In this document: piece by piece, positions 1 through 54,697 of the stretch
Numbering within the stretch: the first letter of the stretch is position 1
Layout of the letters: the number at the start of each line of letters is the position of its first letter
DNA from: Chitinophagales bacterium
GTDB lineage: Bacteria > Bacteroidota > Bacteroidia > Chitinophagales > UBA2359
DNA: 54,697 nucleotides
NCBI GenBank assembly: GCA_016787295.1
Contig: JAEUUX010000189.1
Span: 1 to 54,697, forward strand
Direction: 5' to 3'
The notes under the pieces: model-generated
The model's database searches: none
Told to the model about the DNA's origin: nothing
The model's input: only the letters and a program-made list of their open reading frames with translations
Made by a program: the position numbers and the translations under genes

Positions 1-125
1 GAGGAAACGGCTAATAAAGCAACGGAAGCGTCCAAATAATAGCTTTTTCGGCTGAGGATTAGCGCCTGTGCCGAACGGTAGCCCCTGATCACCGCAGGGG
101 ATGGAGAAACTATGTCCTATTGGTT
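1..125 (+). other. unassigned hairpin-rich segment, possible 3' end of an upstream gene or RNA
   Basis: In frame 1 the first 39 bases read as a 12-residue tail (EETANKATEASK, stop at 37-39), which could be the end of a gene cut by the window edge. Bases 49-100 are GC-rich compared with the surroundings. They hold two short hairpins: CGGC (49-52) with GCCG (70-73), and CCCCTG (82-87) with CAGGGG (95-100) around a 7-nt loop. No T-run follows directly, so it is not a standard terminator, and I could not match it to a known RNA family. Treat it as unassigned. Confidence 0.25.
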
Positions 126-180
126 TTGTCCAAAGTCTAAAATTTATTTTTTATACAAAAAAATCATACATCTTTACAAC

Positions 181-220
181 AAAAAAAGGTGGTTGTCATT
201 CGTTAATGACAACCACCTTT
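181..220 (-). terminator. intrinsic terminator of the FadL-GDSL operon
   Basis: A perfect 16-bp inverted repeat (185-200 with 205-220, loop CGTT) is followed on the minus strand by seven T (187-181). It lies 33 bases after the stop codon of the minus-strand GDSL lipoprotein gene. Confidence 0.85.
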
Positions 221-252
221 GATATGGAGTTTAGCATATAATATAATTATGC

Positions 253-1602
253 TTATGGAAGTGTAACACCTTTAAATTGTCCTACGTCAACCAAAGGCAA
301 AGTTGAATTGTATGACGCATTGATAGTACGAATAAATTCGTTGGCAACAATAGCATAGCCACGGTCAGCGGGGTGAACGCCATCTAAGCCAAAAGCTCCG
401 CCCGAAATAAATTTGGAACTTACGTCGATACCATCTATAGTCGTACCGTTTTTGATACTATTCATAAATGCATACATATCAACAACAGGAATATTGCGTT
501 CGACGGCTTCTTCTTTGATAATGGTGTTGAACAAAGTTGTTTTGCCCAAAACTGTTTGCGCTTCCGATTTGTCCAACACTTCGCTATTACACAAAGGATT
601 CAATTCGTTTAAACCATGAGGAATTACAAAACCATTCAAGGTATCAGGACGACCGATAGCAGAGCCTGTTGGCAACAAAATGAAGTCTTCGGCGGTAGCT
701 GTACGTACACCGCTTGCTGTGGTGATATAGATAGGTAATTGTGTGGTACAATCGCTGGGGCTGGTAACAGTATGTTTAACTGTTGTAAACAAAGGCAGTG
801 CAGTAATGTCAGGAATAGTAGCCACAACACCTTTGGCACCATTGGCAGTCATAATGTCCAATAAAGCGCTATATTTATTGCGAAATTGGTCATCAGAAGG
901 AATGCTCAAAATACCCTGCGATTGGTCAACATCACCACAAGGAACAGGTACTGTTTGACTAGTGAAGTAGTTGGGCAAAAAGCCACCACCTGTGCCTGCA
1001 TAAGTTAATATATCGTTATTGCCTAACCACAAAGTAAAGAAAGTTGGGTCAATAGCAGCTACTGTTTCTTCTACTAAACTTTTGTAGGACTGTCCATCGT
1101 TGGATATCATTCGCGCCATATATGGATTTGGCTGTAGTGGGTTATTGGCAAAGTTAGCTTGGTCGCTGGCTTTGACCGACATACCCGGTACGGCAATATT
1201 GTTGAATGGTCCTTGGGCAGAAATATCATTTATCCATGCGGGGTCGACTGTTGAGCGAACGATGGTGGGCTTTGAGTCAATGTTACAAGGTGGCACGGTG
1301 GTTAAGGCTTGTACTTGCAATACACCCGAACCATTTTCGGTCATGGTGGGTTGTTTAAACTCTCCGCCGCCTGCCAATTTGAATTGTGTTGCCAATAAGT
1401 TGGCTAAAGAATTGTCTTGGGTGACTTTGGTCATGCCCGAACCTGTATAGCCCGATGTAATGGAATTACCGACGGCTACATAGCGCGAAAAATCGGCGTT
1501 GCCAGCGGTAGGTGTTTCGGGTGTAAATTCTTTGGCGCAAGACTGCCACAACATAGCACCTATCGCCAAGAACAGTACATATTTAAATGTGCTTTTATTC
1601 AT
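253..1602 (-). CDS. SGNH/GDSL-family lipoprotein hydrolase
   Basis: The 449-residue product is a probable ester hydrolase anchored to the outer membrane or facing the periplasm. It begins with a lipoprotein signal peptide (lipobox LWQSC, lipidated Cys22). The SGNH catalytic blocks are present: GNSI at 45-48 with nucleophile Ser47, GNND at 194-197 (block III Asn), and DGVH at 407-410 (catalytic Asp407 and His410). The length fits the Bacteroidota branch of the family that is commonly encoded beside OmpP1/FadL porins. Here it follows such a porin gene by 34 bases on the same strand, so the two are probably co-transcribed and end at the hairpin at 181-220. Pairing with a long-chain fatty-acid type channel suggests lipid or ester release coupled to uptake; the actual substrate cannot be read from the sequence. 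Confidence 0.88.
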   Translation of the reverse strand: MNKSTFKYVLFLAIGAMLWQSCAKEFTPETPTAGNADFSRYVAVGNSITSGYTGSGMTKVTQDNSLANLLATQFKLAGGGEFKQPTMTENGSGVLQVQALTTVPPCNIDSKPTIVRSTVDPAWINDISAQGPFNNIAVPGMSVKASDQANFANNPLQPNPYMARMISNDGQSYKSLVEETVAAIDPTFFTLWLGNNDILTYAGTGGGFLPNYFTSQTVPVPCGDVDQSQGILSIPSDDQFRNKYSALLDIMTANGAKGVVATIPDITALPLFTTVKHTVTSPSDCTTQLPIYITTASGVRTATAEDFILLPTGSAIGRPDTLNGFVIPHGLNELNPLCNSEVLDKSEAQTVLGKTTLFNTIIKEEAVERNIPVVDMYAFMNSIKNGTTIDGIDVSSKFISGGAFGLDGVHPADRGYAIVANEFIRTINASYNSTLPLVDVGQFKGVTLP

Positions 1603-1636
1603 TTTGCTATATTTTTAATAAGTTTAGAAAAGAGAT

Positions 1637-2920
1637 TTAGAATTTAAGATTGATACCTATACCCGGAATAACAGCGGTGGCTTTGTATTGTTGCTCGAAT
1701 TGTTCTTCGGGATTGTAGGTCAAGCGTTCTTGTCCATTAACATACATAAAAGAAGCATCTACGCCCAATTTAGAAGTTACTTGATAGCTTGCTCCTAATG
1801 AGAATCCTCCACGATTGGCATCGGGAGTTTCGGGTGTTACGTATGCTTCAGGAATACCATTGTGTTCGGTATCTAAGTCGGGAATAGCGCTGGTATCATA
1901 ATAACCACCTGCGCGCACTTGCAATTTTTCGTTCACAGCTACCTGCGCACCAACACGGAACATCCAGTTGCCTTGGTAGTTGCGGGTAGAGACCAATTCC
2001 TTTTCTCCGCCAACAGTTTGTCCTTCGGGAAATACAAAACGCAATTCTTTGTAAGATTTCCAGCCCGTTTGGTCGATTTGAGCAGAAACGAAAGTGGTTT
2101 TGGCTTCGTTCATAAAATAAGAAATACCAATAGACAGGGTGCTTGGCAAACTTACATCTAAGTCAAACGAATTGGCGTTGAACAAAGGTGAAACAACACT
2201 TGGAACGCTAAAACTTGCATCGCCATCTTTTATGCTTACTTTTGTTCCTGTACGATAGGTAATACCCAAACCCAATTTGTCGATGGGTTGTGCGTATACG
2301 CCCACATTGAAACCAATGCCCGAACCTTTGCCCGACAATTCTGCTTCACTTTCGTTGCCTTGTGCGTCATACAAAGGTACAGCACGAACAATTTTGAAAT
2401 CTCCCGTACCATATACCACACCTACACCTATACCCAATTTGTTGTCTAAAAACTTACAGGAAACTGTAGGTTGAATAAAAATGGTTTTGAGCGAAACAGA
2501 TTTGGTAACAAAACGACCAATCCAATCTTCGGGATAAGCAATGCTACTGCCAAAAGGCGTGTACACACCTATGCCCACACTCAAATTGGACAAAGCCCCT
2601 TCTTTGGCTAAGGCAGAGGTAATATAGGCAGAAAAAGGTGTGCCAACACTAAATTCCTTAGCAGAGGTAGCGCCTGTAGATGGCTGTAGGTATTGCACAT
2701 TGGCAAAAATGGGACTAAATCCCAAATTGACATGTGTACCACCTACAAAACTCAAGGCACCTGGGTTGAAATATACTGCCGAACCATCTATCGGCAAGGC
2801 TGCTCCTACATGTGACATACCGATTTGTTTTTGCCCTTGGAGCGACACCTGAAAACCACCTGCCCAACAAGGCAAGGTAGCTAAACAACAGACAAGTAGT
2901 AAAAAATACTTTTTCATCAT
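1637..2920 (-). CDS. OmpP1/FadL/TodX-family outer-membrane transporter
   Basis: The 427-residue protein has a signal peptide (cleavage near PCWA-GG, residues 20-22) and a mature N-terminus beginning GGFQ, as in FadL-type barrels whose N-terminal plug forms the hatch. Gly/aromatic alternating strands run to the C-terminus, which ends in Phe (IGINLKF), the usual beta-barrel assembly signature. FadL-family proteins carry hydrophobic compounds such as long-chain fatty acids across the outer membrane. The gene is first in a two-gene operon with the GDSL lipoprotein; a TAACTTTG box about 205 bases upstream (3126-3133) may drive it. A second ATG directly follows the first, so the start is uncertain by one codon. 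Substrate unknown. Confidence 0.88.
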   Translation of the reverse strand: MMKKYFLLLVCCLATLPCWAGGFQVSLQGQKQIGMSHVGAALPIDGSAVYFNPGALSFVGGTHVNLGFSPIFANVQYLQPSTGATSAKEFSVGTPFSAYITSALAKEGALSNLSVGIGVYTPFGSSIAYPEDWIGRFVTKSVSLKTIFIQPTVSCKFLDNKLGIGVGVVYGTGDFKIVRAVPLYDAQGNESEAELSGKGSGIGFNVGVYAQPIDKLGLGITYRTGTKVSIKDGDASFSVPSVVSPLFNANSFDLDVSLPSTLSIGISYFMNEAKTTFVSAQIDQTGWKSYKELRFVFPEGQTVGGEKELVSTRNYQGNWMFRVGAQVAVNEKLQVRAGGYYDTSAIPDLDTEHNGIPEAYVTPETPDANRGGFSLGASYQVTSKLGVDASFMYVNGQERLTYNPEEQFEQQYKATAVIPGIGINLKF

Positions 2921-3125
2921 ACAAATAAACTTAATGAATTGCCTTGTTTATCCAATTTGTATTGACAAGACTCTTCACTGGAGGTTGAATAATTTATTTT
3001 AGTGTTTATATACAAGAGATATTTATCTATGACAATAGCTCGCATTAAGCCGTTTTTTATTAGTTTATATAAACAAGACTCTAAAAAGTCTATTGGTCAC
3101 AAAGCCGACTCACATACATTTGCCG

Positions 3126-3133
3126 CAAAGTTA
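3126..3133 (-). promoter_or_regulatory. Bacteroidota-type -7 box (TAACTTTG) for the porin operon
   Basis: The minus strand reads TAACTTTGC, matching the TAnnTTTG -7 consensus of the phylum's primary sigma factor. No well-spaced -33 TTG was found. It would give a leader of about 200 bases before the porin start at 2920. The rest of the 2921-3288 gap is AT-rich and without recognisable genes. Confidence 0.45.
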
Positions 3134-3196
3134 CGCTTTTTAGAAAATTTGTGTACCCAATTCAAAAATATTTTCTACATTTTGCATTTTAAGCCG

Positions 3197-3204
3197 TACC
3201 TTTG
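3197..3204 (+). promoter_or_regulatory. Bacteroidota-type -7 box (TACCTTTG) for the metallophosphoesterase gene
   Basis: TACCTTTGCA matches the TAnnTTTG consensus and lies 85 bases before the plus-strand start at 3289. The -33 position holds only a T-rich stretch near 3171. It is divergent from the box at 3126-3133. Confidence 0.5.
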
Positions 3205-3288
3205 CACGTTTTTTTGAGTATTTATGGGCGTATTTCTCAGATACTCTACCAATTTTCGAAATTTTCCACCCAATAGATTTCCAAATTT

Positions 3289-4530
3289 ATGCGTAATGTT
3301 TTATTTTTTTTATTGCCTTTGGCGATATTAATTTTTATAGATTGGTATGTTTACCAAGCCATTCGGACTGCTACACAACGAAATTTTGTTCACCATATAT
3401 ATATTGGGATAAGCATTTCCTTTTATATCCTGCTTATTTCAGCCCTTTTATTTGATGGTCGGTCATGGAATCCCACTTTGCGTACCTATATTTTTAGTGT
3501 GTATGTTATTTTGTTAGCTTGCAAACTAATTATTGTTCCTTTTATTTTGATGGACGATATTCGGCGCGTGTTGCAGTGGATATACCAACAAATTGCCCTC
3601 TCTCCTACCCTATCAGACAATACCGTTCATCCAAACGCTATTAGCCGTTCTGTTTTTTTGAGCCGTGCGGGTATTACAGTAGCAGCCATTCCCTTTGTGG
3701 GCTTATTATATGGTATTATAAAAAATGCGTACAACTACCAAGTAAACAAAGTTAATCTACCTATCGCTAACCTACCCGATGGGTTTGAAGGCATGACAAT
3801 TGCCCAAATTTCGGACATACACACAGGTAGTTTTACAAACCTCAAAGCAGTAGCACGTGGCGTATCGATGCTCAACGAATTGCGTCCCGACATCGTATTT
3901 TTCACGGGCGATTTAGTGAACAATACCGCCGACGAAGCATTGCCTTATATAGATATTTTCAAAAAAATCCAAGCGCCTTTGGGTGTTTTTTCTATTACAG
4001 GCAACCACGATTATGGCGATTATGTGCCATGGAAAAATGCAACCGAAAAACGCGCTAATTTTCAAAAACTCGTACAACATCATGCCACTATGGGTTGGAA
4101 ATTGTTGCTCAACAGCCACCATATTATTGAGCGCGAAGGCAAGCAATTGGCTATTTTGGGAGTCGAAAACTGGAGCGCTCATGCCCGTTTCCACACCTAC
4201 GGCAATTTAGCCACAGCCCACAAAGGCACAGAAAATTGCGATGTAAAACTTTTGCTTTCGCACGACCCTTCGCATTGGCGCGCCGAAGTTGTACCGCATT
4301 ATCCCGACATCAATGCCGTTTTTTCGGGACATACACACGGTTTTCAAGCAGGCATCAATTGGAAAGGTTTTAAGTGGAGTCCTGCCAAATTGATGTACAA
4401 AGAATGGTTAGGTCTGTACCAAGAAGGACAGCAATATCTCTATGTTAATCCTGGTTATGGCTTTTTGGGCTATCCCGGACGTATTGGCATTTTGCCCGAA
4501 ATAACTTTGTTTCGCTTAACTAAAGCATAA
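3289..4530 (+). CDS. membrane-anchored metallophosphoesterase (YaeI-like)
   Basis: The 413-residue protein has about four hydrophobic segments in its first 150 residues, followed by a cytoplasmic or periplasmic calcineurin-like phosphoesterase domain. All metal-binding motifs are present: D176-x-H178 (SDIH), GD207-208, GNHD at 238-241, His325 (LSHD), and GHTH at 347-350. This N-terminal-membrane plus C-terminal phosphoesterase arrangement is common in Bacteroidota and resembles YaeI-type enzymes that act on phosphodiesters near the membrane; the substrate is not known. anmK follows 45 bases later on the same strand, so a common transcript is likely. Confidence 0.88.
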   Translation: MRNVLFFLLPLAILIFIDWYVYQAIRTATQRNFVHHIYIGISISFYILLISALLFDGRSWNPTLRTYIFSVYVILLACKLIIVPFILMDDIRRVLQWIYQQIALSPTLSDNTVHPNAISRSVFLSRAGITVAAIPFVGLLYGIIKNAYNYQVNKVNLPIANLPDGFEGMTIAQISDIHTGSFTNLKAVARGVSMLNELRPDIVFFTGDLVNNTADEALPYIDIFKKIQAPLGVFSITGNHDYGDYVPWKNATEKRANFQKLVQHHATMGWKLLLNSHHIIEREGKQLAILGVENWSAHARFHTYGNLATAHKGTENCDVKLLLSHDPSHWRAEVVPHYPDINAVFSGHTHGFQAGINWKGFKWSPAKLMYKEWLGLYQEGQQYLYVNPGYGFLGYPGRIGILPEITLFRLTKA

Positions 4531-4575
4531 CCTGAACTGCCACATTTAATCACAAAATTTGATATAGCTAAGTTT

Positions 4576-5658
4576 ATGTATAACATTATTGGCATCATGT
4601 CGGGTAGCTCGTTGGACGGCTTAGATATAGCCTATTGTACCTTTACACCCACCAACGAAGGCTGGAATTATGATATCTTGTTTGCCGAATGTGTCCCGTA
4701 TCCGTCCGAATGGCAGCGCCGCCTGCGCCAAGCTCCACGCCTAAGTGGTAGAAATTTGTGGCAGTTGCATATAGACTACGGGCATTATTTGGGCAAAACG
4801 GTGCAAATTTTTATCGAAAAATACCAATTACAGCAAGAACTCTTGCTTATTGCCTCGCACGGACACACCATTTTTCACGAACCATCACAAAAAATGACCT
4901 GCCAAATTGGTGATGGTGCAGCTATTGCTTTTCATACCCAAACAATGACCATTTGCGACTTCCGCAGTAGCGACTTGGCGGCAGGCGGACAAGGCGCGCC
5001 TATGGTGCCTATCTTAGACCGTTGGTTATTTAAAAACCATCTTTTTTGCCTAAATATTGGTGGAATTGCTAATATTTCTGCCAAAACCAACAACAGTATG
5101 ATTGGTTTTGATGTGTGTTATGCCAACCAAGTGTTGAATCGTTTGGCACAACAATTAAAAGCAAAATATGACAAAGATGGTATGTTGGCACGGCACGGGC
5201 AAGTCATTCCTGCCCTTTTAGACGACCTTAGCCGATTGCCTTTTTTGGCACAAGACTACCCCAAATCGTTAAATAATCAGGGTGTTGTGACCGACATTAT
5301 GCCTTTGTTACAACACCACAGCCAAAATCCTTTTGACCTTTTGCGTACTTTTACAGAACATATTGCTCAAGAGGTGAAACGCTCCATCGACAAAATATAT
5401 AGCACCGAACAACTGCCCCAACAAGCCACCGACAGTTTGTTGGTCACAGGTGGCGGAGCTTTCAATGTCTATCTCATCGACCGTATTCGTTACAATATAG
5501 ATATTCCGATAATAGTACCTAATAAACGCACCATCGAATTTAAGGAAGCACTGCTAATGGCTTTTGCAGGACTGTTGCGCCATCAACAACAAAGCAATTT
5601 TTATCGCGAAGTGACGGGTTCAGAACGCAATGTTGTGGGCGGAGCAGTGTATTTGTAA
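4576..5658 (+). CDS. anmK: anhydro-N-acetylmuramic acid kinase
   Basis: AnmK phosphorylates and opens 1,6-anhydro-N-acetylmuramic acid released during cell-wall turnover, giving MurNAc-6-phosphate for recycling. The N-terminus carries the family signature GIMSGSSLDG (residues 6-15), which binds ATP phosphate. Later motifs DFRSSDLAAGGQGAPMVP and the LVTGGGAFN nucleotide-binding segment are intact. At 360 residues it is a normal length for the Bacteroidota branch. It is probably co-transcribed with the metallophosphoesterase gene in front. The restriction subunit gene starts 42 bases after its stop, so readthrough into the R-M genes is possible. Confidence 0.95.
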   Translation: MYNIIGIMSGSSLDGLDIAYCTFTPTNEGWNYDILFAECVPYPSEWQRRLRQAPRLSGRNLWQLHIDYGHYLGKTVQIFIEKYQLQQELLLIASHGHTIFHEPSQKMTCQIGDGAAIAFHTQTMTICDFRSSDLAAGGQGAPMVPILDRWLFKNHLFCLNIGGIANISAKTNNSMIGFDVCYANQVLNRLAQQLKAKYDKDGMLARHGQVIPALLDDLSRLPFLAQDYPKSLNNQGVVTDIMPLLQHHSQNPFDLLRTFTEHIAQEVKRSIDKIYSTEQLPQQATDSLLVTGGGAFNVYLIDRIRYNIDIPIIVPNKRTIEFKEALLMAFAGLLRHQQQSNFYREVTGSERNVVGGAVYL

Positions 5659-5700
5659 TATTTGTTTTCAATTATTTTTTATTTTTTTTAAAAAACTAAT

Positions 5701-8616
5701 ATGTTGCAACACATCATAGAACAACACAAAAATCACTGGTTAGCTTCCGAAGAATGCGCCATACGTCCAATTATCACTTATATTAAACAAAAAGGACAAC
5801 TCCGTGCTGCCCAAATTGAAGCTATAGAAACCTATTTGTTCCTAAAAATCAAAGGACAAAACAAACCGCTTTGGCAATTAGTAGCAGAAGGTTTTTTTGC
5901 TAACTATACAGATGACTACTTAAACCAACTAAAAATTAGCCAAGACACGCGCCATATTTTGTCTACCAACATGGCGGCGCGTGCTTTGTTTGAGCTAACA
6001 CGGTTCAAAGGTAAAAATGTTGTCAAAAATAATCATCCGACTTTATTGCCCGAATTGGAGCAACATATCATCAACCATACCGCAACCATCAATTTTGAGG
6101 CAGTTATCAAAAGTATTTTTTATGGCATCTCTTATACCGATTATTTGTTTAGCCTGCCGATGGGCGCGGGCAAAACCTTCTTGATGGCGGCTATCATTTA
6201 TATCGATTTATATTTTGCCATCAACGAACCAGATAACCATTTATTTGCCCATAATTTTATTATCCTGATTCCGTCGGGATTAAAATCCTCTATTGTGCCA
6301 AGCCTAAAAAGTATTGCAAAGTTTGACCCTACTTGGGTAATACCCGAACCTGTTGCAAGTAAAATTAAACATATTATTAAATTTGAGGTGTTGGATCAAC
6401 CCAAAACCGCCCGAAAAAGCAATAAAGCACGAAACCCTAACGCCCAAAAAATCAATAATCATCAACCTTTTGACGATCTATTGGGTTTGGTGCTGGTGGT
6501 CAATGCCGAAAAGGTAATCCTCGACCGCATTGTGTTGCAAACAGATAGCGAACTTATCGAAAAAAACAAAGACGAAAAAGATAAACAAGCTAACGAACTC
6601 CGCGCTATCATTGGCAAAATCCCTAAGCTCCAAATCCATATTGACGAAGTCCATCATGCGGCTACTGACGACATAAAACTTCGCCAAGTGGTCAATAAAT
6701 GGCACCAACAAGGCACTATCAATAGCGTTTTGGGTTATTCGGGAACACCTTACCTCAGTTCGAGCGAAAAGATAAATGTTGATAGCCAGATACATCTCAA
6801 ATTTTGGCAAATTACCAATACCGTATTTTACTATCCTTTGACCGCTGCCATTAAACAGTTTTTGAAAAAACCAAGAGTAGAACAAACTGTCTATCTCGAA
6901 CCTTTGCAAATCATCGAAAAAGGTGTGACAGATTTTTGGCAAAATTATGGACAAACCAGCTATCAAGACGGCACCTGCGCCAAATTAGCAATTTATTGTG
7001 GTAGCATCGAAAAATTGGAAGAGCAAATTTATCCTTTTTTGGTGGGACAACTCAAAATTTCACAAGACCTTATTTTGAAATACCACAAAGGCAACAAAAA
7101 ATATAAACTACCCAACACCAACGAAACCGAATTTGCTACCTTAGACTCCCCTTTGTCCAATAAAAAAATCATTTTGTTGGTACAAGTGGGCAAAGAAGGC
7201 TGGGATTGCAAAAGTCTGGCAGGCATTATTTTATCCCAAAAAGGCGATTGTCCCGCCAATATGGTCTTGCAAACAAGTTGTCGTTGCCTGCGCCAAGCCG
7301 ATGAAGGTGCTACCGCCTTAATTTGGTTGAACGAAGATAATGCCCAAATATTAGACAAACAACTCAAAGATGAACAACAAACCAGTATAAACGAAATTAA
7401 TCATATCTCAAAAAACGAAACTATTTCATACGTCGAGCGATTTTCGCGCCGCGAACACCTGCGCCTGCCGCCCATCGATTTCTACCAACTCCAAATCAAC
7501 TATACCACCATTATCGAAGAACAAACTGCTACGCCACACGAAAAACTGCAAAATTTTTCACCATCTCTGTATTTTAACCAAGCACTTGTGGTAGAACGAA
7601 ATTTGCACAATACCGAAAACCACAGCAAAGACTATCTTAGCCACATCAAAGGCGAAACCGCACATTTTAATCATTGGTTGCTCGATATTGTCAAAGGCAG
7701 TTTCAATACACTTTCCTACCACGACCTACAAACTTTTACACCTGAACTAAAAAGCATTTTCCAAAGCATTACTTTCATACAAGGCCAAAACCTATATTTC
7801 AATGACCTATATAACCAAACACAAATACAGGCAGACATCAGATTAGCTTTTCATACACGACGAATGTTTGCAACAAAAACCGAAATCATACCCGAATCTG
7901 CCCAAATGTTGATTATCGAACAACTGAAAAATGTGGCAGAAAACAATTTGTTGTATCCCGACAAAAACGAGGCTCAAAAAATTAGGGAGTTGGATACTAA
8001 AAACCAAACCCTACAAATATCCGACGAAAAAGCCATGCAAGAATCCTACAATACCATTATACAGTTGATGGAATCACAAGGTTTTGGAGCCTTTGTTGCC
8101 AATTATACTTATGAAGAACATATCGCAAAAAACACACCGAGTTTGGAAGTTAACTCAAAAGATAAAACCTTCCATTATCTGCCTTACAATTTTTCGCAAA
8201 GCGCCTTCGAATTAAAATTCTTGAAAGAAGTTTTGTTATTAAAACCGTTCAATGCATTAGATTTAGAAATTTACTACAAGGGCGAACGCGAACTCACCGA
8301 TTTTCGAATTATGTGTTATGCCAAATATGGCAAAAACTACCGAAAAATCGGCTTGTATACGCCCGATTTTTTGATTATACAGCGCAAAAACAACCAAATC
8401 TATAAAATTCTAATCATAGAAACTAAAGGAAGCGGTTTTGCAGAACAAAGTAGTTTTCAACTAAGAAAACAATTTATAGAACGCGAATTTTTGCAATTCA
8501 ACAACGAAAAATTTGGTTATGCTAAATTTGATTTTCTATTATTGCAAGACGACCAAAAATTAGCCGACAATATGGGCAAACTACAGGGCAAAGTAAGCAC
8601 TTTTTTTACCGAATAA
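5701..8616 (+). CDS. res: type III restriction enzyme, Res (helicase-nuclease) subunit
   Basis: The 971-residue protein combines a superfamily 2 helicase motor with a C-terminal PD-(D/E)xK nuclease. The Walker A motif lies in PMGAGKT (about residues 152-158), the DEVH box at about 314-317 (HIDEVHH), motif III-like GYSGTP near 344, and motif VI-like QTSCRCLRQ about 525. The nuclease core is seen as TPDF near 886 and ETKG near 906-909. With the Mod subunit it would recognise unmethylated asymmetric sites, translocate or slide, and cut about 25 bases away. The order here, res then mod, is the reverse of the common mod-res order. All key motifs are intact, so activity is plausible. Confidence 0.9.
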   Translation: MLQHIIEQHKNHWLASEECAIRPIITYIKQKGQLRAAQIEAIETYLFLKIKGQNKPLWQLVAEGFFANYTDDYLNQLKISQDTRHILSTNMAARALFELTRFKGKNVVKNNHPTLLPELEQHIINHTATINFEAVIKSIFYGISYTDYLFSLPMGAGKTFLMAAIIYIDLYFAINEPDNHLFAHNFIILIPSGLKSSIVPSLKSIAKFDPTWVIPEPVASKIKHIIKFEVLDQPKTARKSNKARNPNAQKINNHQPFDDLLGLVLVVNAEKVILDRIVLQTDSELIEKNKDEKDKQANELRAIIGKIPKLQIHIDEVHHAATDDIKLRQVVNKWHQQGTINSVLGYSGTPYLSSSEKINVDSQIHLKFWQITNTVFYYPLTAAIKQFLKKPRVEQTVYLEPLQIIEKGVTDFWQNYGQTSYQDGTCAKLAIYCGSIEKLEEQIYPFLVGQLKISQDLILKYHKGNKKYKLPNTNETEFATLDSPLSNKKIILLVQVGKEGWDCKSLAGIILSQKGDCPANMVLQTSCRCLRQADEGATALIWLNEDNAQILDKQLKDEQQTSINEINHISKNETISYVERFSRREHLRLPPIDFYQLQINYTTIIEEQTATPHEKLQNFSPSLYFNQALVVERNLHNTENHSKDYLSHIKGETAHFNHWLLDIVKGSFNTLSYHDLQTFTPELKSIFQSITFIQGQNLYFNDLYNQTQIQADIRLAFHTRRMFATKTEIIPESAQMLIIEQLKNVAENNLLYPDKNEAQKIRELDTKNQTLQISDEKAMQESYNTIIQLMESQGFGAFVANYTYEEHIAKNTPSLEVNSKDKTFHYLPYNFSQSAFELKFLKEVLLLKPFNALDLEIYYKGERELTDFRIMCYAKYGKNYRKIGLYTPDFLIIQRKNNQIYKILIIETKGSGFAEQSSFQLRKQFIEREFLQFNNEKFGYAKFDFLLLQDDQKLADNMGKLQGKVSTFFTE

Positions 8617-8690
8617 ACACCAATTTTCGTCCCATACCAATCGCTACCATTGATATAATTCCTTCATTATTCCCATAAAACTACCAACTC

Positions 8691-10607
8691 ATGCCAATAA
8701 AATATATGCCTTATGTTCCTAATACCGTAGAAGGGCAAGCCGTTTTAGACAATTTTATGCGCACGCGCCGCATCTTGCGCTACCGCGACAACTACAAAGT
8801 TTATGACCGCATACAGCGCGGAATGCCGCTTTATGAAGCCGAAAGCACCGAAATAATTGGTACCGAAAAATCCCAAAATTTGCTCATTCGCGGCGAATGC
8901 CTCTCCGCTTGCGCCTACCTCAAAAACAATAACATTCAAGTCGACCTCGTCTACATAGACCCGCCATTTGCAAGCGGTGCCGATTATGCCAAAAAAGTAT
9001 ATATCCGCCGCAACCCCCAACTCGCCGAAAAAATCGCACAAGCCGAACAAGAACTAAGCATAGACGAACTGCAAGCGTTCGAAGAAAAAATGTATGGTGA
9101 TATTTGGAACAAAGAAGACTACCTCAACTGGATGTACGAAAACCTTATGGCTATCAAAACTATCATGAGCGAAACAGCCTCTATATATGTCCACTTAGAC
9201 TGGCACATAGGGCATTATGTCAAAATTTTGCTCGACGAAGTTTTTGGCGAAGATAATTTTAGAAACGAAATTGTGTGGTGCTATCATGGACCTGGCAGTC
9301 CAGGAATGAAGCAGTTCAATAAAAAACATGATACCATATTTTGGTACACCATGTCTGATAATTGGATATTTAATGAAGACAACATAAGAATTGAATATAA
9401 AGATCCAAATCAATCATTAAGAAAAGCTTTTGATACAGGAGAGGGATGGACAGAAGAAGATATAGAACAAATGAGAGAGAAAGGAAAACTTCCTGAAGAT
9501 TGGTGGGAAATAGCCGTTGCCGCAAGGTTTAAAATAGACGAAATAAATAGAGTAGACTATGCTACAGAAAAACCCCAAAAGCTTCTTGAACGCATCATTA
9601 AGGCAAGCAGTAATGAAGGAACGATGGTAGCAGATTTTTTTGGCGGTAGTGGTGTGACAGCAAAAGTAGCAAACGATTTAGGCAGGCATTTCATTCATGC
9701 CGATGTGGGTATCAACAGTATCCAAACTGCCCGCGACCGCCTAAAAATCGCAGGTGCAAATTTTGAAATATTAGACATAAAAGACGGCGTTTCTTTGTTC
9801 CGAAATCCTGTGCAAACAATGGACAAATTGCATATACTTATCAAAGGTTTGCGCAACGAAGACGCTTTGGATAGCTTTTGGGAAGGCGCAATATATGACA
9901 GTAAATGGGGTTTGATGCCCGTATATCTGCCAAACCTACTAGATCACAGCACCAAAGTTTTAGATTTGGTGATGATGAACCGAATTATTAACGAAGCCTT
10001 GCCCGCATTGCCCGACGAAACAAAAAGGGTTATCGTCTATTATATAGACATAGATAATCGCGACAATATAGAAAAATTTATTAAGGAACAAGAAGTCGCT
10101 TTAATAGATATAGTATTGCGCGACCTCAAAGAAGTGTTGAGCGAAGCGGTTGTTGCCGATAATATCGTTTACAAAATAACTCCTACCAACAAGCAGTATA
10201 CTGTAGAAATTTTGCAATTTGTTAGCGACCGATTGAGGGAGAAAATAGACCAATATAACCAAAAAAAAGGTTTAAATCCCAACGATTATGCTCAAATGCA
10301 CAACACACCAGAGGAAACAGCAGAAAACGAAACGCCTAAACCTGCTCAACAGAAAAAGTTCCAATCTATCGAAATTAGCGAACACGGTTTAGAACTAATT
10401 GAGCTTATATCGATAGACTGCACTTCGGCAAGCGGCGTTTGGACGAGTGACTATGAAATTAAAATCGACAAAAATGGTTATTTGATAGATAATGGCAAAA
10501 AAACCAAAACTTTCTGGAATGGCAACTTTGTTTGTCCCCAAAAACCTTTGCGTCTGAAAGTTAGAAATATTGCAGGTGACGAAACAATTATTTCGCTTGT
10601 TGAGTGA
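8691..10607 (+). CDS. mod: type III DNA methyltransferase, Mod subunit (beta-class N6-adenine)
   Basis: The 638-residue protein has the circularly permuted beta-class order: catalytic motif IV DPPF at 90-93 (VYIDPPFASG) comes before the SAM-binding motif I FGGSG at 317-321. The region between holds the target recognition domain. Mod methylates adenine at the site it shares with Res and supplies specificity for cleavage. It starts 74 bases after res. Arginine codons change sharply inside the gene: ten of ten are CGC in 8760-9020, but AGA/AGG is used in about 9258-9570, the stretch that includes the recognition domain, before CGC returns. This points to replacement of the specificity region by recombination. 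The C-terminal third (after about 345) is less conserved. Confidence 0.9.
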   Translation: MPIKYMPYVPNTVEGQAVLDNFMRTRRILRYRDNYKVYDRIQRGMPLYEAESTEIIGTEKSQNLLIRGECLSACAYLKNNNIQVDLVYIDPPFASGADYAKKVYIRRNPQLAEKIAQAEQELSIDELQAFEEKMYGDIWNKEDYLNWMYENLMAIKTIMSETASIYVHLDWHIGHYVKILLDEVFGEDNFRNEIVWCYHGPGSPGMKQFNKKHDTIFWYTMSDNWIFNEDNIRIEYKDPNQSLRKAFDTGEGWTEEDIEQMREKGKLPEDWWEIAVAARFKIDEINRVDYATEKPQKLLERIIKASSNEGTMVADFFGGSGVTAKVANDLGRHFIHADVGINSIQTARDRLKIAGANFEILDIKDGVSLFRNPVQTMDKLHILIKGLRNEDALDSFWEGAIYDSKWGLMPVYLPNLLDHSTKVLDLVMMNRIINEALPALPDETKRVIVYYIDIDNRDNIEKFIKEQEVALIDIVLRDLKEVLSEAVVADNIVYKITPTNKQYTVEILQFVSDRLREKIDQYNQKKGLNPNDYAQMHNTPEETAENETPKPAQQKKFQSIEISEHGLELIELISIDCTSASGVWTSDYEIKIDKNGYLIDNGKKTKTFWNGNFVCPQKPLRLKVRNIAGDETIISLVE

Positions 10608-10638
10608 CGATAAAATGCAATTTCTCCCAATTTATCCG

Positions 10639-10646
10639 TAACTTTG
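10639..10646 (+). promoter_or_regulatory. Bacteroidota-type -7 box (TAACTTTG) for the arsenic genes
   Basis: TAACTTTGCA matches TAnnTTTG and lies 44 bases before the arsM start codon. No ArsR-type operator palindrome was evident between the box and the start. Confidence 0.5.
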
Positions 10647-10690
10647 CATCCAAAACACAATAAACCATTATCAATCCAAATATTTTTATT

Positions 10691-11527
10691 ATGGAAAACA
10701 CTATTGCTATCAAAGAATTAGTGAAACAAAAATACAGCGAAATTGCCTTGCAAGACAAAGCAAGCAACCAAGCATCTTGTTGTGGTTCGGGCTGTTGCTC
10801 GACCGAAGTATACAATATTATGAGTGACGACTACAGCACCTTAGACGGCTATCAACCCGATGCCGATTTGGGTTTGGGCTGTGGTTTGCCAACACAATTT
10901 GCCAAAATCAAACGCGGCAACACTGTTATCGACTTAGGAAGCGGTGCGGGCAACGATTGTTTTGTGGCACGCAACGAAACAGGCGAAGATGGTAGAGTCA
11001 TCGGCATAGACTTTACCCCTGCCATGCTCGAAAAAGCTCGCGCCAATGCACAAAAATTGGGTTTCTCGAACGTCGAATTTCGTCAAGGCGATATCGAAAA
11101 CATGCCTGTTTCTGACAATATGGCAGATGTGGTTGTGAGCAATTGCGTCCTCAATTTAGTACCTAACAAAGACCAAGTGTTCAAAGAAATTTTCCGTGTT
11201 CTCAAACAAGGCGGACATTTCAGTATTTCTGATGTGGTGCTGGTTGGCGAGTTGCCCGAAGCCTTGTGTAAAGATGCCGAAATGTATGCAGGTTGTGTGG
11301 CGGGTGCAATCCAAAAAGATGCCTACTTACAACTGATACAAGCCAACGGTTTTATGAATATGACCGTCCAAAAAGAAAAAGCCATTCATCTGCCCGACGA
11401 TATTTTGAAAAACTATCTAAACGAGGAAGCCTTGCAAAGTTTTAGGGCAGGCAATACAGGCATTTTTAGCGTTACAGTATATGCCGAAAAACCTAAAAGT
11501 TGCGGCTGTGCATCAGGTTGTTGTTAA
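10691..11527 (+). CDS. arsM: arsenite methyltransferase
   Basis: ArsM transfers methyl groups from S-adenosylmethionine to As(III), producing methylated and volatile arsenicals. The 278-residue protein has a Rossmann SAM site (DLGSGAGND near residues 81-89), the conserved Cys in SNCVLNL, and Cys-rich ends: C30, C31, C35, C36 near the N-terminus and C271, C273, C277, C278 at the C-terminus, as in many bacterial ArsM proteins. The arsenate reductase gene follows by 15 bases, so both are likely one operon closed by the hairpin at 11988-12033. No arsR or arsenite efflux gene is in the window. Confidence 0.92.
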   Translation: MENTIAIKELVKQKYSEIALQDKASNQASCCGSGCCSTEVYNIMSDDYSTLDGYQPDADLGLGCGLPTQFAKIKRGNTVIDLGSGAGNDCFVARNETGEDGRVIGIDFTPAMLEKARANAQKLGFSNVEFRQGDIENMPVSDNMADVVVSNCVLNLVPNKDQVFKEIFRVLKQGGHFSISDVVLVGELPEALCKDAEMYAGCVAGAIQKDAYLQLIQANGFMNMTVQKEKAIHLPDDILKNYLNEEALQSFRAGNTGIFSVTVYAEKPKSCGCASGCC

Positions 11528-11542
11528 ACATTGCAAGAAAGT

Positions 11543-11956
11543 ATGAAAAAAATTTTAGTGCTTTGTACAGGTAACAGTTGTCGAAGTCAGATAGCAGAAG
11601 CCTATTTGCGGCATTTTGCAGGCAACAACGCCCAAGTCTATAGCGCAGGTGTGGAGACACATGGGCTAAATCCACGAGCCGTTAGTGCAATGCAAGAAGA
11701 TGGTCTTGACATCAGTCATCACACATCTAATCACATAGACGAATACAAAGACATCAACTTTGACTATGTGATAACGGTTTGTGACCACGCTCAAGAACGC
11801 TGTCCTTTCTTTCCCGCGACCGCCCAACGTTTCCACCACAATTTTCCCGACCCAGCCAAGGCTACAGGCTCTGATGAAGCTATTGCCGAGCAATTTAGCA
11901 AGGTGCGCCAACAGATTAAAACCTATTGTCAAGAGTTTGTAACAAGCTATCTATAA
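11543..11956 (+). CDS. arsC: arsenate reductase, low-molecular-weight phosphatase type
   Basis: The product belongs to the thioredoxin-coupled ArsC/LMW-PTP family that reduces arsenate to arsenite. The N-terminus reads MKKILVLCTGNSCRSQ, giving the phosphate-binding loop with catalytic Cys8 and the C-x4-N-x-CRS pattern; the downstream aspartate is in FPDPAKATG. I chose ATG at 11543 rather than the TTG twelve bases earlier because family members begin directly with the hydrophobic first strand. That gives 137 residues, the usual size. It works with ArsM: reduction supplies the As(III) that ArsM methylates. Confidence 0.9.
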   Translation: MKKILVLCTGNSCRSQIAEAYLRHFAGNNAQVYSAGVETHGLNPRAVSAMQEDGLDISHHTSNHIDEYKDINFDYVITVCDHAQERCPFFPATAQRFHHNFPDPAKATGSDEAIAEQFSKVRQQIKTYCQEFVTSYL

Positions 11957-11987
11957 CACCCATGCTTTTCTTGTCCCTCCTCTCCCA

Positions 11988-12033
11988 CCCTGCTAACCGT
12001 ATGTAATCAAAACGGTTAGCAGGGTTTGTTTTG
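11988..12033 (+). terminator. terminator of arsM-arsC
   Basis: A perfect 13-bp inverted repeat (11988-12000 with 12012-12024, 11-nt loop) is followed by TTTGTTTTG. It starts 31 bases after the arsC stop codon. Confidence 0.8.
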
Positions 12034-12085
12034 TAAAAGTCCCATTGGCAAATTCACATTAACTTTGCATTACAAATTATTTCTC

Positions 12086-12123
12086 AAAAAAAGTACCGCC
12101 ACACCTCAAAAGGCATGGCGGTA
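12086..12123 (-). terminator. terminator of dnaK
   Basis: The minus strand forms a stem of TACCGCCA with TGGCGGTA (12116-12123 and 12094-12101) around a partly paired loop, then a run of seven T (12092-12086). It lies just after the dnaK stop at 12166. Confidence 0.75.
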
Positions 12124-12165
12124 TTTATGTATATGTAAAAGCTATGTGGTCACAACAGCTCAACA

Positions 12166-14073
12166 CTATTTATTTACTTCTTCAAATTCTGCATCTTGCA
12201 CAGTGCTACCGTCTTCTTGTGCTGTGCCGTTATTATTGGCATAGCCGTTATCATTTGTGTTAGCACCTGCTTGTTGTGCATTGTAGATATCTTGCGAAGC
12301 GGTCTGCCATGCACTATTCAATGCTTCTACTGCTGCATCAATACTGCCGACATCTTGGCTTGCGTGAACGTTTTTGAGCTTAGATAAAGCCTCTTCGATA
12401 GCTGAACGGTTGCTTGGAGACAATTTGTCGCCATATTCTTTCAACTGTCTTTCAGTTTGGAAAATAAGACTGTCGGCTTGGTTCAGTTTTTCTACTTTTT
12501 CGCGTGCCTGACGGTCGGTATCTTCATTGGCTTTGGCTTCATTTTTCATGCGTTCGATTTCGTCTTTCGACAAGCCCGTACCTGCTTCGATACGAATGTT
12601 TTGCTCTTTGCCCGTGCCTTTGTCACGTGCCGATACACTCAAAATACCGTTGGCATCGATATCAAAAGTAACTTCGATTTGTGGCGTACCACGCATAGCG
12701 GGCGGAATACCATCGAGGATAAAACGACCTAATGTGCGGTTGTCGCGCGCCATAGTACGTTCGCCTTGCAAAATATGGATTTCCACTGATGGCTGATTAT
12801 CGGAGGCAGTAGAATATACTTCTGATTTTTTGGTAGGGATAGTGGTATTGGCATCAATAAGGCGACTGAAAATGCCTCCCATTGTTTCGATACCCAATGA
12901 CAAAGGTGTTACATCGAGGAGCAACACATCTTTGACATCACCAGCAAGTATACCACCTTGCACGCCTGCTCCAATAGCTACTACTTCGTCGGGATTAACG
13001 CCGCGGTGCGGTTTGCGACCAAAGAAACGCTCTACCTCTTCTTGAATTTTGGGGATACGCGTCGAACCACCTACCAAAATAACTTCGTCGATGTCGTTGA
13101 TCGTATAACTTGCATCTTTGAGGGCTTGGCGACAAGGATCCAAAGAACGACGCACCAAATCATCGCACAATTGCTCAAATTTTGCGCGGCTTAGGCGCTT
13201 AACCAAGTGGCGCGGCACGCCATCGATAGCTGTAATATAGGGCAAGTTGATTTCGGTTTCGGTAGAGCCTGACAATTCAATTTTAGCTTTTTCGGCGGAC
13301 TCTTTCAAACGTTGCAAAGCCATAGGGTCTTTGCGAAGGTCAATAGACTCTTCTGCTTTAAATTCATCGGCTAACCAGTCAATAATTTTTTGGTCAAAAT
13401 CGTCACCGCCTAAGTGTGTGTCACCGTTGGTAGATTTTACTTCAAAAATACCGTCTCCAAGTTCCAAAATAGAAATATCAAATGTACCGCCGCCTAAGTC
13501 ATAAACGGCAATTTTTTGGTCTTTGTGTTTTTTGTCCAAACCGTATGCCAAAGCCGCTGCGGTGGGTTCGTTAACAATACGACGCACTTTCAAACCTGCG
13601 ATTTCGCCTGCCTCTTTGGTGGCTTGGCGTTGCGAGTCATTGAAATAGGCAGGCACAGTAATAACAGCTTCTGTTACTTCTTGTCCGAGATAATCTTCGG
13701 CAGTTTTTTTCATTTTTTGCAACACCATCGCCGAAATTTCTTGGGGTGTATACAAACGTCCATCAATATCAACGCGAACGGTATTGTTGTCACCTTTGAC
13801 AACTTTATATGCCATACGCGAAGCCTCGCCTACACTCTCATCATGGCGACGACCCATAAAACGTTTGATGGATTGAATGGTTTTTTGTGGATTAGTAATG
13901 GCTTGGCGTTTAGCAGAGTCGCCCACTTTGCGTTCGCCATTCGCTAAAAACGCTACAATAGATGGAGTGGTACGCTTACCTTCGCTGTTCGGAATTACGA
14001 CAGGTTCGTTGCCTTCCATTACAGATACGCAAGAGTTGGTTGTACCTAAGTCAATGCCAATTATTTTACTCAT
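12166..14073 (-). CDS. dnaK: molecular chaperone DnaK (Hsp70)
   Basis: DnaK is the ATP-dependent Hsp70 chaperone that works with DnaJ and GrpE on unfolded proteins in the cytoplasm. The 635-residue sequence is full length: phosphate-1 motif [12 protein letters not shown] at 4-15, [13 protein letters not shown] near 190, VGGSTRIPK near 335, and the substrate-binding beta domain and helical lid in the last 250 residues. The C-terminal tail is rich in Asn/Gln/Gly and ends in DAEFEEVNK, close to the usual EEVxD/K ending. dnaJ and grpE are not adjacent. I found no CIRCE palindrome and no clear TAnnTTTG box close to the start. Confidence 0.97.
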
Positions 14074-14254
14074 TTTTGTTTTATTTTCGTTATTGGGTGT
14101 TAAATTAATTACTACTCTTTATTCAATTCTTGTGCCAAGCTATTTTTTACTGCAATTTTGTCACATTTTTACCTAATTGACAGCCAAATACCTCAGCAAA
14201 TTGACACTATGACAGTCTTGAATTATTTCATAGACAGGCTATGACAGTCACAAA

Positions 14255-14282
14255 CTACAGTTTAGCCTCTGTAATACGAAAA
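14255..14282 (-). repeat. short copy of the P450 gene's 3' end (debris of a lost paralogue)
   Basis: These 28 bases match the last 28 bases of the cytochrome P450 gene (14591-14618) at 25 positions, including the stop codon. Read on the minus strand they encode FRITEAKL-stop, against FRITGIKL-stop in the intact gene. No further P450 similarity is seen upstream of it. The best reading is the tail of a deleted tandem copy. Two copies of CTATGACAGTC (14207-14217 and 14239-14249) lie next to it; I know no function for them. Confidence 0.55.
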
Positions 14283-14325
14283 CGGCACAAAAGGAATGAT
14301 AGTTATCTCAACATTTTTAAGGCAC

Positions 14326-14365
14326 AAAAAACGCCAAATTTGCAAAAAAAGTGCAAATTTGGCGT
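14326..14365 (-). terminator. intrinsic terminator downstream of the P450 region
   Basis: A perfect 14-bp inverted repeat (14331-14344 with 14352-14365, loop of 7) is followed on the minus strand by six T. It would end transcripts coming from the P450 gene or from the -7 box at 14520-14527. Confidence 0.75.
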
Positions 14366-14392
14366 GTATTAAGCATGGTATTCCGTTTTTGG

Positions 14393-14509
14393 CTACAATT
14401 CATTTAGTAATACACTGAGTTGCACAAAAACTTTTTGACCATCGCCATCAACAACATAGTGTGTTTCAGGTATTGTCCTGTTTTTGGGGTTATGAACGAA
14501 TACAAATGA
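14393..14509 (-). pseudogene. start-less fragment resembling a small antitoxin
   Basis: An open frame of 38 codons ends at a stop at 14393-14395 but has no ATG, GTG or TTG before its first conserved-looking residues. The central part reads IPETHYVVDGDGQKVFVQLS. This resembles the start of small Phd/YefM-like or related antitoxin proteins, which often open with a 'xxYVxDxxGxxxxVxL' strand pair. A -7-like box (14520-14527) lies just upstream and a terminator just downstream, so the piece could still be transcribed. No toxin gene is adjacent. The family guess is weak. Confidence 0.35.
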
Positions 14510-14519
14510 TTAAAACCTG

Positions 14520-14527
14520 CAAAGTTA
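14520..14527 (-). promoter_or_regulatory. Bacteroidota-type -7 box (TAACTTTG)
   Basis: The minus strand reads TAACTTTGC, matching TAnnTTTG. Transcription from here would run through the 14393-14509 fragment and stop at 14326-14365, giving an RNA of about 190 bases, or continue to dnaK with a leader of about 440 bases. Confidence 0.4.
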
Positions 14528-14590
14528 TGCCCAAAATCCCTACATTTTTCAGAAATTTTAGCCTTAAAACACCAATACGCCATCTTCGTT

Positions 14591-15934
14591 CTACAGTTTA
14601 ATCCCTGTAATACGAAAATGAATGCCGTCTCTGGGTTTCAAGGTCACTTGTGGCAGCGGTTCGGGTTGTTGTGTCACCAATTCCATGCTCACATGTTGAG
14701 CAATAAGGCGATTAATAACCAACATTTCGGTCAGCGCAAAATTATTACCCACACAAATCCGCGGACCTCCGCCGAAAGGCAAAAACACAAATCGGTTGTC
14801 TCCTTTTTGGTCAAAAGTATTGAAACGGTCAGGCATAAAATCGTGAGGCTTTTCCCAATACTTGGGGTGACGGTGCAAGCCATAGATGTTTACCAAACAA
14901 TTGGTGCCGCGCGGAATATCAAAACCACCCATAGTATCAACGGTTTGGCTTTCGCGGCTGATGAGGTAGGCAGCAGGGTAAAGGCGCAGCGTTTCGTAGA
15001 TGACATTGGTAGCATATTTCAGTTGCGGAATGTGTTCGGGCTGTAGCATAGTGCTGGGTGGAGCGATTTGTTGGTATTCGTCCGCCAGACATTGAGCGGC
15101 ATCAGGGTGTTGGTGCAACAAAAACCAAGTCCACGACAAAGTATTGACTGTAGTTTCGTGTCCTGCCAAAAAAATCGTCATTAACTCGTCGCGCAACTGC
15201 AAAGCTGACATACTTTCGCCCGTTTCTTCGTCGCGAGCATTCAACAACATATTCAAAAGGTCGTTATCTTGGGTTGGGCTTGCCATGCGTTGACGAATGA
15301 TACCATATACAATAGCGTCTAAGGTGCGAATATAGTAGCGCATTTGGAGCATTTGTGGCGTAGGCAACCATTTGGGCAATTTGATAACCGAATTAATGCG
15401 TTTGATTGCCATTTCGTTGAGTTTGTTTACATTATTATATACAGTAGCGATTTGTTCGTCCGAAATGGCAGTTCCAAACATAGCACGACAAACGATATTA
15501 ATGGTTAATTGTGCCATTTCGCGCGTAAAATCTATAGTTTTGCCGATTTGGTTTTCCCATTTTTGTAGCTGTTCCATGGTTAAATCGTGGAACAACTGCA
15601 TGAGACCTTTTATTTTGTCGCGATGAAAAGCAGGCGCTACCAAGCGTCTTTGCCGCTTCCAGAAATCACCTTCGCTGGTGATTAAGCCGTTGCCAAGCAG
15701 CAACTTTAAGGTATCATACGCCAAACCTTTGTGATACATTTGGTAGTTTTCTTGCAAAACTTGTTTAATATATTCTGGCTTGTGCAATATATATATGCGC
15801 CGATTCAGCAAATTAAACCAAGCAATGTCAGGGTGTTCTTGTGGCAACTCTCCCAGACTTTTAATAGTTTGACTACGATTCAACAATACAGCAGCTTTTA
15901 TTTTATGTTCGCTCGGTGGATTGGTATGCGGCAT
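14591..15934 (-). CDS. cytochrome P450
   Basis: The 447-residue haem monooxygenase has the three hallmark motifs: oxygen-activation helix AGHETT at 257-262, ExxR at 314-317 (ETLR), and the haem-binding loop FGGGPRICVG with the thiolate ligand Cys394. The lack of an N-terminal membrane segment suggests a soluble protein that needs separate ferredoxin or reductase partners, none of which are encoded nearby. The overall pattern (KGLAYDTLKLLLGNGLITSEG, WKRQRRLVAPAFH) resembles the CYP102/CYP4-like fatty-acid hydroxylase side of the family, but the substrate cannot be assigned. It is flanked by a TACTTTTG box upstream and a terminator 225 bases downstream. Confidence 0.93.
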   Translation of the reverse strand: MPHTNPPSEHKIKAAVLLNRSQTIKSLGELPQEHPDIAWFNLLNRRIYILHKPEYIKQVLQENYQMYHKGLAYDTLKLLLGNGLITSEGDFWKRQRRLVAPAFHRDKIKGLMQLFHDLTMEQLQKWENQIGKTIDFTREMAQLTINIVCRAMFGTAISDEQIATVYNNVNKLNEMAIKRINSVIKLPKWLPTPQMLQMRYYIRTLDAIVYGIIRQRMASPTQDNDLLNMLLNARDEETGESMSALQLRDELMTIFLAGHETTVNTLSWTWFLLHQHPDAAQCLADEYQQIAPPSTMLQPEHIPQLKYATNVIYETLRLYPAAYLISRESQTVDTMGGFDIPRGTNCLVNIYGLHRHPKYWEKPHDFMPDRFNTFDQKGDNRFVFLPFGGGPRICVGNNFALTEMLVINRLIAQHVSMELVTQQPEPLPQVTLKPRDGIHFRITGIKL

Positions 15935-15996
15935 GGTAAATATAATTTATTATGTTTGAAATTTGGAACTGCAAGTAAATTGTTGTTTTTGAAGTG

Positions 15997-16004
15997 CAAA
16001 AGTA
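15997..16004 (-). promoter_or_regulatory. -7-like box (TACTTTTG) for the P450 gene
   Basis: The minus strand reads TACTTTTGCA, matching TAnnTTTG, 63 bases before the P450 start. No -33 TTG at the usual distance. Confidence 0.4.
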
Positions 16005-16051
16005 GCGTTTTTTATGGTGTAATGGTATTAGTGTGTTAGTTTTATTTTGGT

Positions 16052-16987
16052 CTACTGACTTTTTTTATTTAAAGTTGCTGCCAAATCGTCTAATTTTTCT
16101 TTGGGAATATAAATAGCGTTATATTTACATCTTTCATGGTTTTTGAACAAAATTTCTAAACCATATCCTCCTGTTCTGCCAACCGAGTGAATCGTTACAC
16201 GCCTTATTTGTTCGAGAGGTATAATTTTTTTGTAAGTCCAAAGCAGATTATTGCGAATAATCAAATGATGTGTCGATAATTCAAAATAATAACTATTGTA
16301 TATTGCTAATAATAAATTTGTCAGCAACAAAAAACCTACTATTATTTCACTATTTGGCATAAAATGATTATTTAATGTGCTTGCTAATACTATTAATAAA
16401 ATTAGGTGTACATAAAAAAAGAGAGTTGTGAACGGATGATGTCTATAAGTTTTCTTTATATCCAGCATAGTATCTTCTGTACTAACAAAAATATTTTGTT
16501 TTTCGGGAAGAACAGGCTGTAAAGAATAAATACCTTCTTTTCGATTTTTTTCTATTTGTTCTAAATAAGTTACTAAGGCGACTCCATTGCTATATTCATC
16601 TGTATATACTTCCAAACGTTCTATTTTTTTAGTATTTGGAGATTGTAGAAATATTGCAGTGGTATTATTTCCCTGTTTCGTGTTTCCCCAAAAGAAATAA
16701 TACCTATCATTGTCGTACAAACGTATTTCTGTAATGGTTTCAAAAGATATTTTTCGTTGGTTGAGCAATAAATACTTGTCATAAATAACCACTTTGTATA
16801 TTGTTTGCAAATTTCTAAAAATACTATAAAATGCTCCTCCTGTTAAAGTTAATAGCAAAAAACCTATGGCTTCTTTTTCTTTTGTGATTATGGCAAAGGG
16901 CAAAGAAATGCTAACTGCAAACAAAAATGGTATCCAAAAAGAAGTGTTTATTTTTGCTTTACTTTCAAATAATGGTGTTTCAGGCAT
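16052..16987 (-). CDS. membrane protein of unknown function with PH-like domain, copy 1
   Basis: The 311-residue protein has two pairs of hydrophobic segments (about residues 18-58 and 190-228). Each pair is followed by a strand-rich soluble part: YKVVIYDKYLLLNQRKISFE (about 64-83), and YYFELSTHHLIIRNNLLWTY (about 230-249) with IIPLEQIRRVTIH after it. The second part follows the pattern of bacterial PH-like (bPH) domains, in which a hydrophobic hairpin precedes a small beta barrel. The protein is about 60 percent identical by eye to the next gene upstream (17065-17997), and the last 80 residues are nearly the same, so this is a tandem duplication. Role unknown; membrane location is clear. Confidence 0.7.
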   Translation of the reverse strand: MPETPLFESKAKINTSFWIPFLFAVSISLPFAIITKEKEAIGFLLLTLTGGAFYSIFRNLQTIYKVVIYDKYLLLNQRKISFETITEIRLYDNDRYYFFWGNTKQGNNTTAIFLQSPNTKKIERLEVYTDEYSNGVALVTYLEQIEKNRKEGIYSLQPVLPEKQNIFVSTEDTMLDIKKTYRHHPFTTLFFYVHLILLIVLASTLNNHFMPNSEIIVGFLLLTNLLLAIYNSYYFELSTHHLIIRNNLLWTYKKIIPLEQIRRVTIHSVGRTGGYGLEILFKNHERCKYNAIYIPKEKLDDLAATLNKKSQ

Positions 16988-17064
16988 TGAATTGATTATT
17001 TTTTGAATTACATGGCTTTTGCTAACTAATAAAAATACTATTTTTTATTTTGGGGATTTATCGA

Positions 17065-17997
17065 TTATTTTTTATTTAAAGTTGCTGCTAAATCGTCTAA
17101 TTTCCCTTTGGGAATATAAATAGCATTATATTTACATCTTTCATGATTTTTGAACAAAATTTCTAAAACATATTCTTCTGTTCGATGGATTTTATGAATA
17201 GTTACACGCCTTATTTGTTTAAAAGGTATGACTTTTTTATAAGTCCAAAGCAGATTATTACGAATAATCAAATGATGTGTCGATAATTCAAAATAATAAC
17301 TATTGTATATTGCTAATACCCAATTTGCTAACAAGAAAAAAGTCATTGTTATACTGCAAATCAATGTAGAACAATTGAATAATGCTAATAGTGTTCCTAT
17401 TAATGCAGTTAAATGCAGATAAAAAGAAAAATTCTTGAACAAATTGCCGTTATAAGTTTTCTTTATATCGAGCAAAGGAAGTTCTTTATAATTAACAAAG
17501 TTATTTTGTTTTTGAGGATGAAAATTCTGTAAAAAATAAACTCTTTTTCTTCGATTTTGTTCTATTTGTTCTAAATAGGCAGCCAATTCTACTCCGTTGC
17601 TATATTTTTCTGTGTATATTTCTAAACGTTCTGATTGTTGAGCATTAGATGATTTTAGAAGTATTGCTGTAGTATTTTTTCCTGCTTGTATATTTTTCCA
17701 AAAAGAATAAGGTTTGCTATAATCATACAAACGTATTTCATGAATTTCTTCAAAAAATATTTGGCGTTCATTAAGCCATAAATAATTGTCACAAATAAAT
17801 ACCTTATATCGCATTTTGAGGTCCCTAAAAATACCATACAACATGCCTCCTGCCAAAGCGAGTATCAAAAAAGCGGCTGCGTTTTTTTGTGTTATAAGCA
17901 AAAATGATAAGAAGAAAAACCAAGCTGTAACTATAAGAGCGGCAACAAAAGACGCATCTATTTTTATTTTACTCTCAAATAATGGTGTTTCGGTCAT
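17065..17997 (-). CDS. membrane protein of unknown function with PH-like domain, copy 2
   Basis: This 310-residue paralogue of the 16052-16987 gene has the same layout: two hydrophobic hairpins (about 18-55 and 190-225), each followed by a strand-rich domain, ending LDDLAATLNKK. The two genes are separated by 77 bases and are probably transcribed together. The N-termini (ETPLFESK) and C-terminal PH-like parts are most alike; the central loop (about 120-185) has diverged most. I do not recognise a named family with certainty. Expression of both copies in one operon argues for paired or dose-related use rather than a decaying duplicate, since neither is broken. Confidence 0.7.
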   Translation of the reverse strand: MTETPLFESKIKIDASFVAALIVTAWFFFLSFLLITQKNAAAFLILALAGGMLYGIFRDLKMRYKVFICDNYLWLNERQIFFEEIHEIRLYDYSKPYSFWKNIQAGKNTTAILLKSSNAQQSERLEIYTEKYSNGVELAAYLEQIEQNRRKRVYFLQNFHPQKQNNFVNYKELPLLDIKKTYNGNLFKNFSFYLHLTALIGTLLALFNCSTLICSITMTFFLLANWVLAIYNSYYFELSTHHLIIRNNLLWTYKKVIPFKQIRRVTIHKIHRTEEYVLEILFKNHERCKYNAIYIPKGKLDDLAATLNKK

Positions 17998-18227
17998 TGA
18001 AATATCGTTTTTGTGTTAATCAATATAGAAGTTGATAAATTGAGGTGTCTGATAAGGCTCAAAAATAGCATTTTTTTACCAAACCATTAGTACAAAAGAA
18101 ACAACAAAAATTGTTTTTTGTTCCCACAACAGTATCTTTTATGGATAATGTATTGGCGATAGTGTCTCTTTTGCTGTATTTTGCCAAGTATTTACCTCCA
18201 AAATTAGCATTTCTACCAAAATAAGCC

Positions 18228-18235
18228 TACCTTTG
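18228..18235 (+). promoter_or_regulatory. Bacteroidota-type -7 box (TACCTTTG) for der-rnhB
   Basis: TACCTTTGCA matches TAnnTTTG and lies 30 bases before the ATG of der at 18266. It overlaps an in-frame TTG at 18233, which is one reason to prefer the ATG. Confidence 0.55.
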
Positions 18236-18265
18236 CACCCCGAAAAACAATTTAATAATCAAAAC

Positions 18266-19579
18266 ATGAGTTTTACAGTAGCCATAGTAGGTCGTCCGAA
18301 TGTGGGAAAATCTACGCTATTTAATCGTCTTATTGGCAAACGCGATGCGATTACTGATGACCTTAGCGGTGTGACGCGCGACCGCAAATATGGAGAAAGT
18401 TATTGGAACGGACGCGAATTTAATGTGATAGACACAGGTGGTTTTGTGCCAAATTCAGAAGATGTTTTTGAGGCAGCTATCCGCGAACAAGTACAAATTG
18501 CCATGAGCGAAGCCTCGCTCATTTTGTTTATGACCGACGTAACCACAGGCATCACCGACCTCGACGACGCTATGACAGGATTGTTGCGCCGCAGCGACAA
18601 AAAAGTTTTCTTGGTGGTCAATAAAGTCGACAACGGACAACGACACTTAGATGCAGTTGAGTTCTACAGTCTGGGTTTTGAAGAAGTGTTTTTTGTTTCG
18701 TCTATCAACGGTTCAGGCACCGGTGAAATCCTCGATGCCATTGTCAACAATATGCCAGCAGTGGAAGAAGACTTGGAGCAAGAAGCGGATAAAATACCCA
18801 AGTTCACCATCGTCGGGCAGCCTAATGTCGGTAAATCGTCTTTGCTTAACGCCTTGGTGGGCGAACAACGCAATATCGTGACCAATATTGCAGGCACCAC
18901 ACGCGACAGTATTAATACCCGTTATAAACTTTTTGGCAAAGATTTCTGGTTGATAGACACGGCTGGTATTCGCAAAAAAGCTGTTGTTCATGAAAATTTG
19001 GAGTTCTATTCCGTTATGCGTGCCATTGGCGCCATTGAAGAAGCCGACGTTTGTCTCATCATGATTGATGCCCAAACAGGTGTGGAATCGCAAGACATGA
19101 ACATTTTTCGTTTAGCCGAACAAAAACGAAAAGGCATTGTGGTTTTGGTCAATAAGTGGGATTTGGTCGAAAAAGAAACCAATACCGCTCGCGACTTTAC
19201 CGCCGAAATCAAGCAAAAATTAGCGCCTTTTAGCGATGTTCCTATTGTTTTTATTTCGGCATTGGACAAAACGCGCATTTTCAAAGCCATCGAAACCGCT
19301 TTGGAGGTGTATGAATATCGCCAACAACGAATCCCCACTTCGCAACTCAACGAGGTGATGCTCGAAGCTATCGAAAAATATCCACCGCCTGCTCACAAAG
19401 CGGTGTATGTCAAAATCAAGTATGTCACACAACTTCCCACGCCAACACCTCAATTTGCTTTTTTCTGCAACCACCCGCGCTATGTCAAAGAGCCTTATCG
19501 CAACTATTTGGAGAACCAACTGCGCAAAAATTTCAAATTCACAGGTGTTCCCATTAGTTTGTATTTCAGGGAAAAATAG
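18266..19579 (+). CDS. der: ribosome-assembly GTPase Der (EngA)
   Basis: Der is the essential tandem-GTPase protein needed for maturation of the 50S ribosomal subunit. It has two complete G domains: GRPNVGKST at 9-17 with NKVD and a DTGG switch, and GQPNVGKSS about 180-190 with DTAG and NKWD. A C-terminal KH-like domain (about 350-437) follows, ending in PISLYFREK. Starting at ATG 18266 places the first beta strand (MSFTVAIVG) as in other Der proteins; the longer TTG start would add 11 residues that overlap the promoter box. The product is 437 residues. rnhB follows after 8 bases in the same operon. Confidence 0.96.
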   Translation: MSFTVAIVGRPNVGKSTLFNRLIGKRDAITDDLSGVTRDRKYGESYWNGREFNVIDTGGFVPNSEDVFEAAIREQVQIAMSEASLILFMTDVTTGITDLDDAMTGLLRRSDKKVFLVVNKVDNGQRHLDAVEFYSLGFEEVFFVSSINGSGTGEILDAIVNNMPAVEEDLEQEADKIPKFTIVGQPNVGKSSLLNALVGEQRNIVTNIAGTTRDSINTRYKLFGKDFWLIDTAGIRKKAVVHENLEFYSVMRAIGAIEEADVCLIMIDAQTGVESQDMNIFRLAEQKRKGIVVLVNKWDLVEKETNTARDFTAEIKQKLAPFSDVPIVFISALDKTRIFKAIETALEVYEYRQQRIPTSQLNEVMLEAIEKYPPPAHKAVYVKIKYVTQLPTPTPQFAFFCNHPRYVKEPYRNYLENQLRKNFKFTGVPISLYFREK

Positions 19580-19587
19580 AACGCACC

Positions 19588-20190
19588 ATGTTGCAAAGAT
19601 TTTACCAAACAGCAGGACTCGAATGTGGTTGTGACGAAGCAGGACGCGGTTGTCTATCGGGCGCAGTCTTTGCGGCAGCCGTTATTTTGCCTCCCGATTT
19701 CGAACATCAATGGCTCAACGACTCTAAGCAAACCACTCATCCACAGCGCTTGGTGTTGCGCAAATATATCGAGCAACACGCCTTAGCTTATAGCGTGGCA
19801 CAAGTTTCACCCCAAGAAATTGACCAAATCAATATCTTGCAAGCCTCCATCAAAGCCATGCACTTGGCTATCGATGCCTTGTCTATCCGCCCTGCTTTTA
19901 TTGTGGTTGATGGCAACCGTTTCCGTCCTTATCCCGATATTCCGCACCAATGTATTGTGAAAGGTGATGGTAAAATTATGTCTATTGCCGCTGCCTCTAT
20001 TTTGGCAAAAACCTATCGCGACGATTATATGGAACAGCTCCACACCGAATATCCACAATACCTCTGGGCGCAAAACAAAGGCTACCCAACTGTTGCACAC
20101 CGACAAGCTATTGCAAAATATGGCGCAACACCCCATCATCGCCAAAGTTTTACGCTCCTGCCCCGAACAACTTCTTTGTTTGACCTATAA
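19588..20190 (+). CDS. rnhB: ribonuclease HII
   Basis: RNase HII removes ribonucleotides misincorporated in DNA and RNA primers by cutting RNA/DNA hybrids. The 200-residue protein has the signature DEAGRG at 16-21 with metal-binding Asp16 and Glu17, the VDGNRF strand near 110 carrying the third acidic residue, and the KGDGKIMSIAAASILAKT segment near 124-141 with the conserved late Asp about 10 residues further (YRDDYM). Length is normal. It sits 8 bases after der and ends just before the bidirectional hairpin at 20201-20230. Confidence 0.95.
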   Translation: MLQRFYQTAGLECGCDEAGRGCLSGAVFAAAVILPPDFEHQWLNDSKQTTHPQRLVLRKYIEQHALAYSVAQVSPQEIDQINILQASIKAMHLAIDALSIRPAFIVVDGNRFRPYPDIPHQCIVKGDGKIMSIAAASILAKTYRDDYMEQLHTEYPQYLWAQNKGYPTVAHRQAIAKYGATPHHRQSFTLLPRTTSLFDL

Positions 20191-20200
20191 AACAAAACAG

Positions 20201-20241
20201 CGGCTATCTTCCGAAATTGGAAGGTAGCCGTTGCTTATTTT
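20201..20241. terminator. bidirectional terminator between rnhB and the EEP-domain gene
   Basis: A 12-bp stem with one mismatch or wobble (20201-20212 with 20219-20230, loop GAAATT) is followed by TTGCTTATTTTT on the plus strand and by CTGTTTTGTTTTA on the minus strand. It separates convergent genes. Confidence 0.75.
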
Positions 20242-20251
20242 TGGTAGTTGT

Positions 20252-21823
20252 TTATGGGTTAGTCTGCATCACTTGCACCGTACCCGTCACGCCATTGTCC
20301 CACACCACACTAACGTTGGGGGTGCCTTGTCCTGCCACAATCGTTCCGCCAATGGCAGTCCATTCGTAGGTAGTTCCAGCCGCACCCGCTGTTACGCTAT
20401 AGGTACTTGTGTTTTGGCTACAGGGTGTGGCATCGCCATTCACAATGGGTTTAGACGTGCAAGGAAACTCGAGGCGCGCCCACACCGCAAAGTGGTCTGA
20501 TAGTTCAAAAATACGGAACATTTCATCTTTCAGCGAACGCAAAACCACGACATTGTTGTTGTTACTGATAACAGGCAAATGGTCATAGCGCGTCATAATA
20601 TAATCCAGATATTCTGGTGCATCGGTTTCGTCGGTCAAATAATAGTTATGCTCTTTGTCCCACGTTGCATAATGTCCGCTATAAGTGGGCATGGTAGCTT
20701 TGAAATGGTCGGTCCAAAGGCTATCATATTCGCCCCATTTATTGGAAAATTTGTCCACATTCAAGTCACCTCCCATAATCACCGCTTCGTCGGCAGGGAT
20801 ATTTTGGCTGTCTACAAATTGTTTAAATTTTGTCAACTGAACTTTGCGCATTTCTACATCGGCATACTTGTTAAAAGCGTCCATATGGGTAGCAAATAAG
20901 TGATATTTTGTTCCTAATTTGTTGATACGCACATATTTTATTCCTTTGTCGGCTAAACAATCATCCTCTACACAGTCGCTACCCCAAAGGTATTGGTCTT
21001 GCACTTCGATGGGCCAGCGGCTGACAATCAATACACCACCGTCTTCGAGCGGGCTACTGGGGTTTCCTATGACCGTGCTTTGGTAGGGATATTCTGCCGC
21101 TAAATTGGCTAATAAATCGTCGCGCACTGCATCGTCAAACACTTCTTCGAGCATCAATACGTCCATATCTTGCACGCCTTTGTGGATAAATTGGGCGCGG
21201 GTGGCTTGGTCGTCGTCAGGAAACAGTATCGTTGGGCGCATATAAAGATTATATGCCATGACATTCAATACAGCAGGTTTTTGAACATCATCAATAGGAA
21301 CAATGTATGGTTTGGGCGGATCTACATAATCGATAGCAAACAATACATCGTCATACGTGCCGCCGGGTGCAGTGCTGTAGGCAGCATAGCGCAAACGATA
21401 TTCAATGCCACTAATGGTAATGATATGGCTGTGCAAATCGCGGTCGTAGTAGAACGGGTCGCTAAAACTACTATTAGCTGCTGATTGTTTGAGGGTGGTA
21501 GAACCCAACAATTCCGTTACTCGAAGTTTGCATGACACAACATTAGTATTGCTTCCAGCTACCTTAATATGTGCAATGGTTTCGTAATCGGTGGGAGTAC
21601 CAGAAAACCCAAAAAGGCGTTTGACACGCAACAGTTCTTTACCTGCTTCTAAAGCTCCGATAGTACCGTTGTTGCCGTCCCAATTGTCGTTGCTTAAACC
21701 ATTGGTGGCTTCTGTATTGAATTGAAAATCAAGATGGGTGTTATTCTGAAAATACAGATAAGAATACTGTGCCGAAACATACCAGCTCTGACACAATAAG
21801 CAAACAAAAAAGAAAAAACGCAT
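20252..21823 (-). CDS. secreted endonuclease/exonuclease/phosphatase-fold protein, sphingomyelinase-like
   Basis: The 523-residue protein has a signal peptide (cleaved near SWYVSA-QY, about residue 19), a strand-rich N-terminal domain (about 20-165), an EEP-fold catalytic domain (about 175-440) and a short C-terminal PKD/Ig-like domain. EEP motifs are in order: NVMAYNLY, the metal-binding LEEVFDD glutamate, THMDAF, GGDLNVDKF, and SDHFAV with the catalytic histidine. The neutral sphingomyelinase C branch of this fold has the same order, so a secreted phosphodiesterase acting on sphingolipid or phospholipid head groups is likely, though DNase-like activity is not excluded. The protein ends in the PKD-like domain (TVQVMQTNP) without a T9SS sorting signal, unlike similar proteins in the phylum. 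Confidence 0.78.
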   Translation of the reverse strand: MRFFFFVCLLCQSWYVSAQYSYLYFQNNTHLDFQFNTEATNGLSNDNWDGNNGTIGALEAGKELLRVKRLFGFSGTPTDYETIAHIKVAGSNTNVVSCKLRVTELLGSTTLKQSAANSSFSDPFYYDRDLHSHIITISGIEYRLRYAAYSTAPGGTYDDVLFAIDYVDPPKPYIVPIDDVQKPAVLNVMAYNLYMRPTILFPDDDQATRAQFIHKGVQDMDVLMLEEVFDDAVRDDLLANLAAEYPYQSTVIGNPSSPLEDGGVLIVSRWPIEVQDQYLWGSDCVEDDCLADKGIKYVRINKLGTKYHLFATHMDAFNKYADVEMRKVQLTKFKQFVDSQNIPADEAVIMGGDLNVDKFSNKWGEYDSLWTDHFKATMPTYSGHYATWDKEHNYYLTDETDAPEYLDYIMTRYDHLPVISNNNNVVVLRSLKDEMFRIFELSDHFAVWARLEFPCTSKPIVNGDATPCSQNTSTYSVTAGAAGTTYEWTAIGGTIVAGQGTPNVSVVWDNGVTGTVQVMQTNP

Positions 21824-21879
21824 TTGATAAAATTATGAATGACAAACTATGAGCTTGCAGAATACTTTGCGTAGGTGTT

Positions 21880-22848
21880 TTAAAATCGTTTTAAATCACG
21901 GTTGGCAAAAGTCCATTCGGGTGTTTGTAGGTTGTTGCCAAAGTTGATGCTATACCAAGGACTTAGCGCCGAATTATTGGGATTGACCAAGATGTGTATG
22001 TTTTGGGCGGGCATATAACTTTGTGCCAACAAAAATACTTTCTCTTTGGTTTTCGGATTCTGGGCTACGTCCATAACGAGGATAGCATGACCGGGAAAAC
22101 CTCCCTGAATAAACACATCACCCGATTTAATGTCCTCTACTGCAATGGATTTGAGTTCTTTGTTGAGCGAAAAAGTACCACAATAGTTAAAAACGCTGTT
22201 CATGTATTGTTTAAACACCTTATACGAGCCATCGGCTTTGGCTTTTTTGACCCAAGTGGTTTTGTTTCCTTTAAAAACAGGTCGGTATCCTTCGCGCCAT
22301 TTGCTATAGCTTGCTGCCGTGCCGTTGGTATAATTGAAATGTATGGCGCTAAAACTATTGGCTTGGTAAAGATACTCGGCACGTAGGCGCATCACAGCAT
22401 CGGCACATTGTTGCAAATCTGTTTCTCCTACATCAATGTCCACTACTGCGACATGTACGCTTTGGTTGGCTTTGGGAGAACCGTCATAGCGCAAAACGGG
22501 TGGTTTGCCCTTTTTTAGTGGCAGGTTACGCAACCAATCGGCAAAACTCCCGCCGCCTGTTGGCAGTCGTTCATAACCCGGCGGAGGCAAAATGCGATTG
22601 AGGAGCATGTCTTCATCATCATATTGTGCTAACCAAGGAAAGCGATATTTTTTATTGGCTTCTGTCTGACCCACCTGAGCTACTTCGTTGCTTGTGCTAT
22701 TTGTGTCGGCGGCTGTTGCAGTGGCTTTTACTGGCACAGGCACAAAACCGTCTTTGGTGAGTTTTAGGTCGGTAGGTACGTTTGCATCATTACTATTGCA
22801 CGCCATTAGTCCAATAAGTAACAAACAACAATAAGTGTGTTTTTTCAT
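21880..22848 (-). CDS. DUF4846-family lipoprotein
   Basis: The 322-residue protein starts with a lipoprotein signal peptide (lipobox LMAC, Cys17), then a low-complexity Thr/Ala linker (about 35-60) and the DUF4846 domain (about 68-322). Typical features of that family are RILPPPGYERLP, the GSFADWLRNLPLKKGKP segment, LRAEYLY, and a late GHAILVMDVA strand. The function of DUF4846 is unknown; the domain has a fold and conserved His/Asp residues that would suit an enzyme such as a cell-envelope hydrolase, but this is inference. The gene lies between the EEP-domain gene and an esterase gene, all on the minus strand with gaps of 45-56 bases, so co-transcription is likely. Confidence 0.82.
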   Translation of the reverse strand: MKKHTYCCLLLIGLMACNSNDANVPTDLKLTKDGFVPVPVKATATAADTNSTSNEVAQVGQTEANKKYRFPWLAQYDDEDMLLNRILPPPGYERLPTGGGSFADWLRNLPLKKGKPPVLRYDGSPKANQSVHVAVVDIDVGETDLQQCADAVMRLRAEYLYQANSFSAIHFNYTNGTAASYSKWREGYRPVFKGNKTTWVKKAKADGSYKVFKQYMNSVFNYCGTFSLNKELKSIAVEDIKSGDVFIQGGFPGHAILVMDVAQNPKTKEKVFLLAQSYMPAQNIHILVNPNNSALSPWYSINFGNNLQTPEWTFANRDLKRF

Positions 22849-22893
22849 AGTACATTAAGTAGGGGATACAATAGGTTTTGAAAATGCAATTAA

Positions 22894-23859
22894 TTATGGC
22901 AAAGTGAATTGTTTAAACCACGCCCAATTTTGCACGGCAGCTTTGGCAGGATGATTAGTACCATTGGGATAGGCATGTTTCAAGCCTTTAACCATCACAA
23001 ATTGAAAGAGATTATTAGGTTCGTTATTGTTGGATACAAAATGAGCAAATACCGCCGAGGCTGTATCGCCTGTTATGGTGTAGTTGGGATTGAGGTCGAA
23101 ATGGTTGATGTGGCGTTGTTTTATTCTGTAGTATTTAAAATCCTCAAAACTATTGAGCAAAGAGTCAAATTGGCTTAATGGCAGGTCGGGACCTTCGTTG
23201 CCTGGTCCCCAATCATCGTTGCCTACTTGGTAGGTGATGGGTAGTTTTCGTTTGGGTGTATAGGTCGTATCCAAATAAAAAGAACCCGCACTTTCTACTA
23301 TTGCCGCAAATATGTCACTCATTTCGATGGCACATTTAGCAGCCATTTGACCACCATTCGAAAAACCAACTAAATATATGCGACGGGTATCGATGTTGAA
23401 CTTAGTGGGTAGAAAAGCTACTACCTCTTTCAAAAATTTAATATCGTCTAAAGGTGTTTCGTTGGGGCAAAATATCCATTCCGCGTCAGGTGGGGTATTC
23501 CATTTGGTAGTGGTCTTTTGTCCGTCGGGTTCTATAATGCAATAACTACCCGATGAAGGAAAAACAGTGATAATGTTTTCGGTTTCGCCCACTTCTTTCC
23601 AACCCGAAATGTTGTAAAACTTTTCTCCATCTCCACTAGTACCGTGCAGCATGAACACTACTGGCACCGCCACTGTGCTATCATACGACTGTGGAATATG
23701 AACATAAAATTCCCTTTGTACGCCATCGATTTCTTTGGTGTATCGATTTTTGCCGTATGGAATAGTTGTAGACGTATTGTTGTTGCCATCATCGTCGTCG
23801 TCGTCTTTGCATTGAAATAAAAATACCGTGCAAAGCAACAATAATAGTATTTTTTTCAT
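22894..23859 (-). CDS. lipoprotein esterase, PHB depolymerase/feruloyl esterase-like
   Basis: The 321-residue alpha/beta hydrolase has a lipoprotein signal peptide (lipidated Cys17) followed by an acidic run of Asp residues, a feature that often precedes surface-exposed lipoproteins in Bacteroidota. The oxyanion segment is FMLHGTSGDG, the nucleophile is Ser167 in GFSNGG, and GLKHAYP near 300 supplies the catalytic histidine. This order matches the LpqC/PHB depolymerase and acetyl-xylan/feruloyl esterase group. Likely role: cleavage of ester-linked polymers or side groups outside the cell. The substrate is not readable. It is probably first of a three-gene minus-strand run ending at 20252. Confidence 0.83.
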   Translation of the reverse strand: MKKILLLLLCTVFLFQCKDDDDDDGNNNTSTTIPYGKNRYTKEIDGVQREFYVHIPQSYDSTVAVPVVFMLHGTSGDGEKFYNISGWKEVGETENIITVFPSSGSYCIIEPDGQKTTTKWNTPPDAEWIFCPNETPLDDIKFLKEVVAFLPTKFNIDTRRIYLVGFSNGGQMAAKCAIEMSDIFAAIVESAGSFYLDTTYTPKRKLPITYQVGNDDWGPGNEGPDLPLSQFDSLLNSFEDFKYYRIKQRHINHFDLNPNYTITGDTASAVFAHFVSNNNEPNNLFQFVMVKGLKHAYPNGTNHPAKAAVQNWAWFKQFTLP

Positions 23860-23964
23860 GGGGAGAGTATTTTATCTTAAAGATACTATTTTTCAGGAAG
23901 CCTGTTACTTGCTTTACATAGCGTGTTTTTGAAACAGCAGTGTAAAGCAAAAGCGGTTGTAATG

Positions 23965-25758
23965 CTACGCATGTTCAAACTGCAACTTGATAAGGTTGTG
24001 ATAAATACCTTCGTGGTGTTGTAGGAGTTGTTCGTGCGTGCCTTGTTCGGCTATTTGTCCTTGATCTATGACATAAATCTGGTCGGCATTGCGGACGGTT
24101 GCCAAACGGTGGGCGATGATAATCGTGGTGCGGTTGTGCATCAATTGCTCTAAGGCAGCCTGCACTAAACTTTCGGACTCCGAATCGAGCGAAGAGGTTG
24201 CCTCGTCGAGGATAAGGATATTGGGGTTTTTGAGCAAAGCCCTTGCAATGGCAATGCGTTGTCTTTGTCCGCCTGATAGCTTAATGCCGCGCTCCCCCAC
24301 CATTGTTTCCATGCCTTGCGGAAAGCCCATGATGAAATCATAAGCATTGGCTTGTCGAGCAGCGGCTATGACGGCTTCGTTGGTGGCATCGGGTTTGCCA
24401 TAGCGTATGTTTTCGGCAATAGTTCCACCAAAAAGCACCACATCTTGCGGCACAATACCAATGTTTTGGCGCAAAGCTGTTAGGTCATAGTCGGTGATAC
24501 TGCGATTGTCGATGCTAATGCTGCCCGATGTAGGACGATAAAAGCCCATCAAAAGTTGCACGATGGTCGATTTCCCTGCCCCGCTCGCACCCACCAATGC
24601 CACTTTTTTGCCTTGCTCGATGTGCAGCGAAATACCTTTGAGAATGGCTAAATCGGGGCGCGTGGGATAATGAAAAACGACATTTTGATAGTCGATATTG
24701 CCATTGATAGGCGGGAAATGTTGTTGGGTCAGGTGTTGGACTTCGGGTTTTTCGTCCAAAATACCAAATACTTTTTCGGCAGCACCCATCGCTTTTTGTA
24801 GGTTGCTAAACAAATCGGCTGTTCCCGCTACCGAACCGCCAATGAAACCCGTGTAGAGAATGAACCGCAACAATTCGCCGATGGTCATCATGCCGTCTTT
24901 GACATAGTTTGCCCCAAACCACAATACCAAAATAATGCCGCCAAACACCACCGTGATGAGAAAAGACACAAACAAACCGCGATAGCGCGAAGTTTGAATG
25001 GCAATGGCTACAAAATGGTCTAAGGAATTTTTATAGCGTTTGGCTTCGTACCATTCGTTAGTATAGGCTTTGACGGCTTGTATGGATTGCAAACTTTCTT
25101 CGACAATAATATTGGAATCGGCGAGGGCATCTTGGGTTTGGCGCGATAATTTTCTGATGTATTTACCAAAAAATACCGCCGCCAGAATGCCCACAGGAAA
25201 AGTGGCTAACATGACTAAGGTGAGGCGAAAAGAGGTCATCAAAATAATGACAATGCCCGCAATGATGGTGGCAACTTGGCGCAAAATTTCGGCTAAATTG
25301 ATAGAGATAGCCGTTTGCAGTTGGGTCACATCGGCAGTAATGCGGCTGGTGAGTTCGCCTATGCGTCTTTCTTCAAAAAAAGGAAGGGCAAGACTGATGA
25401 TTTTGTTGTAGATGTCGCGCCGAAGGTCTGCCATACTTTTTTCGCTCACTATAGTAAACAGTACAATGCGAAAATAAGAGAAAATACCTTGTAATACCAA
25501 AACACCCAACATCAATAAACCTACACGCTGCAAATAAGTAGTTTGTTCGACAGCGGGAATGGTAGTAATATCGGCAAATTGACTGGCTAAGTAGGGAATG
25601 GCTAAGGTGGTGGCTGTGGAAAGTAGCAGGAAGAATAAACCTAAGATAAAGGTGGTTTTGTAGGGAGCTACATACGCCAAGATACGGCGAATAAGTCCCC
25701 AATTTTGGCGATTTGGAGCAGTTACATTCTCTTGCTCAACATGCTTGTTAGTATTCAT
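23965..25758 (-). CDS. MsbA-like ABC exporter (fused permease and ATPase)
   Basis: The 597-residue half-transporter has six membrane helices (about residues 30-330) and a C-terminal ABC ATPase. Nucleotide motifs are complete: Walker A GASGAGKST at 390-398, Q-loop, signature LSGGQRQR near 498-505, Walker B ILILDEATSSLD, and the H-loop IIAHRLAT. It would act as a homodimer in the inner membrane, exporting lipids or other amphiphiles as MsbA/LmrA-type proteins do. The gene has its own gap of 105 bases on the downstream side; upstream the 5' leader contains a small CCGC/GCGG hairpin with a T7 loop (25774-25788). Confidence 0.9.
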   Translation of the reverse strand: MNTNKHVEQENVTAPNRQNWGLIRRILAYVAPYKTTFILGLFFLLLSTATTLAIPYLASQFADITTIPAVEQTTYLQRVGLLMLGVLVLQGIFSYFRIVLFTIVSEKSMADLRRDIYNKIISLALPFFEERRIGELTSRITADVTQLQTAISINLAEILRQVATIIAGIVIILMTSFRLTLVMLATFPVGILAAVFFGKYIRKLSRQTQDALADSNIIVEESLQSIQAVKAYTNEWYEAKRYKNSLDHFVAIAIQTSRYRGLFVSFLITVVFGGIILVLWFGANYVKDGMMTIGELLRFILYTGFIGGSVAGTADLFSNLQKAMGAAEKVFGILDEKPEVQHLTQQHFPPINGNIDYQNVVFHYPTRPDLAILKGISLHIEQGKKVALVGASGAGKSTIVQLLMGFYRPTSGSISIDNRSITDYDLTALRQNIGIVPQDVVLFGGTIAENIRYGKPDATNEAVIAAARQANAYDFIMGFPQGMETMVGERGIKLSGGQRQRIAIARALLKNPNILILDEATSSLDSESESLVQAALEQLMHNRTTIIIAHRLATVRNADQIYVIDQGQIAEQGTHEQLLQHHEGIYHNLIKLQFEHA

Positions 25759-25825
25759 ATTGTTGTTTTTACCTCCGCAAAAAAAGCGGACGGAACAGAA
25801 AGAAGGCTATTGCAAAGCCCATGAT

Positions 25826-25893
25826 TAATTTGCGTTGAGTAGGTGTTGTTTCATGGTTTTGATACTTTGATTTGTCCAAATTATGCTTATATT
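25826..25893 (-). repeat. chimeric gene-debris: start region of one neighbour joined to the end of another
   Basis: Read on the minus strand, 25893-25844 repeats the 5' leader and first codons of the small lipoprotein gene (26361-26312) with only about one change. It is joined directly to 25845-25826, which repeats the last codons of the 414-residue gene at 26401-26420 (a GTTGAGTAGGT-containing stretch). Together they form a 9-codon open frame, MKQHLLNAN-stop. This looks like a scar left when a duplicated block lost its interior. Confidence 0.6.
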
Positions 25894-25956
25894 ATGGCGT
25901 GTCCCTATAGACCCTTAAAGGCAACACAATAATTTCTCCATAGGAACACGCCCATA
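25893..25956. repeat. imperfect 19-bp inverted repeat
   Basis: The arms 25893-25911 and 25937-25956 pair with about three mismatches or bulges around a 25-base loop. It lies 21 bases after the small lipoprotein gene and may end its transcript, although no T-run follows on the minus strand. Confidence 0.4.
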
Positions 25957-25976
25957 TTATCATCTGCTTAGATGGT

Positions 25977-26321
25977 TTAACGAGGATCTTTCCATACCAC
26001 CTCTATAAATTCAGCATCTTCCCAATCGTCGCATACGAAGCCTACTATCCCTCCTGAATAGCACACTGCTTCGCAACGTTCATCACTAGTAGCAACTAAT
26101 TCGTCTGGGTATAGTGCGGGACCATTGAAAACATAGACATATTGGTCTTGGAAGTAGTATTTGTCTAATTGGTGTCTCGGTGTGGTAGGTGGAATGCTAA
26201 GAATATTATCAATACTACTTTGATAACAACAGGGATAAGTACCGGGGAAGTTGTCTTTTACTTTATTATCACAAGCCACCACCATCAATAATAAAGTGAT
26301 TAGAATGATTAGTTGTTTCAT
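25977..26321 (-). CDS. small lipoprotein of unknown function
   Basis: The 114-residue product has a clear lipoprotein signal peptide with lipobox VVAC (Cys17). The mature part is short and contains six further Cys residues or so (YPCCYQ, RCEAVCYSG, FVCDD), suggesting disulfides in the periplasm or on the surface. I do not recognise a family. Its leader and first codons are repeated at 25844-25893. It is separated from the 414-residue gene upstream by 79 bases that contain a piece resembling the ends of the 395-bp repeat element. Confidence 0.6.
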   Translation of the reverse strand: MKQLIILITLLLMVVACDNKVKDNFPGTYPCCYQSSIDNILSIPPTTPRHQLDKYYFQDQYVYVFNGPALYPDELVATSDERCEAVCYSGGIVGFVCDDWEDAEFIEVVWKDPR

Positions 26322-26359
26322 AGTTTTGATACTTTGATTTGTCCAAATTATGCTTATAT

Positions 26360-26400
26360 TTTGATAACGACCTTAAAAAAGAACAGACTCAATTATCAAA
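26360..26400. repeat. solo end or relic of the TTTGATAACGA-type repeat element
   Basis: TTTGATAACGACCTTAAAAA (26360 onward) closely matches the left terminal inverted repeat of the 395-bp element at 27865, and AATTATCAAA (26391-26400) reads as a partial inverted partner. Only 41 bases separate the two ends, so this would be a shrunken or minimal copy. Confidence 0.4.
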
Positions 26401-27645
26401 CTAATTTGCGTTGAGTAGGTATTTTTTTCGTGCTTTGAGCAATTTGGATAATTGTCTATAAGACTTACGATTAATCCAATTTTTTGTTTGCAAATAGCGC
26501 AATTGCTTTCCATACAGTGCTATGTCTTGCATTGTTGGTAGTTGTGCTATTTGCTCGGGCTGTGGTGTTTGAGTACCTATATTATGATATTTGACGAAAT
26601 TGTTCCAATTTTCGGTTGATAACAAAAATGGTCTGCGGTATGTTCTTTCATAAAAAATCAAATACGTTAGCGAATAGCAATTAGTATCTTTAAGCCATAT
26701 TTTGTTTCTTTTTAAATATGCTAACTGTAATGGCGAAATATCTTCACAAGTCACAATGCTCATCGTATCTGGATTATACGCATAAAAAGGAGCATAGGCT
26801 GTATAATAGGGAATATAGGGTGTCATATTATCAGGAATAAGGGCTGTCTTGTTCTCTTGGTAACGATATGTACATATTACTGGATAATAATTACCTGGTT
26901 CTTCTATCTCCCGCGTAGTTGCGGGCGACATTAGGACTTCTTGCTCATAGCTTTCGTACAAAGCAGGCACGACAATGCGTTCTTTTTGTAGTGGATTACG
27001 ACCTGTGGCTATGCTATCTATTATCAAAACCTTAAAACTTTGGTATTGTGCAGGTATCGTTTCTTCAACCTGTAGCTCAGGAATATATTTAACATAAGTT
27101 TGTTTCCATATTTCATATACAGGAGGAAGGATACTTTTTTTCCAAAAACAAGTGTCAATTTTTTGGATAGTATCATAACAAATAGCACTTATCTTGGCAG
27201 TATAGTCTTTGCGTTTTATCCATATAGTATAGGCTGGAATTGTCTCGTGTTTTATTTTTAGGGTGTCTATTACATAGGGAGGGGAAATGATTTTTTTATA
27301 TGCTGGTTTGATTAAAACCTTTTGTTCTATGGTTTTATAAATAGGTTGACGATAGCCTTCGTATGCTTGTTTAATGCTTATCTGTTTGGTTTCTGTTCTA
27401 AATACGCCTGAACCAATTTCGGCACGTGTACCATCTCCTTTAAAAAAGGACTCCGTCCTCGTTTCATACACATAATAAGGGTCATAAATAGTATCGGGCA
27501 AAAAGTTATAGCGTTTTAAAAAAGCGGCTACAGATTGCTGTTTTAGTGGCTTTTTTAGCTCGTGGGTGTTTTGTGCTACTGCTACTATGGCAGGTAACAA
27601 TAGGCACAAAACGAGGCATTTTACTATAGATTGAGATAGTTGCAT
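26401..27645 (-). CDS. secreted protein of unknown function with VLxxPA-type repeats
   Basis: The 414-residue protein has a signal peptide (cleaved near AVAQ-N, about residue 25). Residues of about 85-260 carry irregular repeats in which a short strand is followed by Pro-Ala and an aromatic residue: KVLIKPAYKKI, HETIPAYTIW, EETIPAQYQSFKVL, IVVPALYESYEQEVLMSPA. Similar PA-repeat strands occur in some cell-envelope proteins of Bacteroidota, often before a C-terminal envelope-binding domain, but here the last 150 residues match nothing I know. No T9SS signal or lipobox is present, so a periplasmic location is likely. A TATCTTTG box at 27712-27719 probably starts its transcript. Confidence 0.6.
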   Translation of the reverse strand: MQLSQSIVKCLVLCLLLPAIVAVAQNTHELKKPLKQQSVAAFLKRYNFLPDTIYDPYYVYETRTESFFKGDGTRAEIGSGVFRTETKQISIKQAYEGYRQPIYKTIEQKVLIKPAYKKIISPPYVIDTLKIKHETIPAYTIWIKRKDYTAKISAICYDTIQKIDTCFWKKSILPPVYEIWKQTYVKYIPELQVEETIPAQYQSFKVLIIDSIATGRNPLQKERIVVPALYESYEQEVLMSPATTREIEEPGNYYPVICTYRYQENKTALIPDNMTPYIPYYTAYAPFYAYNPDTMSIVTCEDISPLQLAYLKRNKIWLKDTNCYSLTYLIFYERTYRRPFLLSTENWNNFVKYHNIGTQTPQPEQIAQLPTMQDIALYGKQLRYLQTKNWINRKSYRQLSKLLKARKKYLLNAN

Positions 27646-27711
27646 GCTAAAGGTAGAGATGATTGATGGTTAATCAGAAAGGGTATTGACAAAGGAGCGG
27701 GTTTAGAAGTG

Positions 27712-27719
27712 CAAAGATA
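27712..27719 (-). promoter_or_regulatory. Bacteroidota-type -7 box (TATCTTTG) for the 414-residue gene
   Basis: The minus strand reads TATCTTTGC, matching TAnnTTTG, 66 bases before the start codon at 27645. The rest of 27646-27864 holds nothing else I can identify. Confidence 0.45.
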
Positions 27720-27864
27720 GGTATATTTGCTTAATTTGTAGTTATTTAGCAGACAATAGCACACAAAAACTTCATTAGCAGCACAAAAACAGTAGGTATA
27801 TAGAATAAAAAACGAAAAATGGTATTGGAAATAGCGGGTAAAAAATTAGTTTGATGTACTACAA

Positions 27865-28723
27865 TTTGATAACGATATTAAAAAAGTAGTTTTAGCTTGT
27901 GTTGTTCTAAAAAAATGACAAATGCATGATATTTGATAATGACATTCTGATAAGTACCTTATCAAGTCCTTATTTGTTATTATCCAAACAACCCAATTAG
28001 CTGACAATATTACCAGCTCAAAATAATAAAAACCCCGATGGGGTGACACGTTTATAGCCTCAAAACAATAGAATAATTAACATAAACCCCGATGGGGTGA
28101 CACATTATTCGACAAAACATGACATCATTTCACCCCATCGGGGTTTATGTCTTTTTTTGTTCCGTTTTTTTGCTATAAACCTATCACCCTTTCAGGGTTT
28201 ATTTATACTGAATTGAAAATACTTTTCGGATTTGACAATAGACGATGTCACGCACTCATTCCAAAATGTAACATCAATTGGCGACCATTTTCCATTCCTC
28301 CAAATGCTATTGTCAGGCGATAAATGGTGATTTAGCTGGTTTGCTCACCCAAACAGCAGCAAAAAAAGGTGTTCTTTTTCGAGTGGATTCGTGCGGCGTG
28401 CTGTGGTCTTTGCTTAATTTTGTGGTAGCAAGCAAAATCGTAGGCATTTTGTCTGTTTTTTCGTATTAGCTACCACAAAATGTAGGCAATCGTTAAGGCA
28501 ATTTATCGTTTTTTGTCTGTTTAGCCGTCACTTTCATGCCTCAACGACCGAAACAGCACTATTTCGGGTGACGAAAATAGTGTAGGCAGATGTACGTTTT
28601 TTGTGACTGTAATTATTCGACTGTCAACATTTTACAAAATCCGAAGACTGTATTCAATTTAGTATAAATACTTTCTTATCGTTGCTATTTTCAGAAATAC
28701 CACTTAATAATGTCGCTATCAAA
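27865..28723. mobile_element. 395-bp MITE-like element, copy 1, interrupted by a nested element
   Basis: The ends are imperfect inverted repeats: the left end begins TTTGATAACGATATTA (27865) and the right end, read inward, begins TTTGATAGCGACATTATTAA (28723). Removing the nested insert at 28201-28669 leaves about 390 bases that align along their whole length with 49377-49771. Inside is a perfect 20-bp hairpin (28081-28100 with 28130-28149) followed by a T7 run, a preceding direct copy of its CCCCGATGGGGTGACA core (28033 onward), and a smaller ATAAACC/GGGTTTAT hairpin. It has no coding frame, so it would need a transposase in trans. Confidence 0.65.
28201..28669. mobile_element. 469-bp nested non-coding element with 34-bp terminal inverted repeats
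   Basis: The left end (28201-28234) and the reverse complement of the right end (28635-28669) both begin ATTTATACTRAATTGAA and share CGGATTT further in; about 27 of 34 positions agree. The other copy of the host repeat (49705-49725) lacks this insert, showing an empty site. No transposase-like reading frame is present; one 63-codon frame inside has no supporting features. It behaves like a second MITE family. Confidence 0.6.
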
Positions 28724-28724
28724 A

Positions 28725-28748
28725 TTTGATAACGATATTAAAAAAGTA
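28725..28748 (+). repeat. extra left end of the 395-bp element
   Basis: The 24 bases TTTGATAACGATATTA... are identical to the start of copy 1 (27865-27888) and follow its right end after one base. Counting the two bases before each, 26 bases are identical. It is either a truncated third copy or a duplicated end. Confidence 0.5.
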
Positions 28749-28779
28749 TCCCATGTTATTAAAAAACAAACCCAACGAG

Positions 28780-29297
28780 CTGCAAGGTCATTTTGCAGGT
28801 CTGCAAAGTCATTTTGCAGGTCTGCAAGGTCATTTGTAAGTCTGCAAAGTCATTTTGCAAGTCTGCAAAGTCATTTTGCAGGTCTGCAAGGTCATTTGTA
28901 AGTCTGCAAAGTCATTTTGCAAGTCTGCAAAGTCATTTTGCAGGTCTGCAAAGTCATTTTGCAAGTCTGCAAAGTCATTTTGCAGGTCTGCAAAGTCATT
29001 TTGCAAGTCTGCAAAGTCATTTTGCAAGTCTGCAAGGTCATTTTGCAAGTCTGCAAGGTCATTTTGCAAGTCTGCAAGGTCATTTTGCAGGTCTGCAAGG
29101 TCATTTGTAAGTCTGCAAAGTCATTTTGCAAGTCTGCAAAGTCATTTTGCAAGTCTGCAAAGTCATTTTGCAAGTCTGCAAAGTCATTTTGCAAGTCTGC
29201 AAAGTCATTTTGCAAGTCTGCAAGGTCATTTTGCAGGTCTGCAAGGTCATTTTGCAGGTCTGCAAAGTCATTTTGCAAGTCTGCAAGGTCATTTTTG
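28780..29297. repeat. 21-bp minisatellite, about 25 units
   Basis: The unit is close to TCTGCAAAGTCATTTTGCAAG (21 bases). Units differ mainly at two places, AAAG/AAGG and CAAG/CAGG. Three units are 20 bases long (CATTTGTAAG instead of CATTTTGCAAG). Each unit holds a small inverted repeat, TGCAAA...TTTGCA. Since 21 is a multiple of three and the unit lacks stops in most frames, long frames run through on both strands, but they are artefacts of the repeat. The array lies 140 bases before the Oar-like receptor gene. Confidence 0.92.
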
Positions 29298-29385
29298 CGG
29301 ACTCATAAGTTTAATGATAAACAGATAGCCAATAACTTAACAATAACTTAACATTGGGAAATCCGTATAGTTCAGAAAAACGACC

Positions 29386-29393
29386 TACCTTTG
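29386..29393 (+). promoter_or_regulatory. Bacteroidota-type -7 box (TACCTTTG) for the Oar-like receptor
   Basis: TACCTTTGCC matches TAnnTTTG, 48 bases before the start codon at 29441 and about 90 bases after the minisatellite. Confidence 0.55.
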
Positions 29394-29440
29394 CCCCAAA
29401 ATTCAACTAATCTGGTAATTTTATTCTATCTGTTAAGTTT

Positions 29441-32400
29441 ATGAAACAACAATTTGTACACATTTTGTTTTGTGTTTTTGTATTTTTGGGTGCTGCCCAG
29501 CAGTTATTTGCGCAAGGTAGCACAACAGCCGCTTTGGGCGGAACAGTAAGCGATGCCAAAGGCGAAACTTTGGTAGATGCAGCAGTTTTATTGGTGCATA
29601 CCCCAACAGGCACTGAGTACAGAACTACTACTAACATCGATGGACGCTATGCCCTCTTGAATTTGAATGTGGGAGGTCCTTACCAAGTAAAAGTTTCTTA
29701 TGTGGGCTATGAAGACCAAACAGTAAATAGCGTTTACTTGACTTTGGGTCAGATGCTTAAATTGGACATCATTTTGCAAGAAAAAGCTATGGAATTGGGA
29801 ACGGTTGATGTGATAGCTAATCGTAATGCTTTGATTGACGGTGAGCGCAATGGTGCCGAAACAAATATCGGTCGCCAACAAATTGCCAGCCTTCCTACCC
29901 TAAATCGTGACCTAAACGACTACACACGCCTAACGCCCCAAGCTTCTGTGAACGGAAGTGGGGCGATTTCTATTGCTGGTATGAACAACCGCTACAACTC
30001 CATTTTTATTGATGGAGCTATTAATAACGACGTTTTTGGTTTGTCGGCAAGTGGCACCAATGGCGGTCAAGCAGGCACTTCGCCTTTCAGTTTAGATGCG
30101 ATTGAAGAGTTTCAAATTGTCATTGCTCCTTTTGACGTGCGTTATGGCGGTTTTGCAGGTGGCGGTATCAATGCCGTTACCAAAAGTGGTAAAAACAATT
30201 TTGAAGGTTCGGTCTATACTTGGATGCGCAACCAAGACTTAGCAGGCAAAACTCCCACCGACCTCGAAACAACCGAACGCACCAAATTGCCCGATTTTTC
30301 GACCAAAGCAGTGGGTTTCCGTGTTGGAGGACCACTTATCAAAAACAAATTGTTCTTTTTCTTCAATGGTGAATTTTCGCGCGAAGAAACACCACAGCCT
30401 TACGACCTAAGTACTTATTCGGGCAGTAGCCGCGACAAAGACAACACTTTGGATACCCTCAACAGCCGTTTGGGAGACATTATTAACCGTTTGCAGTCGT
30501 TTGGGTACGACCCCGGCAGCTATGACGGTAGCACACGCCGCAACAATAGTGACAAGTTTTTGGTACGTTTGGATTGGAATGTTCACAAAAACCATCGCTT
30601 GATGTTGCGCCATAGCTATACAAAAGGTACAGCCGAAAAGCCACTTTCGAATAGTGTGACCGACATCAACTTCTCTAACTATGCAGAGTTTTTTCCATCT
30701 GCTACCAACTCTACCGCTTTGGAACTGAAAAGCACCATCAGCAACCGAGCCTCTAACAACCTAATTATTGGTTATACTTCGGTGCGCGACGACCGCGACC
30801 CCTTGGGTGGCGATTTCCCTGCGGTGATTATCCGCGACGGCAATGGACGTATCCGCTTTGGTAGCGAGCCATTCTCTGCTGCCAACGCTTTGAACCAAAA
30901 TATCTTGACCCTTACCGACAATTTTAGTTTCTACAAAGGCAAACACATTTTTACCATCGGCACACACAACGAATTTTACAAGTTCTACAATTTGTTTATT
31001 CGTCAAAACTATGGTCAATACGAATACAACTCTATCAACGATTTCTTGAACAATGCTTTACCACGCCAATATGACCACTCTTATTCGTTGGTAGACGACA
31101 AAACGGGTGACGGTTCTGCTGCGGCAGCCGAGTTCAACGCCATGCAGTTGGGTGTATATATACAAGACGAAATGGACGTGACCAAACGTTTGAAAGTTAC
31201 GGCAGGTTTGCGTTTAGATGTACCTATTTTCACACAACAACCTGCGATTGATGCCTATTTCAACGACACGGCTTTGGTAAAAATCCAAGAAGCCTACGCC
31301 AATACTACCGACGAATATTCGGGCAATGTAGTAAAAGATTTGTTGGCTGATGCCGAGTCGGGTGTGATGCCAACGGCGCAACTCATGTTTTCGCCACGTG
31401 TTGGTTTCAATTGGGACGTTTTGGGCAACCGCAAATTGCAAGTGCGCGGTGGTGCGGGTATATTCACCAGCCGTTTGCCTTTTGTGTGGGCAGGTGGTGC
31501 TTATACCAATAACGGTTTGACCATTGGTGGCGTTCGCAAATTGCAAAACCAATTGGATTCTACTTTTACTTTTATTCCCGATCCCAATGCACAATATACC
31601 CAAGCCGATTTTGGTAGCACCGATGCCAAACCACAAGGTGAAATGAACATCTTTACCAAAGACTTCAAATATCCCCAAATTGCTCGTATCAACTTGGGTA
31701 TCGACCACCAATTGCCTTGGGGCTTGGTAGCTACCTTAGAAGGTATGTATAGCAAAACTTTGAACAATGTAGTGTATTACAACGTCAATAATCGCCCATT
31801 TAGCTACGAATTGGGTGGCAATTATCCCGACAATCGCCCTGTGATAGACCCCACTGCTATCGATTCAAAATATGGTGGTGATGTATTTTTAGCAGCCAAC
31901 ACCAATCAAGGCTATAGCTATAACTTAACCGCACAATTGCAAAAACAATTTGATAAAGGTTTTGCAGCCAGCATTGCCTATACGTATGGCAAATCTATGG
32001 CTTTGAACGATGTTACGTCGTCTCAAAACTCTTCTCAATGGCGTTTTATGGAAAACGTAAATGGCCGCAACAACCTCGATTTGAGTGTATCTGATTTTGA
32101 CCTTGGACACCGCATTGTGGGTTATGTTTCTTATCGTTTAGACTATTTGAAACACGCCTCCACCACATTTACATTGGTTTATACAGGACAGTCTGGTTTG
32201 CCATTTTCGTATGTCTATGCGGGCAACATCAACCGCGAAGATAACAGCGACAACGATTTGATTTACATTCCAGCAACCGCCAGCGACATCAATTTGGTGC
32301 AATATGTAGTAGGTAGCGGAGCCACTGCTGATACGGTTACAGCAGCAGAACAATGGACAGCTTTAGATGCTTTCATCAACAATGACCCATATTTGAGCAA

Positions 32401-32773
32401 CAATCGCGGTCAGTATGCCGAACGCAATGCGTCGCGTATGCCCTTTACCCACAATTTTGACCTTCGTTTGGCACAAGAATTTTATATCAACACTAAAAAC
32501 AATACCAAACACCGTTTAGAAATTACGTTTGACGTGTTTAACTTCGGTAATTTATTAAATGCTAAATGGGGTAGACAATATTTTGTGTCTAATGATGCCT
32601 ATCGTCTTATCGATTTCAAAGGTTTCAAAAGCACCGACCCTGCTAATGCCGATTTCTTAGTGCCTACCTTTAATTTCACCAAAACAGGTGATACAGACAT
32701 TAAATCTATTGACGACTCTGGCGTTGTTAGCTCTCGTTGGCAAGGACAAATTGGTGTGCGTTATGCGTTCTAA
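29441..32773 (+). CDS. Oar-like TonB-dependent outer-membrane receptor
   Basis: The 1110-residue protein has a signal peptide (about 1-25, AQQLFAQG), a carboxypeptidase-regulatory-like Ig domain (about 28-105), a TonB plug domain (about 125-270; SIFIDGAINNDVFG and SLDAIEEFQIVIAPFDVRYGG are typical of the Oar group), and a beta barrel ending in GVRYAF. Oar-type receptors in Bacteroidota and Myxococcus move large or unknown substrates and in some species assist protein secretion. The gene stands alone, with no SusD partner next to it. It has its own -7 box, and a strong bidirectional terminator follows at 32824-32869. Substrate unknown. Confidence 0.9.
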   Translation: MKQQFVHILFCVFVFLGAAQQLFAQGSTTAALGGTVSDAKGETLVDAAVLLVHTPTGTEYRTTTNIDGRYALLNLNVGGPYQVKVSYVGYEDQTVNSVYLTLGQMLKLDIILQEKAMELGTVDVIANRNALIDGERNGAETNIGRQQIASLPTLNRDLNDYTRLTPQASVNGSGAISIAGMNNRYNSIFIDGAINNDVFGLSASGTNGGQAGTSPFSLDAIEEFQIVIAPFDVRYGGFAGGGINAVTKSGKNNFEGSVYTWMRNQDLAGKTPTDLETTERTKLPDFSTKAVGFRVGGPLIKNKLFFFFNGEFSREETPQPYDLSTYSGSSRDKDNTLDTLNSRLGDIINRLQSFGYDPGSYDGSTRRNNSDKFLVRLDWNVHKNHRLMLRHSYTKGTAEKPLSNSVTDINFSNYAEFFPSATNSTALELKSTISNRASNNLIIGYTSVRDDRDPLGGDFPAVIIRDGNGRIRFGSEPFSAANALNQNILTLTDNFSFYKGKHIFTIGTHNEFYKFYNLFIRQNYGQYEYNSINDFLNNALPRQYDHSYSLVDDKTGDGSAAAAEFNAMQLGVYIQDEMDVTKRLKVTAGLRLDVPIFTQQPAIDAYFNDTALVKIQEAYANTTDEYSGNVVKDLLADAESGVMPTAQLMFSPRVGFNWDVLGNRKLQVRGGAGIFTSRLPFVWAGGAYTNNGLTIGGVRKLQNQLDSTFTFIPDPNAQYTQADFGSTDAKPQGEMNIFTKDFKYPQIARINLGIDHQLPWGLVATLEGMYSKTLNNVVYYNVNNRPFSYELGGNYPDNRPVIDPTAIDSKYGGDVFLAANTNQGYSYNLTAQLQKQFDKGFAASIAYTYGKSMALNDVTSSQNSSQWRFMENVNGRNNLDLSVSDFDLGHRIVGYVSYRLDYLKHASTTFTLVYTGQSGLPFSYVYAGNINREDNSDNDLIYIPATASDINLVQYVVGSGATADTVTAAEQWTALDAFINNDPYLSNNRGQYAERNASRMPFTHNFDLRLAQEFYINTKNNTKHRLEITFDVFNFGNLLNAKWGRQYFVSNDAYRLIDFKGFKSTDPANADFLVPTFNFTKTGDTDIKSIDDSGVVSSRWQGQIGVRYAF

Positions 32774-32823
32774 GCAACTATTTGCATAGTGTTTATCGCT
32801 TTTTAGACTAATACGCAAAAACA

Positions 32824-32869
32824 AAAAACGGCTAAAGCCCATTGGAGGGTTTTAGCCGTTTTTTTTTGA
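32824..32869. terminator. bidirectional terminator after the Oar-like receptor gene
   Basis: AACGGCTAAA and TTTAGCCGTT (within 32824-32861) form a strong stem extended by CCC/GGG, with T8 on the plus strand side and A6 on the other. It serves both the receptor gene and the convergent TPR gene. Confidence 0.85.
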
Positions 32870-32900
32870 AATATATTAAGAAAAAGGCAAATCTTCTTTT

Positions 32901-33503
32901 TTACAAACACTTTAATACCTCCATCAACTCCATAACTTTAGGTTCGTTGGTATTGATCATTTGCAAAATAACACAAGCCTTTTCGTAGTCATATTGTTTG
33001 ACGTAGGCAATTGCCAGATACCATTTCGCATCACTCCAATAAATACTCGATTCAACTTTTCGTAGTTGGGCAACAACCTGTTCATATTTTTTTTCTTTAA
33101 GATAATACAAGCCATTTTTATAGTATTGATCAGGAGACGCTTCATTGTTATCGTTTCCTCTTAGATAACTCGCATCATTATCAACATTGAGTATATACCT
33201 ATCTGCTATTTCTTGGGGTTTGTCGGGTATATTTTGCAAGATAAGAAAAGGCACAAGTATCAACAATGCAGCAACAATAATCAACCAAATTCTCCAATCT
33301 CGTTGTTGTGGCTCGTCTTTCGAGTCATCATTTGGAGCATCTACATTGGTTTGGGGGTTTTGTTTTTGAGCATCAATGAGTTGCTGATAATGTTTACGGC
33401 GTTCTCGATTGCCTTTAACTTCCAAAATAGTTTGCAACAACGTTTGTTGCTCTACATCTGAAAGTTGTTCATTGTTTTTATATTTGTCTACTATATCTTT
33501 CAT
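32901..33503 (-). CDS. one-TM protein with TPR-like C-terminus, putative anti-sigma or signalling partner (pair 1)
   Basis: The 200-residue protein has a cytoplasmic-looking N-terminal part (1-68), one membrane helix (about 71-89) and a C-terminal part with TPR-like helices (about 125-195; QYYKNGLYYLKEKKYEQVV). It is a paralogue of the 47334-48068 product: both N-termini share the pattern KYxxxExLxxxEQxxLL...KK/K about residues 7-48, and both have one TM and a TPR tail. Each follows an ECF-like sigma gene on the same strand by 111-114 bases. By analogy to membrane anti-sigma factors I infer that the N-terminal part binds the sigma factor while the TPR part senses an external partner. No zinc-finger anti-sigma motif is present. 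Confidence 0.6.
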   Translation of the reverse strand: MKDIVDKYKNNEQLSDVEQQTLLQTILEVKGNRERRKHYQQLIDAQKQNPQTNVDAPNDDSKDEPQQRDWRIWLIIVAALLILVPFLILQNIPDKPQEIADRYILNVDNDASYLRGNDNNEASPDQYYKNGLYYLKEKKYEQVVAQLRKVESSIYWSDAKWYLAIAYVKQYDYEKACVILQMINTNEPKVMELMEVLKCL

Positions 33504-33547
33504 TGTTATTTTTTATTTAAAAGCGTTATTAGAAGTTATTTATAAAG

Positions 33548-33590
33548 TAGAAGCTTATTTTTTTGACAAGTACATAGAAATGTTGTTAAG
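33548..33590 (-). repeat. imperfect copy of the sigma gene's 3' end
   Basis: This 43-base segment matches 33608-33650 (the last codons of the sigma gene and its stop) at about 36 positions with one indel. It lies 60 bases downstream of the original in the spacer to the TPR gene. In the intact gene the stretch encodes QHFYALAKN-stop; here a related frame gives QHFYVLVKK. Confidence 0.5.
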
Positions 33591-33614
33591 GTTTATATAT
33601 AGAAAGATAGAAGT

Positions 33615-34511
33615 TTAATTTTTGGCAAGTGCATAGAAGTGTTGACGTAATTTTTGGAGGCAATCATATTTTCGTTTGTTAATACCATTTTTATCCTTGT
33701 ACCCAAATTCTTTTATCATATCAACCAAACGTCTTCCTTCAATAATGTATTTTGTAAGAAGTGTTCTGCATTGTTCGCATAACTCTTGCAATGCTTTCTC
33801 AGCATTAATTATCATTTGGTCATCGATTTCGGGATAGTCTATATCTGCCACAATGATGGGATGGGTGTAATAATCGACCAAAGTGAAAATCTTTTGTTTT
33901 TGTAACATTCTCTGGTAATGTTGTTTTGCCATTAATGTAAACAAAAATTCCATATTTCCGTATTTAATTTTTCCTTCGATAAGTTTTCTCCTAAATTCGA
34001 TATTGGCATCTATGGTAGCATCTACCAAGTCGTCTATATTGGCTTTAGGATATTCGCGCTGTAGCCAAGTTACACATTTTTCATAATGCAACACAAAAGT
34101 TCTTTCAAACAATTGTTCATTTCCTTGTCTCAGCTCGGAAAGCATCTGTTCAAAAACATATTTACTTAACTCGAAGTTGCCTTTCGTTATTTTTTCGTGA
34201 TTTTCTATCAACTGTTCAGCACACTTCAGCCAATAGTCAGGCGCGTTTATTTCAGCCAAAGTTATTTTAGCCGAAACAATGCCATCTTGTACAGATTGGA
34301 ACAATATATCGATAAGATATTCTGCCTCATTTTCGGTGAGGGTAGCATTATACATCATGTAACTTTTCAGCACACCTATTTGGTTGGTTACAATGTGCAT
34401 ACTAAATAATTTGCTATGGCGTTCGTTTATCAATTCGTCTTTGATTCGTTCCATTATTTCGTATGAAACCATATTATTATACTGATTACTTGTAAATTGA
34501 TTTGTTGCCAT
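33615..34511 (-). CDS. ECF-like sigma-70 factor with N-terminal extension (pair 1)
   Basis: The 298-residue product has about 130 residues of unknown helical sequence, then a sigma region 2-like part (about 135-210; FVLHYEKCVTWLQREYPKA, NIDDLVDATIDANIEFRRKL) and a region 4-like part (about 235-298) with the KRKYDCLQKLR helix usual in Bacteroidota ECF sigma factors. It would direct RNA polymerase to a private promoter set. I start at ATG 34511; the only longer option is a TTG at 34565 that adds a basic 18-residue tail. A TPR membrane protein gene follows by 111 bases, making a probable sigma/regulator pair like that at 47334-49106. The 3' end is partly repeated downstream. Confidence 0.68.
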   Translation of the reverse strand: MATNQFTSNQYNNMVSYEIMERIKDELINERHSKLFSMHIVTNQIGVLKSYMMYNATLTENEAEYLIDILFQSVQDGIVSAKITLAEINAPDYWLKCAEQLIENHEKITKGNFELSKYVFEQMLSELRQGNEQLFERTFVLHYEKCVTWLQREYPKANIDDLVDATIDANIEFRRKLIEGKIKYGNMEFLFTLMAKQHYQRMLQKQKIFTLVDYYTHPIIVADIDYPEIDDQMIINAEKALQELCEQCRTLLTKYIIEGRRLVDMIKEFGYKDKNGINKRKYDCLQKLRQHFYALAKN

Positions 34512-34765
34512 AAAGGTAAGTAGTTTTCGTCGTTTATCAAAATTTTTTCTTGTATAATACTCCAATCAACTCAAGATTACCAAAAATCGCCTCGAATTTT
34601 ATAAAAAACTACAGTTTTTTTCTATTCGCCCTAAATTATAGCTTTATAACGTGCTAAAACAAAGATTTTGTGGTTTGTTAAGGAATCTTTTACCTCTTGT
34701 TGGCTTTTATGAGCATGTCATTAAAGTTGAGGAGTATCTTGTTTTTGAAAGTGCTAAAATTTATT

Positions 34766-34953
34766 TTTATTTTTTTGAAAGTTTTGTAATCTTTTTTTGA
34801 TTTTTATATTATACTATCAAACAATAAATTTAAATTATTTTTTATTTTTTTGAAAGTTTTGTAATCTTTTTTTGATTTTTATATTATATTATTGTGTAAA
34901 AATGTTGATTTTTAAAAAAATAGTAATCTTTTTTTGATTTTCTCATCATACTA
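34766..34953 (+). repeat. three AT-rich tandem-like repeats upstream of the beta-barrel receptor
   Basis: A block containing GTAATCTTTTTTTGATTTT followed by ATATTATACTAT-like sequence occurs at 34786, 34861 and 34923 (spacing 75 and 62 bases). The first two are almost identical over more than 50 bases including TTTTTTTGAAAGTTTT before the core. They fill the 34512-35003 gap just ahead of the receptor gene; the remainder (34512-34765) shows no features. Confidence 0.7.
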
Positions 34954-35003
34954 TTAGACAAAAATAGTAATTTATTTTTTTAATTTTTTAATATTTGACT
35001 ATT

Positions 35004-37379
35004 ATGAAGTACATTTCTTTTATTTTATTTTTATTGAGTTTATCGATGCAATTTGTTTTTAGCCAAACCAACAATATTCAAGGAACAGTAGCTTCTTTTA
35101 GTAAAGAGCCTATTTTGTTTGCTTCGGTAGCCTTATTTCAGCAAGACAGTGTTTTGGTAAATGTAACTACTACTGATACATTAGGCAACTTTTTGCTTTC
35201 TTGTAATTGTTCAGAACCTCAAAAATATCAGTTAGTTATAAGTTCTGTTGGTTATAAAATATTAAAGCAAACCATTAAGTTAGAAGACACCTCTAATTTA
35301 CTGCAATTTTTGTTGGAAGAAGACATGACCTTGCTTAAGGAAGTAGTAGTAAAAGCTCCTACCATTACTCGCAAAGCAGACCGATACATTGTAAATATAG
35401 AAAATTCTTATCTATCACAAGGCAATACTGCTTTGGGAGTGTTACAAAAAACGCCGGGAGTTTGGGTATCCAACAACGGAACTATAAGCATTAAAGGCAA
35501 TCAAAGTGTGGGTGTAATGGTTAACAATGTGCTACAACAAATGACACAAGCCGAATTGACAGCCTTTTTGCAAAGCCTTAAATCCGAAGAAATTGGCAGT
35601 ATTGAAGTTATTCGCAATCCAAGCGCCGAATTTGATGCCGAAGGCACAGGAGGGATAATTAATATTGTCTTAAAAAAAGTAAAAAAAGACAGTTTAAACG
35701 GCAGTCTAAACGCCGAATATATGCCACAAGGAAAGTACGGTTATAGTGATGTGGGTTTCAATTTGAATTATAAATTTAAAAAAATAACCCTCCAAAATAG
35801 CTATAATTATGCGTATGACAAAACTAATTGGTTTGCAGATACTAAAATTGCTTATCCTACCCAAGAAAACTACATTACACATATAGAAGATATTGAGTCA
35901 TGGAAAAGAAACAACTTTAGAACAAGTATTAATTACGCTATCTCTCCCAAACAAAGCATAGGAATACAAACAATGGGCAATTTCACCAATGGATACAATG
36001 ATTTTAATACCGACGTAACCTACAATATGACTAATGAAGCTATTACGGGAGTCGCCAATAGCAAGAATAATGGTAAAAAATATCATTCTGCCACTACTTT
36101 TAATTACCTTTTGAATACGGATACATTGGGATCTTTGTTAAAGGTGATTGCTGATTATACGAAAGCCGAATCAGACAATGCCAATAATTTTCAAGCTAAT
36201 TATAGCAATGCCATAGCCGACTCGGTTTATAGAAACACCAATCCTAGTGGAACCAATATCTATACAGCACAAGTAGACTATAAATTGGTGCGTCCCAAAG
36301 GTAGAGAATGGAAAATGGGCAGCAAATACAGTTGGATAGCACGTGACAACGAACTTTTGACCGAAAATTATCGGGATAATATATGGCAAGTTGATGTTGC
36401 GGCTTCTAATCACTTTTTGTATGATGAAAAAATTGCTGCCCTTTATGGTTCTTTCCACCAAGCATTGAAAAAATGGGATTTAACAATGGGAGTTAGGTTA
36501 GAACATACCACTTCCGAAGGTAACTCTTTGTCTTCCAACGAAAGTTTTACACGATACTATTTAGGTATATTTCCATCAGTAGCCATAGAGTATAAACTTG
36601 ATGCTACCAAAGGTAATACACTGTATTTCAATCAGTCGAGACGCATTAGTCGCCCTGCTTTTAATGAGCTTAATCCTTATCGCCTCAGAATAGACAATTA
36701 TCAAAGTGTAATGGGTAATCCTAACCTTAAACCTGCCTATACGACAAGTTTCGAGATAGGCTATGTGTACCACAATAGTTATCAGTTTTCAGTTTATTAC
36801 AACCATATTAAAGACTTAGATTCCCAAATAGCGGTTTCATTACCCAACAATATGGTTGCCTTTACGCATGATAATTTTGATGGCAGTTATGAAACAGGGA
36901 TAGATCTCAGCGGCAATGCTAAAATTACTAAATGGTGGAGCACCAATAGTAGAGGAAGCCTATTGTACAAAAAATTTGTCATTGATAGTTATGTAAATGC
37001 TCGTGCCAATTTTCTTATTCAAAGCACACATGAGCTAAACCTTGGCAAAAATAGCAACTTGACACTTAGTGCTTATTATCTATCTCCCAGTTCTGGCAGT
37101 ATCTACAAAATACGGTATATATCAGGTGTAGACCTAACTTTTTCTCAAAAACTATTGCAACAACGTGGCAAATTGAACATTAGCCTGCTCGACATTTTAA
37201 ATACTGTTCGTACCAAAATAACGACCAATTACGACGATATGGTAATAGATATCCATCAAAAACATCCAACCAGAACTATAAACATTAGTTTTTCTTATAG
37301 TTTTAGTAGTGGCAAGAGTTTTAATCCTCGTGCCATAGAACAAAACAACAAAGAAGAAAAACAACGAATTGGTAATTAA
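35004..37379 (+). CDS. outer-membrane beta-barrel receptor (TonB-dependent-like, OMP_b-brl_3 type)
   Basis: The 791-residue protein has a signal peptide (about 1-21, FVFSQ), a carboxypeptidase-regulatory-like domain (about 22-105), a plug-like domain (about 110-225; LQKTPGVWVSNNGTISIKGN, EVIRNPSAEFDAEGTGGIIN) and a beta barrel with a long C-terminal run. Proteins of this type in Bacteroidota resemble TonB receptors and are often found with peptide or siderophore genes. I start at ATG 35004 because the longer TTG start nine bases earlier lies before a normal signal peptide. It is directly before the RiPP precursor on the same strand, so it may take up or sense the peptide; that is inference. 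Confidence 0.85.
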   Translation: MKYISFILFLLSLSMQFVFSQTNNIQGTVASFSKEPILFASVALFQQDSVLVNVTTTDTLGNFLLSCNCSEPQKYQLVISSVGYKILKQTIKLEDTSNLLQFLLEEDMTLLKEVVVKAPTITRKADRYIVNIENSYLSQGNTALGVLQKTPGVWVSNNGTISIKGNQSVGVMVNNVLQQMTQAELTAFLQSLKSEEIGSIEVIRNPSAEFDAEGTGGIINIVLKKVKKDSLNGSLNAEYMPQGKYGYSDVGFNLNYKFKKITLQNSYNYAYDKTNWFADTKIAYPTQENYITHIEDIESWKRNNFRTSINYAISPKQSIGIQTMGNFTNGYNDFNTDVTYNMTNEAITGVANSKNNGKKYHSATTFNYLLNTDTLGSLLKVIADYTKAESDNANNFQANYSNAIADSVYRNTNPSGTNIYTAQVDYKLVRPKGREWKMGSKYSWIARDNELLTENYRDNIWQVDVAASNHFLYDEKIAALYGSFHQALKKWDLTMGVRLEHTTSEGNSLSSNESFTRYYLGIFPSVAIEYKLDATKGNTLYFNQSRRISRPAFNELNPYRLRIDNYQSVMGNPNLKPAYTTSFEIGYVYHNSYQFSVYYNHIKDLDSQIAVSLPNNMVAFTHDNFDGSYETGIDLSGNAKITKWWSTNSRGSLLYKKFVIDSYVNARANFLIQSTHELNLGKNSNLTLSAYYLSPSSGSIYKIRYISGVDLTFSQKLLQQRGKLNISLLDILNTVRTKITTNYDDMVIDIHQKHPTRTINISFSYSFSSGKSFNPRAIEQNNKEEKQRIGN

Positions 37380-37429
37380 CCTTAACACAGTTAATTTTGG
37401 TGCGCTTTTATTGTACAATGAAATATAAA

Positions 37430-37465
37430 CGGCCCAACCCGAAAAGCCGACATAACAGAGTAGGG
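37430..37465 (+). promoter_or_regulatory. candidate pseudoknot RNA motif, copy C, upstream of the RiPP precursor
   Basis: CGGC (37430-37433) can pair with GCCG (37446-37449). The 12-nt loop between them contains CCC (37438-37440), followed by GAAAA, and CCC can pair with GGG (37463-37465) after AGAGTA. The copies at 49970-49999 and 53099-53128 keep the same spacing, the GAAAA and the AGAGTA, but the stems are CGC/GCG and GCC/GGC, so both stems change together. The motif ends 26 bases before the start codon, where it could control translation initiation. Confidence 0.5.
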
Positions 37466-37491
37466 ATTTAACTTTTTTTTATTTTTTTCTT

Positions 37492-37659
37492 ATGAAAGAG
37501 CAAACTTCTTTGTCAAGCCTTTCGCTTGAAGTTCAAGCCATTGAGGAAACTCAACAAGGTCAATTAGTAGGTGGTTTTGCAGTACTTAGTAGTTCCTCAT
37601 CAGCAGTGATAGGTACTAACAAAAATTGTGGTTCTATTTGTGTTAATAACGTCTGTTAG
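37492..37659 (+). CDS. RiPP precursor peptide with double-glycine leader and three core cysteines
   Basis: The 55-residue product is a ribosomally made peptide precursor. The leader (1-28) is acidic and ends in QLVGG, a double-glycine site of the type cut by C39 peptidases. The 27-residue core has five consecutive Ser (33-37) and Cys46, Cys50 and Cys55 in the last ten residues (NCGSICVNNVC). A radical SAM/SPASM enzyme gene and a C39-peptidase ABC exporter follow on the same strand, which is what makes the assignment convincing. Likely products are thioether-bridged peptides (sactipeptide or ranthipeptide type) between Cys and other residues; the bridge pattern cannot be read. A terminator-like hairpin lies between precursor and maturase, and a candidate RNA motif precedes it. 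Confidence 0.82.
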   Translation: MKEQTSLSSLSLEVQAIEETQQGQLVGGFAVLSSSSSAVIGTNKNCGSICVNNVC

Positions 37660-37687
37660 TACAGTAAAAAGCACCTAATTTAGCTTT

Positions 37688-37730
37688 AAACTGGGTATTA
37701 AGCTATAATAAGTTTTTACCCAGTTTTTAT
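37688..37730 (+). terminator. attenuator-like hairpin between RiPP precursor and maturase
   Basis: AAACTGGGTA (37688-37697) pairs with TACCCAGTTT (37717-37726) around a 19-nt loop, and is followed by TTTATTATT. Partial termination here would give more precursor than enzyme transcript, a common arrangement in peptide clusters. Confidence 0.65.
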
Positions 37731-37755
37731 TATTAAACTTCAAAATTATGTTCTT

Positions 37756-39045
37756 ATGAAATTTAGTCAATTTAATACCTATATTCCTTATGAAGGAAAA
37801 ATAATAGCTTACAATGCCTATACTAACCAATATCTATTGTTAGAATTTTTGCTATATGAACTCATTCAATCAGCGCAACAATACGGCATAGCATCTTTGG
37901 ACGCAATACACCCAAGTTTCTATCAAGCATTGGTCGATAATGGTTTTGTAGTGGAAGATAACACCAACGAAATTGACAAAGTGAGTCAGTTAATCGACAG
38001 CGTTGACAAGCAGGAAGATAGATATATACTTATCGTTAATCCTACAATGAACTGCAATTTTAAATGTTGGTATTGTTACGAAACACACATCAAAGATTCC
38101 AAAATGGATGCAACTACCTTAGAAAAAGTTAGTCAGCATATCAAGTATGTTGTAGAAAATAAACCATCTCTTAAAGAATTTATAGTATCTTTTTTTGGTG
38201 GAGAGCCATTGTTATATTATGATAAAGTAGTAGTGCCATTACTTAAATACGCTAATCAAATTACCCAAAAACATGGGCTTAATTTTCAGGCGGATTTTAC
38301 AACCAATGGTTTTCTCATAAAACCCAATATGGTAGATACTTTCAAAGAACTATCTGTCAATCATTTTCAAATCACATTAGATGGGGATAAGGAACACCAT
38401 GATACCATTCGTTTTGTATCTAAAAAACGTGGCTCTTATGATGATATTGTTCAAAACATCATTCTATTAGCTAATAATGGTTTACCTGTGACCGTGCGAA
38501 TTAACTATACAGCGCATAATTTAGACAATTTAACTAGTATTTTAGAAGATTTAACATTGCTTACACCTGAAGGCAAACAAAATATCACCATTTCATTGCA
38601 TAAAGTTTGGCAAGAAACAGATAAGTCATTAGGAACGAAAGTTAATACCTTCATTAATTTAGCCAAAAAAGCAGGTTTCAATACAGCTCAAGATATTCTT
38701 ATAGATTCTGTGAGAAACTCTTGCTATGCTGACAAAAATAACCATGCTACTATTAACTACAATGGTGAGGTGTTCAAGTGTACGGCTCGCGATTTTAAAT
38801 CTGGCAACAAAGAAGGAGAATTACACTCTGATGGGTCTATTACTTGGAATGACAAATTCTATAGTAGAATGCAAATTAAACTTCAAAACAAACCTTGTTT
38901 GGAATGTGCCATACTTCCTATTTGTGGGGGGGGGTGTTCACAACAAGCCATAGAACACATTGGGGTTGATTATTGTGTAAACGATTTTGACGAAAACAAG
39001 AAGAAAAATATCGTTTTACAACGGTTTTTAGCTACACATCTCTAA
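37756..39045 (+). CDS. radical SAM/SPASM peptide maturase
   Basis: The 429-residue enzyme binds the SAM-cleaving 4Fe-4S cluster through C100-x3-C104-x2-C107 (CNFKCWYC). A GGE-type SAM motif follows (FFGGEPLLYY near 155). The C-terminal SPASM domain holds further Cys ligands for auxiliary clusters: CYADKNN, FKCTARD, PCLECAILPICGGGC and VDYC. The first 95 residues are a wHTH-like RiPP recognition region that would bind the leader. It would modify the core of the peptide at 37492-37659, most likely by forming thioether or C-C crosslinks. Inside the SPASM Cys motif there is a run of nine G (38926-38934), an unusual choice in this AT-rich gene. Confidence 0.88.
   Translation: MKFSQFNTYIPYEGKIIAYNAYTNQYLLLEFLLYELIQSAQQYGIASLDAIHPSFYQALVDNGFVVEDNTNEIDKVSQLIDSVDKQEDRYILIVNPTMNCNFKCWYCYETHIKDSKMDATTLEKVSQHIKYVVENKPSLKEFIVSFFGGEPLLYYDKVVVPLLKYANQITQKHGLNFQADFTTNGFLIKPNMVDTFKELSVNHFQITLDGDKEHHDTIRFVSKKRGSYDDIVQNIILLANNGLPVTVRINYTAHNLDNLTSILEDLTLLTPEGKQNITISLHKVWQETDKSLGTKVNTFINLAKKAGFNTAQDILIDSVRNSCYADKNNHATINYNGEVFKCTARDFKSGNKEGELHSDGSITWNDKFYSRMQIKLQNKPCLECAILPICGGGCSQQAIEHIGVDYCVNDFDENKKKNIVLQRFLATHL
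38926..38934 (+). repeat. G9 homopolymer inside the maturase gene
   Basis: Nine consecutive G encode Gly391-Gly393 between Cys390 and Cys394. Slippage by one base would shift the frame 36 codons before the end and remove the last SPASM cysteines. The window otherwise rarely uses GGG for glycine. Confidence 0.85.
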
Positions 39046-39065
39046 AAAATCACAATTGTTTTATC

Positions 39066-41255
39066 ATGGCAAAATTCAAGTTTTATCATCAATTGGAGGT
39101 GCTTGATTGCGGACCAAGCTGTCTCAAAATGATATTGCATCATTACGGAAAAAACTATTCGATGGCAGAATTGCGGCAGAAATGTAATATTAACCGTTCG
39201 GGTGTAACCCTACACGACATTTCTAAAGGAGCCAAAGAAACAGGTTTTTCAACTTTGGCAGCTTTTCTAACAATAGAAGAGCTGTACAAGATGCCCTTGC
39301 CTTGTATTTTGCATTGGAATCAAGAGCATTTTGTGGTATTATATAAAATAGTTCCCACTAAAAAACTATTCTACATTGCGGATCCTGGTTATGGTAACAT
39401 AAAACTTTCTGAAGAAGATTTCAAAAAACAATGGCAACCCAACAGCAATAAAGGCGTTGCTTTGTTATTAGAACCTGCTGGTAACTTTAATGCGCTTGTG
39501 CCACAAATCTCGGAAGAAAATCAATTGCGACGAATTTTTAGTTTTTTACACAAACACCTTATTCCCCAAAAAAGCAAATTAATAGGTATAAGTTTGTTGC
39601 TGATACTTGCAAGTTTAGCTACATGGCTTTTCCCCTATTTATTATCCTACATGATCGACAATGGTGTCTCCAAAAAAGATATTAACATTGTATTTTGGGT
39701 ATTATTGGCACAAGTAGTTTTGTTTGTCAGTCAGTTAGTTGCTGATTGGTTGCGGGGTATGGTATCGGTTCATCTGAGTACCCAGTTAAGTATGGATATT
39801 ATTTTAGACTTTGTTAAAAAGTTGGTAAAACTACCCATCAACTTTTTCGATAACAGACTCTATACCGACATCATACAAAGGTTAGACGACCACAATCGCA
39901 TAGAAGAATTTTTAAGTTATATGGTAGTACAGTTTATTTTTTCTTTATTCACGTTTGTATTCCTATCCTATACACTTGCTTCCTACAATATCTATGCTTT
40001 TGGTCTTTTTATGCTACTTAGTGTTATGTCTACGGCTTGGGTATGGCTATTTTTAGGCAAACGCCAAATTATTGATTATGCTCGGTTTCATATAAAAGCC
40101 GAAAATCGCAATGTTATTACAGAAACCATCATGGGCATGACAGAAATAAAAATCAACAATGCTCAAGCAGGCAAAATACAGCAACTTAGCAATTTCCAGC
40201 AAAAGTTATATTATCTGAATGTTGCAGCAACGCGTTTGTATTATCATCAACAAGTGGGTGCGTATGGCATTAATCAACTAAAAGGCATTATTATTACAGG
40301 TCTTTGTGCCTATTGGGTTATTGAAGGCCAGCTAACATTAGGAGCAATGATGAGCATCAGCTATATTATGGGACAACTTAGTCAACCGTTACAAAGTTTT
40401 ATCGACTTTTTTCGTTCTGCTCAAGATGCCAAAATTGCTTTCTCTCGTTTAGATGAAATTCAACGCAAAGAAAACGAAAACGTTGATCGAAAAATAAATG
40501 TACTGACCAACTTAGAAAAAGGCATACAATTCGACAATGTTTCTTTTAAGTATGACGGAAGCCATGCTCCATTTGTTTTACAGAATATATCTTTAAACAT
40601 TCCAGCAGGTAAAGTAACGGCTATTGTGGGCGAAAGCGGTAGCGGAAAAACTACTTTATTAAAACTTTTACTCAATTTTTATGCTCCACAAAATGGTACA
40701 ATAATCATCGATGACACTAATATTTGCGAAATTAACCCTGATAAATGGCGCGACATCTGCGGCATTGTACTACAAGAAGGTCACATCTTTAGTGGTACTA
40801 TTGCAGAAAATATTGCATTAGGAAAACAAACCATTGATTACCAATATCTGGAAAAGGTTTGTCAAATGGCATGTCTAAGTTCATTTATTGATGGACTACC
40901 GTTGGGCGTACATACCAAAATAGGTAAGGCAGGAATTGAGTTAAGTGGCGGACAAAAACAACGTATTCTTATCGCAAGAGCCGTTTATAAAAATCCAGAA
41001 TGTCTTTTCTTCGATGAAGCAACAAGTTCCTTAGATGCCAACAATGAAAGAGTCATAACCGAAAATCTTCAACAATTTTATAAAGGGAAAACAGTTGTTG
41101 TTATTGCACACCGCCTAAGTACTGTTAAAAATGCCGACCAAATTATTACCCTACATCAAGGGAAAATAGTAGAAATTGGTAGTCATACACAATTAGCTCA
41201 ACAAAAAGGTTACTATTATCAACTAATTAAAAATCAGTTGGAATTAAGTGCCTAA
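39066..41255 (+). CDS. peptidase C39-containing ABC exporter (RiPP leader cleavage and export)
   Basis: The 729-residue protein has an N-terminal C39 cysteine peptidase domain (1-140) with Cys15 (LDCGPSC), His88 (NQEHFVV) and Asp106 (IADPG). A membrane part of about six helices (165-440) follows, then an ABC ATPase with Walker A GESGSGKTT from 522, LSGGQKQR near 637, Walker B CLFFDEATSSLD and an H-loop IAHRLS. Such transporters cut the leader after GG and export the core across the inner membrane. It lies 20 bases after the maturase gene, so the two form an operon with the precursor. An outer-membrane exit partner (TolC-like) and an HlyD-type linker are not in the window. Confidence 0.92.
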   Translation: MAKFKFYHQLEVLDCGPSCLKMILHHYGKNYSMAELRQKCNINRSGVTLHDISKGAKETGFSTLAAFLTIEELYKMPLPCILHWNQEHFVVLYKIVPTKKLFYIADPGYGNIKLSEEDFKKQWQPNSNKGVALLLEPAGNFNALVPQISEENQLRRIFSFLHKHLIPQKSKLIGISLLLILASLATWLFPYLLSYMIDNGVSKKDINIVFWVLLAQVVLFVSQLVADWLRGMVSVHLSTQLSMDIILDFVKKLVKLPINFFDNRLYTDIIQRLDDHNRIEEFLSYMVVQFIFSLFTFVFLSYTLASYNIYAFGLFMLLSVMSTAWVWLFLGKRQIIDYARFHIKAENRNVITETIMGMTEIKINNAQAGKIQQLSNFQQKLYYLNVAATRLYYHQQVGAYGINQLKGIIITGLCAYWVIEGQLTLGAMMSISYIMGQLSQPLQSFIDFFRSAQDAKIAFSRLDEIQRKENENVDRKINVLTNLEKGIQFDNVSFKYDGSHAPFVLQNISLNIPAGKVTAIVGESGSGKTTLLKLLLNFYAPQNGTIIIDDTNICEINPDKWRDICGIVLQEGHIFSGTIAENIALGKQTIDYQYLEKVCQMACLSSFIDGLPLGVHTKIGKAGIELSGGQKQRILIARAVYKNPECLFFDEATSSLDANNERVITENLQQFYKGKTVVVIAHRLSTVKNADQIITLHQGKIVEIGSHTQLAQQKGYYYQLIKNQLELSA

Positions 41256-41376
41256 ATTTCATTTTCCAAACATCATCATCATCAAATCAAAATACCCATA
41301 ACCCTAAAATTCGCTCTTTCCTTTTTCTACTCATCGCTTTTGTAACTCTATTTATACATCTACTAATTATTTACCG

Positions 41377-42834
41377 ATGAAAAAAACTTTTTTTGGGTTC
41401 TTGCTATGTATATTGACCCTTTTTTATAGTCTCAACATATTTTCACAAAATAACCACCAAATTGTTATTGCGTTTTCTCCTACCACCCCTCAACAATATA
41501 TCGATTCTGTAAAAAGCGCCCTACATGCGACAGAAGTAGGCATTTCATATCCCTCTCGGTCGCGTTTATGGGAATCTCCCTTATTTGATGCTGCCAACAA
41601 TTCTTTACATGGCATTGAAGAAGATCATCAAAATACCGGCACTGCTAAAACCAAAATACAAAGTTTTGGATTGAATGATACATTATTTGTAGGAAACAAC
41701 GATTATTCTACTACAACCTACAATTGCTATAGCATTTGCGATTATCCTACGAATCAGGGGACAAACATAAAAATAGCGTTGGTGGATACAGGCATTGATA
41801 CTACACATCAGGGTTTATCAGATGCGCGTTTCTGGGCTAATACAAACGAAATCAGTAATGGCATTGATGATGATGCAAATGGTTTTGTTGATGATACTAA
41901 TGGTTGGAATTTTGTTGATGATAATCCCCATAACCTCGACCCCAATAGTCATGGCACGCATTTGGCAGGTATTATGTATCAGGTATTTTCTCAGTATCAA
42001 ATAGCTAATAATGTTGCTATTATGAATCTCAAAACACAAGATAGTACTGGATATGGCACACTCTGGAATACTATCAGAGCTATTGACTATGCCAATAGTA
42101 ATGGAGCAAAGGTTATCAATCTTAGTTTGGGAACCTATTATATAATGCCTGCTATGAATGGCATAGCACATCCTCTACAATATGCTATTGACATAGCTGC
42201 GAGTAATCAAGTTTTAGTAGTTGCCTCAGCAGGAAACGATATGACCAATACCGATATAGTACCTCATTATCCTTCTAGTTTTAATAGTGCCAATTTGCTT
42301 TCTGTTATGTCTGTTGATTGCAACAATAATCAATCATGGTTCACCAATTATGGAAGCAATACTACACACATTGCCGCTCCTGGTGATAATATAAAAAGCA
42401 CCATTCCCAACAATATGTATGCCTATAAAAGCGGCACATCAATGGCTACTGCCTATATAACGGCTATTGCGGCTTTATTATATACTTATCAAAATACTTT
42501 TGACGCAATAACAGTCAAAGATGCCATTCTTCAAACGGCTTCATTTGCCAATCTTCCCAATAGCTCTCATGGTGTTGTCAATCCCTGTGGAGCAATACAC
42601 TACCTAATAAATGGAGCTAATAAACAAGAGCAATTACAAACAATAGTAATGTACTCACCCAACACCACAACACTATACAATCTAAATGGGCAAGCAATAT
42701 GGCAATCTTCTGATTTGGTAACGGCTGAACATCTTTTTGAAATCCAAGGACTACAGAATCTTCCAACTGGAATGTATATACTACATTCTCAAAACAACCT
42801 AACAAATCAGATTCAAAAGATTGTTAAACCATAA
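41377..42834 (+). CDS. secreted subtilisin-like serine peptidase (S8) with T9SS sorting domain
   Basis: The 485-residue protein has a signal peptide (about 1-23), a prodomain-like part (24-120), an S8 catalytic domain with Asp137 (LVDTGID), His192 (SHGTHLAG) and Ser355 (GTSMATA), and an 80-residue C-terminus with T9SS type A features (LYNLNGQAIWQSS, LPTGMYILHSQNN). An EF-hand-like acidic stretch (NGIDDDANGFVDDTNGWNF, about 158-176) between the D and H motifs is common in these enzymes. It would be exported through the outer membrane. It lies 122 bases after the RiPP exporter on the same strand and may act on neighbouring proteins or the peptide; that link is inference. A strong terminator follows at 42984-43031. 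Confidence 0.9.
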   Translation: MKKTFFGFLLCILTLFYSLNIFSQNNHQIVIAFSPTTPQQYIDSVKSALHATEVGISYPSRSRLWESPLFDAANNSLHGIEEDHQNTGTAKTKIQSFGLNDTLFVGNNDYSTTTYNCYSICDYPTNQGTNIKIALVDTGIDTTHQGLSDARFWANTNEISNGIDDDANGFVDDTNGWNFVDDNPHNLDPNSHGTHLAGIMYQVFSQYQIANNVAIMNLKTQDSTGYGTLWNTIRAIDYANSNGAKVINLSLGTYYIMPAMNGIAHPLQYAIDIAASNQVLVVASAGNDMTNTDIVPHYPSSFNSANLLSVMSVDCNNNQSWFTNYGSNTTHIAAPGDNIKSTIPNNMYAYKSGTSMATAYITAIAALLYTYQNTFDAITVKDAILQTASFANLPNSSHGVVNPCGAIHYLINGANKQEQLQTIVMYSPNTTTLYNLNGQAIWQSSDLVTAEHLFEIQGLQNLPTGMYILHSQNNLTNQIQKIVKP

Positions 42835-42983
42835 ACTTTTTGTTAAAAAATTAATCATTATGCTACATCAATGTACTTATAAATCCATAATAGTTAAATC
42901 AAGTTTTGTTACTTCAAAGCTAACATGCTACAACTTAGCACTTTCGAACTAAATCATCAATAAAATACATCGCATCTCGTTGA

Positions 42984-43031
42984 AAACACCGTTGAGGCAT
43001 TCCATGCCTTCAACGGTGTTTATTCTTTTAA
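42984..43031 (+). terminator. terminator after the subtilase gene
   Basis: A long stem (42984-43000 with 43004-43021, one small bulge) is followed by ATTCTTTTA. The gap to 43327 also has a near-match promoter box TACCTTCG at 43165-43172, which could serve the CHAT gene; nothing else is seen in it. Confidence 0.8.
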
Positions 43032-43326
43032 TATACTATTGATAAAAGCATATCAAAAACAAATTTACAAGTAGTATTTATCTCCAAAAATCAAAAATTA
43101 GCCTCCATAAGTAGATAATTATCAAAAAAAAGCTAAAATGCTATAGTTTTTTAAAAAACCTTCTTACCTTCGCAACAAAAAACCTTCCTTATAAATTTGA
43201 CAAAAAGTTCAAGCATTTTTAGGTGAGTTTTAAAAAAAAATATCTTTTTTGTTTTTCTACAAAATTTATAATAACATTTTTCGTTTAACAAGTTAATTGC
43301 TTACAAGATACTAAAAATTTTACCCC

Positions 43327-46173
43327 ATGAAATTCCATGCCCCATCATTTCTTATTTTACTGTTGCTATCTCATTTTGCATTAGCTCAAAAAGGCGAACA
43401 AGAAATTTTTTGCGCCATAGAAAAAGCCGACTCGCTCTTTGACAAAAATCGCAATTTAGAAGGATTAGAGGTCTTACTACGTTGCAAACAACGCCAACAG
43501 CAAGACTCTTTATCTTTGACATTTGCACAACTATATTACAAAATAGGGAAAGGCTATTACTATGCCGACTTCAATGACTCGGCATTGTATTATTTTAACA
43601 AAACATTGCAAAGACAAAAACTATTATTGGGCAATGATCACAAAGACACACAATATACTCGCTATGTTATTGTACTTGCTCACGAAAGTATGCGAAACTA
43701 TCGCACTGCCATGCCTCTTATCGAGGATTTGATAAACATTGAAGAACACAAAAAAACGCCTAATGACACCACCTTAGCTAACTATTATTTACTGCTAAGT
43801 GGAATAGCTTGTGGATTGGGTGATGCTGAAAAAACAGAACGATATGCCAACAAATCGTTGCGTTTTTATGAATGTTATAGTCAGTACTTAGCGGCTAATT
43901 GCTATGTTGCCAAAGGACTTGCTCATGCCCAAACCGAAACGCATGAAAAAGCTCTACCCAATTATTTAATTGCTCAAGAAATGTACAAACAATGCCATGA
44001 TATACCTGCTTACATGCATTGTGTTAGTCTTTTAGGTATTACATACCGCAAACTAAAACAACCTTACATAGCCTTACAATATCTACAAGAAGCTATCAAA
44101 TATAACCAAAGCAACCCTAACTTTAGTTTTAATTTAGCAGGTGACTGGGCTAATGTAGCTATTGTAAAAAAAGACTTAGGGCTATATGACGAAGCTATTG
44201 CTGCCTTAAATACTTCTAAACAAATTTACCAAATCCACCATCTAAGCAATAATATGAACAATGCTTCGTATTATGACAATATAGGAGATGTTTTTTTCTT
44301 GCAAGGCAAAGATACAGCCAGCCTCGAAGCCTATCAAAAATCAATGAACTATTTACTTACATTTAATTATCAAAAACTCGATGACAATCCTTCAATACAC
44401 AATGCCTCCATCGAAAATCCTCTCTTGCTTTTCAACATTATGTTTTCCAAAGCTCAAACATTCTATCATATTGCAAAACAACACAATAATGAACAAGCCT
44501 TAGATGCCGCCTACAATACTTGTCTAAGCATTGATACCCTCATTACACACATACAACAAAATATCCAAAGTGACGAATCTGTCATTGCGTTTAACCAAAA
44601 AATAGCTAAATTTTATGAATTAGCTATAAAAGTAACCATTATCCAAAAACCCGAACAAGCATTTTTATTTGCAGAAAAAGGAAAAGCTTTTGTTTTAAGA
44701 AAATTTTTACAAAATATCCAAGCCTTACAACTTGCAAATATCCCTAATAGCATTATTTCCGAAGACCAGAATTTTATTAATCGTATTGCTCACATAGAAA
44801 ATCTTATAGCACAACACCCACACAACACATCTCTGCAAGACTCTTTATTTAAATTGTATAACCAAAGACAAGATTTTTTAATTCAATTAGAAAATAATTA
44901 TCCCAATTATTTTCAACTCAAATATGCCAACCAAATACCTTCTGTCGATAAAATAAAACAACTGTTAGTTCCTCATCAAGCATTGGTCAGTTATTATATA
45001 GGCAACGAATCTTACTATATATTTGTGCTAACCCAAAATTCATTTAAATACTATGAATTTCCCAAAGAAAATGACTTTAGTAGCTGTTTAAATGATTTTT
45101 TAATAGCAACTCAACAAATGCTTCCTACTAATGAGTATCCTATTCTAGCCCATTATTGGTATGAACGTTTATTGAAAAAAGTAATAAGCACCTTACCTAC
45201 CGACGTTAATAGATTAATTATTATTCCAGATGCAGAATTAGGTTACATACCTTTTGACATCTTAGTAGAACACCCCCCAGAGCAATGGCATAATAACACT
45301 AAAATCCCAGCATGGCAAAATATAGCCATGCCATTGGTTCTCAAACGTTTTGCTGTTTCATACAATTATACCATTATGCAGCTAATTGATGCCCAAGACA
45401 GCATACAAGTAGCTAATTTCAAAACAGTTAGTTTTGGTTTGGATTATAAAGACCCACAATTACTCGCCGAGCTGAACAATGATTTGCAAACAGAAACCTC
45501 AACAACCAGATCTAGTTTAGGACAATTGCCTCATGCTCCCGTAGAAGCACTAAATATTGCTGATTTAATGAAAGGAGAAGCATACCTCAACAAGCAAGCC
45601 ACCCTTAGCAACTTTTGGAAAGTCTCCCAAAAATATAGTATCATACACTTGGCAATGCACGGAATTATTGATGACGACAATCCCTTAAACTCCAAATTAG
45701 CTTTTAACAAAGATATTAATAAGGCACCCTGTTATCTTACCGCAGCAGACCTCTATGGACAACAACTCAAAGCAACAATGGTAGTCCTAAGCGCTTGTAA
45801 TAGCGGCAATGGCACTTTAAAACGAAGCGAAGGCATTATGAGCCTTGCACGTGCTTTTGCTTTTGCGGGTTGCCATAGCCTTGTGATGAGTCTGTGGAAC
45901 TTATCTGATGAACCTACTTCTGTTATTATGCAAAACTTTTATCATCATCTAAAACTTGGAAAACCCAAAGATATAGCACTACAAAATGCCAAAATCGATT
46001 ATTTTACTCAACAAAAATTCAATACAAGATATCCTGTCAATTGGGGAAGTTTTGTGCTTGTGGGAAATATCCATGCCATTGAAGAAAAAAACAACTGGGG
46101 TTTTGATGCTGTTCTCATTGTGGCTGTATTAGTTTTGCCTACTATCTTGTATATACACAAACAAAGAAAATAA
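43327..46173 (+). CDS. exported TPR-CHAT cysteine protease with C-terminal membrane anchor
   Basis: The 948-residue protein starts with a signal peptide (about 1-20, HFALAQKG). It continues with TPR-type helices (about 25-480), a linker, and a caspase-like CHAT domain (about 640-915). The catalytic dyad is His778 (LAMHGII) and Cys824 (SACNSGNG). A single hydrophobic segment (AVLIVAVLVLPTILYI) with a basic end KQRK anchors the C-terminus in the inner membrane, so the TPR and protease parts face the periplasm. CHAT proteases cut selected partner proteins once a TPR sensor is engaged. The targets here are unknown; the membrane TPR proteins of the two sigma pairs are candidates because they have exposed TPR tails. 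Confidence 0.87.
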   Translation: MKFHAPSFLILLLLSHFALAQKGEQEIFCAIEKADSLFDKNRNLEGLEVLLRCKQRQQQDSLSLTFAQLYYKIGKGYYYADFNDSALYYFNKTLQRQKLLLGNDHKDTQYTRYVIVLAHESMRNYRTAMPLIEDLINIEEHKKTPNDTTLANYYLLLSGIACGLGDAEKTERYANKSLRFYECYSQYLAANCYVAKGLAHAQTETHEKALPNYLIAQEMYKQCHDIPAYMHCVSLLGITYRKLKQPYIALQYLQEAIKYNQSNPNFSFNLAGDWANVAIVKKDLGLYDEAIAALNTSKQIYQIHHLSNNMNNASYYDNIGDVFFLQGKDTASLEAYQKSMNYLLTFNYQKLDDNPSIHNASIENPLLLFNIMFSKAQTFYHIAKQHNNEQALDAAYNTCLSIDTLITHIQQNIQSDESVIAFNQKIAKFYELAIKVTIIQKPEQAFLFAEKGKAFVLRKFLQNIQALQLANIPNSIISEDQNFINRIAHIENLIAQHPHNTSLQDSLFKLYNQRQDFLIQLENNYPNYFQLKYANQIPSVDKIKQLLVPHQALVSYYIGNESYYIFVLTQNSFKYYEFPKENDFSSCLNDFLIATQQMLPTNEYPILAHYWYERLLKKVISTLPTDVNRLIIIPDAELGYIPFDILVEHPPEQWHNNTKIPAWQNIAMPLVLKRFAVSYNYTIMQLIDAQDSIQVANFKTVSFGLDYKDPQLLAELNNDLQTETSTTRSSLGQLPHAPVEALNIADLMKGEAYLNKQATLSNFWKVSQKYSIIHLAMHGIIDDDNPLNSKLAFNKDINKAPCYLTAADLYGQQLKATMVVLSACNSGNGTLKRSEGIMSLARAFAFAGCHSLVMSLWNLSDEPTSVIMQNFYHHLKLGKPKDIALQNAKIDYFTQQKFNTRYPVNWGSFVLVGNIHAIEEKNNWGFDAVLIVAVLVLPTILYIHKQRK

Positions 46174-46426
46174 GTATTGGTATTCTTTAATCCAACAAAA
46201 CCAAATGTTTCTTCTTTTGGGTAAAAAATTAAGTTATTGCCATTATCAACATCATTTTGAAAGTCTTGAACGGCTTTAAACAATACAGCTACCGCCATAT
46301 CATCTATAAATAACCATCAAACAAAAAAACCTCCCCAAACTTTTGGGATATGTCCGACACCTTATTAACAAAGTACAACCTGAATAGGTATAGCATTACT
46401 TTTTATACACAAAAAAAACGTTTTTT

Positions 46427-47179
46427 ATGAACAGAATAAACACTAATCTGCCCGAATGGGAACAAAATAAACCACAAGAGGCAGCTCCTGTGGTCATACA
46501 ACTTAATCATGCGAATATCAACCAACGACAAACAGCGGTGTTGCATGATGTTCAGTTACAGGTACGCAAAGGAGAATTTGTGTACTTAGTTGGCAGAACA
46601 GGATCAGGCAAAAGTAGCTTATTGAAAACCTTATATGGCGAATTACCTTTGCAAAAAGGAGAAGGAACAGTAGCCGGTTTTAACCTGAAAATGTTAGATT
46701 GGCGGACAGTGCCTTATCTTCGTCGAAAGTTGGGCATTATTTTTCAAGATTTTCAGCTATTGATGGACAGAAATGTAGAAGATAATTTGCGCTTTGCCCT
46801 CGAATCGACCGACTGGCGCGATAATAATGAAATTAATAAGCGAATTGGGAATGTGCTGGCGGCAGTTAATATCACACACAAACGCTATACTATGCCTTAT
46901 CTTCTTTCGGGAGGCGAGCAACAACGTGTAGTCATTGCGCGGGCTTTGCTCAACGACCCTCCTATCATTCTGGCAGACGAACCAACAGGTAATTTAGACC
47001 CACAAACATCTTATGAAATCTTTAATTTACTACATCAAATTTGTAAGGAGACTGCCACGACTATTGTGGTGGGAACACATGATTTTTATACCATTAAACA
47101 TTTTCCTGCCCGCATGATGACCTGCCAAGACCAACAATTGTTGGAAGGCAATTTTATGGATTTGAAAATGGAGCGATAA
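46427..47179 (+). CDS. ftsE: cell-division ABC ATPase FtsE
   Basis: FtsE is the ATPase of FtsEX, which regulates cell-wall hydrolysis at the division site. The 250-residue protein has Walker [10 protein letters not shown] at 56-64, the Q-loop IIFQDFQLL typical of FtsE, the signature LLSGGEQQR, Walker [15 protein letters not shown] and the switch VVGTHDF. The typical FtsE lineage phrase [16 protein letters not shown] is present. ftsX is not adjacent, as is common in Bacteroidota. A strong bidirectional terminator follows. The 46174-46426 gap before it shows no clear promoter box. Confidence 0.9.
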
Positions 47180-47240
47180 ACATTTACAACACTGACAGGT
47201 GCTTTGCTAAACAAACATTTTTTTTGGAATTGTATACTAC

Positions 47241-47279
47241 AAAAACGGCTATTCCTTTGGCAGGAATAGCCGTTTTTTT
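47241..47279. terminator. bidirectional terminator between ftsE and the pair-2 TPR gene
   Basis: A perfect 12-bp stem (47244-47255 with 47263-47274, loop TTTGGCA) is flanked by A5 on the left and T7 on the right, so it can act for both convergent genes. Confidence 0.88.
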
Positions 47280-47333
47280 GTGTTTTTTGTTCCAAGCAAT
47301 AGCCAATAATACCAACACTAAAGCATTATTGGT

Positions 47334-48068
47334 CTATGGACAAGGCAGTTTTGACAAAAGTTTAGTGGTATTGCGGATATGATTTTCCTGTAATTCCTTG
47401 AGCAAAGGACATGCAGCAACTTCTTTAGCTTGTTGAATATATAGCAAAGCTAATGTCCATTTAGCATCATTCACCACAGTACCACTGTTTTTTATTACTG
47501 TTTCTAGGGTAGTAATAGCTGCTTCGTTTTGTTGTAATTGTATTTGGCACAAAGCTTTGGCATATAAATAATTGATTTGTTGCGGTTCGGAAGCCAAAAG
47601 TTTGTTACATTCTTCTAAGGCTTTTCCATATTCACCACTTTCATAATAGGCTTTTAATGCCCCTAAAGCGTTTTCTCGCGTTTGATTATCCCCCCGAACT
47701 GTTGATAATACATCGGCATTTTGCAGTTCCTGTTTAAGTAGTGCATTTGCCAAAGCGGGAGTCCTTGTTGCTGAACGGTCTCCCCATTGCCACCAAGCCA
47801 CTCCCAAAGCCAATAATACCACTGCTGCTATGCGTAACCAAGCAGTGCGGGAGAGTTTAAATACTTTGGCGGTATCCGACAGAGGGGTTTCGGTATTGGA
47901 AGAAGTGGCAATTTGTTCTTCCTTTGCTTTTTTGTTTGCTACTAATTGAGCAAAATACTGTTTATCTTCGGCAGTAGCTTTTTTTCGCAATAAAAACAAC
48001 ATTAAAAGTTCTTGTTCTTGTGCTGTAAGTGTTTCGCCCTGTTGATATTTTTCGTATACAGTTTTCAT
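47334..48068 (-). CDS. one-TM protein with TPR C-terminus, putative anti-sigma or signalling partner (pair 2)
   Basis: The 244-residue protein has an N-terminal cytoplasmic part (1-75), one membrane helix (about 77-93, WLRIAAVVLLALGVAWW) and a C-terminal TPR region (about 125-235; AYYESGEYGKALEECNKLL, INYLYAKALCQIQLQQNEAA). It is a paralogue of the 32901-33503 product. The N-terminal halves align across KYQQGETLTAQEQELL and the following basic helix. It follows the sigma-like gene by 114 bases, nearly the same spacing as pair 1 (111). I infer a sigma-binding N-terminus and a periplasmic sensor tail. No catalytic motif is visible. Confidence 0.62.
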   Translation of the reverse strand: MKTVYEKYQQGETLTAQEQELLMLFLLRKKATAEDKQYFAQLVANKKAKEEQIATSSNTETPLSDTAKVFKLSRTAWLRIAAVVLLALGVAWWQWGDRSATRTPALANALLKQELQNADVLSTVRGDNQTRENALGALKAYYESGEYGKALEECNKLLASEPQQINYLYAKALCQIQLQQNEAAITTLETVIKNSGTVVNDAKWTLALLYIQQAKEVAACPLLKELQENHIRNTTKLLSKLPCP

Positions 48069-48182
48069 ACTATTTGCTTTTTGTTATGGGTTTTGATAGT
48101 TAATAATGGAAAACAATGAGGTAAAAAACGATGTTACAGATAGTTTTATTAACAAAGATTGGTTTGAGGGGTGTTTGGGAGA

Positions 48183-49106
48183 TTATTTTTTATTGCCAAA
48201 GAAGTAAGCCATTAGGCGGTCAAGGCATTCTTTGTATTGTTTGTTTTTAGGTTTAATGCCATCAAATGCGGGAAAATTGGTAACTTTTCCCCCTTTAGAA
48301 TAAAAATTAAGAAGCACATAACATTTGTAGTACTTTTCTTTCATTTTACTCATGGCATTATTCAATTGTTTATGATTAAGCTCATCTTCAAACGGATCGC
48401 TTGCTTCGTCTGCTATATGATGATTTAATTCAGTTTGGTTTTTGTCTTTGTTTCGTTTTTCAATATACCTTCGTTTAGCCACAGTATAGATATACCATAC
48501 CAACCCTGTTTGGGGTTCAATTTCTTGTCGGACTAAACGCCACCAAACTATCAGTTCTGCATCGGATAGTGCATCTTCGCCGTCAGCTTTATTTGCTTGA
48601 GGAAACTTTTTGCAAAGCATTTTAAGTATCTCTGTCCGATATTCGCTCAATAATTGACCATACCATTTTTGAAATTGGGTTAATTCTTCTTCTATTAAAG
48701 AAGATAGTTTTAACTCAGGAAATGCCGTTATTTTTGTTTCAAACTGTATTTCTTCTTCCCCATCTAAAGACCCTATTATGGCAGCCACTTTGTTCTGCAA
48801 GGTGTCGGGTGTCAAGTCTTCTGTATTTGCAATAATACCGCGTTGAATATCTTCAGCCACATCATAAAACACCTGTGATAGTAGTTCGTGTTGTTCTTGC
48901 CCTTCGCTTTTCGCAAATTGTGGATACTGCAATATATAACAGTTCATTACAAAATCCCAGTTAGGCTCACGAATATGTTTATCGAACAATGGGAATGGAT
49001 AGCCCGCTGCATTGGTATCATTATCCAATAACAGTTCGTATTGCACTTGCATAAACAATGATGAAGGCAGCAGAAGATTAGTAGGAAATTGTAGATTTCG
49101 GCTCAT
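48183..49106 (-). CDS. ECF-like sigma-70 factor with N-terminal extension (pair 2)
   Basis: The 307-residue product has an N-terminal extension of about 150 residues, a sigma region 2-like part (about 155-235; YRTEILKMLCKKFPQA, DAELIVWWRLVRQEI, YIYTVAKRRYIEKRNK) and a region 4-like part (about 245-303) ending NKQYKECLDRLMAYFF, in the position of the KRKYDCLQKLR helix of pair 1. The region 4 core looks less regular than in pair 1, so DNA binding may differ. A TACTTTTG box lies 186 bases upstream. Together with the TPR membrane protein it forms the second sigma/regulator pair of the window. The assignment rests on pattern, not on a clear domain hit. Confidence 0.58.
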   Translation of the reverse strand: MSRNLQFPTNLLLPSSLFMQVQYELLLDNDTNAAGYPFPLFDKHIREPNWDFVMNCYILQYPQFAKSEGQEQHELLSQVFYDVAEDIQRGIIANTEDLTPDTLQNKVAAIIGSLDGEEEIQFETKITAFPELKLSSLIEEELTQFQKWYGQLLSEYRTEILKMLCKKFPQANKADGEDALSDAELIVWWRLVRQEIEPQTGLVWYIYTVAKRRYIEKRNKDKNQTELNHHIADEASDPFEDELNHKQLNNAMSKMKEKYYKCYVLLNFYSKGGKVTNFPAFDGIKPKNKQYKECLDRLMAYFFGNKK

Positions 49107-49291
49107 ACGTATAAGTCATTATTTAGGTGAAACAAAAAAGAATGCCAGCAACTGTCCAGAAAACGTTCTGCTCTATAAAGTCAAAAACTATTAAAAACCT
49201 TACCAAAAAAAGCGTTTTTTTTTGCGTAAAGGTCTTTTTTTTTTTTATACAGTAGTGGCTATTAGTGGCTAAACAGCGGCTTTTTCAAACA

Positions 49292-49299
49292 CAAAAGTA
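49292..49299 (-). promoter_or_regulatory. -7-like box (TACTTTTG) for the pair-2 sigma gene
   Basis: The minus strand reads TACTTTTG, matching TAnnTTTG, about 186 bases before the start at 49106. The leader between contains long T/A runs (49216-49245) but no hairpin I can name. Confidence 0.4.
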
Positions 49300-49376
49300 C
49301 AAATTCCTGTTATAACTTGTCATCTTTACAACAAAACAAGGCTTAATTATTCCCACATTCTAAGTTTTACTATTAC

Positions 49377-49771
49377 TTTGATACCGACATTAGAAAGTAG
49401 TTTTAGCTTGTGTTGTTCTAAAAAAATGACAAATGCCTGATATTTGATAATGACAATCTGATAACGACCTTATCAAGGTTGTTATTTGTCATTATCAAAA
49501 CAACCCGATTAACTGACAAGATTACAAGCTCAAAATAATAAAAACCCCGACGGGGTGACAAGTTTATAGCCTCAAAATAATAGAATAATTAACATAAACC
49601 CCGACGGGGTGACATTATTCGACAAAACATGACACATTTCACCCTGTCGGGGTTTATGCCTTTTTTTGTTCCGTTTTTTTGCTATAAACCTATCACCCTT
49701 TCAGGGTTTATTTGAATGCTTTCTTATCGTTGCTATTTTCAGAAATACCACCTAATAATGTCGTTATTAAA
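49377..49771. mobile_element. 395-bp MITE-like element, copy 2 (uninterrupted)
   Basis: The left end TTTGATACCGACATTAGAAA (49377 on) and the right end read inward (from 49771: TTTAATAACGACATTATTAG) are imperfect inverted repeats. The body aligns with copy 1 throughout. An internal foldback of TTTGATAATGACAA (49443-49456) with TTGTCATTATCAAA (49486-49499) encloses a second pair. A 20-bp hairpin (49593-49612 with 49639-49658, one wobble) differs from copy 1 by a paired T-to-C and A-to-G change. No coding frame. Confidence 0.65.
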
Positions 49772-49842
49772 ATGTAGCACAAGGTTTAGGACTTGCTCCA
49801 CCCAAAAACTATATACCATCTACTACTTGTGCAAAAATTTTT

Positions 49843-50010
49843 CAAAAAAATATCCCGCCTTTGGTAAGGTTTTTCCATGTTTTTCCCTTTATAGGTTATA
49901 CATCTGAAAAATCGATTAGTCAAGTTGTCAAAGGAAAATCCCCCGAACATCCTCATAAAAAAGTAGGGGCGCGTATGCCGAAAAGCGAATAGAGTAGGCG
50001 GTGTTTTTTT
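49843..50010 (+). repeat. upstream repeat A, shared with the neighbouring T9SS esterase gene
   Basis: These 168 bases are about 90 percent identical to 52971-53137. Both lie directly before a gene for a T9SS-exported protein and end in the same RNA motif and T-run. They contain a TACATCTG (A) or TACATTTG (B) promoter-like box and a conserved CAAGTTGTCAAAGGAAAATC stretch. Confidence 0.85.
49940..49999 (+). promoter_or_regulatory. candidate pseudoknot RNA motif, copy A, upstream of the M43 protease gene
   Basis: CCCC in 49940-49944 can pair with GGGG (49966-49969). Next, CGC (49970-49972) can pair with GCG (49985-49987), and GCC in that loop (49977-49979) can pair with GGC (49997-49999). GAAAA and AGAGTA lie between the stems as in copy C. 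The motif ends 20 bases before the start codon. Confidence 0.5.
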
Positions 50011-50019
50011 ACTCTTTTT

Positions 50020-52896
50020 ATGAAAAATTTTTGCATTATTTTATTATTTCTTTTTATTGATGCTGTAGTACTTGCTCAAACAACAGAGTGTGCGTTCAAT
50101 CCTACTCAAGCACAAATAGATGCCATAGATTTTATTTATCAAGATGCCCCTTATTTTGATTTGGCAGATATTGCAGCAGACCCTATAGACTATATTCCTA
50201 TTACTGCTATCATTGTACGTCAAACTGATGGCACAGGCGGGCTATCTACAACAGACCTAAACAATGCTATTACGCGTTTGAATACGCTATATAGCAGTAT
50301 GCATATTCAATTCTTTTTATGTAGTACAAAGTATGTTAACAATAGCACCTATTATAACTTTAATAATAGCCAAGAAAATGCTTTAGCAAGTGGCAATGAG
50401 GTAAGCAATACTATCAACATATTTTTTGTGAATACTGCTGTAGCAGGCAGTACTCCTGTTTGTGGATATGCTTATTTTCCAGGAGCGTATGACCGAATTA
50501 TTATGGCTAATGCTTGTGCTACTAATGGAAGTACCTTAGCTCATGAAATGGGGCATTACTTTGGGCTTTTACATACATTCCATTTATATAATGAGAATGT
50601 TCCGCGCACTGGTACTTGTTCTAATTGTACTACTGCGGGTGATCGTTTATGTGATACTCCTGCCGATAGAGGTGTGGGTTTTACGGCTTATCCAACATGT
50701 TCCTACACTGGCACTGCTGTTGATAATTGTAGTATCGCTTTAGCAACAAATCCTCCAAGTCCGCGAAATTTAATGTCTTATGGAGACAAACCATGTAGAG
50801 ATATGTTTACTCCTCAACAACAAGGAGTCATCATTAGTACTAATAATGCTTATCGTTCTTATTTGGCTTGTTCTACACCTTGCAATACTCCCACCAATTT
50901 AACAGCATCACCCACTACCAACACAGCTACACTTAGTTGGAGCGCTGTTAGTGGGGCAGTTAGTTATAATGTACAATACAAACCTAATGGTGCTACTACT
51001 TGGACTACAGTATCTGCCACAACAAGCACGCTAAGTTTAACAGGACTAAGTAGTGCTACTACTTATCAATTCCAAGTGCAGACAGTTTGTGGAGGTGGTG
51101 CTAGTGTCTATAGCACTATAGCAAACTTTACTACCAATTCTACTTGTTATGCACTTAGTTTTAATGGCAGCCAAAGAGTAACCATTCCCAACAATACAAC
51201 TATTACACCCAATCCTATGGCATTAGGTACGGGTGATTTCACCGTAACAGCCTGGATTAAAGCCAGTAATGTGACTGGTAAAAGAGCCATTATTTCTAAA
51301 AGAAGTACAACAAGTAATGGTTTTATAGTTGGTATAGATGAAAACGGTAAATTGTTTGCTCGTGTAGGTGCAACTGATTTACCAGCCGTTACTAATAGCC
51401 CAAACTTAAAAGATGGAACTTGCCACCATGTTGCCCTTGCTCGTAGAAGTAATATGTATTGGTTTGTTATTGACGGAACATCTTATTTGGGTAATTATCC
51501 TACTACAGGTGCCAACGCCGATGTTTCTACCACATCTGCCTTAATCATTGGGCAAGATGCCGTAATTGGTTCGGGTATCAATGGCTTTGTAGGCACTATT
51601 GACGAAGTACAAATCTGGAAAAGAGTGCTAAATGCTACCGAAATACAAAACAATTCCATGAATGGCGTAGAATTTGCCAACCGTGCTTATCTAACTGCCT
51701 ATTGGAAGTTTGATGAAACATCGGGACAAACAATCAGTGATTTGACCGGCAAAGGCAATAATGGATATTTGGGTACTTCTACCTCAGTAACAACTACCGA
51801 CCCTACACGTACCAACACAGCTACTGATATTTGCCGTTGTCCTGCCCCTGCCGCCACACTCAATTGCAACCAATTGAGCCTTGGTACTATCAACGATTTT
51901 ATTAAAATCAATAATCCTTTTGCAACCATTACGGGAGATTGGACTATAGAAATGTGGTTAAAAATACCTGCTGGCACTCCCAATGGTAGTGTTATCTTTA
52001 CTAATCAAAATAGTGCTACATCTGCCAATACAGGCAAAGGGCTTAACTTCTATCTGTCAAATGGCAATATAAAAGTGTTCAATCCCAAAGAATATTCTTT
52101 TGGAACAAGCAGCGGAACATTAGCTACAGACCAATGTATGCACTTTTATGTTACCTACAATAGTGTTACTAAATCTCTTAATCATGCCAATGATTATGGA
52201 AACATAGGCGCTACATCAACAAGCGGTGGGTGGACTATGAATGTCGATATCAATAGTGGCAATCCTCTCTACATTGGAGGCTATGGCACTGGTCCTGCAT
52301 TTACTGACATAAATGGAGTGGCACAACAGAGCATGGTTGGTTTTGTTGATGAAATTCGCATTTGGAACAAAAAATCAGCCGACATTAGTGCGCAGTTAGG
52401 CAAACCACAATTAATAGGTACAGAAACGGGTTTGATTGGCAATTGGCGATTAAACGAAGGTAGTGGACAAAATTTAACTAACTCAAAAACAGGTACTGTC
52501 GATGCTTACTTGGGTAACAGTAGTAGTGCCGAAACTGCTAATGACCCTATCTGGAGTACTAATACCTCTTGTGTTTGTAATGTTAATCCAAGCACGGGTA
52601 AATATACCAATATCTTAGACAATACCGTAGCTGCCGAAAATGGCATAAAACTATATCCTAATCCTGCAACTGATTGGATAAATGTGGAATATACTGCCAC
52701 AAGTGATAATGCTACTGATATAGAAGTCCAAGTAGTTGACCTCACTGGCAAAATAGTATATAGTACTACCATGCCAATTACAGACCAAACTACTTATTTC
52801 TCCCTACCAACTAATAATTTAGTAGCGGGTATGTATTTAGTAGAAATAAAAAGCGCTACAGCTCGACATATCCAACGCATAGTCATACAACGATAA
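50020..52896 (+). CDS. secreted M43-family metalloprotease with FN3, two LamG-like domains and T9SS sorting domain
   Basis: The 958-residue protein has a signal peptide (about 1-19), a metalloprotease domain (about 60-285) with the zinc motif HEMGHYFGLLH (His175, Glu176, His179, His185) and a Met-turn MSYGDKPC, a fibronectin type III domain (about 290-372; NLTASPTTNTATLSWSAVSG), two LamG/concanavalin-like domains (about 376-600 and 610-820), and a T9SS type A domain (about 870-958; LYPNPATDWINVEY). The pregnancy-associated plasma protein/ulilysin family fits the catalytic part. It would be exported through T9SS and attached or released at the cell surface, cutting proteins while the LamG domains bind glycans or matrix. 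Its upstream region is shared with the next gene. Confidence 0.92.
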   Translation: MKNFCIILLFLFIDAVVLAQTTECAFNPTQAQIDAIDFIYQDAPYFDLADIAADPIDYIPITAIIVRQTDGTGGLSTTDLNNAITRLNTLYSSMHIQFFLCSTKYVNNSTYYNFNNSQENALASGNEVSNTINIFFVNTAVAGSTPVCGYAYFPGAYDRIIMANACATNGSTLAHEMGHYFGLLHTFHLYNENVPRTGTCSNCTTAGDRLCDTPADRGVGFTAYPTCSYTGTAVDNCSIALATNPPSPRNLMSYGDKPCRDMFTPQQQGVIISTNNAYRSYLACSTPCNTPTNLTASPTTNTATLSWSAVSGAVSYNVQYKPNGATTWTTVSATTSTLSLTGLSSATTYQFQVQTVCGGGASVYSTIANFTTNSTCYALSFNGSQRVTIPNNTTITPNPMALGTGDFTVTAWIKASNVTGKRAIISKRSTTSNGFIVGIDENGKLFARVGATDLPAVTNSPNLKDGTCHHVALARRSNMYWFVIDGTSYLGNYPTTGANADVSTTSALIIGQDAVIGSGINGFVGTIDEVQIWKRVLNATEIQNNSMNGVEFANRAYLTAYWKFDETSGQTISDLTGKGNNGYLGTSTSVTTTDPTRTNTATDICRCPAPAATLNCNQLSLGTINDFIKINNPFATITGDWTIEMWLKIPAGTPNGSVIFTNQNSATSANTGKGLNFYLSNGNIKVFNPKEYSFGTSSGTLATDQCMHFYVTYNSVTKSLNHANDYGNIGATSTSGGWTMNVDINSGNPLYIGGYGTGPAFTDINGVAQQSMVGFVDEIRIWNKKSADISAQLGKPQLIGTETGLIGNWRLNEGSGQNLTNSKTGTVDAYLGNSSSAETANDPIWSTNTSCVCNVNPSTGKYTNILDNTVAAENGIKLYPNPATDWINVEYTATSDNATDIEVQVVDLTGKIVYSTTMPITDQTTYFSLPTNNLVAGMYLVEIKSATARHIQRIVIQR

Positions 52897-52970
52897 GTTG
52901 CAACACCCTATTCAGCACTACCTCAACTCTTTTGTTCCTGCCAATCCAACACAAAAAAAGCACAAAAAAT

Positions 52971-53137
52971 CAAAAAAAATATCCCAACTTTGGTAAGGTT
53001 TTTCCATGTTTTCCCCTTTATAGGTTATACATTTGAACAATAGATTAGTCAAGTTGTCAAAGGAAAATCCCCCAAACATCCTCATAAAAAAGTAGGGGCG
53101 CGTATGCCGAAAAGCGAATAGAGTAGGCGGTGTTTTT
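52971..53137 (+). repeat. upstream repeat B, shared with the M43 protease gene
   Basis: This is the second copy of the 167-bp region at 49843-50010, directly before the T9SS esterase gene. TACATTTG at 53028-53035 matches the -7 consensus. Confidence 0.85.
53069..53128 (+). promoter_or_regulatory. candidate pseudoknot RNA motif, copy B, upstream of the T9SS esterase gene
   Basis: Same sequence as copy A: CGC (53099-53101) with GCG (53114-53116), and GCC (53106-53108) with GGC (53126-53128). It ends 23 bases before the start codon at 53152. Confidence 0.5.
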
Positions 53138-53151
53138 TTAATTTTTTTTCT

Positions 53152-54697
53152 ATGAAATTTTTATCTTACATTCGTTTTCTATTTTGTCTGGCTGCATTAG
53201 TTGGCTCATCTAAGCAAACTATCTTTGCACAATGTCCATCATTCATTGACGTTTCTCATACCATTATGCCTTATTATACGCCTCTTGATCTTAGTTATAA
53301 TATACAAAATCCCAGTGCAACAGTCGTTTATGAAACCGTAAAAAGAATTTGGCCCGTTAATGGTACGGCTTATGGCAATGCAATTCCTGTCAAAATGGAT
53401 ATTTATCGCCCTGTGGATTTAGTTGGAGAAACAAATATCCAACGTCCTGTAGTTATCTTATGTCATGGTGCTAATCGTCGTCGTTTTTCTCCTGAATGGC
53501 AAATAAGGGCGCAAGATTTCACACGCAGGGGTTATGTCGTCGTAAGTATAGATTATAGAGCTGATGTTGCGTTTAATCTATTAGAAGCACTAACCATTGC
53601 TTCTCAATGTAACACCGCAGATTGCAAAAGAAAAAGTGTAGATAGAACAATTTATTCCAATGCGATGGATGTTCATAATGCCATTAGTTATTTGGTAGCT
53701 AATCAAACAGCTCTTAAAATTAATCCCAATAAAATTATCATCGGCGGACATAGTCTGGGAGCGGCTACTTCTTTTGTGGCGAGTTGTTTAGATAAAAATG
53801 AAGTATTAGCAGGTACTTTTCCTTCCGACTTTTTGACTAATCCTTTTTATATCAACTTAGCTACCCATCGAAGCCGTATTAAAGGAGCTATTTTGTGGGG
53901 TTCTGCTACTACTGACGTTAATTATTTGGACAGTAGCGACAATGTTCCTTTGTTTATTTTTCATGGCACGTATGACCCTGCCGCTCCTTTTTATTCAGGC
54001 AAACAATTTTGCGATAACCTCAACCCAATTTATTATGGCGGGGCACCTGTTGCAATACGAGCCGATAGTTTTATCACTCCCTACTCCTATTATTTCGTAG
54101 AAGCACGCGGAGCAGGACATATTACGGGAGTATCGTGCCAATATCTTCCTTTTGGCGACTCCAATGAAACACTTCAAATGCTATGGTCTCCCGATTTGTT
54201 GCGTTTTATGAAAACAACTATGCTCGAAGGCACTGTTAATCAAGTACATAAAATTGTTACTCCGCTCAATACAAGCCAATATGACTATTGCACAGGTGTT
54301 CAAAACACTTATTGCAATGGAAATGCCGATGAATTTATTCCTACACCAAGCGCTGCCGTAGCTTGTTTTCAGTCTCCTGCCTTTACTTTGAGTACCATGC
54401 CTTGGAACAATGGTAATAATAATTACAGTAGTTGTACCGCACCTATTGTTTGTCCTGCTCCTGATGGTGTTTGTGGTGGATATGGCAAAGTTGAGATGTC
54501 AAGTTCCTCTCCTGCCCCCACCCTCTCCCTATACCCCAACCCCACGAGCAACCACACCACCCTACAATACAACACCAACACCGACGAAACAGCCACCGTC
54601 ACACTACTCGACCTTAGTGGAAAAACAGTCGCCATCAACAACGAATACGCCACCGCTGGCAGCAATGAATTTGGCATAGATACCAACCAACTACCCG
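53152..54697 (+). CDS. secreted alpha/beta hydrolase with T9SS sorting domain (partial, runs off the window)
   Basis: The frame stays open for 515 codons to the end of the window. It has a signal peptide (about 1-28, QTIFAQC), an alpha/beta hydrolase domain (about 75-360) with oxyanion segment VILCHGANRR, nucleophile Ser201 in GGHSLGA, an Asp in IFHGTYDPAAPF and His in GAGHITG, and the start of a T9SS type A domain (LSLYPNPTSN onward, about 460). Similar proteins act on ester bonds outside the cell; the substrate is unknown. The last 190 bases switch to C-ending codons, unlike the T/A-ending codons before them. The upstream region and RNA motif are shared with the M43 protease gene, so the two are probably co-regulated. 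Confidence 0.88.
   Translation, partial: MKFLSYIRFLFCLAALVGSSKQTIFAQCPSFIDVSHTIMPYYTPLDLSYNIQNPSATVVYETVKRIWPVNGTAYGNAIPVKMDIYRPVDLVGETNIQRPVVILCHGANRRRFSPEWQIRAQDFTRRGYVVVSIDYRADVAFNLLEALTIASQCNTADCKRKSVDRTIYSNAMDVHNAISYLVANQTALKINPNKIIIGGHSLGAATSFVASCLDKNEVLAGTFPSDFLTNPFYINLATHRSRIKGAILWGSATTDVNYLDSSDNVPLFIFHGTYDPAAPFYSGKQFCDNLNPIYYGGAPVAIRADSFITPYSYYFVEARGAGHITGVSCQYLPFGDSNETLQMLWSPDLLRFMKTTMLEGTVNQVHKIVTPLNTSQYDYCTGVQNTYCNGNADEFIPTPSAAVACFQSPAFTLSTMPWNNGNNNYSSCTAPIVCPAPDGVCGGYGKVEMSSSSPAPTLSLYPNPTSNHTTLQYNTNTDETATVTLLDLSGKTVAINNEYATAGSNEFGIDTNQLP

Follow-up and report, generated by a model that had tools for sequence, protein, structure and literature searches.

The DUF805b RNA (RF02914) was reportedly described originally by Weinberg et al. 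in 2017 in NAR, and the motif is already catalogued in Rfam as a cis-regulatory RNA family (type Cis-reg, clan CL00115). In the literature searched, no described function was found for DUF805b and DUF805 was not found together with the term riboswitch; the passages obtained from PMC9723704 and PMC8040213 do not name the motif. DUF805 RNA (RF03081), of the same clan, holds the same core (CCGAAAA ... GAGUAGG) in its 3' half, but has an extra 5' hairpin (GUGG...CCAC) that DUF805b is without. In topology, small size, and closeness to the start codon, DUF805b is similar to the H-type pseudoknot riboswitches SAM-V and preQ1-I, the latter being a riboswitch class with this fold. However, the targets of DUF805b are not pathway-coherent, and the motif, whose end is about 22 nt upstream of the AUG, does not overlap a ribosome-binding site. 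As with DUF805b, the tisB standby and rpsO pseudoknots of E. coli are located in mRNA leaders, where, according to passages of PMC7708055, they are read by the 30S subunit with bS1; the same passages report that bS1 binds a SELEX H-type pseudoknot and also the rpsO, tmRNA, preQ1, and tisB pseudoknots. Nevertheless, tisB is described there as having a single-stranded standby region about 100 nt upstream of a masked site, whereas DUF805b has a short and near-constant spacing, lies in an AU-rich leader, and recurs before many unrelated genes.

The window analyzed here, that is, the whole stretch of 54,697 nt from a Chitinophagales bacterium (contig JAEUUX010000189.1), contains three copies of the motif, whose parts are as follows:

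37429-37466, forward strand: DUF805b RNA copy 1 (sequence; cmscan RF02914, 38.6 bits, cut-off 35.6)
37430-37433 (CGGC) and 37446-37449 (GCCG), forward strand: stem 1 of copy 1, from the sequence
37434-37437, forward strand: loop CCAA of copy 1, from the sequence
37438-37440 (CCC) and 37463-37465 (GGG), forward strand: pseudoknot stem 2 of copy 1, from the sequence
37441-37445 (GAAAA) and 37457-37462 (AGAGTA), forward strand: unpaired blocks of copy 1, from the sequence
37467-37491, forward strand: AU-rich spacer from copy 1 to the start codon; with base 37466 added, stem 2 and the ATG at 37492 are 26 nt apart
49831-50032, forward strand: unit 1 of a leader duplication (repeat search, 90% identity to unit 2)
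49968-50000, forward strand: DUF805b-like RNA copy 2 (cmscan RF02914, 34.8 bits, cut-off 35.6, E 3.7e-6)
49970-49972 (CGC) and 49985-49987 (GCG), forward strand: stem 1 of copy 2, from the sequence
49977-49979 (GCC) and 49997-49999 (GGC), forward strand: stem 2 of copy 2, with loop GTAT, from the sequence
50020, forward strand: start codon ATG after copy 2, spacer 20 nt, from the sequence
52960-53161, forward strand: unit 2 of the leader duplication (repeat search, 202-nt units)
53097-53129, forward strand: DUF805b-like RNA copy 3 (cmscan RF02914, 34.8 bits, cut-off 35.6, E 3.7e-6)
53099-53101 (CGC) and 53114-53116 (GCG), forward strand: stem 1 of copy 3, from the sequence
53106-53108 (GCC) and 53126-53128 (GGC), forward strand: stem 2 of copy 3, from the sequence
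53152, forward strand: start codon ATG after copy 3, spacer 23 nt, from the sequence

When the window was scanned with cmscan against all families of Rfam 15, the three copies matched the RF02914 model over its full length (1-35 of 35), with an E-value of 1.9e-7 for copy 1 and 3.7e-6 for each of the other two. Copy 1, which passes the gathering score of 35.6 bits, is a DUF805b RNA. The window copies share stem 1 and the CCGAAAA and AGAGUAGG blocks with the family, but in copies 2 and 3 stem 1 has 3 bp and the score falls 0.8 bits short, and they are filed here as relatives with the same core and not as members. The nested structure line given by cmscan omits the pseudoknot stem found here. The first-pass annotation of this DNA, which had drawn three copies with a shared order of stems and loops ending 20-26 nt before a start codon, is borne out by the sequence in its coordinates and pairings and by the measured distances of 26, 20, and 23 nt upstream of an ATG on the same strand, a placement in cis. 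It had also counted only two independent sequences, and this count stands, since copies 2 and 3 lie in one duplicated leader of 202 nt with 90% identity; its statement that the motif belonged to no class it knew, and with it the idea of an unrecognized motif, gives way to the RF02914 match. RF03081 is not reported in the window, where clan competition leaves the better family only, and has no match at E ≤ 0.001 in the genome of the window (cut-off of this family, 51.1 bits). Elsewhere in the window, a tandem repeat of a 21-nt unit (CTGCAAAGTCATTTTGCAAGT) at 28780-29295, with 24.7 copies and 93% matches, gives spurious microRNA-family matches in a permissive Rfam search.

Comparison across genomes leaves little doubt that the motif would fold as an H-type pseudoknot in which both stems covary. 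Among 297 pattern matches collected blind to stem 1, a 4-bp stem 1 with the expected 4-nt loop is present in 139, and no other loop length accounts for more than 21. Moreover, 191 copies were selected by stem 1 alone, and 172 of them have a Watson-Crick pair at the variable position of stem 2 (G-C in 113, U-A in 28, A-U in 16, and C-G in 15), whereas 2000 shuffles of this pair gave 84 on average and 99 at most, in a comparison that ignores relatedness, over-represents related genomes, and has the GG of the 3' half fixed by the pattern; it is the presence of four pair types across many genera that makes the fold convincing despite a shuffle blind to relatedness. Among the pattern matches without stem 1, the same pair is Watson-Crick in 19 of 70. 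These statistics come only from sets blind to the stem tested; a further set of 276 copies was selected on both stems. Thus, the compensatory changes first proposed from the window, weak with two sequences, become strong across other genomes, and the further copies foreseen at that time do occur in large numbers. The CCGAAAA and AGAGUAGG blocks are written in capitals, that is, as highly conserved, in the Rfam consensus line, and their conservation is quoted from this line and not from our own counts because our patterns fixed parts of the blocks (CCGAAAA and AGAGTAGG in the early scan, AAAA and GAGTAGG in the later ones).

The motif is widespread and unevenly distributed in Bacteroidota. RF02914 has a match at E ≤ 1e-3 in 118 of 395 genomes, which represent 62 of 171 genera, and none at this level in the other 277; in 76 of the 395, a match exceeds the gathering score. 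Motif-positive genomes have 1 to 16 copies each. None of 14 control genomes has a match at E ≤ 1e-3, and a scan at E ≤ 10 that included the genome of the window gives weak matches in all 14, none of them over the cut-off. The genome of the window (5.42 Mb in 296 contigs) has six matches at E ≤ 0.001, and 17 of 20 genomes of its family have a match. RF03081 is found at E ≤ 0.001 in 5 of these 20 genomes, in four of them over its cut-off, and the control Bacteroides ihuae also has one. In a relative of the window genome (L402:1468-1536), a DUF805 RNA consisting of the hairpin plus the same pseudoknot core is located directly before a gene whose product, as judged by eye, resembles a DUF805 protein. 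Once duplicates were removed, a pattern scan of IMG/VR yielded at least 67 copies having both stems, in viral contigs that may include host DNA; the named-genome scan (at least 113 stretches) and the viral scan (at least 120 stretches) are both samples. A plasmid search with the leader of copy 1 returned no match, nor did a phage DNA search and some phage-protein searches, and another phage-protein search matched 102 phage records. In Flavobacterium phage MT497078 (L386:7939-7969), an altered DUF805b-like sequence, directly after a TATATTTG box, terminates about 22 nt ahead of the gene upstream of ERF, the gene matched by protein search being preceded by this altered form only.

The two sides of the pseudoknot behave differently in their surroundings. 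On the 3' side, a start codon, defined as the first ATG opening at least 40 codons, is located 16-28 nt past the motif in most copies, namely 178 of 204 in bacteria and 50 of 66 in viral contigs. The same spacing was seen in 3 of 258 controls taken from the opposite strand, in 15 of 254 that start 250 nt upstream, and in 5 of 49 pattern hits lacking both stems. On the 5' side there is A-richness over about 15 nt and then a featureless stretch with no fixed geometry; -7 boxes occur at varying positions and are slightly more frequent 20-30 nt upstream of stem 1, where one 10-nt bin holds 9 as compared with 1-4 in each of the others. On these grounds a fixed promoter or 5'-end element was rejected. 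Co-directional ORFs of at least 150 codons located upstream stop 1-20 nt short of the motif at 13 of 179 bacterial copies, and a further eight copies begin inside such an ORF, the farther bins of ORF ends (-300 to -81) holding 1-6 copies each; among 52 viral-contig copies, two begin 1-20 nt after the stop of an upstream ORF and two inside one. Several loci have one copy before each of successive genes. At four of them (L286, L293, L295, and L300), two or three DUF805b copies each precede one neighboring gene, and one motif-led gene at L286 encodes a caspase-domain protein. A motif that is tied to its own start codon and not to a promoter, and that is usable inside an operon, would most simply act on the translation of that one gene.

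The composition of the leaders is in agreement with such a role. Adenines at -3, -6, -12, and -13 have been reported as favorable to initiation in Bacteroidia, a group whose ribosomes work without Shine-Dalgarno pairing, in passages of PMC6847099 and PMC9976891, and the stretch from -20 to +20 around the start is reported to be poorly paired in a passage of PMC6847099; the pseudoknot sits just outside this stretch. In 197 bacterial leaders, A occupies the four positions in 64, 56, 74, and 64%, respectively, the corresponding values for 521 other ORF starts from these loci being 49, 43, 51, and 48%; these controls are longest-ORF starts that are partly wrong and cruder than the leader starts. 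Thus, the leaders look built for good initiation. A Shine-Dalgarno element (a purine-rich complement of the anti-SD about 5-10 nt before the AUG) was not found in 238 leaders, where G makes up at most 7% at -4 to -16. Across 256 leaders, the motif was predicted to form no stronger duplex with the spacer and start region than with shuffled versions of this sequence (p 0.62), so that the motif is not an obvious mask and masking of the start codon was rejected.

From this geometry and from comparison, DUF805b RNA may be regarded as a compact H-type pseudoknot in the mRNA leader, composed of a stem 1 of 3-5 bp, a loop of about 4 nt, an NCC/GGN stem 2, a GAAAA bridge, and an AGAGUA block, its 3' end lying about 22 nt upstream of the AUG of the gene that it would serve. 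It would act in cis on translation initiation of that single gene, from a site that borders the start-codon stretch from outside and would face the platform side of the bound 30S subunit. There, the folded pseudoknot would most likely favor initiation, with the 30S subunit or bS1 recognizing it as a docking or standby element, in a phylum without Shine-Dalgarno pairing; we infer the action on translation, its positive sign, and the contact with the ribosome or bS1, and give this reading about an even chance. When set against a ribosome standby or bS1-read pseudoknot, the motif agrees in geometry and leader composition only. The diversity of its targets, including genes on viral contigs, speaks for an initiation element, whereas its conserved unpaired bases would fit a ligand aptamer too and count against it.

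In the window, the genes led by the three copies and their neighbors are the following:

37492-37659, forward strand: 55-aa peptide with a Cys-containing C-terminus, a probable RiPP precursor judging from the neighboring maturase and C39 exporter
37756-39045, forward strand: radical SAM/SPASM peptide maturase (PF04055 4.9e-21; TIGR04463 1.4e-46, under the equivalog cut-off)
39066-41255, forward strand: C39-peptidase ABC peptide exporter (PF03412 1.3e-35, PF00005 1.5e-30)
41377-42834, forward strand: subtilase-family protease (PF00082 2.5e-42) with a possible T9SS tail (PF18962 0.00037, under the cut-off)
50020-52896, forward strand: 958-aa T9SS-exported protein with LamG, FN3, and M43-like protease parts (PF18962 1.4e-13, PF13385 4.5e-30, PF05572 2.3e-08)
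53152-54697, forward strand: esterase-like T9SS-exported protein, cut by the contig end (PF20434 3.9e-14, PF18962 4.1e-07)

The proteins led by copies 2 and 3 look exported, as predicted from type IX secretion tails over the Pfam cut-off, and the 55-aa peptide, which itself matches no family in Pfam or NCBIfam, looks exported on account of its neighbors, the maturase and the C39 exporter; the first-pass description of all three products as exported is thus upheld as a prediction. Downstream of the peptide cluster, at 43327-46173, lies a 948-aa protein that combines TPR repeats with a CHAT domain. The other two both-stem copies of this genome precede lipoprotein-like genes, as judged by eye.

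In other genomes the motif is followed by very diverse genes. The motif-led proteins form 129 bacterial and 43 viral-contig clusters, and families were scanned on one representative per cluster for 123 of the former (76 and 47) and 41 of the latter, six bacterial and two viral-contig clusters with short, cut, or doubtful ORFs having been dropped by eye. Among the families listed for these 76, 47, and 41 representatives, at most 25 per search, none dominates and no pathway is shared: they include T9SS tails, DUF6520, rSAM-modified and lanthipeptide leaders, bacteriocin-like peptides, rhodopsin-like, HU/IHF-like, DUF2589, PixA, caspase-domain, DUF805, RDD, and phage-type proteins, and, on viral contigs, nucleases and regulators. 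At L034 and L145, a copy is located shortly before a 249-aa protein, taken as the sole Bac_rhodopsin match of the 76 scanned. A T9SS tail is found at E ≤ 0.01 in at least 4 of 123 bacterial representatives (3 of 76 and 1 of 47), a lower bound given that long proteins are cut at locus ends, both T9SS proteins of the window among them. An element exclusive to T9SS or RiPP genes was rejected on this count and on the many unrelated families that follow the motif. Nevertheless, by a simple hydrophobicity rule made for this analysis, exported products are enriched among the longer motif-led proteins, with a predicted signal-peptide-like N-terminus in 64% of 110 proteins of at least 120 aa vs. 31% of 523 ORFs of the same loci; for 87 shorter motif-led proteins the figure, one without a control, is 32%. 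At one exported-protein gene of one genus, the motif is kept before 15 of 15 orthologues (15 of 61 genomes, three of the 15 having come from the motif search itself), exact in 14 and altered in one, about 21-29 nt before the start, which indicates that it is under selection at that gene. Codon usage gives no sign of high expression, since the C-ending fraction for Phe, Tyr, Asn, and Ile is 0.349 in motif-led genes and 0.351 in same-locus ORFs (176 comparisons, p 0.96), GC3 being lower in motif-led genes (0.347 vs. 0.373), and ribosomal-protein or elongation-factor families are absent among the families listed. Thus, a general enhancer of expression strength is unsupported and was rejected, a local initiation element being kept as its weaker form.

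The main rival to an initiation element is a translational riboswitch, in which the pseudoknot would be the aptamer of a small global signal whose binding turns initiation of the next gene on or off. This could be proposed from the 35-position model with its capitalized unpaired blocks (CCGAAAA and AGAGUAGG), from the shortness of the stems, which would call for tertiary or ligand contacts, from targets that are accessory and conditionally useful, and from SAM-V, which controls translation and is an H-type pseudoknot according to PMC6061858. However, the 129 bacterial and 43 viral-contig clusters share no pathway among the families listed, the gene context names no ligand, and there is no excess pairing with the start region. 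The sole global ligand tested, c-di-GMP, was rejected as unlikely: GGDEF (PF00990, E ≤ 1e-10) is present in none of the 64 motif-positive genomes of the window's own order and class, its own genome included, although it occurs in 38 of the 54 other motif-positive genomes and in 189 of 395 overall, the two lists having been compared by hand. No Rfam c-di-GMP family was found in the window. A riboswitch is a possibility to which we would give well under an even chance, and a contact with the 30S subunit or bS1 that aids initiation is ranked as somewhat more likely than the reporting of a ligand.

The motif might instead serve as the operator of a dedicated RNA-binding protein, an activator or repressor under whose control exported and accessory genes would form a regulon; this is rated unlikely. 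Its regulon-like set of 1 to 16 copies per positive genome, the export enrichment among longer proteins, and its uneven spread (118 of 395 genomes) would suit such a protein, but no candidate was identified and, given the viral-contig copies, phages would have to rely on the same regulator of the host. A 5'-end mRNA stabilizer or a transcription-level element (attenuator or promoter part) is very improbable: apart from the weak -7 box excess upstream of stem 1, there is no fixed promoter distance, some copies lie directly after or overlap upstream genes, only about 22 nt separate the motif from the AUG, and the sole terminator-like site in 37380-37760 is on the opposite strand. Chance similarity or the leftover of a mobile repeat, to which the single duplicated leader of copies 2 and 3 might point, has a negligible probability in view of the Rfam scores, the covariation and spacing relative to shuffles and controls, and the retention at 15 of 15 orthologues.

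How the ribosomes of Bacteroidota choose start sites without Shine-Dalgarno pairing is an unsettled question, for which this motif, common to exported proteins, bacteriocin-like peptides, and viral-contig genes at a near-constant distance from the AUG, is a concrete and easily tested object. The initiation element favored here could, more tentatively, be a portable module, that is, a pseudoknot of 30-35 nt at the exit side of the 30S subunit about 22 nt before the AUG, as geometry and comparison suggest. If so, it would replace the Shine-Dalgarno sequence, or serve as a small ribosome-entry element, in Shine-Dalgarno-less Bacteroidota and their phages, and each accessory gene would obtain its own ribosome recruitment, even inside operons. 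This would explain the control of a number of RiPP and secreted-protein genes in the phylum, and the motif could find use as an expression part for Bacteroidota.
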